From Syntrophobacterales bacterium (GTDB lineage: Bacteria; Desulfobacterota; Syntrophorhabdia; Syntrophorhabdales; Syntrophorhabdaceae), in assembly GCA_031274925.1 (NCBI GenBank), contig JAISPL010000036.1, positions 1-43,938 of the forward strand: a stretch of 43,938 bases of DNA, read 5' to 3'. The notes below the pieces were generated by a model. It had not been told where the DNA came from. It worked only from the letters and a program-made list of their open reading frames with translations, and made no database searches. Made by a program: the position numbers and the translations under genes. This document shows, piece by piece, positions 1 to 43,938 of this stretch (within the stretch, counting starts at the first letter, position 1; every line of letters starts with the position of its first letter).

Positions 1-120
1 TGCATCTATTATGCGTTTACGTAAGTCCTTCGATAATGGCGCTGGCGTCCTGTAAACACCCCTTCTTCTTGGATATTTACAGAATATTCTATAGTATGTG
101 TTTTGTTAAGTTGGTATAAT

Positions 121-147
121 AAGACTGCCCTCGGTAAAGGCGGTCTT
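121..147. other. Imperfect inverted repeat
   Basis: AAGACTGCC (121-129) faces GGCGGTCTT (139-147) with one G-U type pair and a 9-nt loop. It directly follows a TATAAT at 115-120, but no -35 element is visible and no T-tract follows. The function is unknown. Confidence 0.3.
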
Positions 148-208
148 GAGGCTTAGTTCATCAATGGTCTCGGGACGGTGATTACGATCAGTCTAACTTC
201 AGAGTTTC

Positions 209-230
209 CTGTAGCTTGTTGCAGGGTATT
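209..230 (-). repeat. Degenerate REP-like repeat, copy A
   Basis: Read on the minus strand this is AATACC-CTG-CAACAAGCTACAG. Copy B at 5100-5120 on the plus strand differs mainly in the central triplet (ATA instead of CTG). The core is itself weakly palindromic. It resembles the CCxGCAxCAAGCTGCxGG type of extragenic palindrome found in Deltaproteobacteria; that resemblance is from memory and not searched. Confidence 0.35.
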
Positions 231-445
231 TATTCTTAGCCCCTTGTCAGTTAAGGGTTAGCTCCAAGATATTCGGCTTCTATCTGGTAACCAAGAAGCT
301 CCGAAAAGGGTGCAACGGGCGCTGGCATTATCGCTCCTCATGTCGATGAGGCTCGTCTTTGGGACGATCCATGTCATTTATGATTATTTCCACAACATTA
401 TGATCCAAGGCAATATTCGTTTCTCGTGGTCACGGTTATCTAAAG

Positions 446-464
446 CACGGTCGTCCCGACCGTG
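446..464. other. Perfect 8-bp hairpin with 3-nt loop
   Basis: CACGGTCG (446-453) and CGACCGTG (457-464) are exact reverse complements around TCC. No T-tract follows, so it is not a standard intrinsic terminator. The gap 1-666 contains several such hairpins (also CCTCAT/ATGAGG near 335) and no convincing gene. Confidence 0.45.
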
Positions 465-528
465 ATTCAGGGGCGCATGCCTTTCCCTCCGTCTAACTTT
501 TGTCGCCATCTTCAGGAAGGGAATGGAA

Positions 529-563
529 CCGGGGGCAATGGATCAAATCATTGCCTCCCCCGG
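529..563. other. Stable stem-loop upstream of first fdhD
   Basis: CCGGGGGCAATG (529-540) pairs with CATTGCCTCCCCCGG (549-563), 12 bp interrupted by a 3-nt bulge, with loop GATCAAAT. A run of six Ts follows about 14 nt later (578-583). It may be a late terminator for upstream transcription or a leader structure for the fdhD genes. The T-run is too far away for a textbook terminator. Confidence 0.35.
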
Positions 564-666
564 GGCTTCTGACCTGCTTTTTTAGATTATTCATTGGCGT
601 ATGATTGTGATATACTGGCAGTATTATGGAGATCAATATGGTTGCTGTCCTCATTTCTGGCGTTCT

Positions 667-1368
667 ATGGAAAGCAAAATTCTGAAAGAGGTATCCTATA
701 TCGGGTCTGACGGGGACGCGGTTTCCGTCTGCGAAAAAATCATTAGGGAGAGTGCGCTCAAGGTAATGATCGATGGGGAGTACTATGCGACAGCAATGAT
801 AATGGCCGATATGGAAAAGGAATATGTGGCCGGGCACCTCTTTGCGCAGGGAGTAATAAACAGTGTGGCTGACATCATCGCCGTGGAAATCGAAAATGAC
901 GTCGCCCGTGTGCAGTTGAGAGGCGATAGGAAGAGACAGACTATTTCCGGGAATGTCCGCTCCTGCATTGTCGTCTCAGGACGGGATGTCTTCAATTGCG
1001 TCCGGGCCATTCTCAAGTCGCCGGTTTTCGCCGAGACCGAGGCCGTGCACTCGGCCGGGCTGTTCCTGAACGGCAAAGAAGCCATCTCTATCGCTCAAGA
1101 CATTGGCCGCCACAATGCGCTGGATAAAGTTGTCGGGGATGCTATGTTTAAGAATATTGATTTTGGAAGAACGCTCGCCGCTTCCACGGGAAGGCAGCCG
1201 ACCGAGATGATCATAAAGTGCATAAAGACCGGTATTCCGATCATTGCCACCAAGGGCGTGCCCACATCGGCGGCCGTGGAACTGGCGGAAAAGGCGGGGA
1301 TAACAATCGTGGGGCTGGTGAGGGCCGAGACTATGACGGTCTATTCTCACCCGGAGAGGATTGGATAG
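667..1368 (+). CDS. fdhD: FdhD-family sulfurtransferase, paralogue 1
   Basis: FdhD-like protein of 233 aa. Canonical FdhD passes sulfur from the cysteine desulfurase IscS to the Mo/W-bis-MGD cofactor of formate dehydrogenase, in the cytoplasm. Family signatures seen: EYVAGHLFAQG near residue 52, DIGRHNALDKVVG, STGRQPTEMIIK and GIPIIATKG...ELAEKAGITIVGLVR near the C-terminus. The usual CGxC loop is replaced by RSCIVVSG: Cys100 is kept and the second cysteine is Val103. I chose the ATG at 667 because the family normally begins close to this point; an earlier in-frame ATG at 601 has no ribosome site. A second, divergent copy follows after 35 nt. No formate dehydrogenase gene lies in the window, so the client enzyme is unknown. 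Confidence 0.85.
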   Translation: MESKILKEVSYIGSDGDAVSVCEKIIRESALKVMIDGEYYATAMIMADMEKEYVAGHLFAQGVINSVADIIAVEIENDVARVQLRGDRKRQTISGNVRSCIVVSGRDVFNCVRAILKSPVFAETEAVHSAGLFLNGKEAISIAQDIGRHNALDKVVGDAMFKNIDFGRTLAASTGRQPTEMIIKCIKTGIPIIATKGVPTSAAVELAEKAGITIVGLVRAETMTVYSHPERIG

Positions 1369-1403
1369 ATTTGACGATCGCGGGTGAGGGCGACTGTATA
1401 CTG

Positions 1404-2219
1404 ATGGACACTGCAAAGACTTTAAACGTTCAAAGATTTACGGGAGTAAAATTTGTGCCCTCCGAGTCAAGAGTGGTGGTCGAAAAAGAGTTGCCTGTCT
1501 ATGTGAATGGGGAACATCTCGCCACCGCTTCCCTGGTACCCTCCATGGAGAAAGAGTTTGTTGCCGGATACCTTTTTGGACAGGGCTTTATCGACAGCGT
1601 CGGGGAGATCGTGGAACTTAAAATCACGGAGAGAGGAGCGGACGTTGTCCTGGTAAGGACGGATGTGGCATCAACCAGGAAGACGAAGGCAAGCTGCCGC
1701 ATCGTTTCAGGCGGCGGCCGCACGGCCTATTTCGAATCAGGCATTTCTTCTCGGATAAAGTCTGGCCTCAAAATCGAGAGAAGGAAGATTTTCCGGGCAA
1801 TGAATACCTTATTTGAAAATGCAGTCCTCTACGATGAAACCGGAGGCGTTCATGCGGCTGCCCTTTTCGACGAAGGGATGCACCGTCTCTCCATCGTGGA
1901 AGATATAGGAAGACATAATACGCTGGATAAAATCATCGGCTATGCACTCTTTCATAATATCGATTTTGCCGGGACTTTCGTGGTTTCTACGGGCCGTATG
2001 TCATCGGAAATGATCGTTAAGGTTTGCCGTGCCGGCATTCCGCTTGTGGCTACCAAAACCGCCGTTACCGATGAAGGCTTAAGAATCGCTGAAGACCACG
2101 GGCTTACCGTCGTCGGTTTTGTCCGGGACGCTGGCTCTAAAATGCACACGGATATGGAAGTCAGGGTCTTCGAAAAAGCGCAGATGAAAATATATACCGG
2201 TGCGGACCGGGTACTTTAA
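1404..2219 (+). CDS. fdhD: FdhD-family sulfurtransferase, paralogue 2
   Basis: Second FdhD homologue (271 aa) in tandem with the first and clearly diverged from it, so not a recent duplication. Shared motifs are EFVAGYLFGQG, VEDIGRHNTLDKIIG, STGRMSSEMIVK and GIPLVATKTAV. The cysteine loop reads KASCRIVSGG: Cys98 is retained and the second CxxC cysteine is Val101, the same loss as in paralogue 1. The start is uncertain: ATG at 1404 is used, but an in-frame TTG at 1371 has a better-placed GGAGAGGA (1353-1360). The C-terminus carries about 15 residues beyond the usual end. It is probably co-transcribed with its neighbours and may act on another molybdo- or tungstoenzyme, or work as a pair with paralogue 1. 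Confidence 0.85.
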   Translation: MDTAKTLNVQRFTGVKFVPSESRVVVEKELPVYVNGEHLATASLVPSMEKEFVAGYLFGQGFIDSVGEIVELKITERGADVVLVRTDVASTRKTKASCRIVSGGGRTAYFESGISSRIKSGLKIERRKIFRAMNTLFENAVLYDETGGVHAAALFDEGMHRLSIVEDIGRHNTLDKIIGYALFHNIDFAGTFVVSTGRMSSEMIVKVCRAGIPLVATKTAVTDEGLRIAEDHGLTVVGFVRDAGSKMHTDMEVRVFEKAQMKIYTGADRVL

Positions 2220-2237
2220 GGAAACAGGTGTACCGCT

Positions 2238-2492
2238 ATGGCAAGATATTCCCATCGTTTTGTGGAAATGTATGATGGTTTTGTGGGGTATGGCCTGGAC
2301 AGACAGTCCGATGAAAATACCGTCCAGTTCTACCTGCAGAAGTTCTCGGATGACGATCTGATGAAAACGGTTTTGAAGAGGATGACCGACGACGATCTGG
2401 CAGAGATATTCGATGTAATTGGTAAGATGCTGAAAAAACATCTGAACGAGCCCGAATACCACCGACTATTTCTCAAAGACGAAGGGGTGTGA
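2238..2492 (+). CDS. Small acidic protein downstream of fdhD pair
   Basis: 84-aa soluble protein with no signal peptide or membrane segment. It is rich in Asp, Glu, Lys and aromatic residues, with two DDDL motifs (FSDDDL and MTDDDL) in a predicted helical core. A good ribosome site (AAGGAAACAGG) precedes the ATG and the gene starts 18 nt after the second fdhD, so it is likely in the same operon. I do not recognise the family with certainty. The position suggests a helper for formate dehydrogenase or molybdoenzyme maturation, which is inference from context only. Confidence 0.7.
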   Translation: MARYSHRFVEMYDGFVGYGLDRQSDENTVQFYLQKFSDDDLMKTVLKRMTDDDLAEIFDVIGKMLKKHLNEPEYHRLFLKDEGV

Positions 2493-2505
2493 TCCGCTCC
2501 CGTTT

Positions 2506-2900
2506 TTATCTACGATTGCATGGGCCCGCGATATGCAAAGAGATACCATGTTGGTTCTGCGTACCTGTCATAACCGGCTCGACGATCGGTGCATTCACCA
2601 GCATGCCGGACCGCCGCTATACGCGAGCACATTTGCCTCCTATCTGCCTTGTGCCATCCGAATTCCTTATATTTTAGAAGCGCGTCGATCCATTCGGACT
2701 GATCTGCAGAGGTTTTTCCAGATATTTTTTAAAAAGTCTTCCGTCCTTATCATAATAGTTAACTTCCGTAACGGTGAGATGGTCTGTTTGGTCCGTATTC
2801 CAGGCACTCACGGTGGCGACGCGATCCCAAAGCAACAAGGTCTTTTTGCTCCTGAAACAGATATTAAGGGTATCGGGAACATAACTGGTTGACGTATTAA
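2506..2900 (-). pseudogene. Decayed DUF3124-family gene
   Basis: The minus strand encodes one continuous frame resembling DUF3124, a family of probable exported proteins of unknown function. It starts near SYVPDTLNICFR (about 2890) and runs through ATVSAWNTDQ, LTVTEVNYYDKDGRLFKKYL and ISPNGSTRF. It is interrupted by TAA at 2674-2676 and TAG at 2617-2619, then continues in the same frame with MLVNAPIVEPVMTGTQNQHG, which matches the family's C-terminal block, and ends at TAA 2506-2508. No signal peptide or start remains; the upstream end abuts the MFS gene on the other strand. Two nonsense codons without frameshifts point to fairly recent decay. The family assignment is from memory of conserved blocks. 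Confidence 0.65.
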
Positions 2901-2965
2901 GTATATTGGACAAAGAGGGTAATACATTATAGAGTATTGCCGGACTTGGATATGAGGACATAGGT

Positions 2966-4195
2966 ATGGATGCAGAGAAGACAATAAGACCATCAGGGCA
3001 GTGTGAGCCAGAGACAGCCCCTCCGTCGGGAGAGGGAACTTTGGCAGCGAGGCAGTCTGGAACCCTTGTGGCACTCTTTGCCATCGGGTTCTTCGCTTTT
3101 CTCAATCTGTATACAACCCAGCCGCTCTTGCCTCAATTTCGGCATTTCTTCATGGCGTCTGAACTTCTGGTGAGTTTTACTGTGAGTGCCCCGGTCCTTG
3201 CGGTGACGCTCACGGCCTTCATGATCGGGCTTGTCGCCGATGCAGTGGGTCGCAAAAGGGTGATTATTGCCGCCGTTTTTGGTCTTTCTCTTCCCACAAT
3301 TCTGGCTGGGACATCGGCTAACCTTGGTCAGCTCGTGATGTGGCGTTTTTGGCAGGGGCTCTTCATTGCAGGCATCACATCCGTCACCATCGCCTATATC
3401 AGTGAGGAGTCGCCATCCAAGTCGCTGGGATCCATCATGGCGACCTATGTTACCGGGACCGTCGTGGGCGGCTTTGTGGGTCGCTTCAGTGCCGGGTTTA
3501 TTTCGGCCCGATACGGCTGGCGAATTTCCTTTATCGTCCTTGGCGTGGCAACCATGGCAGGTGCAATTGCTGCATGGTCGCTTCTCCCCCGTTCTACGAA
3601 ATTCATCCGACACCGCAATATTGTCCAGGCTCTGAAACCCATGTGGGGGCATCTCAAGAATCCTCCTCTTTTAGCCACTTATGCCACGGGGTTCAATGTC
3701 CTTTTCTGTCTCGTAGGAACGTTTACCTACGTGAACTTCTATTTGGCGGACAAGCCGTTCCTTTTAGGTCCCACCGCCCTTGCATTGATATTCGTTGTCT
3801 ACCTTGTCGGAGTAGTAATCACTCCTTTGGCAGGGCGGTTCATGGATCGCGTCGGCCAGCGGAAGGTACTTATGGGGGCTGCGGGAATGTCTGCAACAGG
3901 AATGGCCATGACCTTGATTCACTCCCTGCCGCTCATTATCGCTGGGCTTGCCCTCGTGGCTTCAGGGGTCTTCGCATGCCACTCCGCGTCGGCGAGCCAC
4001 GTGGGAAAGGCGGCCCGCGAAGCACGCTCTTCCGCGGCAGGTCTCTACATCTCTTTTTACTATCTCGGCGGCTTCGCCGGCTCCGTCATTCCCGGCATTC
4101 TCTGGAAGTACGCCGGATGGCGCGGTTGCGTGGCGATCATGATCTTCATGCAATTAATCGCTATATTGATCGCCAACCGGTGGTGGCAGCGCTAA
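2966..4195 (+). CDS. MFS transporter, YnfM-like
   Basis: Major facilitator superfamily inner-membrane protein of 409 aa with about 12 transmembrane helices after a roughly 30-residue cytoplasmic N-terminus. The cytoplasmic loop 2-3 motif GLVADAVGRKRVI is clear, as is the second-half equivalent GRFMDRVGQRKVL. The spacing and the blocks TYVTGTVVGGFVGR and SSAAGLYISFYYLGGFAGS resemble the E. coli YnfM branch of putative exporters; the substrate is unknown. A GAGGA sits 7 nt before the ATG. It stands alone, with a gene remnant upstream on the opposite strand. A weak 6-bp inverted repeat (4200-4219) follows the stop codon. Confidence 0.9.
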   Translation: MDAEKTIRPSGQCEPETAPPSGEGTLAARQSGTLVALFAIGFFAFLNLYTTQPLLPQFRHFFMASELLVSFTVSAPVLAVTLTAFMIGLVADAVGRKRVIIAAVFGLSLPTILAGTSANLGQLVMWRFWQGLFIAGITSVTIAYISEESPSKSLGSIMATYVTGTVVGGFVGRFSAGFISARYGWRISFIVLGVATMAGAIAAWSLLPRSTKFIRHRNIVQALKPMWGHLKNPPLLATYATGFNVLFCLVGTFTYVNFYLADKPFLLGPTALALIFVVYLVGVVITPLAGRFMDRVGQRKVLMGAAGMSATGMAMTLIHSLPLIIAGLALVASGVFACHSASASHVGKAAREARSSAAGLYISFYYLGGFAGSVIPGILWKYAGWRGCVAIMIFMQLIAILIANRWWQR

Positions 4196-4199
4196 AAGC

Positions 4200-4219
4200 A
4201 AAGGCGCAATCATGCCTTT
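4200..4219. other. Inverted repeat after MFS gene
   Basis: AAAGGC (4200-4205) pairs with GCCTTT (4214-4219) around an 8-nt loop, starting 5 nt after the transporter stop. No T-tract follows, so termination is only a possibility. The rest of 4220-4478 shows no gene or RNA I can support. Confidence 0.25.
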
Positions 4220-4478
4220 CCCTTGGCAAACCATCGACAGACGCCTGACAAGTATTATAAGAAGTATTTGCTCAATAAAAAGAATGTCCTGATCTTTAAG
4301 AAGAAAGACAATATTGCTCTGGTCAGCCTCACCCGCTATAGGTGTTCCGGCAAGAGTAGCCGAGGTTGCGTTTCCCAGAATTCGCGTAGGGGCAGTCCCT
4401 CGTGACAGCCGTTTTTAAATAACGACTAACGTCTGATAACCAATGACTTCAAAGACATCCTGGCGCGAACCTATTTCG

Positions 4479-4507
4479 TTGATTTTGTGATTGATCGGGG
4501 GTATATT
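4479..4507 (+). promoter_or_regulatory. Sigma70-type promoter for tadA
   Basis: TTGATT (4479-4484), a 17-nt spacer and TATATT (4502-4507). Transcription would begin near 4514, almost at the tadA ATG (4516), so the mRNA would be nearly leaderless unless translation starts further in. Confidence 0.45.
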
Positions 4508-4515
4508 TATTGTCC

Positions 4516-5010
4516 ATGGAAAGCCAAGCCATCATGCAGATCTGTCTTGACGAGGCTTGGAGGGCCTTTGACGATGGTGAAGTTCCTGTCGGTGCGGTTG
4601 TAGTCTCGGCCGGGGGAGCGGTAGTTGCAAGAACTCACAACCTCACGATTCGTGCTAATTCCCCTACGGCCCATGCGGAGATCCTCGCAATAAACGAGGC
4701 GGCGAAGGCATTAGGGAACTACCGCCTTACGGGATGTTCGCTTTACGTGACAATGGAACCTTGCGTCATGTGCGCCGGGGCAATAATAGAGGCGAGGCTG
4801 AAGGAGGTAATATTCGGATGCTTCGACGCGAAAAGAGGCGGCCTCTGCTCAATCGTTGATATAAATACACTCCCCCTGAACCACAAGCTGGAGATAAAGG
4901 GAGGAGTGCTCGAAAATGAAAGCAAGGCACTGCTCAGAAGATTCTTTCAATTAAGGAGAGGTACCGAAGTGGTCATAACGGGGCCGACTCGAAATCGGCT
5001 GTACGCCTGA
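4516..5010 (+). CDS. tadA: tRNA-specific adenosine deaminase TadA
   Basis: Zinc-dependent deaminase (164 aa) that converts A34 to inosine in tRNA-Arg(ACG). The catalytic set is complete: His53 and Glu55 in TAHAEILAI, and Cys83 and Cys86 in EPCVMCAGAI. The family's usual end, FFQLRR, is followed by about 18 extra residues encoded by the overlapping tRNA-Ser gene (from 4955). This tail is therefore probably an accidental extension and may be removed by tRNA processing of the transcript. ATG 4516 is chosen over an in-frame TTG at 4510. No good Shine-Dalgarno sequence is visible, which fits the near-leaderless promoter placement. Confidence 0.92.
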   Translation: MESQAIMQICLDEAWRAFDDGEVPVGAVVVSAGGAVVARTHNLTIRANSPTAHAEILAINEAAKALGNYRLTGCSLYVTMEPCVMCAGAIIEARLKEVIFGCFDAKRGGLCSIVDINTLPLNHKLEIKGGVLENESKALLRRFFQLRRGTEVVITGPTRNRLYA

Positions 5011-5045
5011 TAAGCGTACCGTGGGTTCGAATCCCACCCTCTCCG
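4955..5045 (+). tRNA. tRNA-Ser(CGA)
   Basis: A complete class II tRNA. The 7-bp acceptor stem is GGAGAGG (4955-4961) with CCTCTCC (5038-5044), discriminator G5045. The anticodon stem GCCGA/TCGGC encloses loop CTCGAAA, giving anticodon CGA. A long variable arm (GTACGC...GCGTAC) is typical of tRNA-Ser. The T-arm is GTGGG-TTCGAAT-CCCAC. CCA is not encoded. A T-run (5046-5051) directly follows. The first 56 nt overlap the end of tadA on the same strand. Confidence 0.95.
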
Positions 5046-5095
5046 TTTTTTACCTCGTTAATTCAAGTCGGCATTAAATCTTGTAGTCATCAACG

Positions 5096-5131
5096 AATCA
5101 ATACCATACAACAAGCTACAGAGTATTGATT
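5096..5131. repeat. Inverted repeat containing REP-like copy B
   Basis: AATCAATAC (5096-5104) and GTATTGATT (5123-5131) are perfect 9-bp complements around an 18-nt loop. The segment AATACC-ATA-CAACAAGCTACAG (5100-5120) matches the minus strand of 209-230. No T-tract follows the hairpin. The rest of 5046-5257 shows nothing else I can support. Confidence 0.45.
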
Positions 5132-5257
5132 TCATTCACCCCACATGTGTGATGTATCCACACGGGCAATGAGATCAACAGGTCATACCATAAATTTGGT
5201 CTTGATGAGTTATGTTTACCGAGGTAACCAACGACGACGACCGCCTCCCCGGCTTTT

Positions 5258-5288
5258 TTGAAAAACCTTTTCCATTATGTTGTATAAT
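5258..5288 (+). promoter_or_regulatory. Sigma70-type promoter for the ASKHA gene
   Basis: TTGAAA (5258-5263) and a consensus TATAAT (5283-5288) are separated by 19 nt, slightly long. The gene starts 30 nt downstream with AAGGA as ribosome site. Confidence 0.5.
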
Positions 5289-5318
5289 AGCGGCAAGAGA
5301 TGACACTGAAGGATATTC

Positions 5319-7298
5319 ATGGCGGAATACAGGGTTAAATTTTTTCCGATGGAGACAATGTTTAGTGCTGCTGAAAGCGATAATCTCCTTGACGTGGCGA
5401 TGAGATCTGGCGTCCACATCAATGCTTCCTGCGGAGGAAACGGCACATGCGGTAAATGCAGGATCATGCTGCGTGAAGGTGATGTGAATTCTCCTTCCCA
5501 CCGGACCATTACGCCGGAAGATTACGGGAACGGAGTTAGGCTCGCGTGTATGACCGCCATCCATGGTGATATAGCCGTAGAAGTGCCGTTGGAGTCCCAA
5601 GTTGACAGGACGGCCCTCGGCAGGCGGCGGGAGGCGCCCCATATCCTCTCCCCCTCCGATGCAGGCAAGCTCGTGGCCGGGATGGAGATTGATCCCGCAG
5701 TTTTTAAGAGATACATCAAGCTCCCTGAGCCAACCATGGAAGACAATATCTCCGACCTTGCGAGACTTACGAGAGAACTCAGGACGCAGTGCGGTATTCA
5801 CGTTCCATACGTCGATTTCCTGGTTTTAAAGAAGCTTGCGAAGGTATTGAGGGCCGGGAAGTGGAAGGTTACCGTGACGATTGCCACCACCGGCTCCAGT
5901 TATACGCTCATCAATGTGGAGCAGGGAAACAGAGAGTTTGAGAATTACTCCATCGTACTGGACATAGGCACCACCACCATCTGCGGTCAGCTTCTTGACC
6001 TTGCCAATTGCGGTGTTACCAGTATAATGGAGCGCCTGAAAAGCGAAAGGGATCTCTGCACCCTGTCTGAACACTCCGACTACAACAAACAGATCAGCTT
6101 TGGCGAAGATGTAATATCGAGAATTGTATTCTCCGGAAAGAAAGATGGGTTATGCAAGTTGCAGGAGGCCGTTGTTGACGCGATAAACCAGGTCATTGAT
6201 GAGCTTGTCGCGTCCGCCGGGATCATGGCAGATTCCATATCCCATGTTGTTTTTGCGGGAAATACAACTATGACCCACCTTCTTCTGGGCCTTGACCCCA
6301 CGTATATCATGCGGGCCCCGTACATACCCACCACAACCTTTTTTCCGCCCATCAGGGTCACCAGTCTCGGTGTGAAACTTGGCGACCATGTCCATGCCTT
6401 CACCTTCCCTTCTGTCGCGTCCTATGTTGGAGGGGATATCATTGCAGGCGTCCTCGGATCGGGTATGTTCCAGAGAAGCGAGACCACACTCTTTCTTGAT
6501 ATAGGAACCAACGGTGAAATCGTGCTTGGTAATAAAGACTGGCTCACATGCGCCTCCTGCTCCGCAGGGCCAGCATTTGAAGGGGGAGGCATAGAATTCG
6601 GCATGCGGGCGGGAAAAGGTGCGATAGAACAGGTACGCATCAACCCCTCAACATATGAGCCCATGATTCTGACCGTAGGGAAGTCCAAGCCCGTGGGCAT
6701 ATGCGGCTCCGGCCTCATTGATGTCGTGGCGGAGCTTCTGGAAACAGGTCTTATTGATCAGAAGGGCACATTCGACAGAAATGGAAAATCAGGGAGGGTC
6801 AGAGCCGGTGCGAACGGGCATGAGTATGTGCTGAGCTACGGGCCGGATACCGGGACCGGCCGGGATATTGTCATCACCGAATCAGATATTGACAACCTCA
6901 TCAGGACGAAAGCGGCGATCTATGCGGGCTGCAAAGTCCTTCTCGACAGTCTCGGTGTGAGCGTGAGTGAAATTGACACAGTCATTATCGCTGGTGGGTT
7001 CGGCCACTACATCGACCTCGAAAAGGCGATCACCATAGGCCTGTTCCCTGAACTGCCTCTCAGGAAATTCATATTTGTGGGAAACAGCGTCCTTCTCGGT
7101 GTACGGCTGGCCTCTTTTTCCAGTGAATTCCTTAAAGAAGTCAATGAAGTGACCCGCAAGATGACCAATGTTGAACTCTCTGCCAATCCTAGATTCATGG
7201 AGGAATTCGTGGCGTCCATGTTCCTGCCTCACACGGACGAGAGGGTTTTTCCGAAAGTCATGGAAAGACTTATGGGCACGCGAAAGAACGCCGAATAG
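5319..7298 (+). CDS. 2Fe-2S/ASKHA reductive activator of corrinoid proteins
   Basis: 659-aa protein of the RACo/RACE type, which uses ATP to drive reduction of inactive Co(II) corrinoid proteins back to Co(I). The N-terminal ferredoxin domain (about 1-95) has ligands Cys38, Cys44, Cys47 and Cys77. A linker leads to the large ASKHA ATPase region (DUF4445), with phosphate motifs IVLDIGTTT and FLDIGTNGE and the adenosine-side block VIIAGGFGHYID; LACMTA closes the ferredoxin domain. AAGGA precedes the ATG. A CooC-like ATPase follows 48 nt later. No corrinoid protein or methyltransferase is in the window, so the client (for example the CODH/ACS corrinoid protein or a demethylase) must be elsewhere. 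Confidence 0.88.
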   Translation: MAEYRVKFFPMETMFSAAESDNLLDVAMRSGVHINASCGGNGTCGKCRIMLREGDVNSPSHRTITPEDYGNGVRLACMTAIHGDIAVEVPLESQVDRTALGRRREAPHILSPSDAGKLVAGMEIDPAVFKRYIKLPEPTMEDNISDLARLTRELRTQCGIHVPYVDFLVLKKLAKVLRAGKWKVTVTIATTGSSYTLINVEQGNREFENYSIVLDIGTTTICGQLLDLANCGVTSIMERLKSERDLCTLSEHSDYNKQISFGEDVISRIVFSGKKDGLCKLQEAVVDAINQVIDELVASAGIMADSISHVVFAGNTTMTHLLLGLDPTYIMRAPYIPTTTFFPPIRVTSLGVKLGDHVHAFTFPSVASYVGGDIIAGVLGSGMFQRSETTLFLDIGTNGEIVLGNKDWLTCASCSAGPAFEGGGIEFGMRAGKGAIEQVRINPSTYEPMILTVGKSKPVGICGSGLIDVVAELLETGLIDQKGTFDRNGKSGRVRAGANGHEYVLSYGPDTGTGRDIVITESDIDNLIRTKAAIYAGCKVLLDSLGVSVSEIDTVIIAGGFGHYIDLEKAITIGLFPELPLRKFIFVGNSVLLGVRLASFSSEFLKEVNEVTRKMTNVELSANPRFMEEFVASMFLPHTDERVFPKVMERLMGTRKNAE

Positions 7299-7346
7299 GT
7301 TGATGAAGGCAGAAAAGAGAAAGGTAAAAGGTAAGGAATAAAGATT

Positions 7347-8102
7347 ATGCAGAAAATTTTAGCGTTTGCAGGAAAAGGTGGTGTGGGGAAGACTACTCTG
7401 GGGGGGATGCTGATCAGATACCTTGTTGAGGAGATCAATGACGGACCTGTCCTCGCGGTCGACGCAGACCCCAATTCGAACCTCAACGAGGTTCTGGGTC
7501 TTCCAGTGGAGAATACCATCGGGGAAGCCCGTGAACTGATGAAGAAGGATGTTCCTCCTGGCATGACAAAGGACATCTGGTTTGAGCACAAGGTAAACCA
7601 GGCCATTGTTGAAGGAAAAGGGTTCGACCTCCTGGTCATGGGAAGGCCTGAGGGGCCTGGATGCTACTGTGCGGCAAATAGCCTGGCAAAGCAATCGATT
7701 GACAGTCTGAAGGGTAATTACACATTTGTCGTAGTGGATAACGAAGCTGGAATGGAACATATGAGCAGGCTTGTCACCCAGGATGTGGACCACCTGTTTG
7801 TGATCTCAGACGGGCAGCCCAGGGGATTGATCACGGCGAAGAGGATTCTTGATCTGTCTGGGGAACTGAAGCTGAATATCAAAAATACCTATCTTCTGGT
7901 AAACCGCCTGAAGGAAGAGGATTTAGAGACCATTGCCAGGGTCGTCCTGGAGATGGGCCTTGAAGTGACGGGTACTGTCAGGGATGGCAAAGATGTTCTG
8001 CAGGCAGATGCGGCAGGCAAGACCATCTTTGATTTGGATAGGACGTCCCCTGCCCTGTTGGATGCGTACAGGATATTTGAAAAGACCGTTAGCCGACAAT
8101 AA
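7347..8102 (+). CDS. cooC: CooC-type nickel-insertion ATPase
   Basis: MinD/CooC-family P-loop ATPase of 251 aa. CooC and its relatives (AcsF) support nickel insertion into CO dehydrogenase or acetyl-CoA synthase. Seen: deviant Walker A motif GKGGVGKTT at residues 9-17, AVDADPNSNL, the CxC metal site in GPGCYCAAN near residue 105, and VVVDNEAGMEH as the Walker B region. The start has AAGGAA as ribosome site. Pairing with the ASKHA activator suggests both serve a CODH/ACS (Wood-Ljungdahl) system encoded elsewhere, since no CODH or ACS subunit gene is visible here. Confidence 0.9.
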   Translation: MQKILAFAGKGGVGKTTLGGMLIRYLVEEINDGPVLAVDADPNSNLNEVLGLPVENTIGEARELMKKDVPPGMTKDIWFEHKVNQAIVEGKGFDLLVMGRPEGPGCYCAANSLAKQSIDSLKGNYTFVVVDNEAGMEHMSRLVTQDVDHLFVISDGQPRGLITAKRILDLSGELKLNIKNTYLLVNRLKEEDLETIARVVLEMGLEVTGTVRDGKDVLQADAAGKTIFDLDRTSPALLDAYRIFEKTVSRQ

Positions 8103-8225
8103 AAAGTCTTCGGAGGATATTTCAGCAGGAATCGCATATCAGGCAACAGTGTCTGCGGTACCAGGCCACCCGGCAGCAGCCAAGACACCTCCTAAGAATC
8201 ACCTTATGAATCCTTCAAGAGTGAG

Positions 8226-8438
8226 GTGTTTTCCCAAGTGCAGACGGCAAAGCCGGAGAGTATCTCTCATGATGTCTGGCGTGCATCTGAAAAACAACGG
8301 AGGAGTTACGCAAAAAAGCTACATAGCAATATTGAAAGTTTCACAAACGATGATATACTTGACGCCTTTGCAAGAAGATACCCGACGAGGAAAACTTTAT
8401 TGAAAAAAGCCCGATATTGGGATATAAAAGTGACTTGA
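8226..8438 (+). CDS. Possible small protein of unknown function
   Basis: GTG-initiated frame of 70 aa, basic, with a helical middle (DVWRASEKQRRSYAKKLHSN) and a C-terminal part ending ARYWDIKVT. I recognise no family. It lies in the 392-nt gap between cooC and arnT, with only an overlapping GAGTGAGG as ribosome site. It could be a true small gene, a fragment of a lost gene or chance. The rest of the gap shows no other feature except the arnT promoter. Confidence 0.3.
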   Translation: MFSQVQTAKPESISHDVWRASEKQRRSYAKKLHSNIESFTNDDILDAFARRYPTRKTLLKKARYWDIKVT

Positions 8439-8451
8439 AAGTTATGTCCTC

Positions 8452-8482
8452 TTGAATAGCCTGGCACTGTGTTCCATATAGT
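8452..8482 (+). promoter_or_regulatory. Possible promoter of the arn operon
   Basis: TTGAAT (8452-8457), a 19-nt spacer and TATAGT (8477-8482), ending 12 nt before the arnT ATG. The spacing is long and the leader short, so this is tentative. Confidence 0.3.
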
Positions 8483-8494
8483 TGTCCTTTACCT

Positions 8495-10051
8495 ATGAAA
8501 ATAAAAGTACTGATACTTCTCTGCTTCACATATCTGTTATTCTTTTACAATCTCGGAGGCATTGCGCTTTGGGATCCGGATGAGCCAAGGCAGGCCATCA
8601 TGGCCCGTGAGATGATGGAGCGTCACGATTATATCCATCCATACCTGAACGGTAAACCCTATCTCGAGAAGCCGCCTTTTTATCCCTGGATGATAATCGC
8701 GGCGTCTAAGGTGACTGGCACACTCAACGAATTCTCCGCAAGGATGCCCGCCGCAGTCTCGGCCACCATGTTAGTACTCGTCACATTTATGCTCGGTTCC
8801 GTACTTCTTGATGCGAGAGGAGGCTTAATCAGCGCGGCAATTCTGGCTACTAATTACCAGTTCCTCTCTAACGCCCGTGAGTCCGTAATGGATATGACCT
8901 TCGCTTTTTTCATCGGGCTTACCATATACCTTACCTATCTGGCGCTAAGAAGAAGGCATAAATGGCTCTTTGCCCTTGCATTCCTGCCCTCCGCCCTTGC
9001 TATCCTGACAAAAGGGCCGGCAGGCCTTGTGATTCCGGCAGGCGTAATATTTATTTTTATAATAAAGGAAAAAGAGGTTAAGAGGTTTTTTGGACCCATG
9101 GCGCTGGGGTGCCTTCTGTCAACCGCCATCGCCTCCATATGGTTTATCATGGCGGGTCCCGAGTACATAAAGGAATTCATTGTCCACCAGAATTTCACGC
9201 GGTATACCAATGCCTTTGACCATGCCGAGTCTCTGGGCTACTATTTTCATAAACTCTTTATCAACTTCCTGCCATGGAGCATTTTTCTGCCTTTCGCAGT
9301 CTATCACGGGTACAGGAAAAAATATTGGCTTCCCTTTATATGGTTTGTTTTCACGTTTCTTTTCTTTGAGTTTTCCACAAGCAAAAGGGCCATATATCTG
9401 CTCTCCTGCTATCCCGCCATTGCGCTGCTATCAGGTTTCTACCTGAGAGACAAGTGGTCGGAACTGGTGCATCGGGGAATCCCAGGATATCTCCTCAAGG
9501 CTCTTGCTGTGCTCCTTGCCTTTTTGCCGATTGTTTCTGTGGTTGTTCTTCGCAATGTGTCCAATCAGACATTGGAGGTGTTCAGGAGCGGGCCGTCCGT
9601 GCTCTATCTTTACTTAGGCCTTCTGTTCGTTGCCGGGGGAGCATTTTTTACCTGTCTCCTCAAAAAATTGGAAAAAGGCGCCCTCATATCCTTTTTTGTG
9701 TACCTCACCATAAGCGGGCTGTTCTACAATGTGCTCTACATGCCCGTTATTGACGAAGCGTTCAAGTCACCCCTCCGGATAACGGACAAACTTAAGAGTC
9801 TCACCGAATCGAGAGATATCTGGACCTTCGGATTCAGCTCCGCAGGATTAATATATTATGTCGGGAAGCCGATCCATATGTTTCTGTCCGTAAAGCAGAT
9901 AAAAGAGGATAAACGTGATATACTGCTTATTGTTGAAGACAGGGAAACCTCTCGCCTTCAACGAGAGTTGAACGCCAGGTATGTTCCGGTAGGGAAGGCG
10001 CGTTACGAGAAAGAATACTACACCTTCTATGTGAGGAAAGATGGAAGATAA
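8495..10051 (+). CDS. arnT: ArnT-like lipid A aminoarabinosyltransferase (GT83)
   Basis: Integral membrane glycosyltransferase of 518 aa (E. coli ArnT is 550). ArnT moves 4-amino-4-deoxy-L-arabinose from undecaprenyl phosphate to lipid A phosphates on the periplasmic face, lowering negative charge and giving resistance to cationic peptides. The first periplasmic loop carries the family acidic motif WDPDEPR (Asp27, Asp29, Glu30), then GKPYLEKPPFYPW. About a dozen hydrophobic helices follow, with a soluble C-terminal tail after about residue 415. Its stop overlaps the start of arnC by 11 nt. The assignment as ArnT rather than a generic GT39/PMT protein rests on the clear arnC, arnA and arnD genes that follow. 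Confidence 0.88.
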   Translation: MKIKVLILLCFTYLLFFYNLGGIALWDPDEPRQAIMAREMMERHDYIHPYLNGKPYLEKPPFYPWMIIAASKVTGTLNEFSARMPAAVSATMLVLVTFMLGSVLLDARGGLISAAILATNYQFLSNARESVMDMTFAFFIGLTIYLTYLALRRRHKWLFALAFLPSALAILTKGPAGLVIPAGVIFIFIIKEKEVKRFFGPMALGCLLSTAIASIWFIMAGPEYIKEFIVHQNFTRYTNAFDHAESLGYYFHKLFINFLPWSIFLPFAVYHGYRKKYWLPFIWFVFTFLFFEFSTSKRAIYLLSCYPAIALLSGFYLRDKWSELVHRGIPGYLLKALAVLLAFLPIVSVVVLRNVSNQTLEVFRSGPSVLYLYLGLLFVAGGAFFTCLLKKLEKGALISFFVYLTISGLFYNVLYMPVIDEAFKSPLRITDKLKSLTESRDIWTFGFSSAGLIYYVGKPIHMFLSVKQIKEDKRDILLIVEDRETSRLQRELNARYVPVGKARYEKEYYTFYVRKDGR

Positions 10052-10970
10052 CCCTTATGTCTCTGTGTTGATCCCGGTTCTTAACGAGCAGGAATCCCTT
10101 GAAGAGCTTCAGATGAGACTCCGGAATACACTTGAGGGAATAGAAAAGGCCTATGAGATCATCTATATAAATGATGGCAGTACCGACAATACACAGAAGA
10201 TGCTTGAAGATTTCCATTACCATGACAAAACGGTAAAGGTGATCGAATTCAACAGGAACTACGGGCAGCACATGGCCCTTTTCGCGGGGTTTGAAGCGGC
10301 AAGAGGGGAGATTGTCATTACGATAGATGCCGATCTCCAGAATCCGCCTGAAGAGATCCCCAGGCTTATCACAAAGATGGAAGAAGGGTATGAAGTGGTG
10401 GGTACATACAGAAAGGACCGCAAGGACTCTTTTCTTAGAACTTTCCCCTCGTATGTGGTCAACAAGATCACGGCCCGCCTCGTTGGTGTTAAGCTCAAAG
10501 ACTACGGCTGCATGCTCCGCGCTTACCGGAGAAACATAATCGACTATATGAATATGTGTCCCGAGTCGTCGAGTTTTATCCCGGCCCTCGGAAATACCTT
10601 CGCGAAACGGATCGTGGAGATAGAAGTGGGTCATGAGGAGAGAAAAAGAGGGACCTCCAAATACAGTCTGTTCAAGCTCATGAGGCTTAATTTTGACCTC
10701 ATGACGAGTTTCTCTCTCCTTCCCATCCAGTTTATAGGCGTGCTGGGGATCGTCATTGCCATTCTCGGCCTTGCATTCGCTTTCTTTCTTGTTATAAGAC
10801 GGTTCATCGTAGGGCCTGAGTCGGAAGGGGCGTTCACCCTTTTCGCCATCCTGTTCTTCTTCATCGGTATTCAGATATTCGCCCTTGGCATCATCGGGGA
10901 ATATGTGGGAAGGATATATCAAGAAGTAAGACGCCGCCCGAGGTTCATTATAAAGAAGGAATTGCGGTGA
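10041..10970 (+). CDS. arnC: ArnC, undecaprenyl-phosphate Ara4FN transferase
   Basis: GT2 glycosyltransferase (309 aa) that transfers formylated aminoarabinose from UDP to undecaprenyl phosphate at the cytoplasmic face of the inner membrane. The GT-A domain shows VLIPVLNEQESL, NDGSTDN (Asp45), NRNYGQH and the metal-binding IDADLQNPPEEIPRL (Asp96/Asp98), then KDYGCMLRAYRR. These blocks match E. coli ArnC nearly residue for residue. Two C-terminal membrane helices (about 228-290) precede GEYVGRIYQEVRRRPR. The end overlaps the GTG start of the next gene as GTGA. Confidence 0.93.
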   Translation: MEDNPYVSVLIPVLNEQESLEELQMRLRNTLEGIEKAYEIIYINDGSTDNTQKMLEDFHYHDKTVKVIEFNRNYGQHMALFAGFEAARGEIVITIDADLQNPPEEIPRLITKMEEGYEVVGTYRKDRKDSFLRTFPSYVVNKITARLVGVKLKDYGCMLRAYRRNIIDYMNMCPESSSFIPALGNTFAKRIVEIEVGHEERKRGTSKYSLFKLMRLNFDLMTSFSLLPIQFIGVLGIVIAILGLAFAFFLVIRRFIVGPESEGAFTLFAILFFFIGIQIFALGIIGEYVGRIYQEVRRRPRFIIKKELR

Positions 10971-11902
10971 AGGCGGTAGTCTTTGCGTACCACGAGATCG
11001 GATATGCATGCCTTGACGAGCTTCTCTCTTTTGGGGCCCATGTCTCCTGCCTTTTCACCCACGAAGACGACCCAGGCGAAGAGATATGGTTCAAAACACC
11101 CGTCCGTCTGGCGAAGGAACGCAATATTCCCGTGTATACTCCCGAAACTCTCAAAGACCCTCGTTGGGCGGACCTTATCAGGCAGGCGAAACCGGATGTT
11201 ATCTTCTCCTTCTATTACAGAAGCCTCATTCCAAAAAGAATTCTCGAAATTCCCGGGACGGGCGCTTTCAACGTTCACGGCTCGTTACTGCCTCAGTTCC
11301 GAGGGAGGTGCCCGGTGAACTGGGTACTTATCGCAGGAGCTGAAAAAACCGGGCTGACCATGCATTTCATGGAGGAAAAACCGGACGCCGGCGATGTAGT
11401 GGCTCAGAGAGCCGTGGATATTACCTCGGACGACACCGCCCACACCCTGTTTTTGAAGCTGGTAAATGAGGCGAGACCGCTCATGAGGGATATCCTTCCC
11501 AGACTCCTGGACAGGACCTTCACCCGCATATCCCAGTCGGAGCTCGGCCCCTCGTCGTATTTTGGTGGCAGACGTCCGGAAGACGGCCTTATCTCCTGGG
11601 AGAAGGATGCCCGTTCGGTTCATAACCTCGTCAGGGCGGTTACCCACCCCTATCCTGGAGCTTTCACCTACTTTGACGGAAAAAAGCTTTTTATCTGGCA
11701 GACCGAGGTTGAACCACGAATGGAAATTGATCCGGCGGTGCGAAAAGGAGAGATAATCTCGACCAACCCCCTTGTCGTTAATGCAGGTGGCAAGGCGCTC
11801 AAACTGGTGACGGTGGAGTTCGATGGGGAAAGGGAAATTAGCGGCGAGGCATGGGCTGCCGTCTATATATCAAAAAACCGAATACTGGGAGGTAACGCTT
11901 GA
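10967..11902 (+). CDS. arnA: UDP-Ara4N formyltransferase (ArnA N-terminal half)
   Basis: 311-aa stand-alone equivalent of the ArnA formyltransferase domain, which formylates UDP-4-amino-4-deoxy-L-arabinose using 10-formyltetrahydrofolate. The catalytic triad sits at the same numbers as in E. coli: Asn102 and His104 in [13 protein letters not shown], and Asp140 in [15 protein letters not shown] at the start and SFYYRSLIP also match. The C-terminal part (about 205-311) is the OB-like Formyl_trans_C domain. The GTG start overlaps the arnC stop and the end overlaps the next start as TTGA, so translation is coupled. In enterobacteria this domain is fused to the decarboxylase; here it is separate. 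Confidence 0.93.
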
Positions 11903-12933
11903 AAATACTGATACTCGGAGTAAATGGATTTATAGGAAACAGCCTTACAGCGCAGATCCTGCGTGATACGGACTGGGAAATCTACGGCATGGACATAAAG
12001 TGCGACAAGCTGGACACATGTCTCGGGCACGAGCGGTTCCATTTCGTCGAGGGAGACATAGCGATAAACAAGGAGTGGATTGAGTATAACGTGAAGAAAT
12101 GCGACGTTATCATGCCTCTCGTCGCAATCGCGACGCCCGCAACATATGTAAAAGAGCCGCTCAGGGTTTTCGAGCTCGATTTTGAGCAAAACCTGAACAT
12201 TGTTAGGCTTTGCCTGAAATACAATAAGAGACTTCTCTTTCCGTCTACGTCAGAGGTGTACGGCATGTGTCCCGATGGCGAATTCAACGAAGATGAGAGT
12301 CCTCTTGTCACCGGCCCCATAAGGATGCAGAGGTGGATATACAGCTCGTCAAAGCAGCTTCTTGACAGGGTCATATGGGCCTATGGGTTCCAGAATGGTT
12401 TAAGATTCACTCTTTTCAGACCTTTCAACTGGATCGGGCCAAAACTTGACGAGCTGACCACGGACCCGGAGAAGGAAGGCAGTTCAAGGGTAGTGACTCA
12501 GTTCATCAGCAATCTTTTTTTGGGGGAACCGATCAAACTGGTGGACGGGGGCCTTCAGAAGAGGTGCTTCACATATATCGACGATGGAGTGGAGTGCCTC
12601 ATGAAGATTATAGAGAATAAAGAAGGCAAATGCGACGGCCAGATCTTCAACATAGGAAATCCTGACAATGAGGCGACGGTGAAGGAGCTTGCCGGAAAGA
12701 TGAAGGCCATGTTCATGGCCCACCCGAACACGGCGCATTTCAAGAAGTTCGCTGAGATAGTGGAAGTCTATTCGAAGGATTATTACGGTGAAGGGTATCA
12801 GGATATAGATCGCAGAGTGCCTTCCATAAAGAAGGCGAAAGAGTTAATCGGCTGGGCGCCGAAAGTCGATCTTGATACAGCCCTCAAGAAAACCCTTGAT
12901 TATTATCTCGAAACAAACCTGAAAATGGCTTGA
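11899..12933 (+). CDS. arnA: UDP-glucuronate decarboxylase (ArnA C-terminal half)
   Basis: 344-aa short-chain dehydrogenase matching the ArnA C-terminal domain, which oxidises and decarboxylates UDP-glucuronate to UDP-4-keto-arabinose with NAD+. Seen: GVNGFIG dinucleotide loop at 7-13, FPSTSEVYG with Glu119, the Tyr148-x3-Lys152 pair in [36 protein letters not shown] and a conserved Arg in the DRRVPS block. It starts with TTG within the stop of the formyltransferase gene, and a 62-nt gap separates it from arnD. The split of ArnA into two coupled genes keeps the enterobacterial domain order. Confidence 0.93.
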
Positions 12934-12995
12934 AGGAACGGATAAGGAGGGAATATTTGCCGGAGTGATGACTGTTCCCCGGCTAAGGTATCCTA

Positions 12996-13910
12996 ATGGA
13001 TAAGGCTTGGCATAAGACAATAGGTGTTAAGGTGGATGTGGATACTGATGTGGGCATGAAGAACGGCGTGCCCGTGCTCCTTGAACTTTTCCGAAAATAT
13101 GGCATCCATGCGAGTTTTTTTGTACCAATGGGGAAAGACCATACAGGCCGGACCGCGAAAAGGGTATTCACGAAGAAAGGATTCTTGAAGAAGGCGGGAA
13201 GGGTAGGGGTCTTGAGCACTTACGGAGTAAAGACGCTAATGTACGGTCTTGTCCTGCCCGGACCTGAAATAGCCAGAGAAAACGGCCCCGTGCTTCGCCG
13301 GATTACGGGTGAAGGCCATGAGGCCGGAATACACGGCCTTGACCATGTGTACTGGCATGACCACATCAAATCCTTAGGAAAAGCAAGAACAGTTAAGGAT
13401 CTTGAGAAGGCTTTTACCGTATACCGGGAAGTTCTCGGGAATCCACCGGTCTCCTTTGCGGCCCCTGGATGGATGATCAACGGCCACGCCCTTAACTGGT
13501 TTGAGGAGAAAGGCTTTATTTATTCGAGTGACACGAGGGGGTCATATCCTTTCCGGCCCATACTGGGCGGGGAAAAATTCAAAGTTCTCCAGATCCCGTC
13601 GAGCCTGCCCACGCTTGACGAGATGGTGGGCATTGCAGGCACCGACCAGAAGGCCCTCGCGGACCATTTCTTTTCCCGCCTGACAGACGGACTCAATATC
13701 CTCACGGTCCACACCGAGCTTGAGGGAAAACGATGGACCGGCTTTCTCGAATCTTTTGTCGTTGAGGCCTTGAGGGATAGTTTCACCTTCGTCCGGCTTA
13801 TTGATATTGCCGCGAGGTATGAAAAAGGGGAAAACACCCCTTCATGTGAGATTGTGTACGGCCACGTGGAGGGAAGAGCGGGCGAAGTCTCCCTCCAGAA
13901 GACTTCCTGA
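12996..13910 (+). CDS. arnD: ArnD, Ara4FN-undecaprenol deformylase
   Basis: NodB-fold polysaccharide deacetylase-like protein (304 aa) that removes the formyl group from undecaprenyl-phospho-Ara4FN before transfer by ArnT. Key blocks match E. coli ArnD: VKVDVDTDVG (Asp14, Asp16), GIHASFFVPMG, HEAGIHGLDHVYW with metal-binding His residues, APGWMING, SSDTRGSYPFRPIL and ILTVHTELEG. In-frame stops directly upstream leave ATG 12996 as the only reasonable start. A strong AAGGAGGG at 12944-12951 lies too far away and would instead serve a three-codon frame (TTG CCG GAG stop). No arnB, arnE or arnF follows. Confidence 0.92.
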   Translation: MDKAWHKTIGVKVDVDTDVGMKNGVPVLLELFRKYGIHASFFVPMGKDHTGRTAKRVFTKKGFLKKAGRVGVLSTYGVKTLMYGLVLPGPEIARENGPVLRRITGEGHEAGIHGLDHVYWHDHIKSLGKARTVKDLEKAFTVYREVLGNPPVSFAAPGWMINGHALNWFEEKGFIYSSDTRGSYPFRPILGGEKFKVLQIPSSLPTLDEMVGIAGTDQKALADHFFSRLTDGLNILTVHTELEGKRWTGFLESFVVEALRDSFTFVRLIDIAARYEKGENTPSCEIVYGHVEGRAGEVSLQKTS

Positions 13911-14010
13911 TAGCGGCCGGGTGTTCCGTTTGCTCCTTGTGGATATGATTCTGCCGACAAAAGCGCTGTTGCCGGAATAACGACGCAGAGAATGTAAACC
14001 TTCTGAGACG

Positions 14011-14712
14011 TTACACTAATTTTGCGGCTCTCTTCCTCGGGTGCTGCCTGATCCTCTTCTTAATGAATTTTTTTGCTCTAATGAAGAGCTTGTGCATGGT
14101 CTTCTGTACCAGCTTAGGATTATTAGCCTTCATCGCGGTGATCATGGTCAGATGATCACGGACCGCCGTGACTGCCATTCTGTCATTAGTGAAACAGATA
14201 ACTCTGTACCGGTGAATGAAATCCCTGAGTTCATTGACTACCTTCACGAGTTTTTCGCTCCTGGCCGTCTTGTAAAGGGTGTCGTGAAAGAGAGTGTTGA
14301 ACTTGACGATCTCCTCCATATTTTTCTTGATTAAAGCCTCTTCTTCATGTTTGACGATCTCCTCCAGAGCTATGATGTCCCGCTCGGTGGCTCTTTTTGC
14401 GGCGAGGTAAGCCGCATGGGTTTCGAGTATTCCTCTTATTTCGAAAACTTCCTCGACTTCCTCGGCCGTAACAGAACCCACCGCAAAACCACCCCTCGGC
14501 AACTTTTGAATGAGTCCTTCTTTTTCGAGTTTCTGGATCGCCTCCCTGACAGGGGTCCGGCTCGTTCCCATATCCGCGGCCAGTTTTTCTTCTACAAGGC
14601 GAGTATTGGGCTCCCAGTTTCCATCCAATACATTGTTTTTGAGCTGCCTGTAAACCTGTTCTCTCAAGAACCTATCCTTGTTCGGTAATTGTTCCTTATT
14701 CTTATAGCTCAT
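14011..14712 (-). CDS. GntR-family regulator, FCD subfamily
   Basis: 233-aa transcription factor. The N-terminal winged helix (about 15-80) carries REQVYRQLKNNVLDG, LAADMGTSRTPVREAIQKLE and LPRGGFAVGS. The C-terminal FCD ligand-binding domain (about 85-220) has a plausible metal-site set: FHD, DHL and a later MHKLF histidine. FCD regulators usually sense organic acids or sugar acids; the effector here is unknown. The start at 14712 is supported by GAGGGA just upstream; 15 further in-frame codons upstream look non-coding. It is divergent from trpS and convergent with the arn operon, and no obvious target operon is adjacent. Confidence 0.9.
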   Translation of the reverse strand: MSYKNKEQLPNKDRFLREQVYRQLKNNVLDGNWEPNTRLVEEKLAADMGTSRTPVREAIQKLEKEGLIQKLPRGGFAVGSVTAEEVEEVFEIRGILETHAAYLAAKRATERDIIALEEIVKHEEEALIKKNMEEIVKFNTLFHDTLYKTARSEKLVKVVNELRDFIHRYRVICFTNDRMAVTAVRDHLTMITAMKANNPKLVQKTMHKLFIRAKKFIKKRIRQHPRKRAAKLV

Positions 14713-14901
14713 GGCTCCCTCTTTATTATGAATCTCTTTGGACATATCCCACAACAACGCACCGCATTGCCGTCTTTCGCGCTTGATACTAAATATACCC
14801 GAGATGGATACCGCAATCCGGAAACAAGCTGGAACATGCCAGATTGTCTGTCATATATGATATCCCACTCATTGCCGCAAGATAGTTCATTGCTTAAAGT
14901 C

Positions 14902-14935
14902 ACTATATTATTCTATTCTCGAAAATAATTGTCAA
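14902..14935 (-). promoter_or_regulatory. Promoter region of the GntR gene with embedded near-palindrome
   Basis: On the minus strand a consensus TTGACA (14935-14930) is followed by an AT-rich stretch with several possible -10 boxes (AATAAT at 17 nt, TAATAT at 19 nt). The spacer contains ATTTTCGAGAATAGAAT, an imperfect inverted repeat around TCGA. The palindrome is placed where a repressor would block RNA polymerase, which suggests autoregulation (inference). The gene starts about 190 nt downstream. Confidence 0.45.
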
Positions 14936-15045
14936 GAGAATTGTATATAAAAAGGCACATTTCAGTTTTCCCATGACAAAAGCCTAAGGCTTGAAATCAG
15001 GAGGGATTAAACACGATGGACCTTGTGGTAATATACCCCAGGCTA

Positions 15046-15075
15046 TTGATTTCGCGTCTGATTATGGTGTAGAAT
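15046..15075 (+). promoter_or_regulatory. Sigma70-type promoter for trpS
   Basis: TTGATT (15046-15051), an 18-nt spacer and TAGAAT (15070-15075). Transcription would start near 15082, giving a leader of about 20 nt with GGAGGAG. This leaves no room for a T-box. Confidence 0.45.
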
Positions 15076-15101
15076 AGACGATTACGGCACCGGAGGAGAG
15101 T

Positions 15102-16082
15102 ATGCAGAGAATTTTCAGCGGGATTCAGCCGACAGGGGATATCCATATAGGGAACTATGTGGGTGCGATCAGACAATGGGTCGTCCTCGCCGATATGTAT
15201 GACTGTGTTTTCTCCGCAGTCGACTACCACGCAATTACCGTCGAATACCCGATTGAGGAGATGAAAAAAAGGATCATCGAAACCGCAGTCGTGCTCATTG
15301 CGTGTGGGTTATCACCCGAAAAATGCAAAATCTTTGTCCAGTCTCATGTGCCGGAGCATACCGAGCTTGCTTGGATCTTCAATTGTGTGACCCCAATAGG
15401 TGAACTTGAAAGGATGACCCAGTTCAAAGACAAGTCGAAGCAGCACAGGACAAATTTGAATGTGGGCCTCATGGATTACCCTGTCCTTCAGGCCGCCGAC
15501 ATTCTTCTTTACAAGGCAGGGTTTGTGCCGGTGGGAGAAGATCAGGTCCAACATGTGGAGTTGTGCAGGGAAGTGGCTCGAAAATTCAACAGCCGGTTCA
15601 AGCCTATCTTTCCAGAACCAAAAGTGATACTCTCCGAGGCGCCCAGGATTCTCGGAGTCGATGCAGCGGGCAAGATGTCCAAGACCATGGGTAACTACAT
15701 TGCCATCCTCGAAGATGAGAAAACTATATGGGAGAAACTCCGGACGGCGGTAACGGATGTAAGCAGAGTGAGGAGGACCGATATTGGCAATCCCGACGTA
15801 TGTAATATTTTCACAATGCACAAAGCGTTCTCAGGAGACGAGATTCGCGCGGATGTGGAGAAAGGATGCCGAACGGCCGGTATAGGGTGTATCGACTGCA
15901 AGAAAATGCTCTTCAAAAAAATGATGGAAGAGTTGATACCCATTCAGGAGAAGGCAAAGACATTAATGAAAGATCAGTGCTATGTCCTTGATGTCCTGCG
16001 GCAGGGGGCGAAGGCGTGCAGTATAATAGCCAAGGATACGATGCAAGAAGTAAGAGAAACCTTGGGCCTGTTGCAGGCGTAA
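15102..16082 (+). CDS. trpS: Tryptophan--tRNA ligase
   Basis: Class I aminoacyl-tRNA synthetase (326 aa, the usual bacterial length) that charges tRNA-Trp. The HIGH-type signature is HIGNY near residue 16 in PTGDIHIGNYVGA. The KMSKS equivalent is KMSKTMGN near residue 193. YPVLQAADILLY and VGEDQVQHVELCRE are typical TrpS blocks. A strong GGAGGAG precedes the ATG. It appears to be a single-gene unit, followed by a 586-nt gap without a convincing gene. Confidence 0.97.
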   Translation: MQRIFSGIQPTGDIHIGNYVGAIRQWVVLADMYDCVFSAVDYHAITVEYPIEEMKKRIIETAVVLIACGLSPEKCKIFVQSHVPEHTELAWIFNCVTPIGELERMTQFKDKSKQHRTNLNVGLMDYPVLQAADILLYKAGFVPVGEDQVQHVELCREVARKFNSRFKPIFPEPKVILSEAPRILGVDAAGKMSKTMGNYIAILEDEKTIWEKLRTAVTDVSRVRRTDIGNPDVCNIFTMHKAFSGDEIRADVEKGCRTAGIGCIDCKKMLFKKMMEELIPIQEKAKTLMKDQCYVLDVLRQGAKACSIIAKDTMQEVRETLGLLQA

Positions 16083-16305
16083 AGGCGGGAGGTTATATAG
16101 ATAAGTTACTCTAAGTTTTTTCCTTACCCTATCCTTATACTTCTAAATCAGTTTCAACAATGACGCAAAATTAAGTGGCGGCCATCTATAGTTTTTAAGC
16201 TGAAGCTGGTTGTCTATACGGTCTTTTCTCCTATGATACAAATACTTTCAATGGATTATGCACCATGCAGCTATTGTCCCTCCGCTATTCTCTTGATAAA
16301 AAGTT

Positions 16306-16410
16306 TAAATCTCTACGGATCTAATTCTCGGCCCCTTAAGGCACGCGCTTGCCTAATAGTCAGTCGTAAACCCCGAGGTATCCCGCCCCTTGGGGCGGGG
16401 AGGTTTATGA
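16306..16410 (+). repeat. Structured repeat copy 1 (IS200/IS605 right-end-like)
   Basis: About 100 bp shared with 42094-42190, including the identical 20-mer CCTAATAGTCAGTCGTAAAC (16352-16371). Copy 1 ends in a perfect hairpin CCCGCCCC-TT-GGGGCGGG followed by AGG. CTCGG before the 20-mer can pair with CCGAG after it, and the equivalent segments in copy 2 are changed but still pair. Both copies also read a similar short peptide (NLYGSNSRPL here, NLCGSNSPPL in copy 2), as expected if the DNA were once the end of a tnpB gene. The rest of 16083-16668 shows no supported gene. Confidence 0.6.
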
Positions 16411-16668
16411 TAATTGTTTTGTAAAGGTCATACATAACAACGGTCATAGGTTACCGGTATGGCCATTATAACGCGTATAGGGCGAATGAGGCATCTATAA
16501 TATAAGATTCACGCTTCCATATTTATATATAGCATGACGGCAGTCTTCGGGCAGTCAGTCCGGCCAGCGTAGCGAGGAGGAGCAGTAATGGAATGAAAAA
16601 TTAGAAAAACTGCGGCATAGTTATATTATGTTGACAAGTTCCAAAAAAAGGGTTAAAAATAAGGCGAT

Positions 16669-16962
16669 ATGAGTAAATTTAGGTTTCAACGAATTAGCAT
16701 GGTTTTTCTGGTCTTCTGCGTGGGGGTATTCTTACTCTCTCTTCTCACGGTAGAATTCCATAAAAGCAATAGCTTTCCGTGGCTCAAGTACGCCGGCTTC
16801 CTTGAAGCCGACTCTGAAATAGCCATAGTTCCCGATTGTACGGTTGCCATCAAAGAGACTCGGGTCGTTGCTTACCGCGTCTCCCACCATAAGGATATTT
16901 TTCCAGATCAAACCACACTCTTTCTCCATGTCTACAGGGGTCCTCCCTCTTTAGAATCGTAG
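16669..16962 (+). CDS. Possible small membrane protein before efflux operon
   Basis: 97-aa frame with one strong N-terminal membrane helix (about residues 10-30, MVFLVFCVGVFLLSLLTV) after a basic MSKFRFQR start, then a roughly 65-residue extracytoplasmic tail without a recognised domain. AAGGCG lies a few bases before the ATG, and TTGACA occurs at 16631-16636 with only a weak TAAAAA 17 nt downstream. It ends 113 nt before the TolC-like gene. It may be a real accessory gene of the efflux operon or a truncated relic. Confidence 0.35.
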   Translation: MSKFRFQRISMVFLVFCVGVFLLSLLTVEFHKSNSFPWLKYAGFLEADSEIAIVPDCTVAIKETRVVAYRVSHHKDIFPDQTTLFLHVYRGPPSLES

Positions 16963-17075
16963 TTATCAATTCGGTTTTCAGCACTATCTGACCATCATTA
17001 GCGGGGTGTATTTCCGCTCTCATGGTGGCCGGAGTACCACTTTGATACCAACCCATACTTTTAGGGAGGTTACAC

Positions 17076-18359
17076 ATGCAATGTCCTGCATGGAGTTTAC
17101 TTACAGTTGTTATAACGGCGGTGAGTTGCCTTGCCGCAGGGCCGCTTTGCGCAGAGCCGCTCACATGGCAGGAAGTCCGGGCGAAATTTATATCCACCAA
17201 CCCGACCTTGCAGGCGGCGAGGATCGGTGTTGACGAGACACGGGCCCAGGAGATTACCGCGAATATGCGGCCGAACCCGGAATTCACCGTGGGTTATGAC
17301 AATCTCCATCCTTGGAGAAAGTCCGAGACTACCGTGGATGTCCAGAAATATGTGTCGCTAAGCTATCTCTTTGAGCGCATGAACAAGCGGGCGCTCAGGC
17401 GGGAGAGCGCGGAGAAAGAGACGAGGATTGCCGTCTCTCAGACGGCGGATCTGGAGAGAAACCTCCTTTTTACTTTAAGGAGTGCCTTTATACAGGTCCT
17501 CCAGCAGAAAGCGGCGCTTGATCTGGCGAAGGAGAACCTTCTCTACTATGACAAGGCGCTTGAAGTTAACGCCCATCGGTTTAAGGCAGGGGATATTGCC
17601 AGGATTGATTTGGCTCGCCTCCAGCTCCAGAGAGTCCAGTTTGAATCCGATGTGCAAAACGCCCTTGTGAGTCTCAGGACTTCAAAGATACAGCTTCTCA
17701 TGCTTCTTGATGACCGAACCCCTGTGGACCTGTTCGATGTCACAGGATCCTTCGAGTTTTCCGAAACAATTGAGTCCCTGACGGAATTTCGCGATATAGC
17801 CCTGGAGGCGAGGCCTGACCTCAGGGCCGCAGTCCAGGCGTACGATCAGGCCAAAACAAACCAACAGCTTGCTGAGGCAAATGCATCGACGGATCCGACG
17901 GTAGGCATCGGGATGGGCCGTCTTGCCGAGAGCTCCGGATCAGACCCGAATTCGAACAGCCTGCGTAACTATGTGGGCTTTTCAATAAGTATCCCTCTTC
18001 GCATATTTGACAGAAACCAGGGGGAGAGACTTCGTACCAAACTGGACATCAACCGCACCGACAGGTTGAGGGCGGCGGCGGAGGCCCAGCTTTACAGCGA
18101 TGTGGATTCGGCCCACGCCGCGCTTATGAGTACGGTAGCCCTTCTCAAGCCTTACAAGGAAAAATACCTTGATCAGGCCTTAACAGTGCGAGACACGATG
18201 ACATTTTCCTATGAGCGCGGCGGAGCGTCTCTTCTTGACTTCTTGGAGACGCAGCGTGACTACCGGACCGTCATGATGACCTATCTTGGCCTTGTCGGCT
18301 CCTATCTGACTTCCGCGGCGCAGCTCAATCTTGCCGTAGGCAGGGAGGTAATTCAGTGA
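17076..18359 (+). CDS. TolC/CzcC-family outer-membrane efflux protein
   Basis: Outer-membrane factor of 427 aa with a signal peptide (about 1-26, cleavage near CAEPLTW) and two outer-membrane-efflux repeats rich in coiled-coil helices. It would form the trimeric exit duct of a tripartite RND pump. GGGAGG precedes the ATG. Its stop overlaps the GTG start of the adaptor gene (GTGA), so the two are translationally coupled. The partner transporter's metal-type signature makes CzcC/CusC the closest functional label; no metal-binding motif is visible in this protein itself. Confidence 0.9.
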   Translation: MQCPAWSLLTVVITAVSCLAAGPLCAEPLTWQEVRAKFISTNPTLQAARIGVDETRAQEITANMRPNPEFTVGYDNLHPWRKSETTVDVQKYVSLSYLFERMNKRALRRESAEKETRIAVSQTADLERNLLFTLRSAFIQVLQQKAALDLAKENLLYYDKALEVNAHRFKAGDIARIDLARLQLQRVQFESDVQNALVSLRTSKIQLLMLLDDRTPVDLFDVTGSFEFSETIESLTEFRDIALEARPDLRAAVQAYDQAKTNQQLAEANASTDPTVGIGMGRLAESSGSDPNSNSLRNYVGFSISIPLRIFDRNQGERLRTKLDINRTDRLRAAAEAQLYSDVDSAHAALMSTVALLKPYKEKYLDQALTVRDTMTFSYERGGASLLDFLETQRDYRTVMMTYLGLVGSYLTSAAQLNLAVGREVIQ

Positions 18360-19489
18360 AACGTCTTATTCTTTTTCTTATTCTTTTGGTGATTTTGTGT
18401 CCTCTCGCGGCGGGGTGCGGCCGCAAAGATAGTGATAAGTCGGGCGCTCCTCCTCCTGCTAAGGTGGAGAGAGAACAGGACTCCACAGGGTTTCAGGTGG
18501 ATCACCCTGACCAGTTTCCGCTTGTGACCGTAGGTGAGAGGAAGGCTGCGCCAGAGCTGACCGTTACGGGGGTGGTGAGTCCCGATGTAGCCCGTACCGT
18601 CCCTGCCATATCCCTCGCCTCGGGCCGAGCGGTGGAGATCAAAGTTCGCCTTGGTGATACGGTAAAAAAAGGACAGCTCGTTATGAAGGTCAAGAGTAAC
18701 GACGTCTCCGACGTGTACTCCGACTACCGACAGGCTGCGGCGGATCAGGCACTGGCGAAGACCCAGCTTGAACGCGCAAATGTCCTCTATGAAAAAGGAG
18801 CCATTCCAAAGAAAGATCTGGAAGTGGCGGTTGACGTGGACGTCAAGGCCCAGATTGTCTGTCAGTCCGCGAGGGAGAAGCTTAAGAACTTAGGCGTTAC
18901 GAACCTTGACGGTCATCCGGATGGGATCGTCAACGTGTATGCCCCGATATCGGGGGTCATTATTGAGCAGAATGTGACGACAGGCGCAGGAGTGAAGTCC
19001 CTCGATGCCTCCCCGAACCTTTTCACCGTGGCCAATCTTGACTACATCTGGATCGTGTGTGATGTGTACGAGAATGATCTCTCTTTCGTGCGTCTTGGTG
19101 AATACGCGGACGTTCGTCTTAATGCCTATCCAGACAAAATTTTTAAAGGACGTATAAGCAATATTGGACCGGTGCTCGACCCCGATATCCGTACCGCGAA
19201 GATCCGGCTGGAGATGCAAAACCCAGGTCTTATGAGGATCGGTATGTTTGCTACCGCCACTTTCTATGGCAGTGAAGAAGCGGTACAAGCCACGGTCCCG
19301 GCCACGGCTATCCTCCACTTGCAGGACCGGGATTGGGTTTATATTCCGGTGGAGGGAGGCAAATTCCGGCGTGTTGAGGTGAAGGCCGGGAAGATGCTCC
19401 CAGATAAGATGCAGGAAGTAGCGGGGATCAAGGGAGGGCAAAAAGTCGTCACGAACGCACTGGCGCTGCAGTCCACCGCGCAACAGTAA
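18356..19489 (+). CDS. RND periplasmic adaptor lipoprotein (CzcB/CusB type)
   Basis: Membrane-fusion protein of 377 aa linking the inner-membrane pump to the outer-membrane duct. The lipoprotein signal LAAGC places the lipid anchor on Cys21. A beta-barrel/lipoyl half motif (SGRAVEIKVRLGDTVKKGQL) is followed by an alpha-hairpin (about 125-170), the second lipoyl half (VYAPISGVIIEQNVTTGAGV) and the C-terminal barrel. The GTG start overlaps the tolC-like stop. The N-terminal region after the anchor is Asp- and Glu-containing but lacks an obvious His/Met metal-binding tract. The RND gene starts 11 nt downstream. Confidence 0.9.
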   Translation: MKRLILFLILLVILCPLAAGCGRKDSDKSGAPPPAKVEREQDSTGFQVDHPDQFPLVTVGERKAAPELTVTGVVSPDVARTVPAISLASGRAVEIKVRLGDTVKKGQLVMKVKSNDVSDVYSDYRQAAADQALAKTQLERANVLYEKGAIPKKDLEVAVDVDVKAQIVCQSAREKLKNLGVTNLDGHPDGIVNVYAPISGVIIEQNVTTGAGVKSLDASPNLFTVANLDYIWIVCDVYENDLSFVRLGEYADVRLNAYPDKIFKGRISNIGPVLDPDIRTAKIRLEMQNPGLMRIGMFATATFYGSEEAVQATVPATAILHLQDRDWVYIPVEGGKFRRVEVKAGKMLPDKMQEVAGIKGGQKVVTNALALQSTAQQ

Positions 19490-19500
19490 GGGGAGTCAAG

Positions 19501-22500
19501 ATGATACGCGCTGTCGTCGATTTTGCATTAAACAGAAGATACATCGTGTTGGCTTTTGCTTTGTTGCTTTTTGTGACGGGCATATTTGCGTTCAAGCGTC
19601 TCCCTGTAGAGGCCTATCCTGACGTTGCCAATAATTATGCATGGGTCATCACGCAATGGCCGGGCCGGGCGGCAGAGGAGGTGGAACAGCAGATCACGGT
19701 CCCCATTGAAAACGCGATGAACGGTATTCCTCATATTACCCACCTCCGGTCCGTTTCGGTGGCAGGACTGTCTGTGGTGATTCTTGTCTTTGACGACGAT
19801 TCGGATAACGTGTGGAATCGGCAAAGAGTCTTAGAGCGCATCTCCATAGCGAACCTTTCTCCGAGCCTCCAACCCGAGATTGGTCCTGATTTCAGCCCGG
19901 TGGGCCAAATATACTTCTACACCCTTAGGAGTACGAACCCTAGTTATGACGCCATGGAGTTGAAATCCCTGCAGGATTGGGTGCTGGTAAAACAGTTCAA
20001 GACAGTACCGAACGTGGTGGATGTATCGGTATTCGGCGGTCCTACCATGGAATACCAGGTGAGGGTTGATCCCGACAAACTCATCTCTTATGGTTTAAAT
20101 ATCGGCCAGGTGGAGCAGCAGCTTACGAATAACAACATGAATGCGGGAGGAAGCTTCATTGAGGCCGGCATGCAGCAGATTAATGTCCGTGTGGTCGGGT
20201 TGGTGCGCACCGTGCAGGACATCGAGGATACGGTTATTGCGGCCAAGAATGGCACGCCGGTCAGGGTGAAAGATATTGCTACCGTCTCTCAGGGCCCGAA
20301 GATACGGCTCGGTCAATTCGGCAGGGCGATCCATCGGGAGGATGGAAAGATAATAGATAACGGAGACGTCGTCTCCGGGATCATTCTCATGAGGAAGGGC
20401 GCGGAGTTCGACTCTACGCTTGAAGGTGTGCATAAGAAGGTGAAGGAGCTAAACGAGAAGATCCTTCCGCCTGGTGTGCAGGTGGTACCTTTCAATGACC
20501 GGAGCGATCTCGTTCACCACACGACCCAGACCGTCCTTAAGAACCTAACTGAAGGCTTCATCCTTGTGACGATCGTGCTCCTCATTTTCTTAGGCAGTCC
20601 GAGGGGCGCACTCATTGTCGCCCTTACGATCCCATTTTCCCTGTTATTTGCATCAATCTGTCTCAACCTCAGGAACATCCCCGCGAATCTGCTCTCTTTG
20701 GGCGCCCTTGATTTTGGCATGGTGGTAGACGGTGCGGTCGTGATGGTGGAAAACATAATCCGTCACCTGGGTTCAAAGGAGTCGACAGCCACCGTACCGG
20801 ACAGGATAAGGGCTGCTGCACACGAAGTGCAAAGACCTGTCTTCTACGCCATTGCGATCATCATCAGCGGTTACCTTCCGGTCTTTACGCTTCAACACGT
20901 GGAGGGGCGTCTGTTCAAGCCCATGGCATGGACCGTGGGGTTTGCCCTTCTCGGCGCCATGATATTTTCCATCACCATCGCTCCGGTCCTGGTGAGTCTC
21001 ATATTCCGCAAAGTGACCCCCGAGTGGCACAATCCGGTTGTCGTGTGGCTCACGAAGCACTACCGGACGGCCCTGACCTGGTCTATACATCATCGAGCAG
21101 TAATGGTAGCCATTTCGATGTTCATCTTGTGCGGCAGCATTTTCCTTGTGAAGAGCGGTGTGATCGGATCAGAGTTCCTGCCTCATCTCGATGAAGGCTC
21201 CATCTGGGTGCGCGGCACTCTTGCGCCAAGCACTGGACCGAGTGAAGGGATCAGGGTGGCGGACAAGGTTAGGGTGATACTCGCCTCCTTTCCCGAGGTC
21301 ACAAGGACTACAAGCCAGGTAGGACGGCCTGATGACGGAATGGACTTTACCGGTTTTTTCAATACCGAGTACTGCGTGAACCTTAAGCCGAAAAACGAGT
21401 GGAGACCCGTATTTGACCAGGACAAGGAGAAACTGATCGCGGCCATGAACCGTGAGCTTCAAAAGATACCAGGCGCGATCTGGAATTTCTCCCAACCTAT
21501 CCAGGACAACATGGAGGAGGCCGTGAGCGGAGTGAAGGGGCAGCTCGTCACGAAAATTTACGGCGACGATTTAAAAATTCTTGAGACCAAGGCAGAGGAA
21601 ATCGTCGAAACCATGCGTCACATCAACGGCGTCCACGACCTTGGGATTTTCCGCGTAGTCGGTCAGCCGAACCTTAATTTCGAGGTGGACAGGGTGCAGG
21701 CGGCCCGCTACCAGATAAACGTCGCCGACGTGCAGGACGCTATTCAGACCGCAGTGGGAGGAGGAGCTATCACCCAGGTCTTAAAAGGCGAACAACGCTA
21801 CGACCTCGTGATGCGTTACCAGTCGTCCTATCGTGATACGAAAGAAGCAATCGAGAGGGTGCGCCTCCTTGCACCTTCCGGGGAGAGGGTTTCGCTTGCT
21901 CAACTCTGCAAGGTGGAGACGAGAGACGGAGCCTCGCAAATCTACCGGGAAGGGAACAGGCGGTACATCGCGGTTAAATACAGCGTGCGGAGCCGCGATC
22001 TTGGGAGTACTGTCGAAGAAGCGATTGAAAATGTCGGCAGACATGTAAAGCTGCCTCAAGGCTACTATATCAACTGGATGGGTGAATATGAAAGCCAGAA
22101 GAGGGCGGAGAGGCGACTGCTTGTCGTTGTGCCGCTTACCATATGTCTCATATTCATAATAATTTACGGCGCCTTTGGTTCCGCCAAATGGGCGTTTCTT
22201 AACCTGATTAACGTGGTTGTGGCGCCTATCGGCGGTCTTATGGCGCTCCTTGTCACCGGTACTCATTTCAGCGTCTCTTCAGGGGTAGGGTTCCTTGCGC
22301 TCTTTGGGGTATCGGTCCAGATAGGGGTCATTATGGTGGAATACATAAACCAGTTGCGCGCAAGGGGGTATTCCGTCACGGAGGCGGCAATAGAAGGGGC
22401 GACACGTAGACTGCGCCCTATTATGATGACCATGCTGGTGGCCACCTTGGGCCTTCTTCCTGCAGCTATGTCCCACGCCATCGGGTCGGATTCCCAGCGA

Positions 22501-22647
22501 CCCTTTGCCATCGTGATCGTGGGGGGGTTGATCGCAGATATGTTGATGAGTATTTTTCTGCTTCCCACGTTCTATGTTTGGTGGGCGAGGCCGACGGACC
22601 GTCTGCCCAGGGCCGAAGAGACGATGGATATCGAGCTTGTCGATTAG
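19501..22647 (+). CDS. CzcA/CusA-family RND efflux transporter
   Basis: Inner-membrane proton-driven pump of 1048 aa with the 12-helix RND fold and two large periplasmic loops. The helix-4 signature DFGMVVDGAVVMVEN (from residue 404; Asp404, Asp410, Glu417) is the heavy-metal-efflux type, as in Cupriavidus CzcA (402/408/415), and differs from the multidrug AcrB type. Other typical blocks are RLPVEAYPDVAN, QWPGRAAEEVEQQITVPIE and GSEFLPHLDEGSIWVRG. The last gene of a tolC-adaptor-RND operon. The exported ion (Co/Zn/Cd versus Cu/Ag) cannot be fixed from the sequence alone. Confidence 0.93.
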   Translation: MIRAVVDFALNRRYIVLAFALLLFVTGIFAFKRLPVEAYPDVANNYAWVITQWPGRAAEEVEQQITVPIENAMNGIPHITHLRSVSVAGLSVVILVFDDDSDNVWNRQRVLERISIANLSPSLQPEIGPDFSPVGQIYFYTLRSTNPSYDAMELKSLQDWVLVKQFKTVPNVVDVSVFGGPTMEYQVRVDPDKLISYGLNIGQVEQQLTNNNMNAGGSFIEAGMQQINVRVVGLVRTVQDIEDTVIAAKNGTPVRVKDIATVSQGPKIRLGQFGRAIHREDGKIIDNGDVVSGIILMRKGAEFDSTLEGVHKKVKELNEKILPPGVQVVPFNDRSDLVHHTTQTVLKNLTEGFILVTIVLLIFLGSPRGALIVALTIPFSLLFASICLNLRNIPANLLSLGALDFGMVVDGAVVMVENIIRHLGSKESTATVPDRIRAAAHEVQRPVFYAIAIIISGYLPVFTLQHVEGRLFKPMAWTVGFALLGAMIFSITIAPVLVSLIFRKVTPEWHNPVVVWLTKHYRTALTWSIHHRAVMVAISMFILCGSIFLVKSGVIGSEFLPHLDEGSIWVRGTLAPSTGPSEGIRVADKVRVILASFPEVTRTTSQVGRPDDGMDFTGFFNTEYCVNLKPKNEWRPVFDQDKEKLIAAMNRELQKIPGAIWNFSQPIQDNMEEAVSGVKGQLVTKIYGDDLKILETKAEEIVETMRHINGVHDLGIFRVVGQPNLNFEVDRVQAARYQINVADVQDAIQTAVGGGAITQVLKGEQRYDLVMRYQSSYRDTKEAIERVRLLAPSGERVSLAQLCKVETRDGASQIYREGNRRYIAVKYSVRSRDLGSTVEEAIENVGRHVKLPQGYYINWMGEYESQKRAERRLLVVVPLTICLIFIIIYGAFGSAKWAFLNLINVVVAPIGGLMALLVTGTHFSVSSGVGFLALFGVSVQIGVIMVEYINQLRARGYSVTEAAIEGATRRLRPIMMTMLVATLGLLPAAMSHAIGSDSQRPFAIVIVGGLIADMLMSIFLLPTFYVWWARPTDRLPRAEETMDIELVD

Positions 22648-22756
22648 CGCGATCGCCTGCGGTGGAGGATTTGAAAAAGAGAATGCCGCCTTTCTGATTC
22701 TTTGGTTCGCCTTCACGCTGTTATTCTTTATATGCTAGGAATTCGTCCGTCTTAGC

Positions 22757-22796
22757 GTATGGATATAACCGCTCTCGGCGGTGGTTATATCCATAC
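22757..22796. repeat. Long perfect inverted repeat (14-bp stem)
   Basis: GTATGGATATAACC (22757-22770) is the exact reverse complement of GGTTATATCCATAC (22783-22796), with a 12-nt loop that may add G-U and C-G pairs. It lies 109 nt after the RND stop. No T-tract follows, so it is not a typical terminator. It includes the first ATG of the small downstream frame. Confidence 0.7.
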
Positions 22797-23010
22797 CGGG
22801 CGGCTTGTCCGGCGTCACGCTCTTCCGATGATGGGGGGCAACTTACGCAAAGGCCCGGACGGTAGCTGCATAAGGATATATGCGTCCAATAAAACCGGAA
22901 AACTTAGGCGGTATGAGAGAAAATCTCTTTCTGTTTATGACACAGTCATTGGGGCTACCCTTGCCATGTTGGCGCTTGTGTTTCTCATATACATCTTCCG
23001 AAAAAAATGA
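22759..23010 (+). CDS. Possible small tail-anchored membrane protein
   Basis: 83-aa frame whose C-terminus is a clear membrane helix (TVIGATLAMLALVFLIYIF) ending in a basic RKK, as in tail-anchored proteins. The middle is basic (ASNKTGKLRRYERKS). The first ATG (22759) is buried in the perfect hairpin, so translation may start later at the ATG pair 22828/22831 (MMGGNLRKG...), giving about 60 aa. There is no clear Shine-Dalgarno sequence for any of these. No family is recognised. Confidence 0.4.
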   Translation: MDITALGGGYIHTGRLVRRHALPMMGGNLRKGPDGSCIRIYASNKTGKLRRYERKSLSVYDTVIGATLAMLALVFLIYIFRKK

Positions 23011-23046
23011 GACGAAAAGGATAGCGGAGAACATGCGTTTTGACTG

Positions 23047-23065
23047 ATACGAAAAGAAATCGTAT
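23047..23065. other. Inverted repeat upstream of crotonase gene
   Basis: ATACGA (23047-23052) and TCGTAT (23060-23065) flank a 7-nt A-rich loop, and ATTTT follows. It could be a weak terminator of the small upstream frame or an operator for the crotonase gene, which starts 46 nt later. Confidence 0.3.
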
Positions 23066-23111
23066 ATTTTGAAGTGGAGTGTAAGATCCAATCTTGATAC
23101 GGAGGTGTTGC

Positions 23112-23873
23112 GTGGCGGAAAACGTATTGGAAGAATTGAGAAACGGTGTGTACACTATTACCTTCAACAGGCCCGAAAAGAGGAACGCCCTGACCCTGGA
23201 GGTACTGGTATCTTTCTCCCAGGCGCTTAGAAACGCCCAGGAGAAAGGGGCCGCCGTCGTGGTTATAAGAGGGGCGGGGAGAACTTTTTCGGCAGGTGGT
23301 GATATAGCCCAGGTTAAGCAGAGTCCCGGGAGGATAGATTCCATGGCGGATGCGCTGCACAGAGCCATCATGCTCATAAGGAAAATGGACGCCATAGTTA
23401 TTGCCGTCGTTGAAGGTCTCGCGGCAGGCGCCGGGGTGGGTCTTGCTCTGGCGTGTGACTTGTCAGTGGCGGAAAAAAAAGCGATCATGAATGTAGGGTA
23501 TCGTAGGCTCGGCTTGACACCTGAAGGGGGCAACAGTTTTTTTCTTCCCAGGATGGTGGGAGCAAAGAAATTCAATGAATTGTACCTCTTCTCCCGCAAC
23601 ATCAACATGGATGAGGCCCTTGATCTTGGTTTGGTGAATTATGTATGGGACGAGACAGAACTTGAAGCCAATCTAGATGCTATGGTCAAAGAACTTATGG
23701 CCCTTCCGCTGGAGACTATCCCGCGGTTCAAAAATCTTGTGAATCATTCAGTTTACGGAGGATTGGAATTGCACCTCGACAGAGAGAGATTTTCCGTCTC
23801 CCAACTCGGCGGTAGTGACCAGTTTAAGGAGCGGCTAAATGAGATTGCCATGAGGCGACGGGAAGGTATCTAA
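23112..23873 (+). CDS. Enoyl-CoA hydratase/isomerase (crotonase) family protein
   Basis: 253-aa crotonase-fold enzyme acting on acyl-CoA thioesters. The oxyanion-hole motifs are present: FSAGGDI and EGLAAGAGVGLALACDL. The segment NVGYRRLGLTPEGGNSFFLPRMVG carries one acidic residue in the region of the hydratase glutamates, and the position equivalent to the first glutamate is not obviously acidic, so isomerase or another crotonase chemistry is as likely as hydration. GTG 23112 is chosen because a perfect GGAGG (23101-23105) sits 6 nt upstream. It stands alone with no beta-oxidation partner nearby. PaaG-like assignments are possible but not proven. Confidence 0.85.
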   Translation: MAENVLEELRNGVYTITFNRPEKRNALTLEVLVSFSQALRNAQEKGAAVVVIRGAGRTFSAGGDIAQVKQSPGRIDSMADALHRAIMLIRKMDAIVIAVVEGLAAGAGVGLALACDLSVAEKKAIMNVGYRRLGLTPEGGNSFFLPRMVGAKKFNELYLFSRNINMDEALDLGLVNYVWDETELEANLDAMVKELMALPLETIPRFKNLVNHSVYGGLELHLDRERFSVSQLGGSDQFKERLNEIAMRRREGI

Positions 23874-23988
23874 GGTAGAGCTGATTTATTATAATTTGTG
23901 CGGAAAGCGCCTTACCGGGGGCCAATAAGAACGTTACGTATGCGTAATACAATACCTTCAATGTCGCGAACGGCTATATTACCTAAAA

Positions 23989-24035
23989 AAAGAGGAGATG
24001 GACCAGCTTTCGGGGCTACTGTCGTCCTCCTCTTT
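23989..24035. other. Inverted repeat after crotonase gene
   Basis: AAAGAGGAG (23989-23997) and CTCCTCTTT (24027-24035) are perfect complements across a 29-nt loop. The hairpin ends in TTT but has no long T-run. It may terminate the crotonase transcript or be part of the eroded mobile element that follows. Confidence 0.35.
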
Positions 24036-24114
24036 ACGGTTTGCAGGAGTCGTTTGGGACTCTTGAGTATATATTGGTTATAGCTGACGCACTTGAAAGA
24101 GGCCCAATCATCCT

Positions 24115-24228
24115 TATTCGCCGGAACTAAGCTTGATTGAACGTTTCTGGGGCTGGCTCAAATCTCGGCGTAGCGTCCTAAATCTATTCGATTCATTTGA
24201 CGATGTCCTTACAGACTGTTTGTTTTAA
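24115..24228 (+). pseudogene. IS630-family transposase C-terminal remnant
   Basis: A 37-codon tail resembles the end of IS630/Tc1-like DDE transposases: YSPELSLIERFWGWLKSR, where the E of SLIER is the family's last catalytic acid, then NLFDSFDDVLTDCLF and a stop. The upstream DNA back to about 23900 is frameshifted and I cannot align it to the transposase. No inverted terminal repeats or target duplication are clear. The element is dead. Confidence 0.6.
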
Positions 24229-24326
24229 AGTACGGTGACTATATCATGCAAAGCATAGGCCGCGTTGACCTTATGAAAGAAAACGGCATGGACGATATTC
24301 TGAAAGCAAACGGTTTCATTGAATAA
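24223..24326 (+). pseudogene. C-terminal relic of an unknown gene
   Basis: A reading frame overlapping the transposase stop encodes VLKYGDYIMQSIGRVDL and then MKENGMDDILKANGFIE before TAA at 24324-24326. It looks protein-like but has no start or upstream body. It could be the end of a gene truncated by the IS630 insertion, or a short gene from ATG 24246 (26 aa). The family is not recognised. Confidence 0.3.
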
Positions 24327-24330
24327 TCCA

Positions 24331-24350
24331 TACCCACAAAAAAGTGGGTA
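24331..24350. terminator. Terminator-like hairpin
   Basis: TACCCAC (24331-24337) and GTGGGTA (24344-24350) form a perfect 7-bp stem around an A6 loop, followed by the AT-rich ATTTACTATTATTC. It sits just before the promoter of the next gene and could end transcription in either direction; the A6 loop is unusual. Confidence 0.4.
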
Positions 24351-24351
24351 A

Positions 24352-24380
24352 TTTACTATTATTCTTTGCCACCATATAAT
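24352..24380 (+). promoter_or_regulatory. Promoter of the PNPOx-like gene
   Basis: TTTACT (24352-24357), a 17-nt spacer and a consensus TATAAT (24375-24380), 25 nt before the start. GGAGG follows at 24391. Confidence 0.55.
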
Positions 24381-24405
24381 GTAATTCATGGAGGTTATTT
24401 AATTG

Positions 24406-24825
24406 ATGCGTGATGTAGTACAAACGATTGGGAATTTGATTGACAAACAGAGCGTTTCTTTGATTAGTTCTGTTGACGGTGACGGATTCCCAAACACAAA
24501 AGCTATGGTGCCGCCGAGAAAGCGCGAGGGCATAAAATCTTTTTGGTTCACAACAAACACATCGTCAATGCGAGTAGCGCAATATCGCTCTAACCCAAAA
24601 GCCTGCATCTATTTCTTTGATAAAAGGTTTTTCCGTGGTGTTATGCTGAAAGGCGCAATGGAAGTCTTAGAGGACGCTGGGAGCAAGGAAATGATTTGGC
24701 AGGAAGGCGATACCATGTACTACTCAAAAGGTGTTACCGACCCTGATTATTGTGTTTTGAGATTTACAGCGCAGACGGGCAGATATTATACGAATTTCAG
24801 TTCAGAGGATTTCAAAATTGAATAG
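24406..24825 (+). CDS. Pyridoxamine 5'-phosphate oxidase-like flavin/F420-fold protein
   Basis: 139-aa single-domain split-barrel protein of the PNPOx-like / general stress protein 26 group. Members bind FMN, F420 or haem; the substrate here is unknown. Typical features are SLISSVDGDGFPNTKAM at the N-terminus, SFWFTTNTSS and AQYRSNPKACIYFFD in the core. A GGAGG with 11-nt spacing supports ATG 24406; a TTG three bases earlier is possible. The gene is visibly richer in A+T than the flanking housekeeping genes and resembles clostridial versions. It lies next to an IS remnant, so recent acquisition is likely (inference). Confidence 0.8.
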   Translation: MRDVVQTIGNLIDKQSVSLISSVDGDGFPNTKAMVPPRKREGIKSFWFTTNTSSMRVAQYRSNPKACIYFFDKRFFRGVMLKGAMEVLEDAGSKEMIWQEGDTMYYSKGVTDPDYCVLRFTAQTGRYYTNFSSEDFKIE

Positions 24826-24919
24826 CACCAACATCATGCAGTATAAGCACTTTCGTCTGTTCTTTTTGGCAAAAAACAGCCCATGCTCGGCAAAGCAAAG
24901 GTGGTTTTTTAATGAATAA

Positions 24920-24936
24920 GGTGTCAACTCGACACC
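24920..24936. other. Perfect 6-bp hairpin
   Basis: GGTGTC (24920-24925) and GACACC (24931-24936) flank AACTC. No T-tract follows. The remainder of 24826-25121 shows no gene I can support. Confidence 0.3.
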
Positions 24937-25121
24937 AACTCCTCAGCAAGTATTACCCTTGAGTAACTTGTCTTGAAATGTTTCCGTGCTGTCATGATTG
25001 AAAAACACTTCGATGATGAATGTCGGTACCAGAAGTCTCGACAGTTTCCGCCTAAATAAGGATGGCAAGGCGATACTGGCTGACGTGGCGATGATTGGAG
25101 AAAAATATGATCATTCGGGAT

Positions 25122-25418
25122 TTACCCGGTATTTTTCAGATAGAACTTTATGTCTCTCAATGCTCCAGGCTTAATTGTTACATCAGCTCTGCCCAGTATG
25201 TCCGTCTTCATGTATTTTAATTGGGTAAGCCACAGGGGGTCGTCTACCTCCACAAATAAGGTGTATCCGTCTATCCTCACGGGTCTAGCGTGGGCTAAAA
25301 TTCGCTCTCCCACCAGATCGCTCCACAGGTGAAAAACCTTATATGCATCAAGGTCACCGGTAAGTCGGTATTTTTTCAGTACCTTTTCTACCACGCCCCG
25401 TACTGTGTAAAAGGCCAT
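25122..25418 (-). CDS. DciA-like DUF721 protein
   Basis: 98-aa protein of the DUF721/DciA family; DciA is the ancestral bacterial loader of the replicative helicase DnaB. The recognisable core is VFHLWSDLVGERILAHARPVRID...LFVEVDDPLWLTQLKYMK, the KH-like fold of the family, here almost without the extra N- or C-terminal tails found in longer DciA proteins. It begins 3 nt after the metG stop on the same strand and so ends the efp-tmk-holB-ricT-metG operon. Short DUF721 proteins need not all load helicase, so the function is probable rather than certain. Confidence 0.8.
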   Translation of the reverse strand: MAFYTVRGVVEKVLKKYRLTGDLDAYKVFHLWSDLVGERILAHARPVRIDGYTLFVEVDDPLWLTQLKYMKTDILGRADVTIKPGALRDIKFYLKNTG

Positions 25419-25421
25419 GGG

Positions 25422-26948
25422 TCAGGTCTCTATTCTGGGAAAGATGGGCGCTATTTTATCAATGAGGCCGGTATCGCCGGAGCGGTAGAAGATTTTTTCC
25501 TCGTCGAAGACAGCGGTCTCTATGGATTTTTCTATGCCGAGTGCTTTCCATATAAGATTCGATTTTTCGGGCATAAACGGGTAAAGAAGCATAGCGGCCA
25601 CTCTCAGGCTGTTCCAGATGTTGTAAAGTACCGTCCTGATCCGCACGTCATTTTCCTTTGCGAGTCTCCAGGGAGCCTCTGCATCGATATACTTATTAAG
25701 AATGGAAATAATCTCGAAGGCATCGGCAAGGGCCTTGTGGTACGCGAAAACCTCCATGTCTCTTTGATACTCTTCAACAAGGTTTCTTACCTGTTCCTCA
25801 ACGTATTCGTCCATGCCGCCCTTTTTCTCAGGCGCCTCTATTTTGCCTTTCAGGAATTTCCCCATCATGGTGACACTTCTGCTTGTGAGGTTGCCAACAT
25901 CGTTGGCAAGGTCTCCGTTGATTCTGTGAACCATGGCGCTTTTTGAGAAATCCCCGTCAAGGCCGAAGGGCACTTCCCTGAAAAGGAAAAACCTGAACTG
26001 GTCTACCCCGTACTCTCGTACCACATCATTGGGATCGACCACATTGCCGAGAGATTTTGACATTTTTTGACCCTCTATGGTCCACCATCCGTGAGCAAAT
26101 ACCCTCTTGGGCGGCTCCAAACCCAGGGACATGAGGAAGCTTGGCCAGTATACGGTATGGAACCTCAGTATGTCTTTGCCCATGAGATGGATGTTGCATG
26201 GCCAGAACTGCGTGAACAAGTCGGGGTCGTCGAGAAATCCTATGCCGGATATATAGTTGGCGAGGGCGTCGAACCAGACGTAGATGACGTGGTCCTGATT
26301 CGTAGGCGTAGGTATGCCCCAGCGGAAACTGGTCCTGCTTACACTCAGATCTCTGAGACCTCCTTTTACAAAACTAAGGACCTCATTGTATCGTACCTCG
26401 GGCAAAACAAAATCCTTGTGCAATTCGAGAAGGGCGAGGAGGCGTTCTTGGTAGCCTGAAAGGTTGAAGAAATAACTTTCTTCCTTCAATTTTTCCGGCG
26501 GTCTGCCGCAGTCCGGGCAAGCGCCTTCTTTCAACTGGAGCTCAGTGAAGTAGCTTTCGCAGTGCACACAGTACCAATCTTCGTAGGCGCCGAGATATAT
26601 GTCTCCTTTCTCATACGTCTTCTGGAATATATATTGAACCACCCTCTTATGCCTTTCTTCGGTGGTCCTTATATGGCTGCTGTTGGTGACATTAAGGGTT
26701 TTCCATAGATCGGTAAATCTTTGGACCATCCTGTCGGCCAACTCGCTGGGGTGAATTCCCTGATTGGACGCTGCTTTCTCCACTTTCTGGCCATGTTCGT
26801 CGGTCCCTGTGAGGAAGTAGACATTGTAACCGCACAAGCGTTTGTACCGCGCAATAATATCCGCCGCGATGGTAGTGTAAGCGTGCCCGATATGAGGTAC
26901 ATCGTTGATGTAATATATAGGGGTTGTTACGTAATAATTTTTACTCAT
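25422..26948 (-). CDS. metG: Methionine--tRNA ligase, short form
   Basis: 508-aa class I synthetase charging tRNA-Met. Signatures: PHIGHAYT (His19-Ile-Gly-His22) and GQKMSKSLGN. The connective peptide keeps a zinc knuckle CVHC...CPDC. It lacks the C-terminal EMAP/Trbp111 tRNA-binding domain of the long bacterial form. In the reverse strand GGAG lies directly before two consecutive ATGs; the second (26948) has the better spacing. It is followed after 3 nt by dciA, and 117 nt separate it from ricT upstream, so it may have extra transcription input of its own. Confidence 0.96.
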   Translation of the reverse strand: MSKNYYVTTPIYYINDVPHIGHAYTTIAADIIARYKRLCGYNVYFLTGTDEHGQKVEKAASNQGIHPSELADRMVQRFTDLWKTLNVTNSSHIRTTEERHKRVVQYIFQKTYEKGDIYLGAYEDWYCVHCESYFTELQLKEGACPDCGRPPEKLKEESYFFNLSGYQERLLALLELHKDFVLPEVRYNEVLSFVKGGLRDLSVSRTSFRWGIPTPTNQDHVIYVWFDALANYISGIGFLDDPDLFTQFWPCNIHLMGKDILRFHTVYWPSFLMSLGLEPPKRVFAHGWWTIEGQKMSKSLGNVVDPNDVVREYGVDQFRFFLFREVPFGLDGDFSKSAMVHRINGDLANDVGNLTSRSVTMMGKFLKGKIEAPEKKGGMDEYVEEQVRNLVEEYQRDMEVFAYHKALADAFEIISILNKYIDAEAPWRLAKENDVRIRTVLYNIWNSLRVAAMLLYPFMPEKSNLIWKALGIEKSIETAVFDEEKIFYRSGDTGLIDKIAPIFPRIET

Positions 26949-27065
26949 CATTTTCTCCAATTCCAGTAGTAATGCCTATTCGTGACCGTATTGCACACCG
27001 GGGAGCGGTAGCCTGACGGTCCTATTACGTATTATTAGTAACCAACGATTAGCGACCGCCTCTCT

Positions 27066-27890
27066 TCACTTTTTTGGCTGTTGCCGTTGACTGTCGCCTC
27101 CTGCAGATTGGTCCGGTTTTATTATGTCCTTTGCGGTCAGAATCACTTCTTTTCCGCCGTCCAGTTCAACCGTAAAGGTGGAGTTCAAGGTGTTGTGCTT
27201 TATCACTTTGCCTTCCCCCTGCGCCACGGTTACCCTCTTTCCGAGCTTGGGGAAGTTTTTCTTGTAGCCAACGTACATTTCATATTCATAAGAGAGACAA
27301 CACATAAGCCTTCCACAGATTCCTGATATTTTATTCGGATTCAGGGCGAGACCTTGTTCCTTTACCATCTTTATGGAGACTATGGAAAAATTGCTGAGAA
27401 ATTTTCTGCAGCAGCACACATTCCCGCAGTTACCGAGGCCGCCGATAATCTTTGCCTCATCTCTGACGCCTACCTGCCTCAATTCTATCCTGATCTTGAA
27501 TTCCTTTGCGAGTTCTTTTACCAGTTCTCTGAAATCTACCCTGTTTTCAGACACAAAGTAGAAAAGGAGCTTCGTTCCGCCGAAAAGATACTCTGCCCAC
27601 AGGAGCTTCATGGGGAGATTCATATCTTTGATCTTCTGTTTGCAGAGGGTGAATGCGTAATTCTCCTTTTCTTTTAAAGAAAAGTACTGGGCTACCTCGG
27701 TATCCGTCGCCTTTGCCGTGATTTTTTTCAATCCTTCCTTAGATGAATCGACCGGTTCGGTAACAACCAGCGCAAGGCAATGGCCTTTCTCAAGGTCGGC
27801 TTTCACGTGATCTCCGATTTTCACATCGTCAGGAACCTGTACCTCAATCACACCTGTCAGCCTGTCGATCTTTATATAGCAACTCTTCAT
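27066..27890 (-). CDS. ricT: PSP1-domain protein RicT (YaaT)
   Basis: 274-aa homologue of Bacillus RicT/YaaT. In Bacillus, RicT forms a Fe-S-containing complex with RicA and RicF that promotes RNase Y-dependent mRNA maturation. Seen: PSP1 core with DFRELVKELAKEFKIRIELRQVGVRDEAK, the cysteine-rich block GGLGNCGNVCCCRKFL, and SGICGRLMCCLSYEYEMY, the likely Fe-S ligands. GAGGT precedes the ATG, and the holB stop is 2 nt upstream, so the two are coupled. The holB-ricT order is conserved in several phyla. The function in this lineage is inferred from Bacillus. Confidence 0.9.
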   Translation of the reverse strand: MKSCYIKIDRLTGVIEVQVPDDVKIGDHVKADLEKGHCLALVVTEPVDSSKEGLKKITAKATDTEVAQYFSLKEKENYAFTLCKQKIKDMNLPMKLLWAEYLFGGTKLLFYFVSENRVDFRELVKELAKEFKIRIELRQVGVRDEAKIIGGLGNCGNVCCCRKFLSNFSIVSIKMVKEQGLALNPNKISGICGRLMCCLSYEYEMYVGYKKNFPKLGKRVTVAQGEGKVIKHNTLNSTFTVELDGGKEVILTAKDIIKPDQSAGGDSQRQQPKK

Positions 27891-27892
27891 GA

Positions 27893-28849
27893 CTACCTCA
27901 TTATATGGAGCAACATATTTTCAAAAAGCAACCACTTGTTAATATTATACCTCATATTGAACATGGTTTCCTGTATCTTTTTGATGGAGCGTTCTATCCA
28001 CGGCAGATCGGCCGTCTCATGGTCCATCAGGTCTCTCAGGTCCGAGTTTATAATTTGAGCAGAACCTCTTTCGTGGGCCGCGAGATAGAGATCGCGGAAA
28101 AAGGAAAGGAGGAAGGAAAGGTAGAGGTTAAGGCCCCTATTGTTTTTGGATAGCCGCTCCGATATGGCGGTTGATTCGACGAAGCTTCTCTTTTTTCCCG
28201 TAATCAGTTCGCCCAGTTTGCGTCTGAGGAGGAGGTTGTCGTCTTCCGTCCAGAAGAGGCCCAGACCTATGCTTCCGTATGATTGGGAGGAGATCAACCT
28301 GGCCTTTTCTTTCTCCATCCGGAGCACATTCGCGAAGTACTCTTCAACGTCACTCTGATTGAGGGGGCTGAATGGCACCCGGACACAGCGGGACCTTATA
28401 GTCAGGAGGATGTCCTTTTCCGAAGAGGATATGAGGAAAAATACGTTGTTGGGTGGTGGCTCCTCAAGTGTCTTCAGGAGGGCATTTGTCGCTTCCGGGG
28501 TCATTGTGTCAGCCCCGTCTATCACAATAGCTCTCACTTTTGCTTCGTATGGCTGTTCGCTCACTTCCTTGCTTATCATTCTCGACTGGCTGATCCCTAT
28601 AGATTCGACGCCTTCAACAATCATAAGGTCGGGATGAGAACCATGTTCAAGTTTGATGCAGGGACGGCAATTGTCGCATCCCGTACCTTTTTCGCACATC
28701 ATATGTTTTATGAATTCAATGGCGAATTTTCGCTTTCCTATGCCTTCCTGCCCGGTGAAAAGAAATGCGTGGGGCAGACGTTCTTTCGCAAGAAGCGACC
28801 GGAGCAGCTTTTTTTGCCAGGTGTGGCCGATGACGCTATCGAATCCCAT
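27893..28849 (-). CDS. holB: DNA polymerase III subunit delta prime
   Basis: 318-aa clamp-loader subunit of the AAA+ family. It has LPHAFLFTGQEGIGKRKFA as the (modified) P-loop, a zinc-binding cluster in CEKGTGCDNCRPC, DGADTMTPEATNALLKTLEEPP as the Walker B/sensor region, and a sensor-1 type segment ILLTIRSRCVRVPF. The C-terminal collar domain is weakly conserved, as usual. The gene overlaps the end of tmk by 14 nt and is followed by ricT after 2 nt. Position between tmk and ricT matches the widespread bacterial arrangement. Confidence 0.92.
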   Translation of the reverse strand: MGFDSVIGHTWQKKLLRSLLAKERLPHAFLFTGQEGIGKRKFAIEFIKHMMCEKGTGCDNCRPCIKLEHGSHPDLMIVEGVESIGISQSRMISKEVSEQPYEAKVRAIVIDGADTMTPEATNALLKTLEEPPPNNVFFLISSSEKDILLTIRSRCVRVPFSPLNQSDVEEYFANVLRMEKEKARLISSQSYGSIGLGLFWTEDDNLLLRRKLGELITGKKRSFVESTAISERLSKNNRGLNLYLSFLLSFFRDLYLAAHERGSAQIINSDLRDLMDHETADLPWIERSIKKIQETMFNMRYNINKWLLFENMLLHIMR

Positions 28850-29459
28850 AATTGTTGATCAGTGTTTCAACTTTTTGCCTGATGATGTCCTGTATCGCGG
28901 ACTGTTCCAAGCCGCCGTTCACCACGAGGAATCTCCCGGGATCCTCCTTCGACAGTTTCAAATATGCGTCCCTTATCTTTTGATGGAAAGAAAGGGCCTC
29001 CTTTTCAAAACGATCCATAGTGGCGTGCAGAGCTTTTCTCGTGAGTCCGGTTTCAACGTCCACATCAAGGAGAATCGTCAGGTTAGGTCTGATGCCTTTG
29101 GTGACAAGTCTGTTCAGGGTTTCGATGATACCCAGGTCAATACTTCGTCCGTAACCCTGATACGCATATGTGGCATCCACGAACCTGTCGCACAGCACTA
29201 TCTTTTGCTCTTGGAGGGCAGGAAGAATTACTTCATCCACGTGTTGCGCTCTCATGGCCATAAACACAAGAAGTTCGGAAAAAGGGAAAATATTCATGTC
29301 CCTTTGAAGGAGTACCTTCCGTAATGCCTCCCCCAGAGGCGAGCCGCCTGGCTCTCTGGTCCGTACCACGGTATGCCCTTTCGACACAAGATAATTATTT
29401 AGAAGCTCAGCCTGCGTTGACTTGCCGCTTCCCTCTATACCTTCGAATGCAATTAACAT
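28836..29459 (-). CDS. tmk: Thymidylate kinase
   Basis: 207-aa kinase phosphorylating dTMP to dTDP. P-loop FEGIEGSGKSTQ at the N-terminus, the DR(Y/F) motif as VLCDRFVDATYAYQGYGR, and LTILLDVDVETG. The start at 29459 fits the universal N-terminus (MLIAFEGIEG). Upstream in-frame codons inside efp are non-coding in this frame. It begins 7 nt after the efp stop with only a weak ribosome site, so it probably relies on translational coupling, and it overlaps holB by 14 nt. Confidence 0.95.
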   Translation of the reverse strand: MLIAFEGIEGSGKSTQAELLNNYLVSKGHTVVRTREPGGSPLGEALRKVLLQRDMNIFPFSELLVFMAMRAQHVDEVILPALQEQKIVLCDRFVDATYAYQGYGRSIDLGIIETLNRLVTKGIRPNLTILLDVDVETGLTRKALHATMDRFEKEALSFHQKIRDAYLKLSKEDPGRFLVVNGGLEQSAIQDIIRQKVETLINNYGIR

Positions 29460-29466
29460 ACTGGGC

Positions 29467-30030
29467 CTACTTAACTCTTTCCATGTACTGCCCTGTTCTC
29501 GTATCAATCTTGACTGTCTCGCCCTGCTCCACAAAGAGAGGGACCTGGATCGTATACCCCGTTTCGAGCATGGCCGGCTTTGTGGCGTTCTGCGCTGTGT
29601 CTCCTCTGATGCCTGGCTCGGTCTGAGTGATGGCAAGAGTGACAAAATTGGGTACCTCCACCCCTATTGTCTTTCCCTGGTATATGAGTACCTGTATGAC
29701 GAGTCCTTCTTTGAGGTAATACCTCGCATCTCCCAACTGTTTTTCGTCGATGAACATCTGATCATAAGTATTCTGATCCATGAAGTAATAGTTGCTGCTT
29801 TCTTTGTAGAGAAACTGCATTTCTCTTTCCTCAAGTTCCGGGACGTCGGCTTTGTCTCCCGAGCGGTAAGTCCGGTCAAGCACATTTCCCGAAACAAGAC
29901 TCTTGAGTCTTGTCCTGACAAACGCGCCTCCTTTCCCAGGTTTGACGTGCTGGAACTCGACTATGACGAAGGGCTCATTCTCTACCAGAATTCTCAAGCC
30001 TTTTCTAAACTCCGATGTGGAAACTACCAT
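29467..30030 (-). CDS. efp: Elongation factor P
   Basis: 187-aa translation factor that rescues ribosomes stalled at polyproline. The three-domain length is standard. The tip loop KPGKGGAF carries Lys33, equivalent to the lysine modified by EpmA/B in E. coli; no epmA or epmB is in the window. GDTAQNATKPAMLETGYTIQVPLFV is the conserved domain III segment. Two adjacent ATGs exist (30033 and 30030); the second leaves better spacing from AGGAGG. First gene of the tmk-holB-ricT-metG-dciA run. Confidence 0.95.
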   Translation of the reverse strand: MVVSTSEFRKGLRILVENEPFVIVEFQHVKPGKGGAFVRTRLKSLVSGNVLDRTYRSGDKADVPELEEREMQFLYKESSNYYFMDQNTYDQMFIDEKQLGDARYYLKEGLVIQVLIYQGKTIGVEVPNFVTLAITQTEPGIRGDTAQNATKPAMLETGYTIQVPLFVEQGETVKIDTRTGQYMERVK

Positions 30031-30108
30031 CATTTCCTCCTCAATTGATTTTCGATGAGATTCAGGAGAACTACCGACAACTCTCCACCGTGCGCCGCCC
30101 TGCCGCTT

Positions 30109-31179
30109 TTACGACCTCACGCTCAGCATATCTTTTCGAATATGAGTAAGAACCGTAGTTCTATTCTCTTCTATAAGTACCATATCCTCAAGCCTTACGC
30201 CACCCAAATGAGGTATATATATTCCCGGCTCAATGGTCAAAACCATGTTCGGCTCAATGAGACTTTCCGACATATAGTTGACGGCCGGGGCTTCGTGAAC
30301 CGCTACCCCGACTCCGTGTCCGACTCCGTGCCTGAAAAAATCACCATAGCCCTTCCGGTCAATGAAGCCCCTGACTATCATATCAAGCTCCTTTGCCGGC
30401 ATGCCTGCTCTGATGCTATCCAAGCCGAGGTCTTTTGCCTCTCTTACTATGGAATATATCTTATCAATCTTACCATTTACTTTGCCCAAGGTTATGGTAC
30501 ATGTCTCATCGCTGCAATAGCTGTCCACCTGGGCTCCGAAGTCGATTATTACCGCCTCCCCGTCCTTAAGCTCCCTGTCGGTGGGTTCTGCATGGGGCAG
30601 GGCCGCCCGTGGCCCGGATGCAACGATTGTGTTAAAAGACGGACAATCGGCTCCAAGCCGCTTCATGGTGTACTCCAACTCGTTGGCGATCTCCTTTTCA
30701 GTCCTCCCGGGCTTTATTCTCTCATAGACCTCAGTAAAGGCATCAGTTGAGATCCGTATCGCCTTCTTTATCGTCTCAATCTCTTCCGGGTCTTTAATGG
30801 CTCTTATCGTCTCAATCTTGTTTAGGGGCACGAGTTCCACATTCCCCAGAGTCTCAGTCCACCGTGCGTACATATCATAAGTAGTATGGGCGCTGTCAAA
30901 ACCCATTTTACGGATGCCGTACTTGTCGCATAATCTTGGGAGGGAGTTGATCTTCTGCTGCACTTCAAGGACCTGGATACCTTTTGTCACCTCCATGGCG
31001 TGGGTAATGTACCGGAAATCGGTAAGCAGCAGAACATCCTCGTGTGTCACCAGAAGAGAACCCTCGGAACCCCTGAACCCCGTAAGATAAAATATATTAT
31101 CCATGCCCTTCAGGATACAGGCATCAAGGCCCGCTTCGTCGATTATCTGTGCTACCAGGCCTATTCTCTTATCTCTCAT
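30109..31179 (-). CDS. M24 metallopeptidase (Xaa-Pro peptidase)
   Basis: 356-aa peptidase of the PepQ/PepP group, cleaving Xaa-Pro bonds in small peptides in the cytoplasm. The N-terminal creatinase-like domain spans about 1-125. The pita-bread catalytic domain has all five metal ligands: Asp213 and Asp224 (IIDFGAQVDSYCSDET), His288 (RHGVGHGVGV), Glu317 (LTIEPGIY) and Glu331 (GGVRLEDM). The start overlaps the stop of the upstream TPR gene as ATGA. Proximity to efp, which also deals with proline stretches, recurs in many bacteria (known from genome context, not checked here). Confidence 0.93.
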   Translation of the reverse strand: MRDKRIGLVAQIIDEAGLDACILKGMDNIFYLTGFRGSEGSLLVTHEDVLLLTDFRYITHAMEVTKGIQVLEVQQKINSLPRLCDKYGIRKMGFDSAHTTYDMYARWTETLGNVELVPLNKIETIRAIKDPEEIETIKKAIRISTDAFTEVYERIKPGRTEKEIANELEYTMKRLGADCPSFNTIVASGPRAALPHAEPTDRELKDGEAVIIDFGAQVDSYCSDETCTITLGKVNGKIDKIYSIVREAKDLGLDSIRAGMPAKELDMIVRGFIDRKGYGDFFRHGVGHGVGVAVHEAPAVNYMSESLIEPNMVLTIEPGIYIPHLGGVRLEDMVLIEENRTTVLTHIRKDMLSVRS

Positions 31180-31397
31180 CGCCTGTCACTGCTTTTTTTC
31201 AGTAACCGTTTTAAAATAGACCCTTTTTGTTTTCCTTTAAGATCTTTTTTGAGGGACCCAAGCCTCATTTTGTAGAAGCTGTTCCCGGGATCCTTCCGTG
31301 TCAGTTTCTCGTAAATCTCTATTGCTTTTTCGATACACCCCTGATCAAGATAGATATCCGCAAGAGTCGCTGTTATGATCTTTTTATCATCCATCAT
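31176..31397 (-). CDS. Small TPR protein
   Basis: 73-aa protein with one tetratricopeptide repeat (ATLADIYLDQGCIEKAIEIYEKLTRKDPGN) followed by a basic C-terminus rich in Lys and Arg (KKDLKGKQKGSILKRLLKKS). Its stop overlaps the start of the peptidase gene (ATGA). The ribosome site is weak and a second ATG lies at 31394. It may bind RNA or a partner through the basic tail; no specific function is recognised. The 31398-31604 gap upstream contains only short G-rich direct repeats (GGCGGCAAGA type). Confidence 0.65.
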   Translation of the reverse strand: MMDDKKIITATLADIYLDQGCIEKAIEIYEKLTRKDPGNSFYKMRLGSLKKDLKGKQKGSILKRLLKKSSDRR

Positions 31398-31604
31398 AAT
31401 GGGATAGTTAAATGAATCTTATTTGAAAAATCAAGTTAAATTGTTACCATAGTCTCTATACGCGTGGGGAGCTTGGCCGGTAAGCGTCTTTGCCGGGGGT
31501 GGCAGGGGGCGGCAAGAGGCGGCACAGACGACTGACTCGAGAGGCAAGAGGTACGGGGGATTCAAGGCGGCAGGAAGAACCCTGGTGTGGATATGCTTCA
31601 CAGC

Positions 31605-33320
31605 CTATTTTGCCGCAAATCTCATAAGCAGCAGCCTTTTCTCTTTTTTGCTGCGAGGTTCTTTTACCTGAGCCAGAACGGTGACCAGATCCTGAAATGC
31701 AGGGTTTTCTCGCAGAAGCGATTGCACCATCTTCGATTCACTTATTATGAAGCCGTCGGGGAATTCCTTCCGGAATTTTGCCACATCCTCGACACCGCCC
31801 AGAGTTCTCAGGCGGCCCCTGTTCAAATAGAAGATGAGAGAGGAATCTCCGCCGGGGAAAAGAGCTAACCTGCTATCGGGAATCCCTTTCAGCTCAGCCG
31901 CTGCCTCACGGCAAAACACACGGAACGTACGCATTTCCTCCATGGCCGCCATACCTCCGGTGAAACTCCAAAGCTCTACGCCGAAGACGAGAAGAAAGAG
32001 GAGTATGAGGCCATGAAGGCGCCTTCTTTTTTTCAAAAGGAAGATGGCTGATAGGCTCCCGATTATCGCCAGAATACCCACTAAGATTTGAGCGAGATGG
32101 TGAGGCATCTCTTTAATGAAATAACTGCAGAGCAGAGCCATACCTGCAAGGCTTGGTAATGCTGCAGTGGCGAGAGCCGCCGCATTCATGGTGCGCGAGC
32201 TGTCCTGAACCGGTCTTGCCAGCCAGTCCGTCAGGGCTTTTCCCGTGATCAATGCAAGGGCTGGTACAAGAGGCAGGATGTAGTAGCTTCTCCGCGAACC
32301 AGAAGCGGTAAAGAAAAGAAATATCGCGAGTCCCGCGAGAGGTGTCCACCAGTTAGCCCGGTTAGCCAGCCACTCTTTAGCATGCCACAAGGCTCCGATA
32401 AGCAAAAGTGTCCAGGGCAGGAAGAACAGAAGGGTATATTTCAGATATACATAAGGGGGTTCTACGTGGTCGAAAGGTCTGAAGAAGCGAAGGAAATTTT
32501 CTCTCCACATAAGTTCCACGGATTGCCACGATCCAGTTATGATTACAGGCGCGAGGAGTAAAGCGGCAAACAACAAGAGGGACGCCAGTATGGAGATCAG
32601 ACCCTGCCAGGATATTATCCATTTGAAATGGATGAGAAATGCTCTCGGCACATTCTGGAAGGAGGGCTTACGCGTGGCAAAGGGAGTAAGGAGCATGACC
32701 AGGCTGTAGAATCCGATGACCGAAAAACCGACGGCAGGCGCTACCGGTCCCTTGAGGAATGCTGAAACTGCCCCAAAACAATAAAGGAGGATGAGTTTTG
32801 TAAGTTTCCCGTCCACACCGCCCGTCACGAATGCCCATAGCATGAGCCATATGCTCAATACGTTTAGAAGCTCGGCGGAAGCGGTCTTTGACCAAAGGAT
32901 GTACATAATTGATGTGAGAAGGAGTCCTCCAGACAGCACCGCAGTTCTGGTATCGAAAAGCCTCCTCCCTATGGAGAAGGTAACCAGTACTGCCGCGACC
33001 CCGGCAAAGGCACTTGGAAGGCGCGAGACTGCCTCTGTGACTCCTCCTGGGGAAGCAAAAAGAGCTATTATCCAATAGCTTAGCAGGGGTTTATCGAAAT
33101 AAACCTCACCGTTGATGGTGGGGAGGAAGTAGTTCCCGGTGGAGAGCATTTCCCTGACAATCACCGCCCATCGCCCTTCAGACCCCCAGAGCGATCTCAC
33201 AGAGAGGCCGGAAAGCAAGAGAATTGCGCCTGCCATTGCCACAAGAATAAAAAAGACCCAATCGCGGCTCGACCAAGGTCTTATGGGCGCGATAAGGGAA
33301 TTAGGCTGCTCTGTCTTCAT
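31605..33320 (-). CDS. GT39-like membrane glycosyltransferase with altered active site
   Basis: 571-aa polytopic membrane protein of the PMT/ArnT-like GT-C class, with an N-terminal helix (about 21-40), 10-12 more helices and a periplasmic C-terminal domain (about 460-571). The first extracytoplasmic loop reads SLWGSEGRWAVIVREML, where active GT39/GT83 enzymes have W-D-P-D-E-x-R: Glu48 is kept but the aspartate before it is Ser47. GEVYFDKPLLSYW matches the usual GKPYxxKPPLxYW block. ATG 33320 is chosen (MKTEQP); the ribosome site is weak. Substrate unknown; it is distinct from the arnT in the arn operon. Confidence 0.82.
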   Translation of the reverse strand: MKTEQPNSLIAPIRPWSSRDWVFFILVAMAGAILLLSGLSVRSLWGSEGRWAVIVREMLSTGNYFLPTINGEVYFDKPLLSYWIIALFASPGGVTEAVSRLPSAFAGVAAVLVTFSIGRRLFDTRTAVLSGGLLLTSIMYILWSKTASAELLNVLSIWLMLWAFVTGGVDGKLTKLILLYCFGAVSAFLKGPVAPAVGFSVIGFYSLVMLLTPFATRKPSFQNVPRAFLIHFKWIISWQGLISILASLLLFAALLLAPVIITGSWQSVELMWRENFLRFFRPFDHVEPPYVYLKYTLLFFLPWTLLLIGALWHAKEWLANRANWWTPLAGLAIFLFFTASGSRRSYYILPLVPALALITGKALTDWLARPVQDSSRTMNAAALATAALPSLAGMALLCSYFIKEMPHHLAQILVGILAIIGSLSAIFLLKKRRRLHGLILLFLLVFGVELWSFTGGMAAMEEMRTFRVFCREAAAELKGIPDSRLALFPGGDSSLIFYLNRGRLRTLGGVEDVAKFRKEFPDGFIISESKMVQSLLRENPAFQDLVTVLAQVKEPRSKKEKRLLLMRFAAK

Positions 33321-33566
33321 GGAATGTGGGAAAATATAAGAGCATGTTCCTATAAGAGTCAAGGGAAAAGTACCGGGTATAATGCAGAGGCCAGGTTTTA
33401 AGTAAAGCCAATGTTGCCTTTCTCTTTATTCCGGAGGACATAGAAAAAGGATACTGTTGATTTTTCAATACCCTGCATGGTATCTTTCATAATTAATATA
33501 TGTTGTCCAAAAGACAAAAATTTAAGCGCTTAATGTTATCTCAAATTCGCTGAAAGAGGGAAAGCC

Positions 33567-35189
33567 ATGAAACAGTTTAAAGTGCTTGTCACTGATAACA
33601 TCGCTCAGGAAGGTGTCGACATTCTGGAACAGGACGGCGATATTGACATTGATATGCAGGTCGGAATAAAGAATGATGAGCTCAAGAAGATCGTGGGAGA
33701 ATACGACGCGATCATTACGAGAAGCGGCACTACGGTAACAGGCGATCTCCTGGCAAACCCAGGGAAATTAAAGATCATAGGGCGGGCCGGAGTCGGAGTG
33801 GACAATATAGATATCGAGACGGCAAGCAAGAAAGGGATTATTGTGATAAACGCCCCGACCGGAAATACCCTTGCGGCCACGGAGCTTACCCTTGGGATAA
33901 TGCTTTCCGCAACCCGCAAAATACCTTTGGCGAACGATTCACTGAAGGCGGGAAAATGGGACAGGAAGAGATTTATGGGGATTGAACTCTTCAATAAAAC
34001 CTTGGGAATAGTAGGTTTAGGCAGGATAGGGACCAATGTGGCTGTAAGGGCGAGAAGTTTCGGTATGAAGATTGTTGCCTACGACCCTTATATAAAGAAG
34101 AGTAAGGCCGAAGCCGTGGGCGCCGTTCTTCGTGACAGTCTTGTCGATCTCCTGAAGGAAGCGGATATCGTAACGTTCCATACGCCTCTTACGTCTGCCA
34201 CAAGGAATATGATTACCGCAAAAGAGATCTCCATAATGAAAGATGGTGTAATTTTTGTCAACTGCGCCAGAGGCGGAATTGTAAACGAAAACGATCTTTA
34301 TGACGGACTGGTATCGGGTAAGATACTTGCGGCAGGGGTTGATGTCTTTGAGCACGAGCCTCCCCGCAATAATAAGTTCCTTGAGCTTGAGAATGTGATC
34401 GTAACACCACATATAGGCGCCAATACGAAGGAGGGGCAGAAAGCCGTTTCTGTTATCATCGCAGAACAGGTGGCCAATGCTCTCCACGAAAGACCATATC
34501 TCAACGGTGTGAATATTCCATTCATGCAGTCCCTTCTTCCCGACCATGCCCGGCTCTATTTTAAGCTCGTTGAGAAGATGGGCAGGCTTGCCGCTCAAAT
34601 AGTGAAAGGCAGACCGGAAGAGATTAAGGTTGTGATGGTGGGAAAAAACTTCGAGGAAGACCTTTGTGAGAGAAAATTTGACGTGCCTTTCAGCTACCAG
34701 CCTTTCACTATCGGCGCCTTAAAAGGCTTCCTTGACGTGAGCCTCAAGGAGTCGGTCACCTTTGTCAATGCCCCGTACCTTGCGAAGGATAGGGGTATCG
34801 TCGTGGTTGAGGCCAAAACGGATCAGTATGACACGTTCAATGACCTCGTACTCTTTGTTCTGAAGACGGATGAGGAAGAGATAAGCATCGCGGGAACCGT
34901 TTTTGCCGACAAATTGGGGAGGATCGTACTTCTGAATCGTTTCCACTTAGATATGGTGCCTGAAGGGACCTTTCTTGAATGCAGGATTATCGACCGGCCC
35001 GGTATCATAGGCAGAGTGGGGACAATCCTCGGAAGCCACGGTATAAACATAGCAGGATTATGTGTTTCGCGTCCCATAAGCGGAGAAGAGGTCGCCTTTG
35101 TATCAGTCGACAGTCCAATCGACAATGACGTCCTTGAGGATATCCGGACGATCGACGGAATGATCGAAACTAAAGTAATTGACCTTTAA
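33567..35189 (+). CDS. serA: D-3-phosphoglycerate dehydrogenase, long form
   Basis: 540-aa enzyme for the first step of serine synthesis. Domains in order: substrate-binding (1-100 and about 285-315), Rossmann NAD domain with GLGRIGTNVAVRARSFGM near residue 150, catalytic NCARGGIVNENDL and VTPHIGANTKEGQ, then the allosteric substrate-binding domain (about 320-450) and a C-terminal ACT domain (about 460-540, ECRIIDRPGIIGRVGTILGSHGINIAG). The ASB plus ACT layout implies feedback control by serine, as in Mycobacterium and Bacillus. GAGGG precedes the ATG. It is divergent from the GT39 gene and monocistronic as far as can be seen. Confidence 0.96.
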   Translation: MKQFKVLVTDNIAQEGVDILEQDGDIDIDMQVGIKNDELKKIVGEYDAIITRSGTTVTGDLLANPGKLKIIGRAGVGVDNIDIETASKKGIIVINAPTGNTLAATELTLGIMLSATRKIPLANDSLKAGKWDRKRFMGIELFNKTLGIVGLGRIGTNVAVRARSFGMKIVAYDPYIKKSKAEAVGAVLRDSLVDLLKEADIVTFHTPLTSATRNMITAKEISIMKDGVIFVNCARGGIVNENDLYDGLVSGKILAAGVDVFEHEPPRNNKFLELENVIVTPHIGANTKEGQKAVSVIIAEQVANALHERPYLNGVNIPFMQSLLPDHARLYFKLVEKMGRLAAQIVKGRPEEIKVVMVGKNFEEDLCERKFDVPFSYQPFTIGALKGFLDVSLKESVTFVNAPYLAKDRGIVVVEAKTDQYDTFNDLVLFVLKTDEEEISIAGTVFADKLGRIVLLNRFHLDMVPEGTFLECRIIDRPGIIGRVGTILGSHGINIAGLCVSRPISGEEVAFVSVDSPIDNDVLEDIRTIDGMIETKVIDL

Positions 35190-35253
35190 AGATGGTCGTT
35201 AAGCCGTTAGCTGATAGCTAAGTCAAAAGCTAAGGATGTAATTTGCACGGCCG

Positions 35254-35285
35254 ACGGATTATTTCCGTATTGATTTTATCTTTTG
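35254..35285 (+). terminator. Weak terminator-like hairpin after serA
   Basis: ACGGA (35254-35258) pairs with TCCGT (35264-35268) around TTATT, followed by the T-rich ATTGATTTTATCTTTT. The stem is short. A separate TTAGCT/AGCTAA inverted repeat lies at 35207-35221. Confidence 0.3.
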
Positions 35286-35413
35286 CAAATTGCAGAAAAA
35301 CGTTGCGTAGTGACGTCCCCGGTGTTTTGACTGCTCTGGCGAATAACGGCGGCCAGAACGCCTCTTTTCAATTAAATATTTAAAAACAGGCGGTTTTCTG
35401 ATAAAATTTATCT

Positions 35414-35686
35414 ATGCCATGGGCGAAAAAGAAATCACCGTGCAAAGCAAAAGAGTCCAATATCTTCTTTGAACTAAAGGAAAAATCGAAAGCCAAGAAT
35501 CCTAATACCCGAAACTTCGCGTTTGTCTGTTTTATCCTCGTTTTTACCGGAATAATAGTTATCAACAGCAAGAGCACTGTGAAGACTATTTCTTGCAGCG
35601 AACCCAAGGAGCTGATGTACAAGGGGAAAATAAGCGACATGGTCATTTACCATCGACACAATTCAGGGCGACTTTGCGCTCGGTAG
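35414..35686 (+). CDS. Possible small single-pass membrane protein
   Basis: 90-aa frame with a very basic N-terminus (MPWAKKKSPCKAKES), one membrane helix (about 50-68, FAFVCFILVFTGIIVINS) and a short outside tail containing one cysteine. It has no visible ribosome site; an AT-rich GATAAAATTT lies just upstream. It sits alone in the 552-nt gap between serA and the next gene. No family is recognised and it may be chance. Confidence 0.35.
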   Translation: MPWAKKKSPCKAKESNIFFELKEKSKAKNPNTRNFAFVCFILVFTGIIVINSKSTVKTISCSEPKELMYKGKISDMVIYHRHNSGRLCAR

Positions 35687-35741
35687 AGGGTGAATAGTTG
35701 CGCACCCTCATAAAAGGAGACGAGCAAGTCCGAGTGAGAAG

Positions 35742-36617
35742 ATGAACAGGACAAATATAGAAAAGAGACAGGTTGACCTTATCAGGGAGTCGATTTGTGT
35801 TTTTGCCAAAGCGGAGGAATGCAGAGATCTTTTCAAACACGGAGACCTCTCTTTTTCAACTGTCGAGGATTTTGTTGACGATAGAGGAAAGAGCTGTCTT
35901 TTCAGATTGAAGGAGATGTGCCATGACCTTTTCAGGAATTCCACCGAGGCGAGCTATAAGGAAAAACTCTACGATATAACGGTCGGATACGTCTTTCACG
36001 AGGCCATGAAGCTCCGAGAGAACCTTTATCAGATCGAATATTATAAACCGAAGCAGGACATGGATTCCGAAAAACTGACGAGCCTCGAAAAGAAAATCGT
36101 CCATGAGATCGAAATTCTCATAAATAAAGCGGAGAGGAGAACGAAAGAAGGCCTGAAGGAAATAAAGATCCTGTCGGGGGAACTAGTGGAACAGTTGAAG
36201 GATATAATAAGGCTTTACAAGGCCAACTATCTGGTGCCTCGATTTATCTTCGAGAACGAAAAAATGCTCGTCAGAATATTCGGAAAAAGAGGTTTTGAAC
36301 GGCTTCTCAATGATATGTACAGGGACGGGCGATCACTCCTGATGTTCAAGGCGGCCCAGAGCTACCTTGAGAGCGAATACTACCAGGCGGCCCGCAGGCT
36401 GTTTCAGAAAGTCAGCCGCCTTGACAAAGACAATGAGCTGGCTTTCTTTTTATTCATGTACGCATCGGCTTTCCATTTTTTTTTCAAGAACCGGCTTTCG
36501 AAGGCCAAATCGTACGCAGAGAAGGCTTTGACCGTTTCCGGTGCTGCCGGCGATATGGAGTTCTACAGAAAATCACTAAACGGTCTGATCCGGGAGCTTT
36601 CAGGGGAAAGGAAATGA
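35742..36617 (+). CDS. TPR-containing protein of unknown function
   Basis: 291-aa soluble, mostly helical protein, rich in Lys and Glu. Residues about 60-175 look like long helices or coiled coil (SLEKKIVHEIEILINKAERR). The C-terminal 90 residues hold TPR-like repeats (YLESEYYQAARRLFQKVSRLDKDN, then FKNRLSKAKSYAEKAL). No signal peptide. AGGAGA lies 18 nt upstream and a weaker GTGAGAAG directly before the ATG. The FmdB zinc-ribbon gene starts 30 nt downstream, so they are likely co-transcribed. I do not recognise the family. Confidence 0.8.
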   Translation: MNRTNIEKRQVDLIRESICVFAKAEECRDLFKHGDLSFSTVEDFVDDRGKSCLFRLKEMCHDLFRNSTEASYKEKLYDITVGYVFHEAMKLRENLYQIEYYKPKQDMDSEKLTSLEKKIVHEIEILINKAERRTKEGLKEIKILSGELVEQLKDIIRLYKANYLVPRFIFENEKMLVRIFGKRGFERLLNDMYRDGRSLLMFKAAQSYLESEYYQAARRLFQKVSRLDKDNELAFFLFMYASAFHFFFKNRLSKAKSYAEKALTVSGAAGDMEFYRKSLNGLIRELSGERK

Positions 36618-36647
36618 AAGGAGCATCACTGCGAGAGGAGGGTATAG

Positions 36648-36869
36648 ATGCCCATTTTTGAATATAAATGCGAAAACTGCGGAAATGAATTTGAGCTTAT
36701 CGTCTTCAAAGACGACACACCAGAATGTCCGTCATGCGGAGATAAGGAGCCGGTAAAAAAAATGTCTACTTTTGGATTTTCAGTTGGATACAAGTACAAA
36801 TCATCTTCGGAAAATTCAGGATCAGGATGCGCAGGTTGCAGCTCGTCAAATTGTTCATCGTGTTCGTAG
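36648..36869 (+). CDS. FmdB-family zinc ribbon protein
   Basis: 73-aa protein of the FmdB/CxxC_CxxC_SSSS family. The zinc ribbon is CENCGNEFE...CPSCGDK. The tail is a Gly/Ser/Cys-rich stretch ending in three further CxxC-type pairs (CAGCSSSNCSSCS), typical of the family. The name comes from the putative regulator beside formamidase in Methylophilus; the true role is unknown. GAGAGGAGGG precedes the ATG. It lies between the TPR protein and tilS. Confidence 0.9.
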   Translation: MPIFEYKCENCGNEFELIVFKDDTPECPSCGDKEPVKKMSTFGFSVGYKYKSSSENSGSGCAGCSSSNCSSCS

Positions 36870-36936
36870 CGGCGCAGCCCTTCTGGCGAGGCGGTTTTGC
36901 AATTCCTGCTTTCCGAAAGAAGCCGGTGTTGTTGCA

Positions 36937-38325
36937 GTGACTCTTGTCCATAAAGTCAAAAAGATAATTGAGAAAGAGAAGCTTATTGAGCCTGGAGAAC
37001 GGGTGCTTGTCGGCTTGTCGGGTGGAATAGATTCTACCGTCATGCTCTATCTGTTATTCCGCATAAGTGAGGACCTATCGTTCGATCTCGGCGTAGCCCA
37101 CATCAATCATCTCCTGCGAGGGGAGGAGTCTGAAAGGGACGAGGAATTTGTGAGAAACCTTGCCGAGAGTCTCTCTTTGGCCTGTCATGTCGGAAGGATT
37201 GATGTGAAAAGGGAGGCAGGGGAAGCGGGTAAGTCTCTACAGCATGCGGGCAGAGACGCGAGATACGGGTTTTTCAGGGAGACGGCCGCAGAACAGGGCT
37301 ATCAAAAGATTGCTGTCGCCCATACCCTTGACGACCAGGTGGAGACATTCGTTATGAGAATGCTAAAGGGTACCGGACTTAGGGGACTTTCAGCGATCCC
37401 GGTCAAGAGAGACAATATAGTCAGGCCTCTTCTCACAGCGACAAGGGCGCAGATAGAAGAGTATGGGCGCATGTATAATGTCTCTTTCGTTCACGATTCC
37501 TCAAACGAAAAGACGGTCTATGAAAGAAATTTCGTAAGAAAACGGATAATCCCTTTGATGGAAGAGTTGAATCCAGCGTTCAGGGAGAAGGTTTCTTTCC
37601 TCCTTAATGATCTTATCGCAGTGAATCGGATGTTCGACGCGAGAGCACATGATTTTATGAAGACCCGTATTTCGTGGGACGATGAAACCGCTTCCCTGGG
37701 GGTGGAGGCTCTGAAAGGACTTGATGAAGAGACAAGATTCAGAGTGATGGCGCACCTCCTTGATCAACTGGAGCCGGGATTTATCGCCTTGCGAGAGCAT
37801 ATGCGCCAGATAAATAACGTCCTAATGGGTCTGGGACCCAATTTGGCAGCAGAACTGCCCCATGGCTTTAGGGTAAAGAAGACTTACGATAGGCTGACAA
37901 TCACCAAATTGAACCCTCAGTCACCTTCGATGGACATCCTCCCTGTGATGGAGGGTTCGAACAGACTGGATCCGTTCAATATTACCCTCATGATAGAATC
38001 TTTGAGGGAATTAGGCGAGACCCCGCTCGTATTTCTCGACCCTCTCACCGTCCTTTTCGATGAGGATAAACTTGGGATGTTGAAGGTGAGGTCCTTTCGT
38101 GAAGGGGACAGATTTGTCCCCTTAGGCATGAAAGCGTTGGTCAAACTGAAAGATTTCTTCATCTCCCAAAAGATTCCCCGGGAGAAGAGAAGGCATATCC
38201 CTCTCCTTCTATCGGACGATCACATAATATGGGTCGTAGGCCACAGGATGGACGACCGATTTAAGGTGACGGGGGATACCTTACGTAAAATAAGGATTCA
38301 CGCGGACCCTATTTTATCGTCCTGA
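36937..38325 (+). CDS. tilS: tRNA(Ile)-lysidine synthase
   Basis: 462-aa PP-loop ATP pyrophosphatase that converts C34 of tRNA-Ile(CAU) to lysidine, changing both amino-acid identity and codon reading. The P-loop is SGGIDS (residues 28-33), then HINHLLRGEESERDEEFV, AVAHTLDDQVETFVMRMLKGTGLRGL and NEKTVYERNFVRKRIIPL. The C-terminal TilS domain (KVRSFREGDRF...KLKDFFISQKIPREKR) is present. No ATG fits the family start; GTG 36937 is the best in-frame choice, with a weak GAAAGAAG upstream. The frame continues open back into fmdB, which is on another frame. Confidence 0.93.
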   Translation: MTLVHKVKKIIEKEKLIEPGERVLVGLSGGIDSTVMLYLLFRISEDLSFDLGVAHINHLLRGEESERDEEFVRNLAESLSLACHVGRIDVKREAGEAGKSLQHAGRDARYGFFRETAAEQGYQKIAVAHTLDDQVETFVMRMLKGTGLRGLSAIPVKRDNIVRPLLTATRAQIEEYGRMYNVSFVHDSSNEKTVYERNFVRKRIIPLMEELNPAFREKVSFLLNDLIAVNRMFDARAHDFMKTRISWDDETASLGVEALKGLDEETRFRVMAHLLDQLEPGFIALREHMRQINNVLMGLGPNLAAELPHGFRVKKTYDRLTITKLNPQSPSMDILPVMEGSNRLDPFNITLMIESLRELGETPLVFLDPLTVLFDEDKLGMLKVRSFREGDRFVPLGMKALVKLKDFFISQKIPREKRRHIPLLLSDDHIIWVVGHRMDDRFKVTGDTLRKIRIHADPILSS

Positions 38326-38353
38326 TCTTATATTCAGGAAGGAATTTTCCTGA
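38321..38353 (+). promoter_or_regulatory. Mutually exclusive hairpins at the tilS stop
   Basis: CCTGA (38321-38325, ending in the stop codon), TCAGG (38334-38338) and CCTGA (38349-38353) can pair in two alternative ways; the second hairpin extends to 7 bp (TCAGGAA/TTCCTGA). The arrangement resembles an attenuator but no T-tract follows. The gap 38354-38657 holds some protein-like but stop-broken frames (for example LIDNAARDVVENIAKNFDRK near 38400) that I cannot assign. Confidence 0.25.
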
Positions 38354-38681
38354 TGCACCGGTTTTGTCTGTTAACCTCGTACATATTTTGATTGACAACG
38401 CAGCACGTGATGTTGTAGAGAATATCGCTAAGAATTTTGACCGGAAGTTGTGATTGATGGCCAGAGGCGGTTCCGTGGTATACACCACCGTTTAGCGACG
38501 GCGCACTAAGCGCCGGACAGTGGTTTCCGGACCAGACCTGCATTGAAGGTGTTTTCGGCGTGTCCGTCTCACCGATGCAGAGTATCTGGTTACATGATTC
38601 TGACGGTTGGTAGAAAGTTATCCGAAAATGATGTGAGAAATACGGCCCGATAAATCTATGAGCTTAAGGAGAGGCGGGAAT

Positions 38682-39233
38682 ATGCAGCACGAAAAGCCGG
38701 GGATAGACAATACCGAGGCTACAATTGAAGCTGCCCTCCAGTGCGGAAAGGCGTACGGGATCAGGAATATTGTGATTGCATCGACCACGGGATTCAGCGC
38801 TTTGGCCATTCGTGACAAAGCCGCAGCCGAGGAGTTTGATATTACGGTGGTAACTCACAATACGGGCTTCGGCGAAGAAGGCAACCAGACTTTCCCTCCT
38901 GAAATCAAAGAAGTGTTGTCGAAATCTGGCATAAAGGTGCTGACTGGAACGATGGTGCTGAGGAACTTGGGGACTGCGATCCGTGGATTGACGGGATATT
39001 CTGAGCAGGACCTCATTGCAAATACTCTCCGCATGTTTTCCCAAGGAATAAAGGTCTGCGTGGAAATCGTCGCCATGGCGGCGGATGGAGGATTCATACC
39101 TTTCGATGACGTCATAGCCGTAGCAGGAACGGGGAAGGGAGCCGACACTGCATGTATCATAAAGGCGAACTCTTCGAACCGATTTTTTCACATCAAGGTC
39201 AAGGAAATAATTATTAAACCAAGGGAGTTCTAA
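38682..39233 (+). CDS. Standalone pyruvate kinase C-terminal-like protein
   Basis: 183-aa protein consisting only of the alpha/beta domain found at the C-terminus of pyruvate kinases. Typical blocks: NTEATIEAALQCGKAYGIRNIVIASTTGFSAL, VVTHNTGFGEEGNQ, LRMFSQGIKVCVEIVAMAADGG and VAGTGKGADTACII. It lacks the catalytic TIM barrel, so it cannot be a pyruvate kinase; a nucleotide or effector-binding role is plausible. The family is widespread in anaerobes and archaea. ATG 38682 has AAGGAG with 10-nt spacing; an earlier in-frame ATG is at 38658. The aminotransferase gene starts 1 nt after its stop, indicating an operon. Confidence 0.88.
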   Translation: MQHEKPGIDNTEATIEAALQCGKAYGIRNIVIASTTGFSALAIRDKAAAEEFDITVVTHNTGFGEEGNQTFPPEIKEVLSKSGIKVLTGTMVLRNLGTAIRGLTGYSEQDLIANTLRMFSQGIKVCVEIVAMAADGGFIPFDDVIAVAGTGKGADTACIIKANSSNRFFHIKVKEIIIKPREF

Positions 39234-39234
39234 T

Positions 39235-40425
39235 ATGCTATCAAAAAGAGCCCAGGCGTTAAAACCGTCACCGACCCTCGCAATTTCAGCCAAGGAAAAG
39301 ACCTTGAAAGCGCAGGGGATAGATATTGCGGGATTTGGAGCAGGCGAACCTGATTTCGATACCCCAGAACATATCAAGAAAGCTGCGATTGATGCGATCA
39401 ACGAAGGATTTACCAAGTATACCCCGGTGGGTGGTATTGATACTCTGAAAGACGCGATTATCGAAAAGTTCAGAAAAGATAACGGCCTTGAATATGAGCG
39501 AGGAGAGATTCTTGTTTCATGCGGAGGGAAACATTCCCTCTTTAACCTTTTCCAGGCGATTTTTGAAGAAGGTGATGAAGTGTTGATACCTTCCCCCTAC
39601 TGGGTTTCCTACCCTCCCATGGTAGAGCTCGCAGGGGCGAAACCAGTCATCATGGAGACTCAGGAGAACGAAGACTATCAGATCACCGTTGATTTACTGA
39701 AGCGACACCTGACGGCTAAGACGAAAGCTATAGTCCTGAACTATCCCTCGAACCCTGTAGGGTCCGTATATTCTCTCAAAAACCTTGAAGAGATAGGAAG
39801 GATGGCGGTGGAGAGAGGTTTCTACATCATATCGGATGAGATTTACGAAAAGCTGACCTATGATGAATATACCCATACGAGCATTGCTTCTCTCGACAAG
39901 GCTTTCAAAGAGAAGACTATCATCGCCCACGGAGTCTCGAAGACGTACTCAATGACGGGGTGGCGTATTGGTTTTACTGCCGGACCCGTTGAAGTGATCG
40001 GAGCCATGTCGAACATACAGAGTCAGAGCACATCTAATCCCACTTCCATTTCTCAGAAAGCGGTAATAGCAGCTCTCGCTGGTCCTCAGGAGAGCATTGC
40101 CATGATGCTCGAACAATTCAAGAAGAGGAGAGATTTCCTAGTATCAAGTTTTGTCGGCATTGAAGGTATTACCTGCTATAATCCCAAGGGGGCTTTTTAC
40201 GTCTTTCCTAATTTCACCTCAGTCTTGGGTAGGACATACAAGGGAAAGAAGATAGATACATCCACGGCCCTTACCGGCCTTCTCCTTGAGGAATTTCACA
40301 CTGCGGTGGTGCCCGGCATCGAATTTGGGAAAGAAGGTTACCTGAGACTCTCCTTTGCCACCTCTATGGAAGTGATCAAAAAGGGGTTCGACCGGATAAA
40401 GAAAGCAATAGGCTCCTTGGAGTAA
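39235..40425 (+). CDS. Class I aspartate-type aminotransferase
   Basis: 396-aa PLP enzyme of the AspC/Ib subgroup, transferring amino groups between aspartate (or a related amino acid) and 2-oxoglutarate. Fold-type I motifs: FGAGEPDFDTPEHI, YTPVGGIDTLKDAI, NYPSNPVGSVYS (cofactor Asn), DEIYEKLTYD, the Schiff-base SKTYSMTGWRIGF (Lys236) and LRLSFATS with the carboxylate-binding Arg. Thermus-type substrate determinants are present in part, so prephenate or other acids are possible. GGGAG precedes the ATG, which is 1 nt after the pyruvate-kinase-like gene. Confidence 0.93.
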   Translation: MLSKRAQALKPSPTLAISAKEKTLKAQGIDIAGFGAGEPDFDTPEHIKKAAIDAINEGFTKYTPVGGIDTLKDAIIEKFRKDNGLEYERGEILVSCGGKHSLFNLFQAIFEEGDEVLIPSPYWVSYPPMVELAGAKPVIMETQENEDYQITVDLLKRHLTAKTKAIVLNYPSNPVGSVYSLKNLEEIGRMAVERGFYIISDEIYEKLTYDEYTHTSIASLDKAFKEKTIIAHGVSKTYSMTGWRIGFTAGPVEVIGAMSNIQSQSTSNPTSISQKAVIAALAGPQESIAMMLEQFKKRRDFLVSSFVGIEGITCYNPKGAFYVFPNFTSVLGRTYKGKKIDTSTALTGLLLEEFHTAVVPGIEFGKEGYLRLSFATSMEVIKKGFDRIKKAIGSLE

Positions 40426-40484
40426 AGTCCTGCGGACAAAAGGCGCCGGACATCCAAGGATCCGTCAGTCCGCTCTGCCCCTGC

Positions 40485-40901
40485 TTAGGATAACTTTTTG
40501 TTGGTCTTTATGTATTCAAAGTAGTCGGAAAGGATCTTTCCGTGGTCAAATACAATGGGGTCGGGCAGACTCTCTTTCCTGAATACCTTCGCCCGTTTCG
40601 CGTCGTCCGCGCCTTCCAGGGTACCTTCCCCATCGCCAATGAAGACCACTGTGACGGTGTGAAAACGAGGGTCGCGATCAGGCTTGGAATAGACATGGAA
40701 CTGCTCGGTCAGTGTCACATTCAGGGATGTCTCTTCCTTTGCCTCCCTGGATGCGGCTTCTTCCACGGATTCGCCAATCTCCACAAACCCCCCAGGCAGC
40801 GCCCATCCCTTCGGATGGTGCTTACGCTCAATAAGAACGATGCCATCCCGATACCTGATGATAATATCAACTGTGAGTAGTGGGGTTTTTATCTCACCCA
40901 T
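40485..40901 (-). CDS. Nudix hydrolase, ADP-ribose pyrophosphatase-like
   Basis: 138-aa hydrolase cleaving nucleoside-diphosphate derivatives. The Nudix box reads [24 protein letters not shown]; the catalytic REAKEE core is intact, but the usual glycine after EE-x is serine. [18 protein letters not shown] and the later [19 protein letters not shown] segment resemble the YjhB/ADP-ribose group more than MutT. AAGGAG lies 7 nt upstream. It is convergent with the aminotransferase gene. Confidence 0.88.
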
Positions 40902-41108
40902 AGGCGTACTCCTTATCTATTTCGTGCCCCCAATCAGTTCGGGGCAGGAACCGGGGAATTGAGACGCTTAGCATAAATCACCTAAGAATATTCCCGGTCC
41001 CATCAAACACAGGGCCTTTCTCAGGCGCATTTCACAGCGTATTTTATGTTGGAATTGCTACCGGACCCTTTACAATTCTATACCATCTATGATAAGCATC
41101 TTTCAACC

Positions 41109-41852
41109 ATGGAGTTCGACTGCATCATCGACAGCCATACCCACTGGGGTCCCTCCCTGACCCTCGGGACGGAAGTGACTACACAGGAACTAAGGAAACA
41201 GCAGGAAGATTCCGGCGTATCTCATGTAGTGATAATACCTTTTCCTTCTACGGCTATTGCCGGCAATGATATAAATATCGATGTGTTTTGCGAGGCGGAG
41301 CGCCGGGAAGGGTTCATACCGTATCATTACATAAGGGAGAACTACGATGCCGCAGGTTTTGAACCCGTACCCGAAGGTTATTTTGGCGGTAAATGGCACT
41401 GGATGAGGGGATGGCAGGATTCTGCTTCAAATTATGACGTACTGAAAGACCCAAGTCTTCCCGCACTTATACGGAAACTCACAAAGACCGGCAAGCCCGT
41501 TATTTTTGAGGAGGAACTTGCTTTCACCGAGAAATTCGCGGAGATGGCGTGTGACCTGAGACTTATAATTCCGCACTTGGGTATGCTGGGAGGCAATCCA
41601 TTGGATTTTCTGGCACGCTTTAAAGCCAACCCTTCCGTTTACTTTGATACGGCCCTTGCGTCGAAGGATACTATCTTAAAATTCGTAGAAACTATAGGAC
41701 CGGAAAGGGTTCTTTTCGGATCCGACGTTCCCTTCGGGAACATGCAAAATGAACTCGGCAAAATCCTTAATCTCCCGATCTCTTTTAGGGATAAAGAACT
41801 GATGCTTTCGAAAAATCTGATCCGCCTCACCGCTTGGCGTACCACGAGGTGA
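41109..41852 (+). CDS. Amidohydrolase family protein (Amidohydro_2)
   Basis: 247-aa TIM-barrel metal-dependent hydrolase or decarboxylase related to COG2159. Likely ligands are the DSHTHWG pair of histidines at the N-terminus, IIPHLGM in the middle and the aspartate in VLFGSDVPFGN near the C-terminus. The N-terminus in this family usually begins right before the D-x-H-x-H motif, so ATG 41109 (MEFDCIIDSH) is used; an upstream ATG at 41046 would add 21 residues. Neither start has a good ribosome site. The substrate is unknown and no pathway neighbour gives a hint. Confidence 0.85.
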   Translation: MEFDCIIDSHTHWGPSLTLGTEVTTQELRKQQEDSGVSHVVIIPFPSTAIAGNDINIDVFCEAERREGFIPYHYIRENYDAAGFEPVPEGYFGGKWHWMRGWQDSASNYDVLKDPSLPALIRKLTKTGKPVIFEEELAFTEKFAEMACDLRLIIPHLGMLGGNPLDFLARFKANPSVYFDTALASKDTILKFVETIGPERVLFGSDVPFGNMQNELGKILNLPISFRDKELMLSKNLIRLTAWRTTR

Positions 41853-42032
41853 GACGTAAACCTCCACTAATGACAGAGAAAGATGCGGCGTTAGATCGTC
41901 CTGATTTATTTTACCACGTAGCTTAATCGTTTGATTGATAGCCAGCATCAATTTTTCTCTGTCCTTGGTATCTGTCGAAATTGATCGAAACTCTCGCTGA
42001 TAAGTTGCAGTTGATTTTCACTCCAGACGAAG

Positions 42033-42067
42033 ACGGTAGTTTTCCAGTTTAACTGGAGAACTACCGT
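42033..42067. other. Long hairpin, 15-bp stem
   Basis: ACGGTAGTTTTCCAG (42033-42047) and CTGGAGAACTACCGT (42053-42067) pair with a single G-U and a 5-nt loop TTTAA. It is 181 nt after the amidohydrolase stop and just upstream of structured repeat copy 2. No T-run follows. It may be a left-hand part of the same element, though no equivalent precedes copy 1. Confidence 0.6.
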
Positions 42068-42093
42068 TCGAACTTGACCGTGATGCTTGTTCC

Positions 42094-42190
42094 TTTAATC
42101 TCTGCGGGTCTAATTCCCCGCCCCTTGGGGTACTTCCTAATAGTCAGTCGTAAACACGGGACCCCGCAGTTTGCGGCGGGGAGGTCCTAA
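42094..42190 (+). repeat. Structured repeat copy 2 (IS200/IS605 right-end-like)
   Basis: Shares the identical 20-mer CCTAATAGTCAGTCGTAAAC (42136-42155) and flanking similarity with copy 1 (16306-16410). The stems differ in sequence but are preserved: CCCC-TT-GGGG before the 20-mer, CCCG pairing with CGGG across it, and CCCCGC...GCGGGG after it, ending in GAGGT. The upstream part reads NLCGSNSPPLG, like NLYGSNSRPLK in copy 1. No transposase gene is adjacent. Nothing else is supported in 41853-42261 apart from the hairpin at 42033. Confidence 0.6.
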
Positions 42191-42261
42191 GGCTTCGGTG
42201 TAACCTGACCTTACAGTACAGTACCGCGCAAACGGTGGTATCTAATCCAAGCGGCCGGCTT

Positions 42262-42954
42262 CTATTTCAAAGTACTGTGGCGGTATCTGACCCAAACCTT
42301 GGCCGCTACCACAACTCCCACGGCCAGCACAAGCTGTACGCCGTAATCAAGGATGCGGCTGGGATGTCCAAATTTGTGCACCATCCATGGATCGCTCATG
42401 ATCATCTCCCCTGCGACCCTTCCGAGGATGGCTGCTCCGATCAAGACGATTACAGGAAAACGATCCATGAGTTTGGTAATGATGTTGCTTGCAAAGACCA
42501 CTATGGGGATGCTGGTAGCAAGGCCGATCACAAGAAGGGCCAAATCGCCTCTTGCTGCTCCCGCGACCCCTAGGACATTGTCGAGGCTCATTACAAGGTC
42601 GGCCATGAGTATGGTGATGATGGCCTGCCTGAGTCCGCTGACCTCCTTCGCGTTCTCTTCTTCCTCTTCAGGTAGGATAAGCTTGAAAGCGATCCAGAGG
42701 ATGAGCAAACCTCCCGCGAGCTTCACAAAAGATATCTCGAGGAGCTTCGCGGCTACAAAAGTCAGAATGACTCTGAGTATTACCGCTCCTGCTGTACCGA
42801 GCATGATGCCCCACTGCCTTTGCTTGTGAGGGAGGGAGCGAACCGCCATAGCGATCACCACGGCGTTATCTCCCGAGAGGATGATGTTTATGAAGATGAT
42901 TTCAAGAAGCCCTTGGAAAAATGTTGCATTGCCCATATTGCTTAAAAAGTCCAT
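42262..42954 (-). CDS. TerC-family integral membrane protein (YjbE-like)
   Basis: 230-aa polytopic protein with about seven helices. The two family repeats carry the acidic metal-site motifs NIILSGDNAVVIAMAV and MADLVMSLDNVLGVAGAA. Members export manganese or support metalation of secreted enzymes, and others relate to tellurite resistance; which applies here is unknown. An acidic cytoplasmic loop (LPEEEEENAKE) divides the repeats. GGAGG precedes the ATG. The leader is only about 35 nt, too short for the yybP-ykoY manganese riboswitch that often controls this family. Confidence 0.92.
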   Translation of the reverse strand: MDFLSNMGNATFFQGLLEIIFINIILSGDNAVVIAMAVRSLPHKQRQWGIMLGTAGAVILRVILTFVAAKLLEISFVKLAGGLLILWIAFKLILPEEEEENAKEVSGLRQAIITILMADLVMSLDNVLGVAGAARGDLALLVIGLATSIPIVVFASNIITKLMDRFPVIVLIGAAILGRVAGEMIMSDPWMVHKFGHPSRILDYGVQLVLAVGVVVAAKVWVRYRHSTLK

Positions 42955-42995
42955 GACTGCCTCCGGTGTGGTTCACAAAGAATTACGAATGAGCT

Positions 42996-43024
42996 ATAAT
43001 ACATTTATGCAAGTCCTTTGTCAA
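42996..43024 (-). promoter_or_regulatory. Sigma70-type promoter for the terC-like gene
   Basis: On the minus strand TTGACA (43024-43019), a 17-nt spacer and TATTAT (43001-42996), 42 nt before the ATG. This is one of the best promoter matches in the window. Confidence 0.65.
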
Positions 43025-43200
43025 CCGAAGACGGCTTCCTTTCTCTCCCTCCCATCGGGATACAAAAAATGACTGTGACCGCATCGGCGGTTTATGATAT
43101 TCTCTTCAAGTAATAATATATGGAATCAGTCTTGTTGAGCGCAAAACGACCATCGGTTTACGAGGCCTAAAAGCGGTAACCGGAAAGTAATTATCTCTTA

Positions 43201-43611
43201 ATGACGAAGAAGCCCAATCCTAAAATTGTTATAGCCGCTGTGATTGAGAAAGACGGCCGCATACTTATTGCAAAGAGAAATAGAGGAAAACAGCATCCCG
43301 GTAAATGGGAGTTTCCAGGTGGCACGCTTGAAGAGGGAGAAACCAACGAGGAGTGCCTGAAACGTGAACTTGAAGAGGAACTCGGTACGATAGCAGAGGT
43401 CGGTGATTTTATTTGCTCAAGCGAGTATAGGTACACATCCGATTATACAATCAAGCTCCTGGCCTACCGGGCGTATGTGCTTAATGATTCATTCAGCCTA
43501 AACGCTCACGAAGAGGTGCGATGGGTTAGACCCCCTGACCTTGCCGGTTACGACTTCCCTGAAGCGGATAAATCTATTATAGAAGAACTTGTAAGAAGGG
43601 GCGACCAGTAG
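43201..43611 (+). CDS. mutT: MutT-type Nudix hydrolase
   Basis: 136-aa protein resembling 8-oxo-dGTP diphosphatase MutT, which cleans oxidised nucleotides from the pool. IVIAAVIEKDGRILIAKR and KQHPGKWEFPGGTLEEGET lead into a complete Nudix box (GGTLEEGETNEECLKRELEEEL). The acidic C-terminal DLAGYDFPEADKSIIEEL matches the MutT/CTP-pyrophosphohydrolase group. The ribosome site before ATG 43201 is weak. Substrate choice between 8-oxo-dGTP and dCTP derivatives cannot be settled here. Confidence 0.9.
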   Translation: MTKKPNPKIVIAAVIEKDGRILIAKRNRGKQHPGKWEFPGGTLEEGETNEECLKRELEEELGTIAEVGDFICSSEYRYTSDYTIKLLAYRAYVLNDSFSLNAHEEVRWVRPPDLAGYDFPEADKSIIEELVRRGDQ

Positions 43612-43742
43612 CTCCCAGCAAAATCACAGGCTACAGAATTCTTCCCCATCGTCAGATACTTGGAAAGCTGGTACTGGTACTGATTTTGCGGGAGACGGTT
43701 AGAATCCAGGAAACAGCATTGATAAAAAAGTTCATTTTTTAC

Positions 43743-43772
43743 TTGACATAAATAATTGTTGTTTTTTATATT
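43743..43772 (+). promoter_or_regulatory. Promoter of the IclR gene
   Basis: TTGACA (43743-43748), an 18-nt spacer and TATATT (43767-43772), 32 nt before the start codon. The stretch 43612-43742 shows nothing else. Confidence 0.6.
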
Positions 43773-43788
43773 AAACATATGTTTGATA
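43769..43788. promoter_or_regulatory. Palindromic operator, probably for the IclR regulator
   Basis: TATTAAACATATGTTTGATA is symmetric at 18 of 20 positions, with a perfect core AAACATATGTTT (43773-43784). It overlaps the -10 box and the expected transcription start of the IclR gene, the position for autorepression. Confidence 0.55.
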
Positions 43789-43804
43789 TAGAGGACAAAT
43801 AATA

Positions 43805-43938
43805 ATGGTCCTTATAGTCCCCAAAACCTTCAAACAAGTACCTGCCATAGACAAGTGCTTCACTATTCTTAATCTCCTTGTCCAGTCGAAAGAATCTTTG
43901 GGTATAAGCGATATATCCTCAAAGCTTGGTCTTAATAA
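43805..43938 (+). CDS. IclR-family regulator, N-terminal fragment (cut by window end)
   Basis: The first 44 codons of a gene running off the window. MVLIVPKTFKQVPAIDKCF then TILNLLVQSKESLGISDISS and KLGLN match the IclR winged-helix N-terminus (V-x-A-[IL]-D/E-[RK]-x-x-x-[IL]-L-x-L-L). GAGGA is present upstream of the ATG. IclR proteins usually control adjacent catabolic genes, here beyond the window. Confidence 0.75.
   Translation, partial: MVLIVPKTFKQVPAIDKCFTILNLLVQSKESLGISDISSKLGLN

Follow-up and report, generated by a model that had tools for sequence, protein, structure and literature searches.

The window, by which we mean the whole stretch of 43,938 nucleotides analyzed here, carries a gene for a predicted TadA, the deaminase of tRNA adenosine-34, that runs into the gene for tRNA-Ser(CGA) on the same strand (Table 1). 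The protein matches the NCBIfam TadA model NF008113 with 151.4 bits (cut-off 150) and the Pfam deaminase family PF14437 with 115.5 bits, and residues H53, A54, E55, P82, C83, M85 and C86 are invariant in an alignment of 34 sequences. They form the motifs HAE and PCxxC, the zinc/catalytic motifs of the deaminase. A gene for tRNA-Arg(ACG), the substrate of TadA, is present in the same genome (G000, locus L154), and in E. coli tadA is essential. The structurally characterized TadA proteins from E. coli (1Z3A), S. aureus (2B3J) and A. aeolicus (1WWR) belong to the same family, and the alignment places FF and RR in a C-terminal helix in E. coli TadA just as in the protein from the window. In the latter, RR and a tail of 16 residues are encoded by a tRNA, whereas the RR of none of the three is known to be so encoded.

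Table 1. Features at the tadA/tRNA-Ser(CGA) junction, in coordinates of the window
Feature	Position	Strand	Remarks
Predicted sigma-70-like promoter TTGATT-17-TATATT	4479..4507	+	-10 element ends 8 nt before ATG
tadA, tRNA adenosine(34) deaminase (predicted)	4516..5010	+	164 aa; ATG 4516, TGA 5008-5010 inside the tRNA
Codons AGG AGA = R147 R148, RR of FFxxRR	4954..4959	+	4955-4959 = tRNA nt 1-5
tRNA-Ser(CGA)	4955..5045	+	91 nt, CCA not encoded; ARAGORN and Rfam tRNA
Tail GTEVVITGPTRNRLYA beyond RR	4960..5007	+	tRNA-encoded; AlphaFold2 pLDDT under 50 for residues 151-164; different tail in genus g9
tadA stop codon TGA	5008..5010	+	tRNA nt 54-56, variable arm

The window sequence holds one continuous tadA frame that extends without interruption from the ATG to the TGA, and the tRNA (56.2 bits) is the sole match to the Rfam tRNA family at the gathering threshold in the window. 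ARAGORN, Rfam and the open frame agree on a shared same-strand segment of 56 nt (4955-5010). That tadA runs into tRNA-Ser(CGA), as stated in a preliminary description of this DNA, is thereby confirmed, and the statement that the last 18 residues of the deaminase are encoded by tRNA sequence stands as well, R147 to A164 (numbered from ATG 4516) being the residues touched by the tRNA. The junction reads ...TTT CAA TTA A|GG AGA GGT ACC..., with the bar marking tRNA nucleotide 1. Of the R147 codon (4954-4956), the first base precedes the tRNA; RNase P is expected to cut between 4954 and 4955, within this codon. The same description had predicted that RNase P, by processing a joint transcript, would remove the tadA stop codon, and this agrees with the position of the latter well inside the tRNA.

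Within its own genome the overlap is unusual. From 44 listed tRNAs, 43 distinct ones were examined for open reading frames entering from upstream, three of them with less than 300 nt of upstream sequence. Frames of at least 100 aa entered a tRNA in three cases and only tadA stops inside its tRNA; shorter frames that end inside other tRNAs of this genome measure 71 aa at most. A 231-aa frame over tRNA-Thr, which runs past the 3' end of the tRNA and has no Pfam match, and a 106-aa frame over tRNA-Asn, which likewise runs past the 3' end, were judged spurious, the second on reading. On its downstream side, tRNA-Ser(CGA) is followed by six T directly after the discriminator base (5040-5052). An encoded CCA is also absent at this tRNA in 12 of 33 class loci. 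No intrinsic terminator was found downstream of the tRNA in the window, and a T run occurs there in only some members of the class. The next gene downstream (5319-7298) codes for an AcsV-related corrinoid activation protein; its score of 675.6 bits falls short of the cut-off of 800.

The C-terminus of the predicted TadA follows the pattern FFxxRR, and its arginine pair is read from the tRNA acceptor stem, with A|GG and AGA as codons. Throughout the 35 loci sharing the frame of the window, FF and two further residues (three in L137 and L146) lie outside the tRNA, and RR derives from the base at position -1 together with tRNA nucleotides 1-5. At each of these 35 junctions RR is read from (A/C)|GG AG(A/G), with AGG in L030 and L146. 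Position -1 holds A or C throughout, yielding AGG or CGG, both of which specify arginine, as compared with A or C in 84 of 104 other loci (Fisher 0.0038); the weight of this comparison is modest, as non-users also often have one of these two bases here. On the tree the base changed three times, always between A and C, two of the changes falling within the class. The two arginines are not equally constrained. R148 is invariant both in the 34-sequence alignment and in one of 47 sequences, whereas R147 exceeds 90% in the former, where two rows from genus g9 have lysine instead, and stays below 90% in the latter. The E. coli motif is FFRMRR, which we take to be residues 148-153 with RR corresponding to R152/R153, and in the alignment with 1Z3A R148 coincides with R153. 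According to a study on the E. coli enzyme, R153 is essential for the deamination of RNAs with tRNA-like cores (PMC8052359). In an AlphaFold2 model, RR forms the end of the last helix (residues 133-148), and the mean pLDDT is 84 for residues 141-150. We therefore consider it most likely, judging from alignment and model, that the tRNA supplies an important part of TadA.

The tail beyond RR makes a different impression. Its predicted pLDDT falls below 50 for residues 151-164, that is for the last 14 of its 16 residues, several positions vary non-synonymously (V/A/E, V/A/D, I/V/T), and genus g9 possesses another tail altogether. Because of this predicted disorder, the non-synonymous changes and the replacement in g9, a functional tail was rejected; with the exception of the stop codon, the tail is regarded as tolerated and not as selected.

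A protein query at 1e-20 recovered tadA from 34 of the 46 class genomes. The gene enters the tRNA in all 34, in 29 of them in the frame of the window and in five, all from genus g9, in another; a stop before the tRNA occurs in none of these 34 genomes. Conservation of the overlap in relatives, which the preliminary description had proposed as a check, is thus complete among class genomes with tadA. The 29 proteins align with the query through residue 162-164, and those from g9 end at 152-153. At the DNA level the stop is readable in 33 of the 34 loci; in the remaining one (G024, L132) the bases are masked after the tail EGEVPKRS, so that stop and tRNA are unreadable. In 29 class loci the frame extends 56 or 59 nt into tRNA-Ser(CGA) before it stops, and in four, all belonging to g9, it extends 24 nt and stops in the D loop (L014 shows 25 nt because ARAGORN sets the start of the tRNA one base early). 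A quickly built TadA tree with 160 rows unites those of the class in one clade (SH-aLRT 99), within which g9 is nested. Genus g9 must accordingly have changed frame and tail, and it still overlaps; this distribution indicates that the overlap is old within the class. The 12 genomes lacking a TadA match at 1e-20 (G003, G008, G013, G026, G028, G030, G031, G033, G034, G037, G041 and G043) may be incomplete assemblies or may have lost the gene. At 1e-3, ten of them yielded distant matches only (25-41% identity; the best, 4.2e-12 in G034, covers residues 6-99) and two yielded none. Six of the 12 are rated 96-99% complete.

All 34 loci whose overlap measures 56 or 59 nt carry an in-frame stop in the variable arm. 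Counted by distinct arms, it occurs in 20 of 20 arms of users and in 25 of 65 arms of non-users; the Fisher value of 2.4e-7 is a guide and not to be taken literally, as the sequences are related. For this count, L045 was left out with its tRNA unparsed, seven of 104 non-user rows with an earlier stop were excluded and L146, which has a 47-nt overlap, was placed among the non-users; if it is moved, the numbers become 21 of 21 and 24 of 64. Since L146 likewise stops in its variable arm, none of the 35 loci in the frame of the window reads through. Across the 35 loci, at least 12 changes affected which stop codon is used or where it lies, at least nine of them within the class, and the result was always still a stop. 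The third reading frame is open across the whole tRNA in 33 of 33 class loci and is used by none. Taken together, the patterns at the second arginine and at the stop bear the signs of selection and point to a real, conserved coding overlap.

The predicted promoter in front of tadA is, when the window is regarded alone, within chance, since the consensus scan of positions 4150-5330 gave one promoter-like match and 1.7 were expected. Its place is what recurs: an element of this kind ending 5-8 nt ahead of the start codon is present in 30 of 33 class loci as opposed to five of 139 other tadA loci and 3-5% in shuffled sequences, the count for the 139 being rough because their start codons were chosen by rule. 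In 23 of the 30 the element ends exactly 6 nt before the start codon. L027, L028 and L029 are without the element and the overlap is still present in them. From the position of this element, transcripts are predicted to begin at or next to the start codon, and the tadA message would be leaderless or nearly so. In leaderless bacterial mRNAs, transcription begins at the start codon or close to it; the message predicted here would resemble them in this respect, with the differences that its start is predicted from the conserved promoter position only and that its other end is joined to a tRNA. A separate promoter for the tRNA, which the preliminary description had named as a possible refutation, received no support from the consensus scan: no sigma-70-like site was found inside tadA in the window, and over the last 150 nt before the tRNA the mean best score in 33 class loci was 6.7, compared with 7.1 for codon shuffles. 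This genome yielded a single tRNA-Ser(CGA), so that the tRNA and TadA may both depend on one promoter.

Outside the class, 78 loci from the phylum were inspected, and tRNA-Ser is the first same-strand downstream tRNA in 53 of them. Seventeen of these 53 sampled neighbours overlap and 36 do not, a proportion that does not describe a random sample since the loci comprise the highest-scoring matches and roughly one further locus per family, drawn from those listed out of 270 matching genomes. The earlier judgement that a coding overlap of this kind is unusual consequently applies within the genome of the window and not to the phylum at large. Six of the 78 loci duplicate loci from another homologue set of this analysis, and 30 of 212 tadA loci that share the last 160 junction bases with another were counted once. 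The tree was calculated by a quick method after removal of duplicates and partial matches, with SH-aLRT as sole support. Three entry frames exist among all loci examined, overlap lengths of 1, 24, 34, 47, 49, 56 and 59 nt recur, and rows with the frame of the window fall into four separate groups of the tree: the class, family f40, L137 (f39) and L146 (f66). The state changes between overlap and non-overlap at least 12 times on the tree, a count of gains and losses taken together. Relatives whose TadA ends at FFxxRR, likewise named beforehand as a possible refutation, do exist outside the class: in L047 and L050, for example, FFSKRR is followed immediately by a stop. They reveal the natural C-terminus and do not refute the overlap. 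In L045, L047, L050 and L095, from records titled Deltaproteobacteria, the stop TAG is split as TA|G with the G being tRNA nucleotide 1, and RNase P cleavage there would leave a message ending in UA.

It appears fairly probable, on the strength of the compared sequences, that a single joint transcript serves both as tadA mRNA and as precursor of tRNA-Ser(CGA), that the RNase P cut leaves a nonstop message without RR and that the two products compete for every molecule. From the coding overlap, its conservation, the promoter-like element upstream and the maintained stop, all of which are present in the sequences themselves, we infer joint transcription, cleavage by RNase P at its usual place, a race and a rescue. 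Transcription would begin at or a few bases from the tadA start codon and continue through tadA into the tRNA, and RR and the stop would be translated from sequence of the acceptor stem, D arm, anticodon arm and variable arm. Cleavage at tRNA nucleotide 1 would split the first arginine codon and release an upstream piece ending ...UUA A, which would encode TadA up to FFQL and possess no stop. Because RR and stop would be lost on cleavage, full TadA would arise only from RNA translated before processing, hence the predicted competition. While completing TadA, a ribosome would occupy a portion of the tRNA and so should hold RNase P back, and an early cut would strand the ribosome, which would then need to be rescued. 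Ribosomes stranded on nonstop messages are rescued by tmRNA, and a tmRNA is present in the genome of the window (185.8 bits). The simplest reason why the arrangement would persist, and the most likely one, is entrenchment: with an important portion of TadA encoded in the tRNA, the overlap would be held in place, and leaving it would require an insertion with new RR codons and a stop. The proposal that tRNA maturation is linked to TadA expression follows from this anatomy and is plausible, although RNase P might act too slowly in comparison with the ribosome, which would make the race negligible. An extension to the class as a whole, with each leaderless transcript giving rise to either a complete TadA or a tRNA and the speed of RNase P deciding between them, since its cut would remove the arginines that TadA probably needs for acting on tRNA, is speculative and in our estimation rather unlikely. 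If it were true, TadA output would fall automatically whenever tRNA processing outruns translation.

Passive compaction is a possible, though less probable, account of the same facts. Deletions would have put tadA onto the tRNA, the acceptor stem would have replaced the RR codons and exit would have become hard; translation would end long before RNase P acts, with neither competition nor an effect on expression. The three frames, the several overlap lengths and the repeated changes of state on the tree fit this account, and because of these changes part of the pattern may indeed be passive gap shortening. Genus g9, which lies within the class and overlaps despite its changed frame and tail, fits it as well, as does a tail that is mostly disordered by prediction and varies non-synonymously. 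What compaction does not readily accommodate is that RNase P and translation would share one transcript, on which a leaderless start would favour processing, for translation from leaderless starts is often weak. Another view, an adaptive switch in which the race between ribosome and RNase P sets TadA output, for instance by keeping the ratio of enzyme to tRNA low or by providing less TadA when processing is fast, strikes us as improbable. It would agree with the occurrence of the overlap in every class genome with tadA, with a promoter of leaderless type that is largely confined to the class, and with the predicted loss, on cleavage, of the residue that matches E. coli R153 in the alignment. 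However, entrenchment alone accounts for fixation, no regulatory sequence was found beyond the overlap, many related families have a gap instead, as do the 36 non-overlapping neighbours outside the class, and the promoter count at the other loci is rough.

In a further reading, the tRNA would be made separately from a promoter of its own inside tadA, with the overlap mattering at the DNA level only. A single tRNA gene often needs strong expression, which speaks for such a promoter, and divergent promoters would escape a consensus scan. Nevertheless, the scan gave no sigma-70-like site within tadA in the window and none exceeding codon shuffles near the tRNA in 33 class loci, and the conserved promoter-like element is located upstream of tadA; we consider a separate promoter distinctly unlikely. 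An artefact, whether of the assembly or of the choice of frame, such that TadA in truth ends earlier, is very improbable. The genome is a draft in 57 contigs, but the same kind of junction recurs in separate genomes whose TadA proteins are 49-73% identical to that of the window (33 rows), R148 is conserved and the stop is maintained across the tRNA.

In the mitochondria of animals, mRNAs are freed by cuts at tRNA borders, and some of their stop codons are completed by polyadenylation. We would regard this tRNA punctuation as the nearest working analogy. In both cases a tRNA processing cut sets, or would set, the 3' end of the message preceding the tRNA and may take away or divide the stop codon of this message, and the split TA|G in the four Deltaproteobacteria records resembles the incomplete mitochondrial stop codons. 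As in transcripts of the mitochondrial type, coding region and same-strand tRNA adjoin directly in the window, here with an overlap. That one transcript spans both is a prediction; sequence scans found a conserved promoter-like element upstream and no internal one. In contrast to the mitochondrial situation, the window belongs to a bacterial chromosome, and the cut would remove conserved residues plus the stop. Polyadenylation would not rebuild a stop in the window, since A added to ...UUA A reads lysine, which is neither a stop nor RR. The nearest relatives in organization are bacterial mRNA-tRNA operons such as secG-leuU and the tufB tRNA operon of E. coli, in which processing enzymes separate the message from the tRNA. 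They have in common with tadA/tRNA-Ser that a protein message and a tRNA reside on one transcript, here a predicted one; their coding region ends before the tRNA, whereas tadA ends inside it. Among the literature matches listed in a full-text search, whose coverage leaves most subscription papers outside, there was no description of a tadA/tRNA-Ser overlap.

The acceptor stem of a bacterial tRNA gene here doubles as codons for two arginines of a tRNA-modifying enzyme, one of which is invariant and aligned with the residue described as essential for tRNA-like substrates in the E. coli study (PMC8052359). The overlap makes testable how one RNA is shared between translation and tRNA maturation and what becomes of a nonstop message when processing wins. 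It also bears on annotation, as gene callers that forbid overlaps between coding regions and tRNAs would shorten or drop tadA.

Some further loci deserve mention. In L146 (G230), the tRNA-Ser(CGA) overlapped by tadA is followed by tRNA-Ser(GGA) and then by tRNA-SeC, all three being substrates of seryl-tRNA synthetase. In L214 (G267:C53:26944-27984), tRNA-Arg(ACG), the substrate of TadA, takes the place of tRNA-Ser and lies 202 nt downstream of tadA. L103 and L106, from records named Moorena bouillonii and Acidobacteria bacterium Mor1, agree in tadA identity, stop, tRNA positions and tail, and contamination of one of the records is a possible cause of this likeness; L106 was dropped as a duplicate junction, and the full loci, compared unaligned, are not identical position by position.
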